Shown here: piece by piece, positions 1 to 39,651 of the stretch
Position numbering within the stretch: position 1 is the first letter of the stretch
How the letters are laid out: each line of letters starts with the position of its first letter
NCBI GenBank assembly: GCA_017413085.1
Contig: JAFPVC010000019.1
Span: 1-39,651 of the forward strand
Length of the DNA stretch: 39,651 nucleotides
Source of the DNA: Prevotella sp.
GTDB taxonomy: Bacteria > Bacteroidota > Bacteroidia > Bacteroidales > Bacteroidaceae
Direction of reading: 5' to 3'
The notes under the pieces: generated by a model
Seen by the model: the letters and a program-made list of their open reading frames with translations, nothing else
What the model was told of the DNA's origin: nothing
Databases searched by the model: none
Position numbers and translations under genes: made by a program

Positions 1-1
1 G

Positions 2-181
2 AATGCGATGGGGTGGACAGAAGAAAAAAGGTGCAATTTCAAGAAAGTAAGAGATTGGTATATTGAAAACAATTACACCTCAGACCTTGGAGCGTGTTCT
101 ATTGACCTAAACATACCAATAGTGGATGTCTATTTAGATGTTGCTACATGGCAAGAAATGGTTCCCAAATATTATTTATAA
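2..181 (+). CDS. 3' end of an unknown gene (partial)
   Basis: An open frame enters from the left edge and gives 59 residues before a TAA. Codon use is plausible. The peptide is rich in aromatic and acidic residues and contains KKVRDWYIENNY and a C-terminal WQEMVPKYYL. I do not recognise the family. The start lies outside the window, so its length and operon partners are unknown. Confidence 0.5.
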   Translation, partial: NAMGWTEEKRCNFKKVRDWYIENNYTSDLGACSIDLNIPIVDVYLDVATWQEMVPKYYL

Positions 182-300
182 ACATCTGTGTGTGTTAATT
201 AATCATAAAATATCAATAGTGCCTGTTCAAATTAATACAAAATGGACATTTTTTGAGGTACGCAATGTATAATCTATATAATATAGCGCGCGCGAGGAAA

Positions 301-332
301 TTTGAATATTCCAATTTTACTTTATAATTTTG
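301..332 (+). promoter_or_regulatory. Bacteroidetes-type promoter
   Basis: TTTG (301-304) is separated by exactly 20 bases from TAATTTTG (325-332), matching the TTTG-N19/20-TAnnTTTG consensus. No gene start follows closely. The predicted transcript would run through the first copy of the CAACTTG motif (396-415). Confidence 0.6.
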
Positions 333-484
333 CAATTGAAATACAATTGGTGGAGATTATCTTCTGCCTTTGTAAATCAATGGCAGGGATGCTTACAACT
401 TGAATATTTGCCAGAAAATCAAATACACGTAGGCTTCCTGTCATTTTTTTAGAGAATTAGATGTTTAATTTAAAAAAAAATGTG

Positions 485-492
485 TATCTTTG
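485..492 (+). promoter_or_regulatory. -7 box of the putative small RNA promoter
   Basis: TATCTTTG fits the TAnnTTTG -7 consensus and is followed by CA, as at other promoters here. The -33 region is A/T-rich without a clean TTTG, so this is weaker than the promoter at 301. It would start transcription a few bases before the large inverted repeat. Confidence 0.45.
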
Positions 493-497
493 CATTA

Positions 498-663
498 TAT
501 TTAGAAAAGGAAGTGCCTTCAACTTGTAGATTCGCCAGATCAACAACATACCAACAGGCACGGAGAAAACAACTCGCTGACACAGCGGGCTGTTCTCTGT
601 GGTTGTGTATAGGCCTCTGGCGAAGCCTTCAAGTTGACACGGAGACAGTCCGCTTCTTTTTTT
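498..663 (+). ncRNA. Putative structured small RNA
   Basis: The stretch between the -7 box and a T-run can fold into one long arm. CAACTTG (520-526) pairs with 630-636 and TTCGCCAGA (531-539) pairs with 616-624. Inside, GAGAA..CA pairs with TGTTCTC, and CGCTG-aca-CAGCG forms a terminal hairpin (about 574-587). It is followed by CGGA-gacag-TCCG (640-652) and then a T-rich run to 663, resembling an intrinsic terminator. No good coding frame fits. The fold also resembles a recombination-site hairpin such as an integron attC site, but no integron integrase is visible. The RNA call rests on structure and signals only. Confidence 0.4.
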
Positions 664-906
664 CAATAATAACGTCCTATATAGACTGTTAGAGGACAAC
701 TTGAAAATTCGCCATTATGAAGAGATTTATTACCTACACGATGCCATCAGCATCCGCCATTAGAGCAGAGCCATGTGAATCATAGCCGTAAAGTTAAGTT
801 GGCAAGCTCGGATAGAATCTTGATATGTATCCGCAAAACGCAACAAGACCTTCTACCCAACATAATACGTTAAGATTTAGGAATAACAACTTTAATTTTT
901 ACCATT

Positions 907-1002
907 ATGATTATCACACTTTTAGTAATTTACTTCGGCTTTAAGTTTGGGATTGCCCTCACAAAAGCTACATTCTCTGGTACTTATTACAGAGACAGAT
1001 AA
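907..1002 (+). CDS. Possible 31-residue membrane peptide
   Basis: ATG to TAA encodes 31 residues. MIITLLVIYFGFKFGIAL forms one hydrophobic segment, followed by a polar tail ending GTYYRDR. No clear Shine-Dalgarno or promoter box is present, but Bacteroidetes often lack one. A single-pass small membrane protein is plausible; chance is not excluded. It lies 86 bases upstream of the secreted-protein gene. Confidence 0.3.
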   Translation: MIITLLVIYFGFKFGIALTKATFSGTYYRDR

Positions 1003-1088
1003 GGCTTGAAATTAATCAAGCAAGTAATTAACGATTAGTAAACTAAAAAACAAAAACTAATTGTTATATCCTTAAAACCACAACGATT

Positions 1089-1802
1089 ATGAAAAAGATA
1101 TTTATTGCTCTGTTGTCAGTAGTTTGTGTAAACGTGTCAGCTCAAAAAAACACAACGGTCGAAGAACCGGAGTTCTTTAATACCTATCATATTCTTGTCT
1201 CTGACACAACCATGATGCCCCTCCCTAAAGAAAAGGGAAAAATAGGCAAGCATCAGAACAAGGTTTCCAAATGGTCATCTATCGTAAGAAAAGCATCCAC
1301 CGCCGCAGGTGCATTAGGAGTATTGGGTGCAGTTACAGGTAAGACTTCCGGCACAACAGGATTGAAAGCTATTCGAGCTGCTTCCTCTGTGGATGCCGCC
1401 GCAGGTGCAGCCAACACTCTTGCCGGACAAAAAGGAATGGATGTTATCTTCAAGGGAGCCCATTCGCCGTATGTGGTAAAGAAAAATGCCATGAGGGACA
1501 TTTGTATTATCGCCACTCTTTATAGTAATAACATAAACCCTATGGATTATTATAGGATTGTCAAGCTTAATACCAGTAAGAAGGAGCGTAGAATCCAAAT
1601 ACGTGAAATAGAGACTTCTCTCTTAGGCTCATCCAAAGAGCAGGGATATTTGCCTTTTGAAGCTCACAGGGAAAGCAAGACGGCTTGTATGATAACAATA
1701 CAAGGGGAAGACGTGGAGCCAGGTGAGTATGCTATATTGGCATTTGGCGGTTCTCTCGGAACAGCTGGGATGTTTTCTGTTGCTACCTTCAGTGTTCAGT
1801 AA
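1089..1802 (+). CDS. Secreted protein of unknown function
   Basis: 237 residues. An N-terminal signal peptide (residues 1-18, MKKIFIALLSVVCVNVSA) with likely cleavage before QK points to export. Residues about 70-117 are Ala/Gly-rich and could form a glycine-zipper-like helix pair. The C-terminal half is ordinary mixed alpha/beta in composition and ends in a hydrophobic FGGSLGTAGMFSVATFSVQ segment. I do not recognise the family. It is convergent with the next gene and shares a terminator hairpin with it. It sits next to the recombinase genes and is likely accessory. Confidence 0.75.
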   Translation: MKKIFIALLSVVCVNVSAQKNTTVEEPEFFNTYHILVSDTTMMPLPKEKGKIGKHQNKVSKWSSIVRKASTAAGALGVLGAVTGKTSGTTGLKAIRAASSVDAAAGAANTLAGQKGMDVIFKGAHSPYVVKKNAMRDICIIATLYSNNINPMDYYRIVKLNTSKKERRIQIREIETSLLGSSKEQGYLPFEAHRESKTACMITIQGEDVEPGEYAILAFGGSLGTAGMFSVATFSVQ

Positions 1803-1831
1803 ATACTCATAGCTAAGACAAACAATACTCA

Positions 1832-1868
1832 AAATTGTGGATGTGTTATTACGGCGCATCCACAATTT
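1832..1868. terminator. Bidirectional hairpin terminator
   Basis: AAATTGTGGATG (1832-1843) pairs perfectly with CATCCACAATTT (1857-1868) around a 13-base loop. It lies between two convergent genes and touches the stop codon of the minus-strand one. T-rich sequence follows on the plus strand. Confidence 0.6.
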
Positions 1869-2832
1869 ACTTTTGTATATTGTATTTAGCCTTTTTTATT
1901 GACTCCTTTATCTCTTGATATTTAGCTTCTCTTCTTTCACCCCATATCTCCCCCTTGTCATTACCATAATAATTATCCTTATTCCTGTAGCATCTGATAA
2001 TTCGATTTACGGAAGTTCTAAAAACTTTTCTGTTCTCATTAGGATAGAAATCCAGATAGAAAGCATTTTTCAGCAGATTTAGTATTTTTACTTTCTCTTT
2101 CTCCTTATCCTGTTCCTTGATATTTTCCTTATCCACCGACAAACCAAGGTTTATGATAGCCAAGATACAGTAGCCTGCAACTGCTTTATCTTCGCTACCG
2201 CATACAATCATTTTTATTGTTTGAATTACACGAGGTCTCCATTCCTCATTGCGGAGATTCTGCTCTAAGGTAAAGCATTGAATATCCGTCGTTTCGTTCC
2301 TTACCTCATTTCCTTGCACTGTCAAAGGATTGGAATACTCGTTCTCGACAAGGTAGAAGCAAGCCCCCTCAACTCTTCCCAAATTCAATACATAGTCTTT
2401 GTTTAGCTTGCTTGTTTGGGGTACACTAAGTTCGTTCGCATGGTTAAGGTTTCGTATATATGGTGTAAAGTCAAATGTTTTAGATGGTTGTTTCCTAGCG
2501 TATTGTTCGCAATAGTTGTAAGCACTAATAAAACCATTTGCGAAAAGTCTTCCCATTAGAGAATCCTCTAAGCAGGTTCCTTTGTCCGAACTTTTAACAT
2601 CCGTCCATTTGTCATAATATGCTTGAAGCTTCGCTTTCGTTGCTTCACTGATTTGTACACAGCTTCTTTCGCTATTATACCATTTCATTACATGTGTTGT
2701 GTATTTATACACAGCCACAAAAGGTTGGAAGCCATCTACTGATTGTGCATTGAAATTCCTTTCCTTGCCATTCATGGCAATATGGATTTTTTGTTCGATT
2801 GTGTTGTATTGGAAAAATTTTACAGGTTCCAT
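1867..2832 (-). CDS. Unknown protein downstream of recombinase
   Basis: 321 residues starting MEPVKFFQYNTIEQKIHIAM. It begins 8 bases after the integrase stop codon, so the two are very probably cotranscribed. It is soluble, with a strongly charged stretch near residue 250 (KEQDKEKEKVK) and a Lys-rich C-terminus. I see no catalytic motif. Position suggests a function tied to the integrated element, either a recombination accessory factor or cargo, but this is inference from location only. Confidence 0.75.
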   Translation of the reverse strand: MEPVKFFQYNTIEQKIHIAMNGKERNFNAQSVDGFQPFVAVYKYTTHVMKWYNSERSCVQISEATKAKLQAYYDKWTDVKSSDKGTCLEDSLMGRLFANGFISAYNYCEQYARKQPSKTFDFTPYIRNLNHANELSVPQTSKLNKDYVLNLGRVEGACFYLVENEYSNPLTVQGNEVRNETTDIQCFTLEQNLRNEEWRPRVIQTIKMIVCGSEDKAVAGYCILAIINLGLSVDKENIKEQDKEKEKVKILNLLKNAFYLDFYPNENRKVFRTSVNRIIRCYRNKDNYYGNDKGEIWGERREAKYQEIKESIKKAKYNIQK

Positions 2833-2840
2833 GATTCAAT

Positions 2841-4127
2841 TTATATTAAGTTAAATTTACTCATTGCACTTGCTTTGGTCTCGTCTGCCACATCTACGTA
2901 TGGTTTCATAGCCTTATAGTCGCTGTGACCAGTCCACTTCATAATGACGTTTGCAGGAATACCGAGAAGGATGGCGTTGCAGATAAACGTCCTGCGTCCT
3001 GCATGGGTTCCTATCAGTTCGTACTTAGGCAGAGTCTCGTCTATGCGTTGCTGACCTCGATAGTAGGTAAGGTGAACAGGGGTGTCTATACCTGCCAGTT
3101 CGCATAATTCTTTCAAATAGTCGTTCATTTTCTGATTGCTGATGACGGGTAGAGCCTTGTCATCTTTGAACGGAATATCCTTGTACTTGTCGAGCAGAGC
3201 TTGACTATGTTTGTTTAGCTCTATTCTTAGATGGTCGGTGGTCTTTATTGTCGTTATCTCGATATAGTCATCCTTGATGTCGCTTCTACGGAGATTATAA
3301 GCATCAGAATATCTTAAACCAGTGAAGCAACAGAAGAAAAACACATCCCTCACGCGCTCCAGATACTGTTTGCTCTCTGGAATACTATATTCACGAAGCT
3401 GCTCCTGCTCCTTTCTGGTAAGAAAGATAATAGGCTTTTCTGGGGTCTTCAATTTGGGTTTATATGAGTTGAATGAAGCGTTGTCATGGTAGCCTTTCTT
3501 CATGCTCCAGCGCAAGAACCATTTGAGGAAGCCTAACTGCTTCGCAATAGTGCTGTTGCGCATGTTCAATTGATTGCCGAGAAAGAAAACATAATTATTA
3601 AGACCTTCCTCCGTAAAATCATCAAATTCAAGGTCAGGATTGAAGTCTTGTAGATGATTACGCTGTGCAGCGAACTTCTCATAAGTGGCTTTGGTCCAAC
3701 CATTGAGCTGTCCGTTTTCTTCTGTGAATTCATCATAAATTTCCCAAAAAGATTTTGGGGAATGTTCCTCTTCCTCCTTTATCTCGTTTATTTTTGTTCT
3801 TACATTATACATTTCTTTCAGTTGCTCAGCCGTTGGCATGAGTTCCTTCAATTCAAACTCCTTGAATATGTCTTGTACCAATGTATAACTTCGCATGAGT
3901 TCTGCATTTATCTCTGCAGCGGACACTTTCAATTTGTTCGTGCATCCGTTTTTTACACGCTGCTTGGTTGCATCCCATTTACTTGCATCAATACGATAGC
4001 ACATAACGAAGTCTACACGATGTCCATCATAGTTTACCCTCATTCGGATAGGAACATTTTCAGTAATGGTTACTCCATTCTTTTTCCTTCCTTCAAGTGC
4101 AAAAATGATATTTCTTTTTATGTTCAT
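2841..4127 (-). CDS. Tyrosine recombinase (integrase)
   Basis: 428 residues, full length for Bacteroidetes element integrases. The N-terminal about 120 residues are an arm-binding type domain (MRVNYDGHRVDFVMC..., KWDATKQRV). A SAM-like core-binding domain (about 125-220) follows, then the catalytic domain. All catalytic residues are present: R272 (GLRYSD), K295, H375 and R378 (HAGRR), H401 (TGHSDY) and nucleophile Y410. It should integrate or excise DNA by site-specific recombination. It is the first gene of a two-gene minus-strand unit. Repeated TTACACCC boxes lie directly upstream and may be arm sites or operators. The partner attachment site is not identifiable from this window alone. Confidence 0.93.
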   Translation of the reverse strand: MNIKRNIIFALEGRKKNGVTITENVPIRMRVNYDGHRVDFVMCYRIDASKWDATKQRVKNGCTNKLKVSAAEINAELMRSYTLVQDIFKEFELKELMPTAEQLKEMYNVRTKINEIKEEEEHSPKSFWEIYDEFTEENGQLNGWTKATYEKFAAQRNHLQDFNPDLEFDDFTEEGLNNYVFFLGNQLNMRNSTIAKQLGFLKWFLRWSMKKGYHDNASFNSYKPKLKTPEKPIIFLTRKEQEQLREYSIPESKQYLERVRDVFFFCCFTGLRYSDAYNLRRSDIKDDYIEITTIKTTDHLRIELNKHSQALLDKYKDIPFKDDKALPVISNQKMNDYLKELCELAGIDTPVHLTYYRGQQRIDETLPKYELIGTHAGRRTFICNAILLGIPANVIMKWTGHSDYKAMKPYVDVADETKASAMSKFNLI

Positions 4128-4132
4128 AACAA

Positions 4133-4179
4133 TATTTTTTTGGTGTAAACTAAAAATTTACACCCAAAATTACACCCAA
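4133..4179. repeat. TTACACCC boxes upstream of the integrase
   Basis: GGTGTAAA and TTTACACC form an inverted pair around a 7-base spacer, and a further ATTACACCCAAAA follows, making three boxes in under 50 bases. They begin a few bases upstream of the integrase start codon. Such clustering fits integrase arm-binding sites or an autoregulatory operator. Confidence 0.45.
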
Positions 4180-4344
4180 AAATTGAAATATCCAAATATT
4201 ATTTATGATTTTATATTTTTTTAATTATTATAAAACGCTTTGTTTCAGAGGGTTTTAGATGTTACTTGATTGTCAATGATATAATAGATGAGAGAGCTGT
4301 TCTCTCCGCAATATCATTTGAATATTGAGAATCTATAGTTATAG

Positions 4345-4391
4345 CGCCTAGTTTTACATCTCAAAATGTAAAGCTGGGTGTTTTTTATTTT
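4345..4391 (+). terminator. Hairpin with T-run near the 3' end of trmO
   Basis: TTTTACAT, a 6-base loop and ATGTAAA form the core, extended by CC/GG and AG/CT pairs, and TTTTTTATTTT follows on the plus strand. Orientation fits a transcript coming from the left. It could also protect or end the minus-strand operon whose last stop is at 4385. Two more small inverted repeats (GAGAGA/TCTCTC near 4290, CAATAT/ATATTG near 4310) lie just left of it. Confidence 0.4.
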
Positions 4392-5047
4392 GCAACTTTC
4401 ACCTCTGTTACTGTCAACGTTCCGTCACTTACAGTGAAGTGAACATCATAGCAGGCATACTGCATACCATACTCACGACCCGGGTCCTCGTGGTAATGCG
4501 GACGTGGGTCCTGCTCCAGTATATCCTTGAGTGTCGACAACAGATGCTCCGGCAATCTGCCCAATGCTTCTTCACTGAATTCCACCTTGAGCGGCTGCCA
4601 GTTCACCGTGTCGGTAAAACCCGCACGCGCTTCTGCATGGGCATCGGTATATGGTATATAAGGCTTGATGTCATATATTGCCGTGCCATCCATCAGGTCT
4701 GCACCGCTGACATGGATTACTGGTGCATCTGCACAATCATAATCTATACGTTCGATGCGCACCGACGACAGTCCTATGGGGTTTGGTCTGAACGGACTGC
4801 GCGTGGCAAACACACCCATCTGCCTATTTCCACCCAGACGCGGCGGTCTCACCGTGAGTGCGTCACGCTGCGAACACTGCCACAGCAACCACAGATAATC
4901 AAACTCTTCAAGTCCTCGCACAGCATCTGGCGAGCGGTAGCGACTTTCAAACACTATCCGTCCAGTAAGCCCGGCCACGATACCCGCCTGCCGCGGTATG
5001 CCGAACTTCGACCTGAAAGCGCCATGATAAACGGCTATTGGCTTCAT
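4385..5047 (-). CDS. trmO: tRNA (N6-threonylcarbamoyladenosine37-N6)-methyltransferase TrmO
   Basis: 220 residues of the TrmO/TsaA (UPF0066) family, which methylates t6A37 of tRNA-Thr using S-adenosylmethionine. The signature GVFATRSPFRPNPIGLS and the later DGTAIYDIKPYIPY and DPRPHY are all present. The start is set at the ATG that overlaps the preceding TGA as ATGA, preceded by GGGAGAG; an in-frame ATG further upstream lies inside the preceding gene. It is the last gene of the rdgB operon. Length and motifs are normal for the long form with a C-terminal beta domain. Confidence 0.93.
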   Translation of the reverse strand: MKPIAVYHGAFRSKFGIPRQAGIVAGLTGRIVFESRYRSPDAVRGLEEFDYLWLLWQCSQRDALTVRPPRLGGNRQMGVFATRSPFRPNPIGLSSVRIERIDYDCADAPVIHVSGADLMDGTAIYDIKPYIPYTDAHAEARAGFTDTVNWQPLKVEFSEEALGRLPEHLLSTLKDILEQDPRPHYHEDPGREYGMQYACYDVHFTVSDGTLTVTEVKVAK

Positions 5048-5676
5048 CTCTCCCATTTCTGCCTTATTATCTGTTCTATCACTTCTGCCGTGCGCTCCCA
5101 TCCTAACAAAGAAGAATTAATGCAAAGGTCATAACTGCCAGCGGCTCCCCACGTCTTGGATGTGTAGAAGTTGTAGTAGGCTGCCCTCTGCGCCTCCTTA
5201 CGTTCTATATAACGCCGCGCCTCGTCGGCCGTACATTCCCGGCGCCGTGCCACCTCTCTTATCCTGTCGTCGTTATCCGCCGTAATGAATACGGAAAACA
5301 GACGTGGACTCTCACGCAGGATATAGTCGGCGCACCGGCCAACGAACACGCAGTTGCCCTCTTTCGAAGCCTTGTATATCGCTTCGCTCTGTATGCGGAA
5401 GAGTTCTTCCTGCGACATGCTGTTGCTGTAGAATGCACCTGACATTCTGCCCAGTCTGCCGGAGAATGCGCCGAAGAGTGTCTTCAGTGTACCGTGGTTT
5501 TCATCCTGCTGCTCAAATATTTTGGGATTGAACCCACTGCGCTCTGCAGCCATATTGAGCAGTTCGCGGTCATAGAAACTGCATCCCATGTCGTCTGCCA
5601 GTTTACGGGCTATTTCGCATCCGCCACTGCCAAGCTGGCGTCCTACGCTGATTATCAGGTTATGTTTTGTCTCCAT
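5044..5676 (-). CDS. Cytidylate kinase-like protein
   Basis: 210 residues. The start LIISVGRQLGSGGCEIARKL is a P-loop-like GRQLGSGG motif of the cytidylate kinase-like family (PF13189). FYDRELL and an RxxE...R lid-type segment (REVARRRECTADEARRYIERKEAQRAA, here broken by position only) follow. A phosphotransferase role is expected; the physiological substrate of this family is not settled. It begins 5 bases after the MATE gene stop and overlaps trmO by four bases, so translation is coupled. Confidence 0.85.
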   Translation of the reverse strand: METKHNLIISVGRQLGSGGCEIARKLADDMGCSFYDRELLNMAAERSGFNPKIFEQQDENHGTLKTLFGAFSGRLGRMSGAFYSNSMSQEELFRIQSEAIYKASKEGNCVFVGRCADYILRESPRLFSVFITADNDDRIREVARRRECTADEARRYIERKEAQRAAYYNFYTSKTWGAAGSYDLCINSSLLGWERTAEVIEQIIRQKWER

Positions 5677-5681
5677 ATTCC

Positions 5682-7043
5682 TTAATCCTTATTCCTTATT
5701 CCATTAAACTTCCTTACGTAAATCCACAACATCACATACGCCATTATGGCCGCAATGCCATCCGACAAAGGCAGTGACAGCCATATACCATCCAGCGCAA
5801 GAAACCTTGGCAGCACGGCTATCAGCGGCACGAGTATCAGCATCTGGCGCGACAGGCTGAGAAATATGCTCACCTTGGCCTTGCCTATCGACTGGAAGAA
5901 GTTGGTAATAACCATCTGTGCGCCGATAATAAGAAACAATGCCATGTTGTAGCGCATGGCCACAACCGACTTGCTTATCAGCTCCGCATCTGTAGTGAAC
6001 AGCCTTGCGCACTGCCATGGCAGAAACATTGCAATGAAGAAACCCACGGCGCATACTGCGGTACCTGCAAATACTGCCAGCCTCAGCACCTCAAACATGC
6101 GGTTGTAGTTCTGCGCACCATAGTTATATCCGGCTATCGGCTGCATACCCTGGCACACACCCATTGTTACCATCACGAACACAAAGCACAGGCGGTTAGA
6201 TATACCGTAGGCACCCACGGCCATGTCGCCACCATACTGCATGAGGCTATTGTTGATGAATATGACCACAAGGCAGGCACAAGCATTCATTGCAAACGGC
6301 GATATGCCGATGCTGATGATATTGCGCACGATTGGCATTTCTACACGAAACTTTGAATAGTTAAAATGCAGAAACTGCCTGCGGTCGCTGAACAACCGCC
6401 ACTGCCATGCCAAGGCCAGCATCTGCGACAGAATCGTAGCATAGGCTGCACCGCGTATTCCTAACCTGAGGGTATAGATAAACAGAGGGTCAAGTATGGC
6501 ATTCACCACCACGGTGAATATTGTGATATACATTGCCGTGCGCGGCTTGCCGGCAGAGCGCAGCACCGCATTGAGTCCGAAGTAGAGATGCGTTATGGCA
6601 TTGCCCAGCAGTATTATCACCATATACTCATGAGCATACGGCAAGGTTGCGTCGCTCGCTCCGAAGAAGCGCAGCACGGGGTCAAGAAACAACAGGCTGA
6701 GTCCGCCAAACGCTATGCCTATTATAATGTTCAGCATAACGCAGTTGCCCAGTATGCGATTTGCTATCTCATAATCGCGCTGTCCTAGTTTCACACTGAG
6801 GAAAGCAGCCGACCCCACCCCGATTGCAGCACCGAAGGCCGCTGACAGGTTCATGAACGGAAACGTGATAGCCAGTCCCGATATGGCCATTGCTCCTACG
6901 CCCTGGCCTATGAATATGCTGTCGACCATATTATACAGCGACGATGCTACCATCGCCACTATTGCCGGCAGTGCATATTGCAGCAGCAACTGTCCTACGG
7001 GTTTTGTTCCGAGTTCCAGTGCCGCCTGTTTATTATTGCTCAT
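5682..7043 (-). CDS. MATE family efflux transporter
   Basis: 453 residues, the usual size, with about twelve hydrophobic segments. The N-terminus carries the MATE pattern PAIVAMVASSLYNMVDSIFI followed by GVGAMAISGLA. Both halves contain the conserved GQAVQP-like region, here GVCQGMQPIAGYNYGA. It should be an inner-membrane cation-coupled exporter of drugs or metabolites. It sits between rdgB (39-base gap) and the kinase-like gene (5-base gap), and is one transcription unit with them. Confidence 0.93.
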   Translation of the reverse strand: MSNNKQAALELGTKPVGQLLLQYALPAIVAMVASSLYNMVDSIFIGQGVGAMAISGLAITFPFMNLSAAFGAAIGVGSAAFLSVKLGQRDYEIANRILGNCVMLNIIIGIAFGGLSLLFLDPVLRFFGASDATLPYAHEYMVIILLGNAITHLYFGLNAVLRSAGKPRTAMYITIFTVVVNAILDPLFIYTLRLGIRGAAYATILSQMLALAWQWRLFSDRRQFLHFNYSKFRVEMPIVRNIISIGISPFAMNACACLVVIFINNSLMQYGGDMAVGAYGISNRLCFVFVMVTMGVCQGMQPIAGYNYGAQNYNRMFEVLRLAVFAGTAVCAVGFFIAMFLPWQCARLFTTDAELISKSVVAMRYNMALFLIIGAQMVITNFFQSIGKAKVSIFLSLSRQMLILVPLIAVLPRFLALDGIWLSLPLSDGIAAIMAYVMLWIYVRKFNGIRNKD

Positions 7044-7082
7044 ATACTTCTTTATTCTGTAAAGCTTAAGCTTTTCTATTCT

Positions 7083-7730
7083 TCAACTTTTCAACTTTCT
7101 CTCCAGTCTTCTCATAGCCCTGCCGCGGTGTGATATGCTGTTTTTCTCCTCTCCACTCATTTCTGCGAAGGTGGTGGGCAGCAGCGTTGTTGGCTGACAC
7201 TCGTCCGGGTCTTCATTGTAAGGGAAGAATATCGGGTCGTAGCCGAAGCCCTCGTCGCCGTGACGCTCTATGGCTATCATGCCCTTCACCCTACCCACGA
7301 ACTGCATGGTCTGGTCGCCCTGTATGAGCGACACTACAGTCTTGAACTGTGCCGTGCGTTGCTCCTGCGGTGTATCGCTGAGCATCAACAGCAGTTTCTG
7401 CATGTTGGCTTCGGCATCATGGCTTTCTCCTGTGGCTTTCCATGCTCCCTCGCTGATTGTGGCATAGCGTGCAGAATACACTCCGGGCTTTCCCTTGAGT
7501 GCATCCACCTCAAGGCCTGTGTCGTCGGCGAAGCAGTCATAGCCATAGTGTTCCTTCACATAGCGTGCTTTCTCCAGAGAGTTTTCCTCCAGCGTTTCGT
7601 GTGTCTCCGGCAGTTCCTCATGACAGTCGATGTCGTTCAGCGACAGCACTTCATATCTGCCTGCCAATATCTGTCGCACCTCCTCCAGTTTGTGTACATT
7701 GTTGGTTGCGAATACAAGTTTTGGTATCAT
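7083..7730 (-). CDS. rdgB: Non-canonical purine NTP pyrophosphatase (XTP/dITP diphosphatase)
   Basis: 215 residues of the Ham1/RdgB family, which hydrolyses ITP, dITP and XTP to monophosphates and keeps deaminated purines out of DNA. Family motifs are clear: FATNNVHKLEEV at the start, FADDTGLEVDALKGKPGVYSA, GFGYDPIFFP and SHRGRAM near the end. GGAG precedes the ATG. It is the first gene of the operon that continues with the MATE transporter. Its promoter overlaps the last codons of the fic gene upstream. Confidence 0.95.
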   Translation of the reverse strand: MIPKLVFATNNVHKLEEVRQILAGRYEVLSLNDIDCHEELPETHETLEENSLEKARYVKEHYGYDCFADDTGLEVDALKGKPGVYSARYATISEGAWKATGESHDAEANMQKLLLMLSDTPQEQRTAQFKTVVSLIQGDQTMQFVGRVKGMIAIERHGDEGFGYDPIFFPYNEDPDECQPTTLLPTTFAEMSGEEKNSISHRGRAMRRLERKLKS

Positions 7731-7767
7731 ATCTCCTTTCTATTTAATCCTTTTTTGTTTCTGTATG

Positions 7768-7799
7768 CAAATTTACTGATTTTCTTTCTGACTTCCAAA
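7768..7799 (-). promoter_or_regulatory. Promoter of the rdgB operon, inside fic 3' end
   Basis: On the minus strand TTTG (7799-7796) is followed after exactly 20 bases by TAAATTTG (7775-7768). The -33 box and spacer encode the last residues and stop of the Fic protein. The 34-base block 7767-7800 is the same sequence as the promoter in front of fic itself (8879-8912), with one difference. Confidence 0.75.
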
Positions 7800-8846
7800 T
7801 CTTTTACTTTTACTGTACGTACGGTTCTTGTTGCCTCCGTGGGCTTCCAAGTAGCCGAAGTCAGTAAGTTGACGCAGATAACGCTTTGCGGTAGTAGCAG
7901 TGAAACCGAAATAAGAGATTAATTCTTCTGTCGTAATGGTATCTTTGTCTTCCATCATTTGCAAAATATCGACCATTTTCTCTGCCAAAGATGGCTTTAT
8001 CGACCATTTATCGACCATTTTCTTCTGCAAAGCGCCTTTATCGACCATTTCCTCTGCCATACTCTTGACGAAATGCTCTATGTCTGCAGCAAGATGCTGG
8101 CAGTGATAGCGAACCATGTGGTCAAGGAATATGTCAATGTTTTCCTGCTCCCTGGTGTCTATCAAGGCTTGGATATATTCAGCCTTGTCTTCTTTCAATA
8201 CCTTTGTGGGCAGTACGCCAAACTCCCATTGCAACAGGTTCATCAGCAACCGGGATGTACGCCCATTGCCATCTGCCCACGGATGAATGCTAACCAGTTC
8301 GAAGTGCGCCCAAAAACTCAGGTCATATATGGTTGCAACATCAGTAACATCCAGCGCCTGGCGTCGTTTGTTCAATTCCTCACAAAAAGCAGCCAACTTT
8401 GACGGCACTTTCAAATATGACATATACGACCTGCCGCCAACACCAGCCGTGACATTCAGTTTTCTAAGTTCCCCTCTGGCAGCAGAGAAATCTCCGCCAA
8501 TGGTATGATACTCACTACCTGTTCGTGCCATTACTTTTCCGGCTAGCGTTATGAGCCAGTCAACCGTAATAGGCTCATGTCGCCCAATCCACTTCCTGCC
8601 ATAGTCGTAAGCTGCTTTTAGGTCGAGGTTCATCATCTGTTCCACCAACGTACGCTTGCTGCTGGTGATACCTTCATCAAACAGCAGTTGAGCCTCCACT
8701 TCTGTCACCGTCGATCCTTCGATAGCAGTTGAATGTGTGATGATAGAATACAGATAGAACTTGTCATAGTCTATCTGGTCGGATATGCCCAGTTCCTCAT
8801 GTCGCTGTAGCAGTTTCAACAGCCTATCTTTATTCTCTTGAGTCAT
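7773..8846 (-). CDS. Fic family protein (class II, N-terminal inhibitory motif)
   Basis: 357 residues. The Fic core HPWADGNGRTSR (188-199) matches HxFx(D/E)GNGRxxR with Trp in place of the usual Phe. Fic enzymes usually transfer AMP from ATP to target hydroxyls. The inhibitory [S/T]xxxE[G/N] motif is present as STAIEG (39-44), so the protein should be self-inhibited through Glu43. Residues about 300-345 form a winged-helix-like domain (TTEELISYFGFTATTAKRYLRQL), suggesting DNA binding or autoregulation. The linker has MVDK at 267, 277 and 291 from a repeated DNA unit. The C-terminal SQKENQ is encoded by promoter-repeat DNA. Confidence 0.93.
   Translation of the reverse strand: MTQENKDRLLKLLQRHEELGISDQIDYDKFYLYSIITHSTAIEGSTVTEVEAQLLFDEGITSSKRTLVEQMMNLDLKAAYDYGRKWIGRHEPITVDWLITLAGKVMARTGSEYHTIGGDFSAARGELRKLNVTAGVGGRSYMSYLKVPSKLAAFCEELNKRRQALDVTDVATIYDLSFWAHFELVSIHPWADGNGRTSRLLMNLLQWEFGVLPTKVLKEDKAEYIQALIDTREQENIDIFLDHMVRYHCQHLAADIEHFVKSMAEEMVDKGALQKKMVDKWSIKPSLAEKMVDILQMMEDKDTITTEELISYFGFTATTAKRYLRQLTDFGYLEAHGGNKNRTYSKSKRFGSQKENQ
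7969..8052. repeat. Four copies of an ATCGACCATTT unit inside fic
   Basis: TATCGACCATT recurs four times in about 80 bases. Two copies sit 11 bases apart and therefore read in different frames, giving MVDK followed by WSIK; the others give MVDK and MVDI. It lies in the linker between the Fic core and the C-terminal winged helix. Confidence 0.7.
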
Positions 8847-8878
8847 ATAAAGTATTTAGAAGCAACCTTTAATCCACT

Positions 8879-8960
8879 GCAAATTTACTGATTTTCTTTC
8901 TTACTTCCAAATAAATCAAGTGTTTTATTTGGAAGATTAAATTCTTTTTCATAACTTTGC
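8879..8960. promoter_or_regulatory. Divergent palindromic promoter module (copy 1, fic)
   Basis: CTTCCAAATAAA and TTTATTTGGAAG form a palindrome centred near 8920. Each arm supplies a TTTG -33 box. Leftward, TTTG (8911-8908) and TAAATTTG (8887-8880) are 20 bases apart and drive fic. Rightward, TTTG (8928-8931) and TAACTTTG (8952-8959) are 20 bases apart. The same roughly 80-base module recurs at 14183-14263. Confidence 0.75.
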
Positions 8961-8987
8961 ACTCATGAAGTCCAGTTGACTCACGGG

Positions 8988-9140
8988 ATGGGCATGGGGC
9001 TTCGTTGTCTGCACCGAAAGTTACTTGACAAGGAAGCCGTGCGCATAGTTAAGGCCATGCCTAAGTGGATTCCTGGCAAGCAGAACGGCAAGGTTGTTAA
9101 AGTGCGTTACACTCTGCCTGTGACATTCCGTCTACAGTAA
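8988..9140 (+). pseudogene. C-terminal fragment of a TonB family protein
   Basis: The frame gives about 50 residues ending LPVTFRLQ. The part from LLDKEAVRIVKAMPKWIPG through GKVVKVRYTLPVTFRLQ is the last part of a TonB C-terminal domain, which normally contacts outer-membrane receptors. The membrane anchor, proline-rich span and most of the domain are missing. It follows directly after the rightward promoter at 8928-8959 and ends before a terminator, so it may be transcribed as a relic. Confidence 0.75.
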
Positions 9141-9174
9141 TGATTTTTCTGCGTTTCGAACTTATAGTAAAACA

Positions 9175-9205
9175 AAAAAGAGGAAAGACTCGCTTTCCTC
9201 TTTTT
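9175..9205. terminator. Strong bidirectional terminator
   Basis: AAAAAGAGGAAAG pairs perfectly with CTTTCCTCTTTTT around a five-base loop, with A and T runs on both sides. It separates the plus-strand TonB fragment from the minus-strand BspA unit. Confidence 0.85.
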
Positions 9206-9220
9206 CGCTATAAAAGATAT

Positions 9221-9373
9221 TTATTCATCTTCATCGTCAAATTCCCAGCTTCCATAGAAGCCTTTTGCCTCAACCTCACCATCTCCCTCTCCGAGCCATG
9301 TACTCTCGAGAATATTGTCGACATATCTTAAGGTTACGACTTCTATCTCTGGTGAAAGATATACTTTTTTCAT
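9221..9373 (-). CDS. Small acidic peptide of 50 residues
   Basis: ATG to TAA gives 50 residues beginning MKKVYLSPEIEVVTLRYVDN and ending in the acidic tail WEFDDEDE. It begins 7 bases after the BspA gene stop, so it is the second gene of that unit. It resembles the peptide encoded at 16220-16375 in its P-x3-VV-x-L-R pattern near residue 8 and in an IL-x2-S run. Short proteins of this layout are common in Bacteroidales beside surface-protein genes; I know of no assigned function. Confidence 0.7.
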   Translation of the reverse strand: MKKVYLSPEIEVVTLRYVDNILESTWLGEGDGEVEAKGFYGSWEFDDEDE

Positions 9374-9380
9374 ATAGATG

Positions 9381-11909
9381 TTATTTTATAATTTTCTTGG
9401 TTGAGCCATCTGAGTATTTCACAATGTTGATACCCTTTGCAAACCCATTTTGCTTTCTGCCATTGATATCGTAGATTGCAATAACTTCTTCAGAGTCGTT
9501 GTCTAGGGTTTCAATGCCTGTAACCTCGTCATTTGCTTCGTCTTCATCAAAGCAAATGATTGAAATCTTGCTATTTGCGAACGTACTTTCAGCATCTCTA
9601 TCCTTGATGTCGAAATACCATCTGTAGGCATTTACGTTGTCGCTTGTTCTAGCCTCTCTGAAGCCGCCACTTGTCAACACATAGTAATTTCCTGCTACCA
9701 ATTCAGCGCCAGACATTGCTTTGTATGTGCCGTAGAATATATAATTCGTTGAAACGGAAGAGCAGTCAATCGACTTGTATTCAGCTTTTCTGAGAATGGC
9801 GTTATTGACAACGATGTTCTGTGTGTGATCAGCATCTGCCACCTTGGCTCTGATAATGCATGGTGTGTGAGCTTTGATTGTTTTGCCGGCAGACATTTTT
9901 ATAGCCTCAATTTTTGTTTCGTCAATTGTGCCATCGTCATCGTAGTCAAACTGATGTACGTCATTCAACCAAGCAACATCGAAATTGTCCTTTATGTCAT
10001 CGTAGGAAATGTCGAATGGGAGGTATAATGTCTGCCAGTTTGTGGATTCGTATGTGCGTGAGTATATAAGAGTATTGACGAAATTGTCTTCTGTCTCTGT
10101 GTAGTCTTCACCGTCAGTCAAAGTGTATTCGCCGTATGTGACTGAAATTTTACACTTTGCACGTGCATTGCCATCTCCAGAAATTGCAGTGATTGTAACA
10201 TTACCTGGACCGACTGCAGTAACAATTCCATTTGATACTTCTGCTACATCCTCGTCTGAAGAAACCCAGATGATATTCTTATAGGTCGCATTTCCTGGAG
10301 TGATTGTAGCTGTAAGCTTGAGGCTATTGCCTACTTCCATGCTCGCATTTGTCTTATTGAGTGTGACACTTGTTGCAGGAACGAATGACTTCTTTACTGT
10401 TATCTTACACGTTGCAAATACGCCTGTTCCATCATTTGCTGTACATGTGATGGTTGCTTCACCCTCTGCTGCACCTGCGATAAATGTACCAGCCTTTGCA
10501 TCTACGATTGCAATGATATCGTTGTTGCTACTTGTATATGTAACATCCTTTACACGTGCATCCTCTGGGTTGATTGTTGCATTCAGTTTGCCTGTCTTGG
10601 TTGTGAGCACTGTCATGCTTTCGTTGTCGAGAGTGATATATTCCACATGGGTAATTTCAATGTCGTCAACGAAGTGGCCTTTATAGTTTGACCAGTTTGT
10701 GGCATTCTCGAAAATGTTCTTCATCAGAGTGAAGACGTGGATAGAAGTGCCTGTAGCCTTAAATGGGCTATTTGCATTAAGGTCGATCTTGCTTGGGATG
10801 TTGTTAATGTAGAAATTCTTGACATTGGTTCCGTTGAATGCATTGTTACCAATAGAAATTACAGATTCTGGAATTTCTACTTTCTCGATATTTGTTCCGT
10901 TGTCAGCGAATGCTTCTGCATCAATAGATTTCAAACCTGCAGGGAGTGTAATCTTTGTTAATTTACATCCATAGAAAACAGAAGCCTGAATCTCGGTGAT
11001 GCTTTCTGGGATGTTTATGCTTGTGAGACCTGCGTTCTCGAAAGCAGAAGTTCCAAGGCTATAAACTGAATTTGGAATATCGATTGATTTCAGATTATAA
11101 CAATCAACGAAAGCAGAACCGCCAATTATTTCAACTCCATTCTCGATTGTGACATTTGAAAGACTCGTACATTCATAGAATGCGCTTGAGCCAATTTCAG
11201 AAAGGGTAGAAGGGAGTACTATGCTTGATGAGAGTGAAGATGCATTTCTGAATGCGTCGCTGCCGAGATAAGTCAGGCCTGATGGGATATTGGCACTTGT
11301 CATTTTGGAACATCCCCAGAATGCTCCATCTTCGATTCTTTTAAGGCCGTTAGGCAAAACAACGCTTGTTAATTGTTTACAGTTGTTGAATGCAAATGCG
11401 TGGATCTTCTGCACGTCTTCTGGTACGGTATATGTTCCAGAAAAGGTTTTAGGACAGAAAATCAACTCTGTCTGAGTCTTGTTGAACAATATGCCATTAT
11501 TGTCTGCATAGAAATTTTGGTTTGTTGGGTCAACGGTGATCTTTGAAAGAAGTGGACTCTCGTCAAATGCCTGTGCGCCAATAGTGCTGACTGTGCTTGG
11601 AATTTGTACGTTTTTAAGTTCTGGACAGCTATAGAAGGCTTTTTCCTGAATACCAGTAACTGTATAAGTTTCACCCTCTACGGTAATTGTAGATGGAATC
11701 TGTACTGTGTTCGTGTAGTAACCGTAACCTTCATCAAGATATTGTGTGTTGGTGACAGTTGCAGTACCAAATCCATTGATTAAGAAGTGGATACCATTGA
11801 CGATTGCGTGGTCTCCTTCCTCTGCTTCCTGAGCCTTAGCCCCTGTCCATGAAGCGCTTGCAATGATGAGCGTGAGAATAATGCTCAAGATTCTACTTGT
11901 TTTGATCAT
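9381..11909 (-). CDS. BspA-like leucine-rich-repeat surface protein with Big_2 domains
   Basis: 842 residues. A signal peptide (about 1-26, ending AKA) is followed by BspA/TpLRR-type repeats (LRR_5, about 60-400; units such as VTIENGVEIIGGSAFVDC and SIDIPNSVYSLGTSAF). Two bacterial Ig-like group 2 domains (about 410-590; TSVTLNKTNASMEVGNSLKL) follow, then a beta-rich region. The end IYDINGRKQNGFAKGINIV through TKKIIK looks like a type IX secretion sorting-type C-terminus. It should be a secreted or surface adhesin binding host protein or glycan ligands. A -7 box lies about 200 bases upstream, giving a long leader. Confidence 0.9.
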   Translation of the reverse strand: MIKTSRILSIILTLIIASASWTGAKAQEAEEGDHAIVNGIHFLINGFGTATVTNTQYLDEGYGYYTNTVQIPSTITVEGETYTVTGIQEKAFYSCPELKNVQIPSTVSTIGAQAFDESPLLSKITVDPTNQNFYADNNGILFNKTQTELIFCPKTFSGTYTVPEDVQKIHAFAFNNCKQLTSVVLPNGLKRIEDGAFWGCSKMTSANIPSGLTYLGSDAFRNASSLSSSIVLPSTLSEIGSSAFYECTSLSNVTIENGVEIIGGSAFVDCYNLKSIDIPNSVYSLGTSAFENAGLTSINIPESITEIQASVFYGCKLTKITLPAGLKSIDAEAFADNGTNIEKVEIPESVISIGNNAFNGTNVKNFYINNIPSKIDLNANSPFKATGTSIHVFTLMKNIFENATNWSNYKGHFVDDIEITHVEYITLDNESMTVLTTKTGKLNATINPEDARVKDVTYTSSNNDIIAIVDAKAGTFIAGAAEGEATITCTANDGTGVFATCKITVKKSFVPATSVTLNKTNASMEVGNSLKLTATITPGNATYKNIIWVSSDEDVAEVSNGIVTAVGPGNVTITAISGDGNARAKCKISVTYGEYTLTDGEDYTETEDNFVNTLIYSRTYESTNWQTLYLPFDISYDDIKDNFDVAWLNDVHQFDYDDDGTIDETKIEAIKMSAGKTIKAHTPCIIRAKVADADHTQNIVVNNAILRKAEYKSIDCSSVSTNYIFYGTYKAMSGAELVAGNYYVLTSGGFREARTSDNVNAYRWYFDIKDRDAESTFANSKISIICFDEDEANDEVTGIETLDNDSEEVIAIYDINGRKQNGFAKGINIVKYSDGSTKKIIK

Positions 11910-12188
11910 AATCTTCTTTTTGTCTGATTTAGCTATCCCTGAATAATCAGCACAATGTTTTTAGTTGTTTTTATAGCCGTTGGGTACTCTACACACTTTT
12001 TCGTTGCAAGCCGTCCTTTTAGTTGACTCGTCTTCTGTCTCCCGCAATTCACAAGGTGTAAATGCTATTTTTTTTTATTTGTATGTTATCGTATACACGA
12101 ATTTGGGGGAACAAAGTTAAAAATTTTTTTCTAAAAAGAGAAATAATATGTGCACTTTTTGCTAAAAAGTAACATTTTTTTGTAATTC
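11910..12188. other. Leader and promoter region of the BspA gene
   Basis: AT-rich DNA with no gene. On the minus strand TAACTTTG (12119-12112) is a good -7 box, without a clear TTTG at the expected -33 position. This implies a 5' leader of about 200 bases containing long T-runs and one C/G-richer stretch (about 11990-12060). Confidence 0.45.
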
Positions 12189-12299
12189 ATGGGGATTTCT
12201 AAGACAACTGCCGTCAAAGCAGTAAGTCGGACGGATATATGCTGCTCAGTAGTGCCACATTTTTCTTTTTGCCTTAATCATTCATCAGCCTTCTCCATG

Positions 12300-12437
12300 C
12301 TGATGGATAAAAACCAACTGCACCACTATATCATCTCCAACTATACCAAACGCCAAATTGACGGCTTCAACAAAGTATGGTTTGAACGCAAGAAAAGCAT
12401 CGCCCTCCCCCGTCATTTGGTTATCTATGAAAAGTAA
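12300..12437 (+). pseudogene. Possible 3' remnant of a gene (46 residues)
   Basis: From an internal ATG the frame gives MDKNQLHHYIISNYTKRQ, then a segment with WFERKKSIALPRHLVIYEK and a TAA. Codon use and composition look genuine here, but the same frame upstream (from 12189) reads like noise. This suggests the tail of a lost protein. I do not recognise the family. It is convergent with the ATPase/nuclease gene. Confidence 0.3.
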
Positions 12438-12464
12438 TTAACAAGTTGAAGAATTATTCTGAGT

Positions 12465-14069
12465 TTAATTTTCTGCCACCCACTCGCTGATGTTGCGTTC
12501 CTCCGACGAGAAGCATATACCAACCTTCGTCACGGGACGGCCGTCCATGCGGTATTTCCCAGCATACCCTTTCTTGTTTATCTGCTCAAGAGCCTCAGCG
12601 GCAGGATGGTCGTATTTAAGTTCAAAGATATAGATGCCGCTCCTTGTACGCAAGGTGAGGTCTGCACAACCCTTGGCAGAGGGTTCTTCGGCGTTGATGT
12701 CGGCACCAAGGGAAATGAGCAGGGTGTAGAGCAGGGCATGGTAGAAATGTTCGTTTTTATTGTCGCGCGACAGTTGGTGAGGCACCCCGGAGAAGAATGT
12801 CTTCAGTGCCTCGATAAATTCCTCAAGGTTGGCAGTAAGACTGAAACGCTTGTAAGCCTGAAACAGGTCGCGCTTGCTCGTGTCTATGCCTCCTATGGCA
12901 TTAACATGGCTGTAGAGGCACTCTGCGAAGCCTATGCGCACCTCTTTGTTTGGGAAACTCAGCAGGTAATCGCCAAACTCACGGTCGTAGTCTTTTATCG
13001 TGAGGTAGCCGCTCTGATAGAGTATCGGCAGCGGAGTGTCGAAACTCTCAAACGGCAGGTCGAACATAGTGCTGGGATAACTCCTGTTCTCTATCTCTGA
13101 AATTTCTACCGGCGGCATCTGCGCCAGCATCTTAATCAGGGCACCACTCGTGCCGCGGTCAAACCAGTAACTATATACCTTCTGTGAGTTGAGCGCATTG
13201 ACAAGGCTGAAGGGATTGTATATGTCAGTTGTTACTTCGCTGAAATGATAGCCGTCATACATTTGCCTGAGTTCCATGAACTGTTCATCGTAAGTCAGTC
13301 CGTTGGCTTCGCCGAGCATTACTATATCCTCATGCATCTGCGTTGTTAGTTCCTCCTCGCTGATGCCGCAGAGAGTTTCGTAAGCAGGGAACATCGAGAT
13401 GTTCTGCAAGTTGTTGAGTTTACTGAATATTCCCATTTGCGAGAACTTCGATATGCCCGTGATAAAGGCGAACTGCAGGTGGTCGTCCTCGCTCTTCAGC
13501 GGGCCGAACACATTCTGGAAGCGCGATCGTGCCAGCTTGACCTTCTCACTGTCGCCGAGGGCATGAAGTATGAAATTGTCATACTCATCAACCAGCACCA
13601 CTACGCGTTTGCCTGTCTGCTCATGCAACTGGCGCAGGAGGTTTATCATGCGAATGTTGGCGTCTTTCACCGTCGGCTTTATTCCATACTTCTGTTCGTA
13701 GTTGCTGAGCGTAGAGTCTATCAGCGTATCAAGTTGCTCAATATCCACAAGGTCGCCGGCACTGAAGTCAAACCTGATGACGGGATACTTCTCCCACCGC
13801 CAGTCGCTCCGGGCAATGAAGAGTTCCGGCTGTTCTATGCCATCCTCTGTGGTGAAGGCCTCAAACAGTTCGCGTCTGCCCTCAAACACCGCCTGCAGCG
13901 TAGAGATGAGCAACGACTTGCCGAACCTGCGTGGTCGGCTGAGGAAATAAGGGCATCCCTCAGTTATCATCTTATAGATAAGATGAGTTTTATCTATGTA
14001 TAGAAATCCCTCCTTGCGGATTTTCTCAAAACTCTGTACACCTACGGGATATTTTCTCTTTCTTGCCAT
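12465..14069 (-). CDS. AAA-ATPase-like / PD-(D/E)XK nuclease-superfamily protein
   Basis: 534 residues. The N-terminal AAA-ATPase-like domain (PF09820 type) has the P-loop variant RPRRFGKSLL (about 45-54) and a Walker B VVVLVDEYD (about 156-164). The C-terminal PF08011-type domain carries a PD-(D/E)XK pattern with D470 (ADLTL) and E483-L-K485 (FELKYD). The family is greatly expanded in gut Bacteroidetes; its biological role is unproven, with defence or mobile-element control often suggested. Its promoter lies in the second copy of the palindromic module that also drives fic, which implies shared regulation or common origin. Confidence 0.9.
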   Translation of the reverse strand: MARKRKYPVGVQSFEKIRKEGFLYIDKTHLIYKMITEGCPYFLSRPRRFGKSLLISTLQAVFEGRRELFEAFTTEDGIEQPELFIARSDWRWEKYPVIRFDFSAGDLVDIEQLDTLIDSTLSNYEQKYGIKPTVKDANIRMINLLRQLHEQTGKRVVVLVDEYDNFILHALGDSEKVKLARSRFQNVFGPLKSEDDHLQFAFITGISKFSQMGIFSKLNNLQNISMFPAYETLCGISEEELTTQMHEDIVMLGEANGLTYDEQFMELRQMYDGYHFSEVTTDIYNPFSLVNALNSQKVYSYWFDRGTSGALIKMLAQMPPVEISEIENRSYPSTMFDLPFESFDTPLPILYQSGYLTIKDYDREFGDYLLSFPNKEVRIGFAECLYSHVNAIGGIDTSKRDLFQAYKRFSLTANLEEFIEALKTFFSGVPHQLSRDNKNEHFYHALLYTLLISLGADINAEEPSAKGCADLTLRTRSGIYIFELKYDHPAAEALEQINKKGYAGKYRMDGRPVTKVGICFSSEERNISEWVAEN

Positions 14070-14182
14070 GACTTGCTATAGTTATAATTGAATAAAACGC
14101 CTAAAACTTTTAAAAACCACCTATGTTCTTAGTTGATTTCTGAGTTTCACTCAACTTTTAAGTTCTGTTTCATTTCTATTTT

Positions 14183-14263
14183 GCAAAATTACTGATTTTC
14201 TTTCTGACTTCCAAATAAATCAACTGTTTTATTTGGAAGTTTAAATTCTTTTTCATAATTATG
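14183..14263. promoter_or_regulatory. Palindromic promoter module (copy 2, ATPase/nuclease)
   Basis: Nearly identical to 8879-8960. CTTCCAAATAAA and TTTATTTGGAAG form the palindrome. On the minus strand TTTG (14215-14212) and TAATTTTG (14191-14184) are 20 bases apart and face the ATPase gene. The rightward -7 has decayed to TAATTATG, so only the leftward promoter looks intact. Confidence 0.7.
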
Positions 14264-14465
14264 ACAGATTACTCACTCTCATAACTTATGCGTTCACAAA
14301 TACCATTTTCCTTACACTTTGATTTCTGCAACCCTCATTTCCTTGCGATATTTGAAAATATTTTCCGTCTGGTTTCGTACAGCCGAAAATAGCGAAATTT
14401 GCAAACCACTGACAACAAAGACTTTAATTTTCGAGGCTATTTCTTAGCTCTCCAAAAGCACCCAA
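14264..14465. other. Intergenic DNA without a recognised feature
   Basis: About 200 bases of mixed composition between the promoter module and the 22-bp repeat array. I see no coding frame, hairpin or promoter consensus in it. Confidence 0.5.
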
Positions 14466-14575
14466 ATTACGGTGTAATCAAGCCCAAATCACACTGTAAT
14501 CAAGTGCAAATTACATGGTAAAAGTAACCTGATTACGATGTAATTGGGGCCTAATTACATTTCAACAGCCATTTA
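14466..14575. repeat. Degenerate 22-bp tandem array (copy A)
   Basis: ATTAC or ATCAC recurs at 14466, 14488, 14510, 14532 and 14554, exactly 22 bases apart. In the first four units GTAAT or GTAAA begins 8 bases after the start of the unit, so the unit is ATTAC-N3-GTAAT plus a variable 9-base remainder. A similar array lies at 30578-30694. Confidence 0.75.
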
Positions 14576-14594
14576 CACCCCGAAACACACCTAA

Positions 14595-14641
14595 AAAAGT
14601 GCCGTCAGAAACTCTATTTCGAGTTTCCTGACGGCACTTTT
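14595..14641. terminator. Long hairpin next to array A
   Basis: AAAAGTGCCGTCAG pairs perfectly with CTGACGGCACTTTT, extended by AAACTC/GAGTTT with one bulged base and a 6-base loop. A and T runs flank both sides, so it can act as a terminator in either direction. No gene ends close by, which is odd for a plain terminator. Confidence 0.6.
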
Positions 14642-14643
14642 CA

Positions 14644-14694
14644 TTTTGACACTTTGTAAACTAAAACACTTCCAAACATATCAAAGTGTCAAAA
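14644..14694. repeat. 13-bp inverted repeat
   Basis: TTTTGACACTTTG (14644-14656) and CAAAGTGTCAAAA (14682-14694) are perfect inverted copies separated by 25 bases, immediately after the hairpin at 14595-14641. Confidence 0.6.
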
Positions 14695-14818
14695 CTTGTA
14701 TATTTTTCACTTTTCTTTCTTCAATCTTTAAACTTTTTAATTCTTCAATTCTTGGAGTTACCTCCCACAGATCTCACTGATAACTCAGATAATTCTTGAT
14801 GGTATGGTCGGAAGTACT

Positions 14819-14869
14819 GCAAAGTGTAAGCAGAAACTAAGCAAAAACAATGTTTCGCTTACACTTTGC
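14819..14869. terminator. Stem-loop downstream of the fimbrillin-like gene
   Basis: GCAAAGTGTAAGC plus GAAAC pairs with GTTTC plus GCTTACACTTTGC (18 bp, one bulged base, 14-base loop). It lies 13 bases past the stop codon. There is no T-run, so it may be an RNA-stabilising 3' structure rather than a classic intrinsic terminator. Confidence 0.5.
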
Positions 14870-14881
14870 TCACGTTCGTCA

Positions 14882-16216
14882 TCAATAGTCGCAGACTAAG
14901 CGCATGGCGAAATAATCATCAAAACAAAACATATTATTACAGGATGTGCTTGGAGTTCCGAAAGAGAGAGAACTACTGGTGATAGCGGCTCTCTTACGCA
15001 AATCTCCACTCAGTTCATCTACGTAGAAATACGCTATTGTTCCTTGATCGTAGTTCCAATCTCGTCCGTCATCACGCGTGCGATAGCGTCCGCTGGCTCC
15101 CATGACAACGTAATTGTCGTTACAGTTGAATCTCATACCTGTATTTTCTATCCACTGCTTATTACTAGCATAGTAGAGTTCTTGTACCTCGGCTGTGGTT
15201 GGAAAACGCCATCCTGACCAACCTGCAGGAACAGAACAATAAGCATCATAAGCAGTACTCCAGGCATACTCGGTGGAAGTACCTACATAGAACTCAGACC
15301 ACTTCACGCTGAGTCCCAGATTCTTCCAGTTTTGGTCGGAGAGGGTGCCCGTGGCAGCAGCGGTCATCATGGCATCGCTCAGCGTGAATGTTTTGCCATA
15401 AACCTTACCAGCTGTGTAGTTGGCACTAATGGTAGATACCAAACGGGAATACTTGCCACCGTCAGCATCCTCGGCATGAGCCACCAGACCTGTAGGGGTA
15501 GAAGCATATACGGCGATGTAGCCTGCATAGGTATTGTCTCCAACGTTGCTGGCACTGACGCTGATTGTACTGGTGGTAGGGTTGCTGCCCGTGACAGTTC
15601 CATTGGCAGCAATGGTGACAGTCTGGTTGATGCCTTCTGCTGAACTTATGCCTATAGAGCTGACAGCTTTGGCCGTAGCGGTAAACTGGAAGCGAATGTA
15701 GCTGAGGATATGGGTCGTGAGGTTTTCAATCGCTGCGGATGACTGACCATCGGTCAGAACTACCGCGTCGCCCTTCAGAATGTCGTGCTCAAGGGCGTTG
15801 GCAAGCGTTCCGCCACCTCCTGCAGAAAGGTCAAGAGTGATTTCACCGTTTGCAATGCTGACATAGCCTTTCGAAAGAGAAGAGGCACTGACGGCATACG
15901 GCGTATATGTGCCTGCAACTACAGGGTCGGTAGAGGTGAAGGAGCCCGTGCTGGTGCCAGCACCACTGCTCAGAGTAAGTGTGATGGTGGTTCCGTCGCT
16001 CTTTACAAGGAAAATCTTGTCGCCCGTCTCCCACGTAGCGTCAGTGCTGCCATAGGCTACCCTGGTCTGCGGGGAAGTTTTCGTGACAGCGGAAACAGTA
16101 AGTGTAACCTGATTGCCTTTAGGAAGAGTCTGAGTCTTCGTCTCATCTGCGTTTTCGGAGCATCCGGCGAACAACATCGCCATTGATGCAAGTGTAAAAA
16201 TCAATGTCTTCTTCAT
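14882..16216 (-). CDS. Fimbrillin-like lipoprotein
   Basis: 444 residues. The lipoprotein signal ends MLFAGC with Cys19 as the lipidation site. Residues about 35-280 resemble the fimbrillin/Mfa-like fold (PF13149 type: RVAYGSTDATWETGDKIFLV, then TYTPYAVSAS). Residues about 295-444 resemble the fibrobacter-succinogenes-paralogous / C-type-lectin-like domain (LGLSVKWSEFYVGTSTEYAW, WSGWRFPTTAEVQELYYA, closing MRLVCDY). The combination suggests a surface-exposed tip or adhesin lipoprotein. It begins 3 bases after the small peptide gene and is surely cotranscribed with it. Confidence 0.85.
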   Translation of the reverse strand: MKKTLIFTLASMAMLFAGCSENADETKTQTLPKGNQVTLTVSAVTKTSPQTRVAYGSTDATWETGDKIFLVKSDGTTITLTLSSGAGTSTGSFTSTDPVVAGTYTPYAVSASSLSKGYVSIANGEITLDLSAGGGGTLANALEHDILKGDAVVLTDGQSSAAIENLTTHILSYIRFQFTATAKAVSSIGISSAEGINQTVTIAANGTVTGSNPTTSTISVSASNVGDNTYAGYIAVYASTPTGLVAHAEDADGGKYSRLVSTISANYTAGKVYGKTFTLSDAMMTAAATGTLSDQNWKNLGLSVKWSEFYVGTSTEYAWSTAYDAYCSVPAGWSGWRFPTTAEVQELYYASNKQWIENTGMRFNCNDNYVVMGASGRYRTRDDGRDWNYDQGTIAYFYVDELSGDLRKRAAITSSSLSFGTPSTSCNNMFCFDDYFAMRLVCDY

Positions 16217-16219
16217 ATT

Positions 16220-16375
16220 CTATTGCCAAATATTAGTTCCGTTATCTTCTGCTTCTGCCTCGTCAACTCCTGCGCCTTGCAGATTGACGCCATTCTCGCT
16301 CATTGCGAGAATAGGGACTTGATGTCGCAACTGGACGACTTTCATCGTCGGTTTCCAATAGTCTTTTTGTTTCAT
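16220..16375 (-). CDS. Small peptide of 51 residues upstream of fimbrillin-like gene
   Basis: ATG to TAG gives 51 residues starting MKQKDYWKPTMKVVQLRHQV and ending in an acidic, EAEAED-containing tail. It shares P-x3-VV-x-L-R and an IL-x2-S run with the peptide at 9221-9373. The stop is 3 bases from the fimbrillin-like start, so translation may be coupled. I know of no assigned function. A processed peptide or a leader that controls the downstream gene are both possible. Confidence 0.7.
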   Translation of the reverse strand: MKQKDYWKPTMKVVQLRHQVPILAMSENGVNLQGAGVDEAEAEDNGTNIWQ

Positions 16376-16461
16376 AATTTTCTTTGTTTTTTTAATAGTT
16401 AATGGTATTTATGATTTAACTTTTGTTTTTTATTCTTCTCTTCAATGTATAGCTTACAAAT

Positions 16462-16512
16462 GCGACGAGGCTCGTTCATGTCTTATGAATAGACATGAAC
16501 AAGCCTCGTCGC
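16462..16512. repeat. 21-bp hairpin upstream of the fimbrillin unit
   Basis: GCGACGAGGCTCGTTCATGT and its inverted copy pair over 21 bases with one mismatch and a 9-base loop. There is no T-run on either side, which argues against an intrinsic terminator. It lies in the presumed 5' leader of the small peptide and fimbrillin unit. Confidence 0.65.
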
Positions 16513-16552
16513 TGCGACAATCTGAACTTATTGATATACAGTATATTACATA

Positions 16553-16561
16553 GGGGGGGGG
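16553..16561 (+). repeat. G9 homopolymer
   Basis: Nine consecutive G, the longest G/C run noticed in the window, in otherwise AT-rich DNA about 180 bases upstream of the fimbrillin unit. Such tracts slip during replication. Its placement between the gene and its likely promoter region could allow expression switching. Confidence 0.6.
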
Positions 16562-16679
16562 TAAATAATTTTGATGCAACACACACAGCGAAAGCATCAG
16601 CGCCCATGACAAGGGTGCTGCAAACATGCTTATATATAGTGGTGAGTATCATTGGTTATTATTTTCCTGCAAGAACAAA

Positions 16680-18629
16680 TTATATGTCCAGGGCAGCGTG
16701 GTATGCCTCGTAGATAGCTTTCGTGATGTTTGCCGGACGTACGCAGTCGCCTACCTCGCGGACGAACGGGGCGCATCTGCGAAGGGCTTCCACATCTGCG
16801 CGGTTGGCACGCTGGCCTAAGGCGCAGACTACCGTCTTGCCGGGAACAAGGACTTCGTTACCGTCCTTATCCTTGCAGACTACGCCATCGGCGGTTATCC
16901 TCTGGCCTACATACCCAGTGTGGGCTGTAGAGAACTCATCGACCTTGCGCATGAGGATGGGGCGCTGACGGATGTTGCAGTCTGCCGCCAGGGTGTCGCG
17001 CATCTCTACAAGTTCCACCTTCTTGCCTTCCATGCCGAGATGGATGGCACACTCGCATCCGGCAAGGCCGCCTCCGAGCACTACCACACTGTCGCCTACC
17101 TTGTCCTTGTTGAGATAGTAGTCGTTAACGACAATCACATTGTCGGAATCAATGCCGGGGATTGGCGGAACGAGCGGTGTGGAGCCTACTGCAAGGATGA
17201 GCGCATCGACACCCTCTTTCTCCACATACTCTGGCGTGACGGTGGTGTTGAGGCGAATCTCCACGTCCTCGTCTCTTGCCTGACGCTCAAGAACAACGCC
17301 GAGTTCATACATCTCATACTTGAATGGTATGGCCTGCTCCGACTTCAGTATGCCGCCTGCCTTGTCTGTCTTCTCGCAGAGAATCACCTTGTGGCCGCGC
17401 TGTGCAGCCGTAACGGCAGCCTTGAGTCCGGCAACGCCGGCGCCGACCACCATCACCTTCTTGCTCTGACGGGCAGGGAGAATTTCCATGCCCTCATTCT
17501 CGCGGCCAATCAACGGATTGACGGCACAGCGACGCGTGAAGGTCACAGGGCGCTCAGCCATGCAGGTGTAGCAGCGCAGACACTTCACGATACGGTCTTC
17601 CTGACCCGCCATCACCTTCTGCGGATGGAACGGGTCTGCCAGCAGCTGGCGTGCCATATATACCACGTCGGCCTTTCCTTCGGCAATGATACGCTCCATC
17701 TGCCCAGGGTCGCTCAGCGCACCGATAGTGGCCACGGGTTTCTTTACGTGCTTCTTTATCTCGGCTGCCAGCCATACATTCACTCCGTGCTCATCAAACA
17801 TAGGAGGTGTGGTATTGAAGAATCCGAACTGATAAGAGCCTGCCGAGACGTGGATGAGGTCAACATACTCCTCCACAGCCTGGGCAATCTTGATGCCGTC
17901 GTCTATGTCATAGCCACCGTCAAACAGTTCGCTGCCGCTGAGACGCACTTCCACGGGGAAGCCTTCACCCACGGCATTGCGCACGGAGGCGAGAACCTCG
18001 CGGACAATGCGCACACGGTTTTCGAGTGAGCCTCCATATTCGTCGGTACGGTGATTCAGATATGGGGAGAGGAACTGATGCAGCAGCCATCCGTGACCGG
18101 CATGCACCATAATCATCTCATAGCCTGCACGCTTACAGAGAGCGGCCTTTTCGCCGTATGTCTTCACTATGTCGGCAATCTGTTCCTTTGAGAGAGCCTT
18201 CACAGGGCGGCCGTCGGGACGTACGCCGTCGCTCGGTCCCCACTGGTTCAGGCTTTGCTTCTTGTTCTTGTCAGACATATATGTTCCGGCATACTGGCCG
18301 GAGTGTGACAGTTCGATGCTCGGTACGGCACCGTGTCGGCGTATGGCGTCGGCCACGAAGGTATGTGCTGCAAGACAGCCCACCGTCTCAAGGTCGAGGT
18401 GGAGCATGTGGCTGCCGTCGGTATCAGGATGCACCACGAGTTCACTGACGGTCACGGCTGCCGCACCGCCCTTTGCACGAAGCTCGTAGAAGCCCTGTGT
18501 GCGCGGACCAGGACAGCAGTCGGCGGTAATGTCAGTGGCACCCATTGGTGCTGAGAAAATACGGTTGCGGAATGTTACCTTGCCCAACTGTATGGGGCTT
18601 GTAAGTAGAGGATATTTGATATTGTTCAT
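16680..18629 (-). CDS. NADH:flavin oxidoreductase / FAD-dependent oxidoreductase (2,4-dienoyl-CoA reductase-like)
   Basis: 649 residues. Residues about 1-340 form an old-yellow-enzyme TIM barrel (FMN; HAGHGWLLHQFLSPYLNHRTDEYGG split here as HAGHGWLLHQFLSPYLN and RTDEYGG). CLRCYTC with a Cys 13 residues later is the 4Fe-4S site. The C-terminal half has two dinucleotide folds (VVGAGVAGLKAA; VVLGGGLAGCECA). The architecture matches 2,4-dienoyl-CoA reductase, BaiCD/BaiH and related enoate reductases; the substrate is not predictable. I place the start at 18629 because a promoter (18655-18686) lies inside the 16-codon upstream extension. Confidence 0.9.
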   Translation of the reverse strand: MNNIKYPLLTSPIQLGKVTFRNRIFSAPMGATDITADCCPGPRTQGFYELRAKGGAAAVTVSELVVHPDTDGSHMLHLDLETVGCLAAHTFVADAIRRHGAVPSIELSHSGQYAGTYMSDKNKKQSLNQWGPSDGVRPDGRPVKALSKEQIADIVKTYGEKAALCKRAGYEMIMVHAGHGWLLHQFLSPYLNHRTDEYGGSLENRVRIVREVLASVRNAVGEGFPVEVRLSGSELFDGGYDIDDGIKIAQAVEEYVDLIHVSAGSYQFGFFNTTPPMFDEHGVNVWLAAEIKKHVKKPVATIGALSDPGQMERIIAEGKADVVYMARQLLADPFHPQKVMAGQEDRIVKCLRCYTCMAERPVTFTRRCAVNPLIGRENEGMEILPARQSKKVMVVGAGVAGLKAAVTAAQRGHKVILCEKTDKAGGILKSEQAIPFKYEMYELGVVLERQARDEDVEIRLNTTVTPEYVEKEGVDALILAVGSTPLVPPIPGIDSDNVIVVNDYYLNKDKVGDSVVVLGGGLAGCECAIHLGMEGKKVELVEMRDTLAADCNIRQRPILMRKVDEFSTAHTGYVGQRITADGVVCKDKDGNEVLVPGKTVVCALGQRANRADVEALRRCAPFVREVGDCVRPANITKAIYEAYHAALDI

Positions 18630-18654
18630 AAAGGTTTTTGGTTCTAATTCAGTA

Positions 18655-18686
18655 CAAAAGTACAAAATAACTTTCATTCCTGCAAA
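18655..18686 (-). promoter_or_regulatory. Promoter of the oxidoreductase
   Basis: On the minus strand TTTG (18686-18683), 20 bases, TACTTTTG (18662-18655). Transcription would begin about 20 bases upstream of the ATG at 18629, which supports that start. Confidence 0.7.
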
Positions 18687-18726
18687 TTATTTTAGCACAA
18701 TGCGGTAGTATTTACGAATTTATGAT

Positions 18727-18734
18727 TAACTTTG
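18727..18734 (+). promoter_or_regulatory. -7 box of the AraC gene
   Basis: TAACTTTG followed by CA. No good TTTG at -33. It implies that the ATG at 18756, not the TTG at 18732, is the start. It lies back to back with the oxidoreductase promoter. Confidence 0.55.
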
Positions 18735-18755
18735 CAACAGAAAACCATCAACTTA

Positions 18756-19610
18756 ATGAGAGACTACACCGTAAACGACCTGCATCTGCTGATGCTCCAC
18801 GCCGGCTATTGCCACCACAACGGCGACTGGAACTGGAAAGACGTGAAGAGTCCCTTCGCGCGACTGTACTATGTGACCGAAGGAACTGCACAGGTGGCCT
18901 TGCCCGACGGCATCAGGACCCTGACGCCACACCACCTCTATCTCATTCCTCCAAACACGCTGCACAGCGACATCTGCTCTGGACTATTTGCACATTACTA
19001 CGTGCATATTTATGAAGACCCGGACTTCGAATCAAACATTTTCGACGAGACCGACTTTCCCTTTGAACTGGATGCGCTGCCGGAAGACGAGGGACTGATG
19101 AAACGGCTCATGGACATCAACCCGTACATGCATGTGCCACAGTCCAACCCGGCGACATACGACAACCAGTCATCACTGCTGTCAAACATACGGGTCAGCC
19201 TGAGCCGCTCGTTTCCCGACCGGCTTGAGTCGCAGGGCATCATCTATACTCTCGGTGCACGTTTTCTGAGAGAGGCAAAGACCAAGGAACTGTCTGTTGA
19301 CAGCCGCATATCAAAAACGCTGAAATACATCCGGCATCATTTAAGCGAACCTCTCGAGGTTGGCACCCTCAGCAGCCAGGTATTCCTGACGAAGGACCAT
19401 TTCATACGTTTGTTTCACAAGCAGACCGGCTGCACGCCCAATGCCTACATCACCAACAAGAAGATGGAGCGTGCGGAACTGCTGCTCATAACCACCGACA
19501 TTCCCGTCAAGCAGATAGCTCACGACTTAGGCTATAACGACCTGTCATATTTCATTCGCATTTTCAAGAAGCATACCGGTATCACACCGCAGCAATACAG
19601 GAAGAGTTGA
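18756..19610 (+). CDS. AraC family transcriptional regulator
   Basis: 284 residues starting MRDYTVNDLHLLMLHAGYC. The N-terminal half is a cupin-like effector domain (about 25-100, with HHLYLIPPNTLHS). Residues about 185-284 hold the two AraC helix-turn-helix motifs (VGTLSSQVFLTKDHFIRLF; VKQIAHDLGYNDLSYFIRIF, then FKKHTGITPQQYR). It is divergent from the oxidoreductase with about 125 bases between starts, the usual arrangement for a regulator of its neighbour. Its 3' end overlaps the convergent acetyltransferase gene by 29 bases. Confidence 0.93.
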   Translation: MRDYTVNDLHLLMLHAGYCHHNGDWNWKDVKSPFARLYYVTEGTAQVALPDGIRTLTPHHLYLIPPNTLHSDICSGLFAHYYVHIYEDPDFESNIFDETDFPFELDALPEDEGLMKRLMDINPYMHVPQSNPATYDNQSSLLSNIRVSLSRSFPDRLESQGIIYTLGARFLREAKTKELSVDSRISKTLKYIRHHLSEPLEVGTLSSQVFLTKDHFIRLFHKQTGCTPNAYITNKKMERAELLLITTDIPVKQIAHDLGYNDLSYFIRIFKKHTGITPQQYRKS

Positions 19611-20214
19611 TTGCGTTCTGCAGTTCGTTGAGGAACATGGCCGCCTGTCCTCCGTCCATCTGCACATGGTGGAACTGAAAGGATATGCCGAGCGTGGTTT
19701 TCAACAGGCCACGCCTGAACCTGCTCCATGCAAGGAAGGGGTTGTTGAACACACCGCTGTATTGGTTGACAATACTGTCGAGCTCTGTCGTCACCACCGC
19801 CGATGTGCCTATAACCATGGCATCATCCAATGACGTGCTTTCGCATGAAGCGCTTGCTGACCGTGTCAATGTCATGTAGTCGGTATTAAACTGCTGCAGG
19901 TCTTCACTGTAAGGAATATCGCACGAACAGATACCACCACTTGCGTTGTTCACTATCACGTTTATGGCAAGGCGGTCATATTTGTATAGTTTTCCGCCTT
20001 CGGGTAGCATATAAAACTCCTCGATCTTGCTTGCTGCCTTGCCGATACACCAGCACAGCAGCATATTGAACTTCATGCCTGTACGCTTGCTGACCTTACG
20101 GATGCGGGTGACATTGAAAGTCTTTGTCAGTGTCACCATCGGCATGGGCGACTGCATCCACATGTCGAAGGCTCGTGCTCGACAGGTGTCTTTAGGGTTT
20201 ACCTCCTGCTTCAT
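19582..20214 (-). CDS. CatA-like O-acetyltransferase
   Basis: 210 residues, near the 215 usual for chloramphenicol acetyltransferases. The catalytic HHxxxDG is present as HHVQMDG (His183, Asp187). RARAFDMWMQSPMPMVTLTK near the start matches the CatA-like family common in Bacteroidetes, most members of which have not been shown to give chloramphenicol resistance. GGAG precedes the start. It begins 3 bases after the LiaF-like gene stop and is cotranscribed with it. Its last 29 bases overlap the convergent AraC gene. Confidence 0.87.
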   Translation of the reverse strand: MKQEVNPKDTCRARAFDMWMQSPMPMVTLTKTFNVTRIRKVSKRTGMKFNMLLCWCIGKAASKIEEFYMLPEGGKLYKYDRLAINVIVNNASGGICSCDIPYSEDLQQFNTDYMTLTRSASASCESTSLDDAMVIGTSAVVTTELDSIVNQYSGVFNNPFLAWSRFRRGLLKTTLGISFQFHHVQMDGGQAAMFLNELQNAINSSCIAAV

Positions 20215-20217
20215 CTC

Positions 20218-20769
20218 CTAATTCTTTATGTCGATGCCGCCGATGAAATTGCTTGCCACTATATGCAGGCATGGTGAGTTCACGTCGGCATTGCGCATAG
20301 ACTTGTTGCTGACACCACCTATAAAGCTGCGGCTGTTTACCACCACGTTGACATGACTTGGCACGTACACTTCCACACCGCCTATGCAGGTATGGATTTC
20401 TATCTCCTCATCTTCGGTGATAAGTGCATTGCGCAGGTCGAGGCGTATGCCGCCGCAGAAGGCATCGAGGTTTGCGCCGTGGAATGGCTCTCCGTGATAG
20501 ACATACTCATCGCCGCCGTATCTGACAGAGCAGCAGATGCGCCGGCCATCCTCCGTGTGCGGCACAGGGCGTTGCAGCCACTGATCGCGGTTACGGCGAA
20601 AACTGTTGATGATTAGGTCGCCTCCAAGATAAAAGAGCAATACCGGAGCCACATACTCTGTCCAGGACTGCTGCCACAGCCAGTCATTCTGTATCAGCCC
20701 CCACATGTTGCCAAGTTTCCATCCTGCGGCCGCGATGAATAATAATCCTATTAATGTTCTTGCTTTCAT
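20218..20769 (-). CDS. LiaF-like membrane protein
   Basis: 183 residues from MKARTLIGLLF. Two hydrophobic segments (about 5-22 and 40-57; TLIGLLFIAAAGWKL, VAPVLLFYLGGDLII) form the membrane part. The rest is a beta-helix-like LiaF C-terminal type domain (GANLDAFCGGIRLDLRNA, IHTCIGGVEVYVPSHVNVVV, FIGGVSNKS). Relatives sense envelope stress or modulate a partner regulator. It is divergent from a membrane LytTR regulator, a likely functional partner. The start at 20769 is supported by a -7 box at 20813-20806 inside the longer frame. Confidence 0.82.
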   Translation of the reverse strand: MKARTLIGLLFIAAAGWKLGNMWGLIQNDWLWQQSWTEYVAPVLLFYLGGDLIINSFRRNRDQWLQRPVPHTEDGRRICCSVRYGGDEYVYHGEPFHGANLDAFCGGIRLDLRNALITEDEEIEIHTCIGGVEVYVPSHVNVVVNSRSFIGGVSNKSMRNADVNSPCLHIVASNFIGGIDIKN

Positions 20770-20805
20770 GTCTGTAAGTTTAGTTTGTTTGCATAAATAA
20801 TGGTG

Positions 20806-20833
20806 CAAAGTTACGTTTTTTCTTCCACCTATG
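20806..20833 (-). promoter_or_regulatory. -7 box of the LiaF-like / CatA-like unit
   Basis: On the minus strand TAACTTTG (20813-20806) with CTTG in place of TTTG 20 bases upstream. About 37 bases separate it from the ATG. Confidence 0.55.
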
Positions 20834-20896
20834 CAAGTTTCTGGGATATTCTGCATGTGTTTTGTGACGAGTGACAGGCGTTTTTATTATCGGTTA

Positions 20897-20928
20897 CTTG
20901 TCTGTGTCACAGTTTTTTCGTAACTTTG
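20897..20928 (+). promoter_or_regulatory. Promoter of the LytTR gene
   Basis: CTTG (20897-20900), 20 bases, TAACTTTG (20921-20928). The predicted leader is about 150 bases and contains the 53-base repeat at 20948-21000 and a run of TTGAA units. Confidence 0.6.
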
Positions 20929-20947
20929 CACTCGTAAACTCGCCAAG

Positions 20948-21000
20948 GCGACCACGAGCCTGCTGCGCAGACACTCGTTGTTTACTTCGTGCGATAACAT
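20948..21000. repeat. 53-base repeat, copy 1 (LytTR leader)
   Basis: It starts GCGACCA and ends with a 35-base block (20966-21000, CGCAGACACTCGTTGTTTAC..) that is identical, except for one base, to 22005-22039. The 18 bases before the block keep their length but differ at several positions. Confidence 0.7.
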
Positions 21001-21005
21001 TACAC

Positions 21006-21052
21006 TCAGAAAAATTGAAGAATTGAAAGATTGAAAAATTGAAGAGTTGAAG
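21006..21052 (+). repeat. TTGAA-unit repeats in the LytTR leader
   Basis: ATTGAAGAATTGAAAGATTG and similar units repeat about every 7 to 10 bases directly upstream of the gene. Related CTTCAA runs occur near 14720-14756 and 36960-36980 on the other strand. Their role is unknown; they may be low-complexity leader DNA. Confidence 0.45.
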
Positions 21053-21082
21053 AAAGGACAGATAGAAACATTAAAGATACGC

Positions 21083-21970
21083 ATGGTCAGCACGCTCTTT
21101 GTCGGGGGAGCACTGACCGTGTTCCAGCCGTTCGGGTTCGATCTCTCGCAATGGCAGACTTGCTTGCACCTGCTGGCGTTTCTTTTTCTCGGGGTGCTTG
21201 TCTGCATGCTGACGGATGTCATTCTGAAATATGTATTCAAAATGCCGCACACCAACAAGCGCGGCATCGACTATATCATCCGCCGCAACCTGCTGTTCCA
21301 GTTTATCAACACGCCACTGGTTTCTCTGGTTATCTGCCTCTACCGCCACCTTGTATTGAACAACTACATCGAGGGCAATCAACTCTCATGGCTCAACTAT
21401 CTGGAAACGCTGGTCATCATTGGTTTCTGCTCATTCGCCATCGGACTATATTGGCGCTTTAAGTTTCGCAGCAAGTTTCTGGCTGCCGAACTGGAGGAAA
21501 CGCGCTTGCTCAACGAGCATCTGAAGAAGATACAAACACCCAAGGCACTGCCCGAGCCTCTACAAGAGGAGGATGACAGCCACACAGAGACTGCCGCTTT
21601 ACCATCTGCAGTGTCAGACGAAACAACACTGGTGCTCAAAGGCACCACCAGCGAATCAATTACGCTCAGCATCTCCACCCTTCTGTATGTGGAGGCTGTG
21701 GGCAACTACGTCAAGGTTTACCGCTTTCTTGATGGCAGCGTGCACACCGACATGCTGCGCGCCACCTCAAAACAGATTGAGGACGACTTGCGCGCCTATC
21801 CCATGATAGTACGTTGCCACCGTGCATTTCTCGTAAACCTAACGCAGGTGGAACGCATCAACGCGCAGTCTGGTTCCATGCAACTGGTCATCAGGCACTG
21901 CCATGACATGCTGCCAGTCTCGCGCAGCAACATGTCACGTGTGAAGGAAGCCATCAACGGCATCTCATGA
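21083..21970 (+). CDS. Membrane-anchored LytTR family regulator
   Basis: 295 residues from the ATG at 21083; an upstream in-frame TTG at 21047 is less likely. Four hydrophobic segments lie in residues about 5-130 (HLLAFLFLGVLVCMLTDVIL and others), followed by a coiled segment (AAELEETRLLNEHLKKIQ). The LytTR DNA-binding domain (about 185-290) contains LLYVEAVGNYVKVYRFLDG and IVRCHRAFLVNL. It has no receiver domain, so it may sense signals through its membrane part. It is divergent from the LiaF-like gene, a pairing that suggests an envelope-stress regulator. Confidence 0.88.
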   Translation: MVSTLFVGGALTVFQPFGFDLSQWQTCLHLLAFLFLGVLVCMLTDVILKYVFKMPHTNKRGIDYIIRRNLLFQFINTPLVSLVICLYRHLVLNNYIEGNQLSWLNYLETLVIIGFCSFAIGLYWRFKFRSKFLAAELEETRLLNEHLKKIQTPKALPEPLQEEDDSHTETAALPSAVSDETTLVLKGTTSESITLSISTLLYVEAVGNYVKVYRFLDGSVHTDMLRATSKQIEDDLRAYPMIVRCHRAFLVNLTQVERINAQSGSMQLVIRHCHDMLPVSRSNMSRVKEAINGIS

Positions 21971-21986
21971 TGAACTCTCACATATA

Positions 21987-22039
21987 GCGACCATGCACAT
22001 GTTTCGCAGACACTCGTTGTTTACTTCGTACGATAACAT
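21987..22039. repeat. 53-base repeat, copy 2 (before gpx)
   Basis: Second copy of the repeat at 20948-21000. It lies between the LytTR stop and the glutathione peroxidase start, so the two copies flank the LytTR gene in the same orientation. Here no TAnnTTTG box precedes it. Confidence 0.7.
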
Positions 22040-22084
22040 CGTATTTAAAAGATTATAAACATCAACAAAAAAAATTAGAGAACT

Positions 22085-22633
22085 ATGGCAAGGATTTATG
22101 ATTTCAAGGCTCTGACGAGCAAGGGTAAAGAGTTGGATTTCGCTCAGTTTGAAGGCAAGGTGCTGCTGATTGTAAACACTGCAAGCAAGTGCGGATTCAC
22201 TCCGCAGTTTGCCGGACTGGAGGAACTGAACCAGAAGTATAAAGAACGGGGACTGGTAGTCATCGGCTTCCCATGCAACCAGTTTAAGGAGCAGGACCCT
22301 GCCGACGACAGCAAGATTGAGGAGTTCTGCCAGTTGAACTACGGCGTGACATTCCAGATTATGAAGAAAGGCGACGTGAACGGTCCTGACGCCCAGCCTA
22401 TCTTCGAATATCTGAAGGCTCAGGCACCCACTGAGGAGTATCATGGACTGAAGGCCAAAGGCATGAAGGCACTTTTCAAGACTATCAGCAACAGCGTGGA
22501 GAAAGACAGCGACATAAAGTGGAACTTCACCAAGTTCCTTATCTCAAAGGACGGTGCGGAAATCAAGCGCTATGCCCCCACCACAGAGCCGAAAGACTTT
22601 GAGAAGGACATTGAGGCAATGCTCTCGAAGTAA
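22085..22633 (+). CDS. Glutathione peroxidase family protein
   Basis: 182 residues. The thiol peroxidase tetrad is visible: Cys36 (NTASKCGFTPQF), Gln66 (GFPCNQF), Trp146 and Asn147 (IKWNFTKFLI). It reduces peroxides; bacterial non-selenium members usually use thioredoxin rather than glutathione. There is no signal peptide, so it is cytoplasmic. GAGAACT precedes the ATG. It follows the LytTR gene on the same strand after 114 bases that carry the second 53-base repeat. Confidence 0.95.
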   Translation: MARIYDFKALTSKGKELDFAQFEGKVLLIVNTASKCGFTPQFAGLEELNQKYKERGLVVIGFPCNQFKEQDPADDSKIEEFCQLNYGVTFQIMKKGDVNGPDAQPIFEYLKAQAPTEEYHGLKAKGMKALFKTISNSVEKDSDIKWNFTKFLISKDGAEIKRYAPTTEPKDFEKDIEAMLSK

Positions 22634-22734
22634 GGACAGGTTTTAAGGTTGTCAGGTCGCATACACTTTCAGGTTTTAAGGTGATATTTGGTTTGTTGCC
22701 ATGTGTGAAACGTAAAAGTAAAAGTGATATCGGG

Positions 22735-23226
22735 ATGAACAAAGAAGAGAAGCGCGCATTGCGTCGCAAGCGGCTGATGGAGAACAAGACCTATCAGACG
22801 ATGGACGGACTGACGCGCTACATGGATCGTTATTATCTGGATGCTCTCATAAGCATCATTCCCAGCTGGGGCGATGCCTTTGCATTGCTCTGCGTAATAC
22901 CGTTTGTGTATTTCTCACTCAGGGTAATCAAGAGCATCCCCTTGACTCTGGCCGTACTAAACAATGCCCTCAGAGACATGCTGATGGGTATGATTCCGTT
23001 TTTCATTGGTGACATCATCGATATATTCCACCGAGCCAACATACAGAATATGGAAATGATTCAAGGCTTCGTTGACGGCAACGAAGCCGTCATCAAGAAA
23101 GTGAATCAGCGAGCCTTTCAGTCTGCCGTAGTCCTCATAGTATTGCTTCTGCTCATAGCCCTCATGATATGGGCGCTTGTAAGTTTCGGCAGCTATCTGT
23201 ATTCACTGGTGGCATCCATTTTCTAA
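22735..23226 (+). CDS. DUF4112 family membrane protein
   Basis: 163 residues from the ATG preceded by CGGG; an upstream GTG-start extension looks unnatural. The order of motifs matches DUF4112: a charged N-terminus, MDRYYLDALISIIPSWGDAF, then two to three hydrophobic segments (LLCVIPFVYFSL; MLMGMIPFFIGDIIDIF; VVLIVLLLLIALMIWALVSF). Function is unknown for the family. It follows the peroxidase gene by about 100 bases on the same strand. Confidence 0.8.
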   Translation: MNKEEKRALRRKRLMENKTYQTMDGLTRYMDRYYLDALISIIPSWGDAFALLCVIPFVYFSLRVIKSIPLTLAVLNNALRDMLMGMIPFFIGDIIDIFHRANIQNMEMIQGFVDGNEAVIKKVNQRAFQSAVVLIVLLLLIALMIWALVSFGSYLYSLVASIF

Positions 23227-23303
23227 AACAGGAAAACAAGTAAAGACTGAGGTTATCTACAGATAAACGCTTAAAACTGACTATAAAGATTTCTGACAGA
23301 TTA

Positions 23304-23334
23304 TTTGCAAGAAAACCAAAAAAGTGTAATTTTG
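23304..23334 (+). promoter_or_regulatory. Orphan promoter
   Basis: TTTG (23304-23307), 19 bases, TAATTTTG (23327-23334), followed by CA. No real gene follows before the IS-end hairpin, so the original gene was probably lost. Confidence 0.6.
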
Positions 23335-23482
23335 CACTCAGAAATATTGAAGGATGGAAAAAATGACACAGAACTAACTCTTCTTTTCATGCAAACTGGC
23401 ACTCACTCCGACTTGTTCTGACTATGAATTAAATTGATTTGTAGAAATTACATGTTCAAGAAAATATGAGGGTATATCAAAA

Positions 23483-23532
23483 TTGAAGTGAACCCCAGAA
23501 GTTAGACAGAAAACTTCTGGGGTTCACTTCAA
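23483..23532. mobile_element. Back-to-back IS terminal repeats (hairpin)
   Basis: A perfect 21-bp stem (23483-23503 with 23512-23532) with an 8-base loop. Its core TGAACCCCAGAAGTTAGACA resembles the ends of IS3/IS150-group elements. Thirty bases (23485-23514) recur exactly, inverted, at 36897-36926. This looks like two element ends left joined after loss of the interior. Confidence 0.55.
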
Positions 23533-23772
23533 AATAGGCACATCCTCTTAACGTATATAACCATATAGCCTCCCACCCCACTTCTCCCACTCTCGCACAT
23601 ACATATACAATGTTTGCGTACACACATATTTTTTTGAAAAAAACTTTCCGAAATATTTGTATTATTCCAAAATTAACTACATCGCTCGTCTGTGTTTATG
23701 ACCAAAGAAACATCCTCCTCACGTTCTTCGTAAACAAAGCGTCGCAATTACCGAGCGAATGGCGTTAATATG

Positions 23773-23864
23773 ATTTCACAGGACTGACGTTACATTAAAA
23801 CAAAATGATTCCCCGTTTGACAGAATGTTTGTCAAACGGGGAATTTTATTGCAAAGTGTCTGAC
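23773..23864 (+). repeat. Direct repeat with terminator, left of DUF4143 gene
   Basis: Begins ATTTCACAGGACTGACGTTA and contains the stem TTCCCCGTTTGACA / TGTCAAACGGGGAA (23809-23843) followed by TTTTATT. The same unit occurs at 25329-25412, downstream of the gene, in the same orientation. Confidence 0.75.
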
Positions 23865-23878
23865 TTTTTGTTTGCTTA

Positions 23879-23952
23879 TTCGGGAAACTATGTAATTTTA
23901 CATAATTTTCCGAACAAACATTTGGTTGTAATCGGAAAATTATGTAAATTTG
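23879..23952 (+). promoter_or_regulatory. Promoter and palindromic operator of the DUF4143 gene
   Basis: TTTG (23921-23924), 20 bases, TAAATTTG (23945-23952). Upstream, 23879-23895 and 23898-23914 form a 17-bp palindrome (TTCGG.AAA.TATGTAA, two mismatches). A third half-site, CGGAAAATTATGTAA (23933-23947), overlaps the spacer and the -7 box. The layout strongly suggests repression by a DNA-binding protein, possibly the gene product itself. Confidence 0.65.
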
Positions 23953-23973
23953 CACAAAAATCCGAATAGAAAC

Positions 23974-25239
23974 ATGAAATACATACAGAGGGAAGCATAT
24001 CTCAGAAAGCTGATTAATAGGATGGACAACGGCGAGGTGAAGATTATAACAGGGCCAAGACGTTGTGGCAAGTCATGGTTGCTTAGCAGAATATTCAAGG
24101 ATTATCTGTTGGAACAGGGCATTGACGAAAGCCAGATAATAATAATATCGTTTGATATTGATGATGAAGAAGAACATGGCGACCTCACTGACGGTAAGAC
24201 ATTGAAAGACTATCTGTATAGTCGTATCAAAGATGACGAACGAAATTATTACGTCATCCTCGATGAGATACAGGAGGTGGATGGCTTTGAGAAGATTGTG
24301 AATGGCCTGAATGCAAAGGACAATGTTGACGTGTATATAACAGGAAGCAACTCACATTTCTTGTCAAACGACATCAGAACTATATTCCGTGGACGCGGTG
24401 ACGAAGTAAGGGTCTATCCGCTGTCATTCAAAGAGTTTTGTACGGAGAGGACAGAACCCGTCAGTGAGCTATGGAAAGAATACTATACCTATGGCGGCAT
24501 GCCCGGACTGTTGCGTCAGCGTACGCCGGAACAGAAGGTTTCATACTTGCAGCGTTTATGGCAAAAGACATATCTTGATGATGTAATCGACAGGAACAAG
24601 ATAAGAAACCGTGAGGCTCTGTCATCACTGACTGACGCTCTGTGTTCGTCTGTTGGTTCGCTTACAAATCCCAATCGCATAAGCAATGTGTTGAGAAACG
24701 TACAGGCTACCAAGATAGACCCAGATACCATATCCAAGTATATGGATTGCTTGAAAGACGCATTTCTGTTTGAGGAGGCCAGGCGCTATAATATCAAAGG
24801 AAACAAGTATTTCGAGAATATAAAGAAATATTACGCCATTGACGTAGGCCTGAGAAACGCAAAACTGAATTTCCGTCAGCAGGAACCAACACACATTATG
24901 GAAAATGTGATATATAATGAGCTGCGCATAAGAGGGTATCTGGTAGATGTAGGCGTAGTAGAATCGCGGGAGATGCGCAACGGCAAGTCCGAACTCATTC
25001 ACTATGAGATTGACTTCATTGCAAGCAACGGCATGGAGAAATACTACATACAATCAGCTTATGCCCTTGATAATGAACTTAAGAAACAGCAAGAACTAAA
25101 TGCCTTGCAGCGTATAGACGACAGTTTCAGAAAAATCGTTATCATAGGCAATGACATAGCGGAATACACTGACACAAAGGGAATACGCTTCATGGGTCTT
25201 TATCAATTCCTAATGTCAGGACTCGACAAGGAAATTTAA
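23974..25239 (+). CDS. ATP-binding protein, AAA_14 + DUF4143
   Basis: 421 residues from the ATG at 23974; an upstream TTG frame overlaps the promoter. The P-loop is GPRRCGKSWLLS (about 27-38), Walker B YYVILDEIQE, and a sensor-like VYITGSNSHFLS. The C-terminal half has the DUF4143 pattern (YAIDVGLRNA; nuclease-like YEIDFIASNG and IQSAYALD). The family is abundant and duplicated in Bacteroidetes, with no proven role. The gene lies between two direct repeats with internal terminators, forming a compact 1.6 kb cassette. Confidence 0.92.
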   Translation: MKYIQREAYLRKLINRMDNGEVKIITGPRRCGKSWLLSRIFKDYLLEQGIDESQIIIISFDIDDEEEHGDLTDGKTLKDYLYSRIKDDERNYYVILDEIQEVDGFEKIVNGLNAKDNVDVYITGSNSHFLSNDIRTIFRGRGDEVRVYPLSFKEFCTERTEPVSELWKEYYTYGGMPGLLRQRTPEQKVSYLQRLWQKTYLDDVIDRNKIRNREALSSLTDALCSSVGSLTNPNRISNVLRNVQATKIDPDTISKYMDCLKDAFLFEEARRYNIKGNKYFENIKKYYAIDVGLRNAKLNFRQQEPTHIMENVIYNELRIRGYLVDVGVVESREMRNGKSELIHYEIDFIASNGMEKYYIQSAYALDNELKKQQELNALQRIDDSFRKIVIIGNDIAEYTDTKGIRFMGLYQFLMSGLDKEI

Positions 25240-25328
25240 ACCATGTGATGGAATCTGCAAATTAGGGAAACAGGAGTCTTTATTCTAAAGTAGAATATAA
25301 TTAATTCCATTCCCAATGGCTCATCAGA

Positions 25329-25412
25329 ATTTCACAGGACTGACGTTACATCAAAATAATAAAATTCCCCGTTTGGCAGAATGTTTGTCAAACGGGGATT
25401 TTTATTACAAAG
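25329..25412 (+). repeat. Direct repeat with terminator, right of DUF4143 gene
   Basis: Second copy of the 23773-23864 unit. The first 23 bases are identical, a middle segment of about 13 bases differs, and the hairpin (25365-25398) and the following TTTTTATT are conserved. It ends exactly where the AAA+ fragment begins. Confidence 0.75.
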
Positions 25413-25563
25413 TCTTATTGGTTTGTCGTCAGTAAAGGCAGAAGTGGAAAGGCTCACCAACTTTATCAAGATAATGAAGGTAAGAGAAAAGCAAGGACTT
25501 CCAGTTAGTGAGATTTCTTACCATTGCGTATGGGCAATCCTCGTCTGTCATAGTCCATTTTAA
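25411..25563 (+). pseudogene. Fragment of a CbxX/CfxQ-type AAA+ ATPase
   Basis: The frame SLIGLSSVKAEVERLTNFI through QGLPVSEISYHCV matches the segment just before the Walker A of CbxX-type AAA+ ATPases (usually followed by FTGNPGTGKT). Here the sequence breaks after YHCV into WAILVCHSPF and stops, so the P-loop is lost. It has no start codon of its own. It joins the direct repeat on the left and the end of a small minus-strand gene on the right. Confidence 0.65.
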
Positions 25564-25684
25564 AAATACCTGCATCCACGAAACAATCCATCATATCCAA
25601 TGCTGGAATGCGCATGACATCTTTGTTCTTCTCAAAAAAATCTGCTAATACTTGGTTTATCTTTTTTATTTTAACTTCGTTCAT
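25505..25684 (-). CDS. Small protein, probably truncated (59 residues)
   Basis: Begins MNEVKIKKINQVLADFFEK and continues to FKMDYDRRGLPIRNGKKSH before a TAA. It lies 15 bases downstream of the glycosylase gene and is likely cotranscribed. The last residues and stop are encoded by DNA antisense to the AAA+ fragment, so the natural C-terminus was probably replaced at a recombination joint. Family unknown to me. Confidence 0.5.
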   Translation of the reverse strand: MNEVKIKKINQVLADFFEKNKDVMRIPALDMMDCFVDAGIFKMDYDRRGLPIRNGKKSH

Positions 25685-25699
25685 ACTCTTTTTTACTTT

Positions 25700-26536
25700 T
25701 TAGAATTTTCTTTCAACAATCTCTTTAACAACTTTCCAAAGCCTCAGTTTCTCTTCAAAAGGTTTCCCCAGCGAATTTGATGTGGAAGGAAGCGGAATAA
25801 TCTTGCAGTTCCACTTCAAACGGTCTTCAGAAAAGTTCTGTTCAAACACATTCTTTGTCTCGCCTGTTCCATTCAATATTATTGTAGATATCGACGGATG
25901 AGATGCCAAAAAGGCATCAATATCGTTAGGTGCATATCCCTTGATATTTGAATCAAGACTTCCTTCCCTATCTGCCACTTTCATGCAGTCCCAAAGCGTA
26001 ATCCGATTACTTGTAATGAACTCTTTGTCAGACATACCCATAGGCCTATCAAACAAGCTTTCCATTATCTTAAAGAAAGAATTGTGTGACTTGTTCTGAT
26101 AATACGTTTGCGCTGTTAATGACTTTTCACCAGGGAACGTCCCAAGTATGAGCACTTTGGGGTTCTCTCCAGACCACGGTTGTAATCCTGTTTTCATCTG
26201 TTTACAACTCAAAGGCAGCGTTCTTGTTTCAACAGCGGCAGCGCTCTGATTAACAAAGCGATTGCCATCAGAGATTTTTATCTTACCATCATCTATCAGC
26301 CCGTGGAATTTATCAATGGTCATGTCTGTAATTCCATAGTCACTGCCATAAAACCCCAAATTACGCATTTTACTGCGAATATTCTTTTGCTGGGCTTTTT
26401 CTGCATTACATCTTTTGATAATAAGTGATTCTATCAACTCTATCTCTTTCTTGTTAAATAGATTTTTACCCTTCATATTCTTGAGTATTAAACTGTTTAC
26501 GTAATTGCTTGTACTTCTTTCTCCGTTGTTTAGCAT
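25700..26536 (-). CDS. DNA-deoxyinosine glycosylase (uracil-DNA glycosylase superfamily)
   Basis: 278 residues. The C-terminal about 165 residues match hypoxanthine-DNA glycosylases of the UDG superfamily: LGTFPGEKSL (131-140), YYQNKSHNSFF, LWDCMKVADREGSLDSNI and PLPSTS (248-253). It should excise deaminated adenine from DNA. Residues about 25-95 are an extra helical domain (ESLIIKRCNAEKAQQKNIR, then GFYGSDYGITDMT) of unknown role. The start could also be the Met at residue 21. It lies in accessory DNA between broken genes. Confidence 0.85.
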   Translation of the reverse strand: MLNNGERSTSNYVNSLILKNMKGKNLFNKKEIELIESLIIKRCNAEKAQQKNIRSKMRNLGFYGSDYGITDMTIDKFHGLIDDGKIKISDGNRFVNQSAAAVETRTLPLSCKQMKTGLQPWSGENPKVLILGTFPGEKSLTAQTYYQNKSHNSFFKIMESLFDRPMGMSDKEFITSNRITLWDCMKVADREGSLDSNIKGYAPNDIDAFLASHPSISTIILNGTGETKNVFEQNFSEDRLKWNCKIIPLPSTSNSLGKPFEEKLRLWKVVKEIVERKF

Positions 26537-26666
26537 ATTTCGATATCCAACGGAGTAGTCTGAAGCTGCTATCTATTTGTTTCGAACTTATTTAATGACG
26601 ATTAAGTCTTATCAAAGAGCTTAAGCATTTTCTCAGATGTAAATAATAATAATAATGTTTTTATTT

Positions 26667-29600
26667 TTAATAGCGAGTACCGCAATCATATGATATTACA
26701 GTAACTTCTGCATCTCCAGGTTGTATCAGTTTATTATAGCAGCAGACGGAATTTCCACGTTCTACATCATCAAGAGTAACGTATCGACTCGTCCATTTTA
26801 CCAATCCCTTCCATTTATTGAAGTAATGTACAGTAATATTAACCTGTCCATTGGCTTCAAATTCTATAAAAGGTAGGTAAACAGATCTGTCTGCACACAT
26901 TTCTGAAATTATAGATATTGGCAAATTGTCCAAATCTTCTTCTAAGCATATCAGTTCTCTTCGTACATAATTCGCATGCCCAAATGTTGGGAGGAAGTAT
27001 TTGAGGTGGTCAAGCAAGAATACTTCCCATGCACTATGTTCATTCCATCGGGCCGTTATGTATTTTGATGGCAAATCAACACTTTTAGCTTGGTGGCTAT
27101 CTAATTTCTTAAGTATTATTTTTGACGGCTTATAGTTCTCGGCAGTACTATAAATGGCATCCTTGTATCGAGTACAAGAAGCAAGATGTAGTTTTTGTAA
27201 TAATGTTTCTCGTATCGCTTTTCTTGGAGACTCGCATTTTACATTTGGATAATACTCTTCTTTCGCATCTGTATCATGGAAATATGGTTGAGAATAAAAC
27301 CCACCCATAGGTGTCTCACCATATAAGTGTCTATAGACACCTAAGGTCTTATTGGGGTTAATCTGTATAGTTGTAAATGGTTCCAATAAGAAATTGGCAT
27401 CTATTATGTTAAAATCGTCTTCACAGTTAATCTTATAATTATCAGCGATTAGCTGCTTAACAGCCTTATATGTTTTTCCAAAGTAGTTTATGTTCATTTC
27501 ATCTCTTAATTCTTCAAAAATAAATTCAACTTGTTCATTACAATTTGTACAAACAGACATCTGGCCTCGTAATGAAATACCTTGCTGTGGCGCTGATTCG
27601 AAGTAAATCCAATCCAACCATTTTGAGATTGTTCCACATTTCATACAGAACATGCGGCCTTCATGATGACCTTCAACCTGTTTATGTAATTGTCGTTCAA
27701 TTTCATTCCAACCAAATGGATTTCTCATTGCATTATAATAGATTCCAGAGTCGTTGATACCCAAGTACGAAGGTATAAAAGCAATATTCGTAATTACACC
27801 GGAGCTCTCTGCTCTACAAACTACCAATATTCTACGATATCCTGGACGATATAACTCAATTACAGTACCATATCTTTCTGTTGGAATAAAATCAATCTCT
27901 ATACTAGCGTCCATTTGTGAGACATAGTTTTGTAATGCAGAAACCACATTCTCTTTTCCAATGATGGTTTGACCTAAAATCTCGCTATAGCGTACATCAT
28001 CACGCATAGCTAACTTGATTTTTGACACATCACGGTTTACAAATGTCTCATATAAGATTGAATACCACACAGGTACTTTGCCTTCTTTCAAACTAAGATG
28101 TTCAAAAGACTCTATTAATTGAAGAAACCTTTTCGCAGGTGCGCAACCATCATTAGACGCATCTATACATAGTTGTTTAGAACGAGTGAAATCTTTTTCT
28201 ACTCCATCACCAAAAAATAATATCACGGACAGAAAATACTTGCTCATGGAGTAGCCTTGTTTAGCAGACAGGGCAAACATCTCTATTGCCTTACGTATAT
28301 CAGCTTTAGGATTCTTCGCAAGATAATATCCATAGCGGCATTGAGCCTCAGGATTTCCCTCTTTGGCTTTGTAGAATTCTTCTCTTACGAAATCTGGCAA
28401 TTCCACAATTTGTTTCTGTTCATTTACTGACTGTTCTTCCATAATCTGATCAAAAAGTTGCTTGGACATAGGAATAATGCATTTAGGATCTTCTGACTCA
28501 TGTGAATCAATAATCCTTTGTAACAAAACTCTTGCTTTTTCAGTGTCTCTATTTAGCGTATTATTTGGTATTCTGTCTCCTTGATACCATAATATGGCAA
28601 GATTCCACAACAATTCAATGCAACAAGGATTCTCTTCTTTGTCAACATATTCATTTATAAAAGTGATAGCTTCTTGATATCTACCGGCAACACTCCATAA
28701 TGCCACAAATTTATTTAGTGCGGCATACTTATTTCCATAATATATTGCAATATCAAAGAATTGGTTGCCCTTTTCAATGTCGCCATCTATTCCTGCAAAC
28801 ATTGCTCCCATATTATTGGCAGCATCATGAACTCCTTCTTTCATTGCGATTCCATATAAGAGTTTTACGCTGTCGTAATAAGATGGCATTTGGTCTTTAA
28901 GTAGCATTATCAATAGCCAATTGAAAGTTAGAGCACACTCTCTAACTGACATAGAATTACCAAACGGATTATTAACTACAACATCGTCTGGTAATGTGTC
29001 TAAATATGCAGTCCCATTCAAGCAATCGGAGCATTGGAACTGACTCAAGCCTATTAATAGGTATTCTCTATTAGGAGTTTCATTTTCACAAATATTTGGA
29101 GTATTATCCAAGATGGGGGCAGTATTGTTTTTTGATTGTGCAGGTAGAATCAACTCTCCTTTGACTATTATGTATGGCTCATAACTATTTCCGTCAAATG
29201 AACATTCTGCATAGTACAACTTCTCAAGATTAATCGTTTCAGATTCATCAATTACTTTGGGACTTAATCTACCTTTTGTTTTTCCACATTCAAACGTAGT
29301 AGCTTTTGCTGTTCCATTTGGAGCAATAAGTTTCAGTTCGGATTTTTCTTTAATAACAAGATTCTTTGCTGGTGCAATTTTTCGCATTATCACAACAACA
29401 TTTGACTTTAATATTAGCTCGTCGTTATATGGTTCCTGTAAATCTAAAATACGAACTATATTTCCTGTTTTTTTTTCATTATGAACATACAAAACAGTAA
29501 GACTATCTAACAAATTGCCCTTGAATAACATAATTCTATTAAAAAAGCCTTTCTTTCCTTGTCTGATAGTCTTAATCTTATACATAAATGGTTGTGTTCT

Positions 29601-29753
29601 TTCGTATTTGCGAACAGCATTTATAGTAACAATTTTTTCATCTGGGGTCAACTCATGCTTGACCTCAGCCAAGAGTCTTTCTTTTGTCTGAAAATAAATA
29701 TTGTCATAAATACGACCACCTATGGTCATAGTATATCGATTGACTTTACTCAT
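26667..29753 (-). CDS. Large Sel1-repeat / zinc-ribbon protein of unknown function
   Basis: 1028 residues. The N-terminal 230 residues are beta-rich and unassigned. Sel1-like tetratricopeptide units lie at about 298-345 and 465-545 (AQCRYGYYLAKNP; SKYFLSVILFFGDGVEKDF). Residues about 560-665 resemble an NTF2/SnoaL-like fold. A zinc ribbon has Cys703, Cys706, Cys735 and Cys738. The last 290 residues are unassigned. There is no signal peptide or membrane segment. The start overlaps the stop of a decayed coiled-coil gene (ATGAGTAA), so the pair was once translationally coupled. A scaffold or sensor in an accessory system is possible, but this is speculation. Confidence 0.8.
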   Translation of the reverse strand: MSKVNRYTMTIGGRIYDNIYFQTKERLLAEVKHELTPDEKIVTINAVRKYERTQPFMYKIKTIRQGKKGFFNRIMLFKGNLLDSLTVLYVHNEKKTGNIVRILDLQEPYNDELILKSNVVVIMRKIAPAKNLVIKEKSELKLIAPNGTAKATTFECGKTKGRLSPKVIDESETINLEKLYYAECSFDGNSYEPYIIVKGELILPAQSKNNTAPILDNTPNICENETPNREYLLIGLSQFQCSDCLNGTAYLDTLPDDVVVNNPFGNSMSVRECALTFNWLLIMLLKDQMPSYYDSVKLLYGIAMKEGVHDAANNMGAMFAGIDGDIEKGNQFFDIAIYYGNKYAALNKFVALWSVAGRYQEAITFINEYVDKEENPCCIELLWNLAILWYQGDRIPNNTLNRDTEKARVLLQRIIDSHESEDPKCIIPMSKQLFDQIMEEQSVNEQKQIVELPDFVREEFYKAKEGNPEAQCRYGYYLAKNPKADIRKAIEMFALSAKQGYSMSKYFLSVILFFGDGVEKDFTRSKQLCIDASNDGCAPAKRFLQLIESFEHLSLKEGKVPVWYSILYETFVNRDVSKIKLAMRDDVRYSEILGQTIIGKENVVSALQNYVSQMDASIEIDFIPTERYGTVIELYRPGYRRILVVCRAESSGVITNIAFIPSYLGINDSGIYYNAMRNPFGWNEIERQLHKQVEGHHEGRMFCMKCGTISKWLDWIYFESAPQQGISLRGQMSVCTNCNEQVEFIFEELRDEMNINYFGKTYKAVKQLIADNYKINCEDDFNIIDANFLLEPFTTIQINPNKTLGVYRHLYGETPMGGFYSQPYFHDTDAKEEYYPNVKCESPRKAIRETLLQKLHLASCTRYKDAIYSTAENYKPSKIILKKLDSHQAKSVDLPSKYITARWNEHSAWEVFLLDHLKYFLPTFGHANYVRRELICLEEDLDNLPISIISEMCADRSVYLPFIEFEANGQVNITVHYFNKWKGLVKWTSRYVTLDDVERGNSVCCYNKLIQPGDAEVTVISYDCGTRY

Positions 29754-30125
29754 TGATATTTATTGTTAAATATTCTTTAAGTGGATTTTTGTCAAATGTC
29801 TTCCGTCTTTCTATAATCCAATCTGTTGAAACGAGAATGGATTGATTCTTTCGATACAAATTGGTCAAACCACTCTCTGGTAGAGGTGTGATTTCTGATA
29901 TATGGGCATTTTTCTCGGATAGCTCTGATTGCTGTTTTAACTGAATCGACTCCTATTGCGTATTTTTTTCTTCAAGTGCCTTTACTTTATTTGTAAGGGC
30001 TAGGATCTTATCATTTAACGAGGCATTTGATTATGCCGTTTTCTCACACTCATCTTTAAACTTTTGTTCCGAAGTCCCGAGAATCTCATTCTTTTATTTA
30101 ACTCCGCAATGGTTTTACTTAACGT
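29746..30125 (-). pseudogene. Decayed coiled-coil gene upstream of the Sel1 protein
   Basis: The frame ending at 29746 reads SNASLNDKILALTNKVKALE, then QLKQQSELSEKNAHISEITP and finally NPLKEYLTININE with TAA. It is interrupted by an in-frame TAG near 29953 and a TAA near 30031, both single C-to-T changes from Gln codons. A frameshift near 30090 shifts it from a TIAELNKRM segment. Heptad-like leucines indicate a coiled coil. The final TAA overlaps the next gene's ATG. Confidence 0.65.
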
Positions 30126-30182
30126 AAGTTCGACGAAAACAAACGCAGCGCTTTATGACACAAACTAACGTAAGTTTAACAA
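30120..30182. repeat. Two TAACGTAAGTTYRACRAAA copies
   Basis: TTAACGTAAGTTCGACGAAA (30119-30138) and CTAACGTAAGTTTAACAAAA lie about 46 bases apart in direct orientation at the upstream edge of the decayed coiled-coil gene. They may mark an old junction. Confidence 0.45.
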
Positions 30183-30342
30183 AATAATCATCTAATTATT
30201 AGATAATTTGCGACATTATTAGCAACTTTGTAGTTGCAAACAGACAAGTTTTACCAAAGAATATCGCTAATGTTTACCGAGGACAAAGTTACTGATTTTT
30301 TTTTGTATTGCAGATGATTTTTGCAAATTTTATGACACACAG

Positions 30343-30456
30343 ATGTCAAAATATACGTTCAAGGTAGAAAACAAGCCCAAATATCACCGTAATAGCCGTA
30401 TGTCAAAAGCAGAAATCATGATGATGTCAAAATTCTTATATACCTCTTTTGCCTGA
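30343..30456 (+). pseudogene. N-terminal remnant of an IS982-like transposase
   Basis: 37 codons. The segment NKPKYHRNSRMSKAEIM is typical of the N-terminal region of Bacteroidetes IS982 family transposases. After MSKAEIM the match is lost and the frame ends in TGA. The catalytic DDE part is absent, and I could not find terminal repeats. Confidence 0.6.
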
Positions 30457-30577
30457 ATAAATGCTGTTTGTCATACTTTCAAAACAGACCTTTGCCAACA
30501 GCGTTAGTGGAGAAATAGAACAATGCTGAAATGTAAAGTTTTCTTAAAAAAATATTCATTTGGCGCAGTTTGGGCAT
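30457..30577. other. Intergenic DNA before array B
   Basis: About 120 bases without a recognised feature between the transposase remnant and the 22-bp array. Confidence 0.4.
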
Positions 30578-30694
30578 GTAAAAGCTATCATTTTACTGTG
30601 CAAAAACATAGGGATTACATCGTAAAAGCATAGGTTTTAGGGGGTAAAAGCTGTCATATTACATGGTAAAAGCATAGCTATTAGCCGAAAAAGC
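30578..30694. repeat. Degenerate 22-bp tandem array (copy B)
   Basis: GTAAAAGC (or GCAAAAAC) begins at 30578, 30600, 30622, 30644 and 30666, exactly 22 bases apart, with a weaker GAAAAAGC at 30687. Several units also have ATTACATxG directly before GTAAAAGC and CATAG after it. The last unit runs straight into the left arm of the hairpin at 30687-30728. Period and the ATTAC..GTAA core match array A at 14466-14575. Confidence 0.8.
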
Positions 30695-30728
30695 CGTATT
30701 TCCGCAATTCCGGAAATACGGCTTTTTC
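30687..30728. terminator. Perfect 18-bp hairpin, bidirectional terminator
   Basis: GAAAAAGCCGTATTTCCG pairs with its exact inverse (30711-30728) around a 6-base loop, with A and T runs outside. It lies about 125 bases past the efflux operon's last stop codon and can end that operon. Confidence 0.8.
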
Positions 30729-30853
30729 TTTTTTGACGGTTTACAGCCCCGCTATCAAATCCCGCCCTCGTTCTGGCGTATCTGTCCACCGACTTCGTTT
30801 TAACATGCCTATGGGCGAGTTTTCTGAAAAGTGAAAAATAGAACAAAATGAGG

Positions 30854-32278
30854 TTACTTCGCTCCGCCGCCGAGGGCGATGTAGAGTGCTATGACTGCCT
30901 GAGTGGCATCATACAGGTTCTGAGCCTCTGACAACTGGGCGTTGAGCAGCGACTCCTGGGCCGTAAGCACTTCTATGTAGCTTGCCTTGCCATTGTTCAT
31001 CAGTTCATGAGTACCTTTGTATGCCTCATGAAGCACCTCCACCTGACGGTGATAGTAGCCTTGCTTCTCACGCGCTGTCTCACAGTCTGCCATGGCCTCA
31101 TTGACCTGATTGCCTGCATCGATGACGGTCTGCACGTATTTCTTTTGCAGGTCCTCTTCGGTAAGCTGCGCTATCTTATAGTTAGCCTTAATCTGTCCTC
31201 TTGCAAATATCGGCTGGGCAAGCGAAGCGACGGCACTGAGCAACAGTTTGCCAGGATTAACGATGATGCCATTATTGTTGGTCCAGCCAGCCGAGCCTGT
31301 CAGTGTGATGGTTGGGAAGAAGGCTGCACGTGCTCCCTGCGTGTTGTAGAATGCCTCCTCCATATAGCAGTTGGCAAGACGTATGTCAGGGCGCAGGTTC
31401 AGCAAGTCTGCCGGCACACCGAGTTTCAGGAACTTATTATCAAATATATATTGTCCGCCGCTTGCAGAATGCTGTGCCCCAGATAGCCACTTAGAACGAT
31501 TGATATGCTGCGGTGTAGCCGCCATCAGACTGCATATACTGTTCTCCGCAGAGCGGATGTTGCGGCGTACGTCAGCTATCTGTGCCTTCACGCTGAGCCA
31601 TGATGCCTCTTGCTGATTGACGGCGGTAGAGAAAGCCTGTCCATTCTCCCACAATGCAGTCTGAGTGTCAAGGGAAGCCTTCCACAGACTGTCGGTCTGA
31701 ATGAGTATATCCAGTTCGCGGTCAAGCATCTGCAGCAGATAGTACTGCTGTGCAGTGGCAGAAATCAGGTTGACACGCACCGACTCCTCATTCAACTGCG
31801 ACTGCAGGAGTATGGCCTTTGCAGCACGCTTCTTGTTGGTGATAGAGCCAAACAAGTCAACATCCCAAGACAACTGCAACGGCAGATTGTAAATCTTGGT
31901 AACTGGAGAGCCGTCGAAACTCGACAACGAGCCTTGCGGTGAGAAAAAGAGCGACGGCAGATAGGCCAGTTTGGCAGCCTTTAGCGCAGCCTCGCTTTTC
32001 TCTATGGCAATGCGTGCAGAGTTGAGGTCGGTATTATTTGCCAACACTTGCTCTATAAGCTGCTGCAACAAAGGGTCGGTGAAAATATCACGCCATGACA
32101 CCTGTGCTACAGACGCACTGTCCCCCGTGGCTGTGTAGAGCGCTTGCCCATCGGCATTGTTGCCAAAGATGCCGCTGGGCGCCTCTACCTTCTGTTCGTA
32201 TTTGTCATATAGGCCGCAACCAGTGAGCAGTAAGCCCACAAGCGCAGCGACGATGATGTTATTTATTTTCATAATCAT
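30854..32278 (-). CDS. RND efflux outer membrane factor (TolC/NodT family lipoprotein)
   Basis: 474 residues. The lipoprotein signal ends LLLTGC (Cys about 22). The body has two repeated outer-membrane-efflux domains typical of CusC/OprM-like channels (LAYLPSLFFSPQGSL; AAFFPTITLTGSAGW; long alpha-helical stretches with Gln/Glu/Ala). It forms the trimeric exit duct of the pump. The ATG overlaps the stop of the RND pump gene as ATGA, so it is the last, translationally coupled gene of the operon. Confidence 0.95.
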   Translation of the reverse strand: MIMKINNIIVAALVGLLLTGCGLYDKYEQKVEAPSGIFGNNADGQALYTATGDSASVAQVSWRDIFTDPLLQQLIEQVLANNTDLNSARIAIEKSEAALKAAKLAYLPSLFFSPQGSLSSFDGSPVTKIYNLPLQLSWDVDLFGSITNKKRAAKAILLQSQLNEESVRVNLISATAQQYYLLQMLDRELDILIQTDSLWKASLDTQTALWENGQAFSTAVNQQEASWLSVKAQIADVRRNIRSAENSICSLMAATPQHINRSKWLSGAQHSASGGQYIFDNKFLKLGVPADLLNLRPDIRLANCYMEEAFYNTQGARAAFFPTITLTGSAGWTNNNGIIVNPGKLLLSAVASLAQPIFARGQIKANYKIAQLTEEDLQKKYVQTVIDAGNQVNEAMADCETAREKQGYYHRQVEVLHEAYKGTHELMNNGKASYIEVLTAQESLLNAQLSEAQNLYDATQAVIALYIALGGGAK

Positions 32279-35200
32279 TGTGCTGTGGCTATTTCTTCGT
32301 TCTTGATACTTAATTCCTTATTTCCCTGATACTTCTCGTGCAGTTTCTGGAACACGATGAAGAAGGCTGGCACTACGAACAGCAGTGCCACTGTTCCAAC
32401 GCTCATACCGCCTATGACGCCGAGGGCAAGGGCACGGTTGCCGTTGGCACCGGCACCACCAGTGATGACGAGCGGAACCATACCGATAATCATCGTGGCC
32501 ACTGTCATCAGGATAGGACGCAGACGCTCCTTGCATGCCTCGAAGGCTGCTTCGGGGATGCTCATACCCTGGGCACGACGCTCAGAGGCAAACTCAGTAA
32601 TCAGGATGGCAGTCTTCGCCAACAGTCCGATGAGCATTATGACACCCGTCTGCAGGTATATGTTGTTGTCCATGCCAGGCAGTTCGAGCAGATTGCCGAG
32701 GTATGCAAAGATGAAGGCACCCATCAGTCCGAACGGTACGCTGAAGAGCACTGCCCACGGCGTGAACCATGAGTTGTAGAGCGAAGCCAGAATGAGGTAT
32801 ATCAGTATGGCGCAGATTACATAGATAAGCGCCGTGGCATTAGAGTTGGCAGCCTCCTCCAGTTCGCGCGACATACCACTGTATTCATAGGTGGCGGTAG
32901 CAGGCATCTCCTCCTTGAACATTTCAGAGATTACCTTATGAACATCGCCCTCAGTATAGCCACTGCCAGGAGTAATGTAGCAGGTGATGCTCTGTAGTAG
33001 GTTGAAGTGCTCGATGTTTGCCGGACCTACAATCTCCTTCAGACTGACAAATTCTGACATGGGAGCCATGCTGCCGTTGCTCACCTGCACAAAGATGTTG
33101 TCGAGCGATGACGGGTCAAGGCGGTATTCGGGCGATGCGGCAGCCATGATGCGATACACCTTGCCAAACTGGTTGAAGTTGCCGATATATGCACCACCGC
33201 AGTAAGAACCGAGTGTGCTGAGTACGATTTCCGGTGTCAAACCGGCGCGGGTGCATTGCGTTGCATCGACCTCAACTTGATATTTCGGGAAACGCTCAGA
33301 GTATGTTGACATGGTAGAAGCCACCTCTGGCCGTTCTGAGAGCTTTGCAAGGAAGTGTTCGGTGTGCTTGGCAAATTCCGACAGGTTGCCATCGGTAGGA
33401 TCCTCTACAATCAGCGTAATGTCATTACTTGTGCCGTAGCCAGGAATCTGAGGCATCTGGAAAGGCAGTACCGTCAGGTTCTTGAGTTCCATGCAGTCAA
33501 AGTAGAAACGGTACATGACGAGGTCAATCAAGTGATTTATGCCGGGGCGGTCATCCCAGTTCTTGAGGCGTACCACCATCGTGGCATAGTTAGAACCAGC
33601 ACCCGACAGCATACCATAGCCGCAAGTCATGGAGAAACTCTCCAGTTCGGGAATTTTCTTCACCTTCTCCTCTACTTTCTTCACCATCTCGCGAGTTTGC
33701 TTCAGCGTGGTTCCCTCCGGTGCCTGTACTTCTACCAAGAACACACCCTGGTCCTCCTGAGGCACAAGTCCCGAAGGCAGGCTCTTCATGAAGAATACTA
33801 ACAGCACCGCAGCTGCAGCAAGCAAGCCCCATGCTAACAGTGGGCGCTTGATAAACTTCTGTACGCTCTTGCTGTACTTGTTGTATATGGCACTGTAGCT
33901 GGCAGTATAGGCCTTCTTCGTGTAATATGTCAATCCCTTTCCTTCCTTCTTTCCTTCCGTCACGCGCATCATGATAGCGCAGAGGGCAGGACAGAGCGTG
34001 AGCGCTGATATACAGGAAAGTCCTACGCTGGAGGCTATCGTAACACCAAACTGAGTGAAGAACGTGCCCGACGTACCAGGCATAAACATCACAGGAACGA
34101 ACACTGCCATGAATACGAGCGTACAAGATACTACTGCCACCGACACCTCGTTCATGGCTTGGCGTGTAGCTTCGCGGGCATCGCTTATACCACCCTCTAT
34201 CTTCGCCATTACTGCCTCAACCACCACGATGGCATCGTCAACCACCGTACCGATAGCCAACACGAGGGCAAACAACGTCAGGATGTTAAGCGAGAAACCT
34301 GCCAGTGAAACAACGGCGAATGTACCCAGCAATGATACTATAATAGAGATAGACGGAATGATGGTGGCCTTTATGTTCTGCAGGAAGAAGAACACCACAA
34401 GTACCACGAGGATGATGGCTATAACAAGCGTCTCCACCACATTGTGTATGGCTGCGAAGAGAAAGTCGTCACTGGTCATCATGGTTACGAACTCCAGTCC
34501 GGCAGGCATCGTCTTCTTCGCCTCTTCAAACATCTTGTTGATGCTGGCGTTCACCTGAGTGGCATTAGCACCAGGTGCAGCGAATACCATAAAGAGAGCA
34601 CCCGGGCGGTCCTGTATGTTGGATGTGAAGTTGTAGTTCATGGCACCAATCTTCACCTCTGCCACATCGCTCAGTTGCAGTATGCCGCCCCCGCTGGTAC
34701 GCAGTACGATGTTATTGAACTCCTCAACCGTCTTCAGCGTACCCTTGTACTGCATGTTATATTGGTATGAGTTGCCAGACTGCTCGCCCAACGTACCCAC
34801 AGCCGACACGAAACTCTGTCCGCCGATGGCAGCAAAGACATCATTGGGACTCAGACCGTATTGGGCCATCACGTCGGGCTTCAGCCAGATGCGCAGGGCA
34901 TAGGTATTGCCGAGACTCTGCACGTTGCCCACGCCAGTGATACGCATCAGTCGCGGTTTGATGTTGATATCGACGTAGTTCGAGACGAAGTCCTCATCAT
35001 ACTTGCCGTCAGCACTCTTCACGGCGAAGATACGCAGGATGTTGCTCTGCTGTTTCTCCACAGAAACACCCACCTTATTTACGTCGGCTGGCAACAGAGC
35101 CTGAGCACGGCTCACACGGTTCTGTACGTTCACTGCTGCTATATCAGCATCGGTACCCTGCTTGAAATAGACGTTAATCTCCACATCACCGTTAGACGAA

Positions 35201-35448
35201 GCCTTCGAGGTGATATACGTCATATCAGTAACGCCGTTGATAGCCTCTTCGAGTGGCTGTACCACTGCCTTCATCACTGTATTCTCGTCAGCACCCGTAT
35301 AGCTGGTAGTAACAGCCACCGTAGGCGGTGCAATATCGGGATACTGCTCTACGGGCAGAGTGCTCATGGATATGTAGCCAACCAGAGCAATGACGATTGA
35401 GATGGCACACGCCATCACGTATCTATTTATAAATATATTGTTCTTCAT
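32275..35448 (-). CDS. RND efflux pump permease (HAE1/AcrB type)
   Basis: 1057 residues, full length for hydrophobe/amphiphile efflux RND transporters. The N-terminus places one membrane segment before the porter domain (LPVEQYPDIAPPTVAVTTSY). The proton-relay Asp pair is present at 404-405 (GTVVDDAIVVVE). The second half repeats the fold, including PFGLMGAF and LLAKTAILITEFA. It exports toxic compounds from periplasm or inner-membrane leaflet through the outer-membrane channel, driven by protons. It lies between adaptor and channel genes in a single operon. Confidence 0.96.
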   Translation of the reverse strand: MKNNIFINRYVMACAISIVIALVGYISMSTLPVEQYPDIAPPTVAVTTSYTGADENTVMKAVVQPLEEAINGVTDMTYITSKASSNGDVEINVYFKQGTDADIAAVNVQNRVSRAQALLPADVNKVGVSVEKQQSNILRIFAVKSADGKYDEDFVSNYVDINIKPRLMRITGVGNVQSLGNTYALRIWLKPDVMAQYGLSPNDVFAAIGGQSFVSAVGTLGEQSGNSYQYNMQYKGTLKTVEEFNNIVLRTSGGGILQLSDVAEVKIGAMNYNFTSNIQDRPGALFMVFAAPGANATQVNASINKMFEEAKKTMPAGLEFVTMMTSDDFLFAAIHNVVETLVIAIILVVLVVFFFLQNIKATIIPSISIIVSLLGTFAVVSLAGFSLNILTLFALVLAIGTVVDDAIVVVEAVMAKIEGGISDAREATRQAMNEVSVAVVSCTLVFMAVFVPVMFMPGTSGTFFTQFGVTIASSVGLSCISALTLCPALCAIMMRVTEGKKEGKGLTYYTKKAYTASYSAIYNKYSKSVQKFIKRPLLAWGLLAAAAVLLVFFMKSLPSGLVPQEDQGVFLVEVQAPEGTTLKQTREMVKKVEEKVKKIPELESFSMTCGYGMLSGAGSNYATMVVRLKNWDDRPGINHLIDLVMYRFYFDCMELKNLTVLPFQMPQIPGYGTSNDITLIVEDPTDGNLSEFAKHTEHFLAKLSERPEVASTMSTYSERFPKYQVEVDATQCTRAGLTPEIVLSTLGSYCGGAYIGNFNQFGKVYRIMAAASPEYRLDPSSLDNIFVQVSNGSMAPMSEFVSLKEIVGPANIEHFNLLQSITCYITPGSGYTEGDVHKVISEMFKEEMPATATYEYSGMSRELEEAANSNATALIYVICAILIYLILASLYNSWFTPWAVLFSVPFGLMGAFIFAYLGNLLELPGMDNNIYLQTGVIMLIGLLAKTAILITEFASERRAQGMSIPEAAFEACKERLRPILMTVATMIIGMVPLVITGGAGANGNRALALGVIGGMSVGTVALLFVVPAFFIVFQKLHEKYQGNKELSIKNEEIATAQ

Positions 35449-35521
35449 ATTATGGAAACAAATTTGTCACTATTCCCTCATCTTTCATCAAATAGTCTCT
35501 CACCATATAGTCTCTCACCCC

Positions 35522-36658
35522 TCATCCCTTCTTCTTCTTCGTCTCATCAGCTGGGAACAGCACTTTCTGTCCTTCTGTCACGTTATTTGCTCCAGTGGTG
35601 ATGATGCGGTCGCCTGAGCGCAAACCACTTGTTATGATAAATCGCTTACCATCGCCTACATCCTGTGTCGTCACGTTGACTGCAGTGGCAGTGCTGTCGG
35701 CTTTTACCTTATATACCAACGACTTGTCTTGCAGGCGCACCACGGCGTTCTGTGGAATGACAATCTGGTCTTTCTCTGCAAACGTCATAACGATTGTGCC
35801 CTGTATGCCCGAGTACAGATGTCCTTCAGGATTTGGGAATGAGACCTTGCTGGTCAACGAACCTGTCTGTGAATTGACTACACCCGTCAGACTTACTACG
35901 CGCCCCTTGTGTGGATACTTCGTCCCGTTCTTCATTACGAAGATAGCGTCAGGCAAGTCGGCTATGTACTTGTTTAAATCGTCGGCGTTCATACCGTAGT
36001 GTACCATTTCTTCGACGATTGCCTCGTTCAAAGAAAATTCTGCAAACATCGTAGTGTTGCCACTCAGCATGGTGAGCTGCGTACCAGGTGACACCAAGTC
36101 GCCTACACGCACAGGTATCTCACCTATGACACCCGATACAGTGGCGGTGATGGTGCAGAAGCCGAGGTTTACCCTGGCGCTGTTCACAGCCGCACGTGCC
36201 TGAGCCACTGCAGCCTTTGCCTGCTTGTATGAATTTTCGCTGTTATTAAGCATATAACTGCTGACGATTTTCTTGTCATACAGGTTCTTGTTTGATTCAT
36301 ACTCCAGCTTGGCAGAGTTCTCAGATGCAAGAGCCGCCTGCAGGTTGGCCTGAGCCGCTTCCAGTTCAAGCCGGGCATTTCGCGAATCAATGATAAAGAG
36401 CGTAGCACCCTTCTTCACCTGCTGACCTTCAGTCACGCAGATTTTCATCAGTTGACCGCCCACCTGTGGCGTAATCGTCACATCATTCTGACCTTTCATT
36501 CTGGCACTGAACTTATACGGAACCTCTATGTCCGATTTCTTCACAGTCATCGTCTCAAACGAAGATTCCACTAATTTAGGTTCGTTAATATTACACGATG
36601 ATAGTCCAGTCACCACTGCAGTCATGCACACTGCCCATGTTGTTAATTTGTTCTTCAT
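35522..36658 (-). CDS. RND efflux periplasmic adaptor (AcrA/MexA family)
   Basis: 378 residues. The lipoprotein signal ends TGLSSC (Cys about 22). The hairpin and lipoyl domains are visible: VTITPQVGGQLMKICVTEGQ, an alpha hairpin rich in Ala/Gln (about 110-165), then VSGVIGEIPVRVGDLVSPGT. The beta-barrel and proximal domains follow (QIVIPQNAVVRLQDKSLVYK). It bridges pump and channel. It is the first gene of the operon, with 73 bases before the pump gene. Confidence 0.95.
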   Translation of the reverse strand: MKNKLTTWAVCMTAVVTGLSSCNINEPKLVESSFETMTVKKSDIEVPYKFSARMKGQNDVTITPQVGGQLMKICVTEGQQVKKGATLFIIDSRNARLELEAAQANLQAALASENSAKLEYESNKNLYDKKIVSSYMLNNSENSYKQAKAAVAQARAAVNSARVNLGFCTITATVSGVIGEIPVRVGDLVSPGTQLTMLSGNTTMFAEFSLNEAIVEEMVHYGMNADDLNKYIADLPDAIFVMKNGTKYPHKGRVVSLTGVVNSQTGSLTSKVSFPNPEGHLYSGIQGTIVMTFAEKDQIVIPQNAVVRLQDKSLVYKVKADSTATAVNVTTQDVGDGKRFIITSGLRSGDRIITTGANNVTEGQKVLFPADETKKKKG

Positions 36659-36803
36659 ATTATTTAAAAAATTTAGGTTATCGTAATGATGGTTTATGTT
36701 GTAATTGGGGGTTTAAGTTTTTAGTTCTAGCAGTAAAATTAATAATTTTTATCAAATTAAACAACTTTTTAATATAATTTCTTTGATTATTTATCTAAAT
36801 TGA

Positions 36804-36811
36804 CAAATTTA
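36804..36811 (-). promoter_or_regulatory. Candidate -7 box of the efflux operon
   Basis: TAAATTTG on the minus strand without a clear -33 TTTG. It would give a leader of about 140 bases. Confidence 0.35.
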
Positions 36812-36896
36812 CTTCTGATTTTGATAAATTTATTTGTCGTTTTTATGCATTTTTCGATTTCATTTTGTTTTTAAGAAGCTGGAAGCAAAATAATAT

Positions 36897-36926
36897 GTTT
36901 TCTGTCTAACTTCTGGGGTTCACTTC
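36897..36926. mobile_element. Solo IS terminal repeat remnant
   Basis: Thirty bases containing TGTCTAACTTCTGGGGTTCA are the exact inverted copy of 23485-23514. No transposase lies beside it. It is a relic of an IS3/IS150-like end upstream of the efflux operon. Confidence 0.55.
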
Positions 36927-36972
36927 GCCCTGATACATACTCTTTGCTTTAATTCATCCATTCTTCAATTCT

Positions 36973-37773
36973 TCAATCCTTTTCGTTAATAATATCAACA
37001 AAGTCATCATAAATAACCTCTACCCAATCTTCATCAGACAACGTAAACTGGTTTCGAAACACTGATGAGAACATAATATGTTTTGCATGTTTCTTCCAAT
37101 CATCTTTTTCTGAGTCTTTCACCCATGAGGAATCATTCAAGTATTTGAATGAACGGGCATATTCCTTTAGGTCATCGGCAGAATAGTCCATATTATCGTA
37201 GATGGTTTGTGTAGGACCTTGATCAGAACATATAATCACTTCATTACAACCAAACAATTTGGCTTGATTATATATTTCAATCCGATAGTCGTTCAACCTT
37301 TCTTGGTATTCCTCAGAGTGATGGAAGGCTTTTTCAAAGTATCCCCATCTGCCACTATAATATACATCAAGATTTACATTCTCTTTGAAAATCCGAATGC
37401 TGAAACTTTCTTCATCATCTTCTATTTCGTACAGATCGTATTCATCTTTAAGGTTATCAAGTATTAATTCTGCATATTCATCTTTACAAATGTCGTTTAT
37501 GCCATCTGTTTTATGAATTTGATATGCATCATAATTTAAAACTTTCATTCGCAGATATTCACCAGAATCATTTGCCTCAAACTTTCCAAGTTCAATCACT
37601 TCATAGTCTTTTATTCCATCTGCAACATTCTTACACATATCACACTTGCATTCCTTAAAATATACAAGTCTGATATTCTGCTTCATTCTTTTTGCAACTT
37701 CTTTAGCCGTTGCAAAAGGATCATAGATCGGAAGATTATGCTGTAACCCTATTTGTACTACATCCCATCCCAT
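36973..37773 (-). CDS. Unknown protein, MGWDVVQIG family
   Basis: 266 residues, acidic and soluble. It starts MGWDVVQIGLQHNLPIYDPF and has a CKCDMC cysteine cluster near residue 45. The rest is rich in Asp, Glu and aromatic residues (YSGRWGYFEKAFHHSEEYQE). There is no signal peptide or membrane segment. I recall Bacteroidetes hypothetical proteins with the same opening but no function. Acidic composition and solitary position are reminiscent of immunity-type proteins, which is only a guess. Confidence 0.7.
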   Translation of the reverse strand: MGWDVVQIGLQHNLPIYDPFATAKEVAKRMKQNIRLVYFKECKCDMCKNVADGIKDYEVIELGKFEANDSGEYLRMKVLNYDAYQIHKTDGINDICKDEYAELILDNLKDEYDLYEIEDDEESFSIRIFKENVNLDVYYSGRWGYFEKAFHHSEEYQERLNDYRIEIYNQAKLFGCNEVIICSDQGPTQTIYDNMDYSADDLKEYARSFKYLNDSSWVKDSEKDDWKKHAKHIMFSSVFRNQFTLSDEDWVEVIYDDFVDIINEKD

Positions 37774-37796
37774 AGCTTTTATTTTTAGGCAAGATA

Positions 37797-38144
37797 TTAC
37801 TGTTTTTCTATGTAATCCAACAGATTGATGGTTCCTGTCTCCTCTTCAACATTAATGGATGGCACTTTCTCCACAATTCTTGTTGTACCACTTGTCTTGT
37901 CAACATAGAAATGCACATAAGCACCTGTATAGCTGCGGAAAACTACCTGATATGTAGAGTCTGACTCTTCTCCCATATCTATATGCATTATGGAAGGATT
38001 GTCTTTGGCTACGCTCCAGTCATACGTGCGATGGCAATAGTTGCTTACTCCCTCGTATGCCTTTTCTGCCGTAATTATGCTCTGCGGTGCGCTTGCACCG
38101 CATGAGCATAATAGCAGAATAGATATTACTTCTTTGAATTTCAT
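37797..38144 (-). CDS. Small secreted lipoprotein
   Basis: 115 residues from ATG at 38144; a GTG at 38150 that overlaps the esterase TGA is an alternative start. The signal MKFKEVISILLLCSC has a lipobox-like LCSC before the likely lipidated Cys. The mature part contains VSNYCHRTYDWSVAKDNPS and TYQVVFRSYTGAYVHFYVDK, a beta-rich pattern. It lies directly downstream of the esterase and is surely cotranscribed. No function can be assigned. Confidence 0.75.
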   Translation of the reverse strand: MKFKEVISILLLCSCGASAPQSIITAEKAYEGVSNYCHRTYDWSVAKDNPSIMHIDMGEESDSTYQVVFRSYTGAYVHFYVDKTSGTTRIVEKVPSINVEEETGTINLLDYIEKQ

Positions 38145-38146
38145 TG

Positions 38147-39376
<1,230 letters not shown>

Positions 39377-39421
39377 TTAGATAAATGTGTCATGTCTGGG
39401 ATGCTTACCTACATCCAAATG

Positions 39422-39452
39422 CAAATTTACATAAAAAAACATTATCTGCAAA
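39422..39452 (-). promoter_or_regulatory. Promoter of the esterase operon
   Basis: On the minus strand TTTG (39452-39449), 19 bases, TAAATTTG (39429-39422), a full consensus match. The leader to the ATG is about 60 bases. Confidence 0.75.
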
Positions 39453-39478
39453 ATAAATTTGAAAAAGGAAACAAAATA

Positions 39479-39509
39479 TTTGTAGTTTCAGAAATAAATA
39501 TTAACTTTG
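39479..39509 (+). promoter_or_regulatory. Divergent promoter toward the right edge
   Basis: TTTG (39479-39482), 19 bases, TAACTTTG (39502-39509) followed by CA. It faces a gene that must begin at or past the window end. The leader carries a duplicated GAGTGAAAAGTGAA unit (about 39536-39562). Confidence 0.7.
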
Positions 39510-39565
39510 CAATCAACTTCGCTATGCTCAGAGTGAAAAGTGAAGAGTGAAAAGTGAAAAATACC

Positions 39566-39651
39566 ATGCGGAATATTTTCGTTTTCGTCTTCGTTTTCGT
39601 TTATGCATTACGAATTTTTCCTAAACAACTCAATATATTTTCTATGGCAAA
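39566..39651 (+). other. Open frame running off the right edge
   Basis: An ATG at 39566 opens a frame that stays open to the edge, starting MRNIFVFVFVFVYALRIF. The first codons are a TTCGTT/TTCGTC hexamer repeat, common in leaders of this group, so this may be leader DNA rather than a signal peptide. Not decidable from here. Confidence 0.2.

Follow-up and report, generated by a model that had tools for sequence, protein, structure and literature searches.

REP/BIME repeats are dispersed intergenic palindromes that form several families per genome, and a RAYT (Y1 transposase) gene lies beside some of their copies. Iterons, parS and other phased operator arrays are protein sites spaced by whole helix turns, and they serve one origin or centromere. 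PINSR, in the available text of its report, is a 188-bp incomplete intergenic repeat of Prevotella intermedia/nigrescens that is present in 177-184 copies, has no terminal inverted repeats and lies mostly outside strain-specific mobile regions (PMC4755523). BrickBuilt is described, in the available part of its report, as a minisatellite/MITE of Porphyromonas gingivalis composed of intergenic tandem short units (PMC4596501). Here we describe arrays of short palindromes in Prevotella and its relatives. They are a real element, spread across the genome and across the lineage, and gene linkage points to a new partner protein family, DUF6078. The original prediction had called the element possibly undescribed, and searches of the open literature, in which preprints and subscription papers are scarcely covered, brought up neither an account of such arrays nor any paper that mentions DUF6078.

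The window is the whole 39,651-nt stretch of Prevotella sp. DNA that was analysed. Repeat finding in the window located copies of array 1 (30578-30683, no strand assigned) at 30578, 30600, 30622 and 30644, with spacings of 22, 22 and 22, and a further core at 30666 falls within 40-nt repeat copies. This confirmed the five predicted cores at constant 22-bp spacing, the core at 30600 being degenerate (GCAAAAAC). Four TTAC-N3-GTAA units lie at 30593-30669. The second array that had been proposed is also present: array 2 (14461-14565, likewise unstranded) consists of five TTAC-N3-GTAA units 22 bp apart, starting at 14467, 14489, 14511, 14533 and 14555, with the same register motif as array 1. The window held eight two-unit TTAC-N3-GTAA matches at up to 3 mismatches; 100 dinucleotide shuffles averaged 0.12 and never reached 8. 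The four-unit scores of the two arrays were 30 and 31 of 32, against a maximum of 23 in 200 block shuffles. An Rfam scan of the window gave no match at curated cut-offs. Array 2 is enclosed by a larger dispersed repeat of the window's genome (14306-14694, unstranded) with flank matches to other arrays; array 1 is one of the two arrays of this genome without any flank match, the other 33 of 35 having some. At 14644-14694 and 14819-14869 lie two inverted repeats of 13 bp, TTTTGACACTTTG and GCAAAGTGTAAGC, each with a loop of 25 nt, which are perhaps element ends.

Array 1 is followed by a hairpin with T-runs on both sides (30687-30728, unstranded). Its predicted 18-bp perfect stem is real, with 18 perfect pairs around CAATTC, which software scored as 21-nt arms at 95% or as a 19-bp stem with one mismatch. 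Judging from its position, the hairpin is probably the terminator of an outer membrane efflux protein gene (PF02321; 30854-32278, minus strand), the 3' end of which points towards array 1. On the other side of the array a minus-strand gene for a 1028-aa protein (26667-29753), with a Sel1 match just below cut-off, has its 5' end towards the array. Array 2 is adjoined by a terminator-like hairpin (14595-14641, unstranded) and flanked on one side by a gene for an AAA-ATPase-like/PDDEXK_9 protein (12465-14069). The claim that the hairpin belongs to the element failed when arrays were compared with control gaps. In other Prevotellaceae, a hairpin score of at least 16 was found beside 13 of 113 arrays compared to 12 of 81 control gaps (Fisher p 0.52), and in the window's genome beside 6 of 35 arrays and 3 of 53 control gaps (p 0.15; p 0.054 and 0.035 at two stricter cut-offs). 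Hairpin linkage was rejected as a rule for arrays on these counts, and the hairpin is not a constant part of them.

The word TTAC-N3-GTAA was searched for in the window's own genome assembly (G000, 79% complete) and in related genomes. G000 gave 331 two-unit matches at up to 2 mismatches compared to 2 for the reversed pattern, and 15 arrays were present in 375 kb chosen irrespective of arrays, the window itself excepted. Hallella multisaccharivorax DSM 17128 gave 363 matches against 1 for the reversed control, and 104 three-unit matches against 0. At up to 1 mismatch, the pattern was present in 81 of 398 genus genomes, and the predicted dispersed element with copies in related genomes was thereby found. 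Among 40 genomes of other families, four had one match each and five had matches to the reversed control. An exact three-unit scan of named genomes returned at least 118 stretches. Among the 118 matches listed, 109 were from Prevotella, Prevotellaceae, Hallella or Xylanibacter, 4 from Mediterranea or Bacteroides, 2 from an unclassified Bacteroidetes and 3 from unrelated species. IMG/VR contained two stretches with a TTAC array (L151:1012-1066 and L152:576-630), each 81 bp before a gene with a ribbon-helix-helix repressor-like N-terminus, and this array may simply be a conventional operator with a similar geometry. The arrays occupy many intergenic places per genome, their 168 neighbour genes fell into 148 clusters, and no constant neighbour gene of TTAC arrays was seen within Prevotella. 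The reading as a single plasmid iteron origin or partition site was therefore abandoned.

To describe the genomic setting we used crude gene calls and excluded the three unrelated species. Of 120 pattern places, 118 were outside ORFs of at least 90 aa, while gaps of at least 100 bp made up 9% of that DNA. The median distance from an array to a gene was 93 bp for 3' ends and 184.5 bp for 5' starts. Convergent gaps accounted for 20 of the 84 arrays with genes on both sides compared to 41 of 244 background gaps, and divergent gaps for 18 of 84 compared to 62 of 244. Each array holds 3-9 units (116 arrays of named genomes). In the G000 profile the TTAC/GTAA positions carry 1.1-1.6 bits each, figures that are biased upward because the arrays were found by their core; N3 reads A-N-T, and the 11-bp spacer between units is species-specific. 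Among four close copies, differences were seen in 6 of 288 comparisons of the core, 29 of 330 of the spacer and 16 of 108 of N3. The corresponding values were 107 of 920, 257 of 1034 and 103 of 345 for seven copies, and 77 of 480, 161 of 550 and 50 of 180 for the group of window array 2. These comparisons show that the half-sites are conserved and the centres drift, with the dyads at exactly 22 bp.

Several further properties of the units were recorded. Perfect TTAC and TTATAC units carry TAA on both strands, and since 22 is 1 modulo 3, a run of three units places a stop codon in each of the six reading frames; this is probably incidental. On the plus strand of Hallella multisaccharivorax scaffold_3 (G438), the centre base of N3 varies with position: of 15 arrays sampled at 3.05-3.33 and 0-0.9 Mb, 12 have mostly G, all 8 at 1.55-2.9 Mb have mostly C, and those at 1.05-1.55 Mb are mixed. 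The switch points are about half a chromosome apart. Whole-locus GC skew at Hallella loci is small and third-position skew runs partly in the same direction as the N3 polarity, and this replichore polarity may come from mutation bias. By inspection, curvature by phased A-tracts suits the GTAAAA variants and not the TTATAC or GTAATC variants, and it was set aside.

The same period occurs with other words. The reversed control pattern itself, AATG-N3-CATT at 22 bp, had 166 matches in one genus member and 138 in another. A second word, TTATAC-N6-GTATAA-N4, gave 30 and 69 matches in the sister genomes G002 and G025 and none in the other 98 relatives, and its reversed control gave one match in one genome. 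We also performed a word-blind scan that scored self-match at lag p together with dyad symmetry after removal of simple repeats, with thresholds of our own choice. At the stricter cut-off, G000 (335 kb scanned) had 15 arrays at period 22 and 0-1 at any other period from 14 to 35; for G002 (496 kb) the figures were 37 and 0-6. Two arrays at period 22 were found in G041, one in G114 and none in G051, and 276 kb from genomes of other families gave none. G002 alone has several word families, and several of its words have no assigned gene. Six of its loci (L207, L214, L216, L218, L223 and L225) form an array family of their own, GAAGRRRSGCYYYCTTC, in which the left halves are purine and the right halves pyrimidine and for which no cognate gene was identified. 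The word varies between species and between loci of one genome, and the 22-bp period stays.

The sister genomes allowed individual arrays to be compared. At least five of eight TTATAC sites are common to G002 and G025 on one or both flanks, with flank alignments of mostly 93-97% identity. Three cleanly aligned array pairs differ by gaps of 66, 44 and 22 bp, and the remaining two of the five pairs match on one side only. Ordinary minisatellites, in which 22-bp tandem units arise by replication slippage and have no cognate protein, would account for such shifts by whole units and for the likeness of units within an array. We consider this explanation improbable, as one 22-bp period with dyad symmetry runs across unrelated words, the half-sites are kept while the centres drift, and the linkage to DUF6078 described below is strong.

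Sharing of flanks between arrays differed from one species set to another. It was seen for 1 of 21 pairs in Hallella, 0 of 55 in UW_PREV2, 0 of 21 in RUG12198, 0 of 15 in CAMNCV, 0 of 10 in UBA3849, 2 of 36 in Ca. P. equi and 6 of 6 in SUG57, and G002 had 41 sharing pairs involving 19 of 37 loci. Larger repeats enclose many arrays of G000, one type having TGACACTTTG end hairpins and another having GTGAACAAATGACGCA and GTGATTTCTATCGCAAGGAA ends; the latter occurs at 29 places in G000 at up to 3 mismatches (control 0). A MITE or transposon reading did not hold as a general rule; in G000, SUG57 and G002, where flank sharing was mainly seen, the arrays may belong to such an element.

A protein partner emerged from three Bacteroidaceae loci (L085, L117 and L120) that were found by their TTAC array and have an upstream gene in common. 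No DUF6078 was seen at a fourth locus (L104, labelled Bacteroides), where the array is at the contig end. In G114, a relative of the shared upstream gene adjoins an array of another word. Two array-linked proteins submitted to Pfam matched DUF6078 (PF19555), and the TTAC word is linked to DUF6078 in these three Bacteroidaceae loci. A search with the family gave 52 matches, spread over 22 of the 35 genomes searched, and linkage was counted at 30 loci of the 52, the 35 genomes having been partly picked for arrays. A palindromic period-22 array was found just 3' of the gene in 25 of these 30, beginning from 16 bp before to 165 bp after the stop codon. Of the other five genes, two had an upstream array and three had none. 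All 17 genes whose genomes had been chosen for arrays had the 3' array, compared to 8 of 13 from the others. In 101 kb of DUF6078 loci there were 28 arrays at period 22 and 0-5 at other periods.

The same arrangement was found for 4 of 4 DUF6078 genes in records of the plasmid collection PLSDB, carried by two Parabacteroides distasonis, Bacteroides finegoldii and, in another phylum, Treponema saccharophilum, and for 2 of 2 genes in unannotated records of a phage collection; close searches of IMG/VR found no DUF6078. In sum, 31 of 36 DUF6078 genes that were not found through arrays carry a 22-bp array with a gene-specific word behind the stop codon. Among control genes, a set that still contains DUF6078 genes, 48 of 975 had such a 3' array (10/219, 31/351, 3/78, 3/77 and 0/31 in five genus genomes, and 1/219 in the sample from other families). 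Collectively, these results provide strong evidence for a tie between DUF6078 and the arrays as a class.

For the window's own arrays, the picture is less direct. A PF19555 search of G000 gave no match, and the best match to the A1 profile had an E value of 0.13 and two stops inside. Since G000 is 79% complete, the cognate protein of the TTAC word may be unassembled, lost or of another family. The single DUF6078 gene of Hallella carries a TGACCA array and not a TTAC array. Eight of 20 array-rich genomes had no DUF6078 match (G000, G214, G343, G209, G264, G275, G015 and G009), of which G015 and G009 are 99% complete. DUF6078 was present in 12 of 20 genomes rich in three array words compared to 10 of 15 others, which is no association. 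With no TTAC-linked DUF6078 in G000 or Hallella and no association at the genome level, the tie of the window's arrays to the family comes from the three Bacteroidaceae loci and the shared architecture.

To examine word and gene together, we followed TACCA-N5-TGGTA-N7, the word of the linked arrays in six genomes. It gave 35, 12, 27, 81, 40 and 18 matches in those six, 3 at one place in G209 and none in the other 28 genomes, and its reversed control gave none in all 35. Among the loci listed, nine were in G431 and five in G114, one of each being a DUF6078 locus. The spacing was 22 throughout in all 14 arrays, five of which overlap a crude ORF of 89-161 aa. Across 29 modules, mean array similarity rose from 0.39 below 25% protein identity to 0.61 from 70%. 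For the 398 pairs below 60% identity the Spearman correlation was 0.36, and none of 2000 permutations was as high. A gene and an array that simply descend together would show this trend as well, and the result therefore indicates co-divergence, not binding.

DUF6078 is an unstudied family of ~145 aa. Its alignment contains four invariant cysteines (C16, C21, C27 and C58, in first-row numbering) as well as P49, A70, G72 and Q116. A search for relatives of solved structure found none (best E value 0.52), and a fold predicted from three sequences was unusable (pLDDT 43). Pfam, PADLOC, PHROGs and NCBIfam revealed no convincing other domain, and the matches were weak, scattered and to single members (LacI 0.043, WhiB 0.068), with MinC_N_1 in four members (best 0.019). 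None of 30 members matched a Y1 model or had a transposase domain. Y1 matches (PF01797) were present in 18 of 32 genomes but in none of the eight array-rich genomes among them (G002, G025, G225, G343, G209, G398, G236 and G264), and a RAYT/Y1 transposase was rejected as the array partner. These results bear on the view that the arrays are selfish dispersed repeats with no host function, and that each DUF6078 serves, as enzyme or helper, to copy or expand the arrays of its own kind, much as in RAYT/REP systems. The uneven occurrence of the arrays (one word was present in 81 of 398 genus genomes), the several word families in one genome and the array-only copies would fit, as would the flanks common to arrays in G000, SUG57 and partly G002, as if a larger unit had been copied. 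DUF6078 lacks a transposase domain, however, Y1 transposases are not associated with the arrays, each of five species sets has at most one flank-sharing pair, and most G002 TTATAC sites examined are held in common with the sister genome. We regard selfish repeats as unlikely, albeit a serious contender.

The position of the arrays behind gene stops also raises the question of whether they act as RNA, as hairpin series in 3' UTRs that DUF6078 binds or cuts, and many words could form 6-8 bp stems. Read on the sense strand, 35 linked arrays had 109 G-U pairs compared to 127 A-C, a ratio of 0.86 against the 0.90 that composition predicts, and the absence of a G-U excess does not support RNA hairpins. 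Moreover, TTAC units cannot form a stem worth the name about a three-base centre, arrays also lie in divergent gaps, and 22-bp phasing needs explaining in RNA and not in DNA. An RNA-level role is most improbable.

On balance, we favour the explanation that the arrays are 22-bp-phased palindromic binding sites of a dedicated DNA-binding protein, likeliest of the DUF6078 family or a functional analogue. Dimers of DUF6078 would bind the inverted half-sites side by side on one helix face, two turns apart, and cooperative clusters would form behind the protein's own gene and at tens of places between genes. Most likely, this would give chromosome-wide nucleoprotein patches that lie closer to the 3' ends of genes than to their 5' starts and may organise or insulate the DNA between genes. 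That a protein binds repeatedly on one face of the DNA had been predicted from the outset. The pattern fits this, with no G-U excess, gain or loss of units in multiples of 22 bp at three sites and a linked protein family, and the binding is what we infer from it. More tentatively, at somewhat less than even confidence, we propose that DUF6078 proteins make up a new class of DNA-binding protein, sequence-specific and array-forming. Each would have a seed array behind its gene and act at tens of arrays of the same word, giving many chromosomes of Prevotella and its relatives one or more private, fast-diverging address codes in one fixed geometry. If this is true, an unstudied family gains a concrete role that is cheap to test, and much of the repeated DNA between the genes of an abundant gut and rumen genus is explained. 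A gene and target word that travel and diverge together would be a natural series on how protein sequence sets DNA specificity, and the arrays would perhaps represent a new way to organise bacterial chromosomes.

How, then, do the arrays compare with known systems? A CRISPR comparison, made on the repeat units alone, found 22-bp degenerate units without unique spacers. The PINSR repeat is 188 bp long, close to 8.5 x 22 by our own arithmetic, and is of the Prevotella lineage, as are the 22-bp arrays. It is set apart from the arrays by description only, the available text of its account mentioning no 22-bp period, palindrome or protein (PMC4755523). BrickBuilt resembles the arrays in its intergenic tandem short units and Bacteroidales host, and differs in that, in the available part of the report, its unit is 23 nt with the consensus AGAYCATARTATCCTCTCRTRTG and lies inside a MITE with IS5-like ends (PMC4596501). 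Unlike iterons and parS, the arrays occur at scattered loci, each unit is itself inverted, and homologous genes have different words. With REP/BIME repeats they have in common that they are dispersed intergenic palindromes, with several families per genome and a cognate gene by some copies. In contrast to REP/BIME repeats, each array consists of 3-9 palindromes at an exact 22-bp period, and the linked protein, with no Y1 match, is DUF6078.
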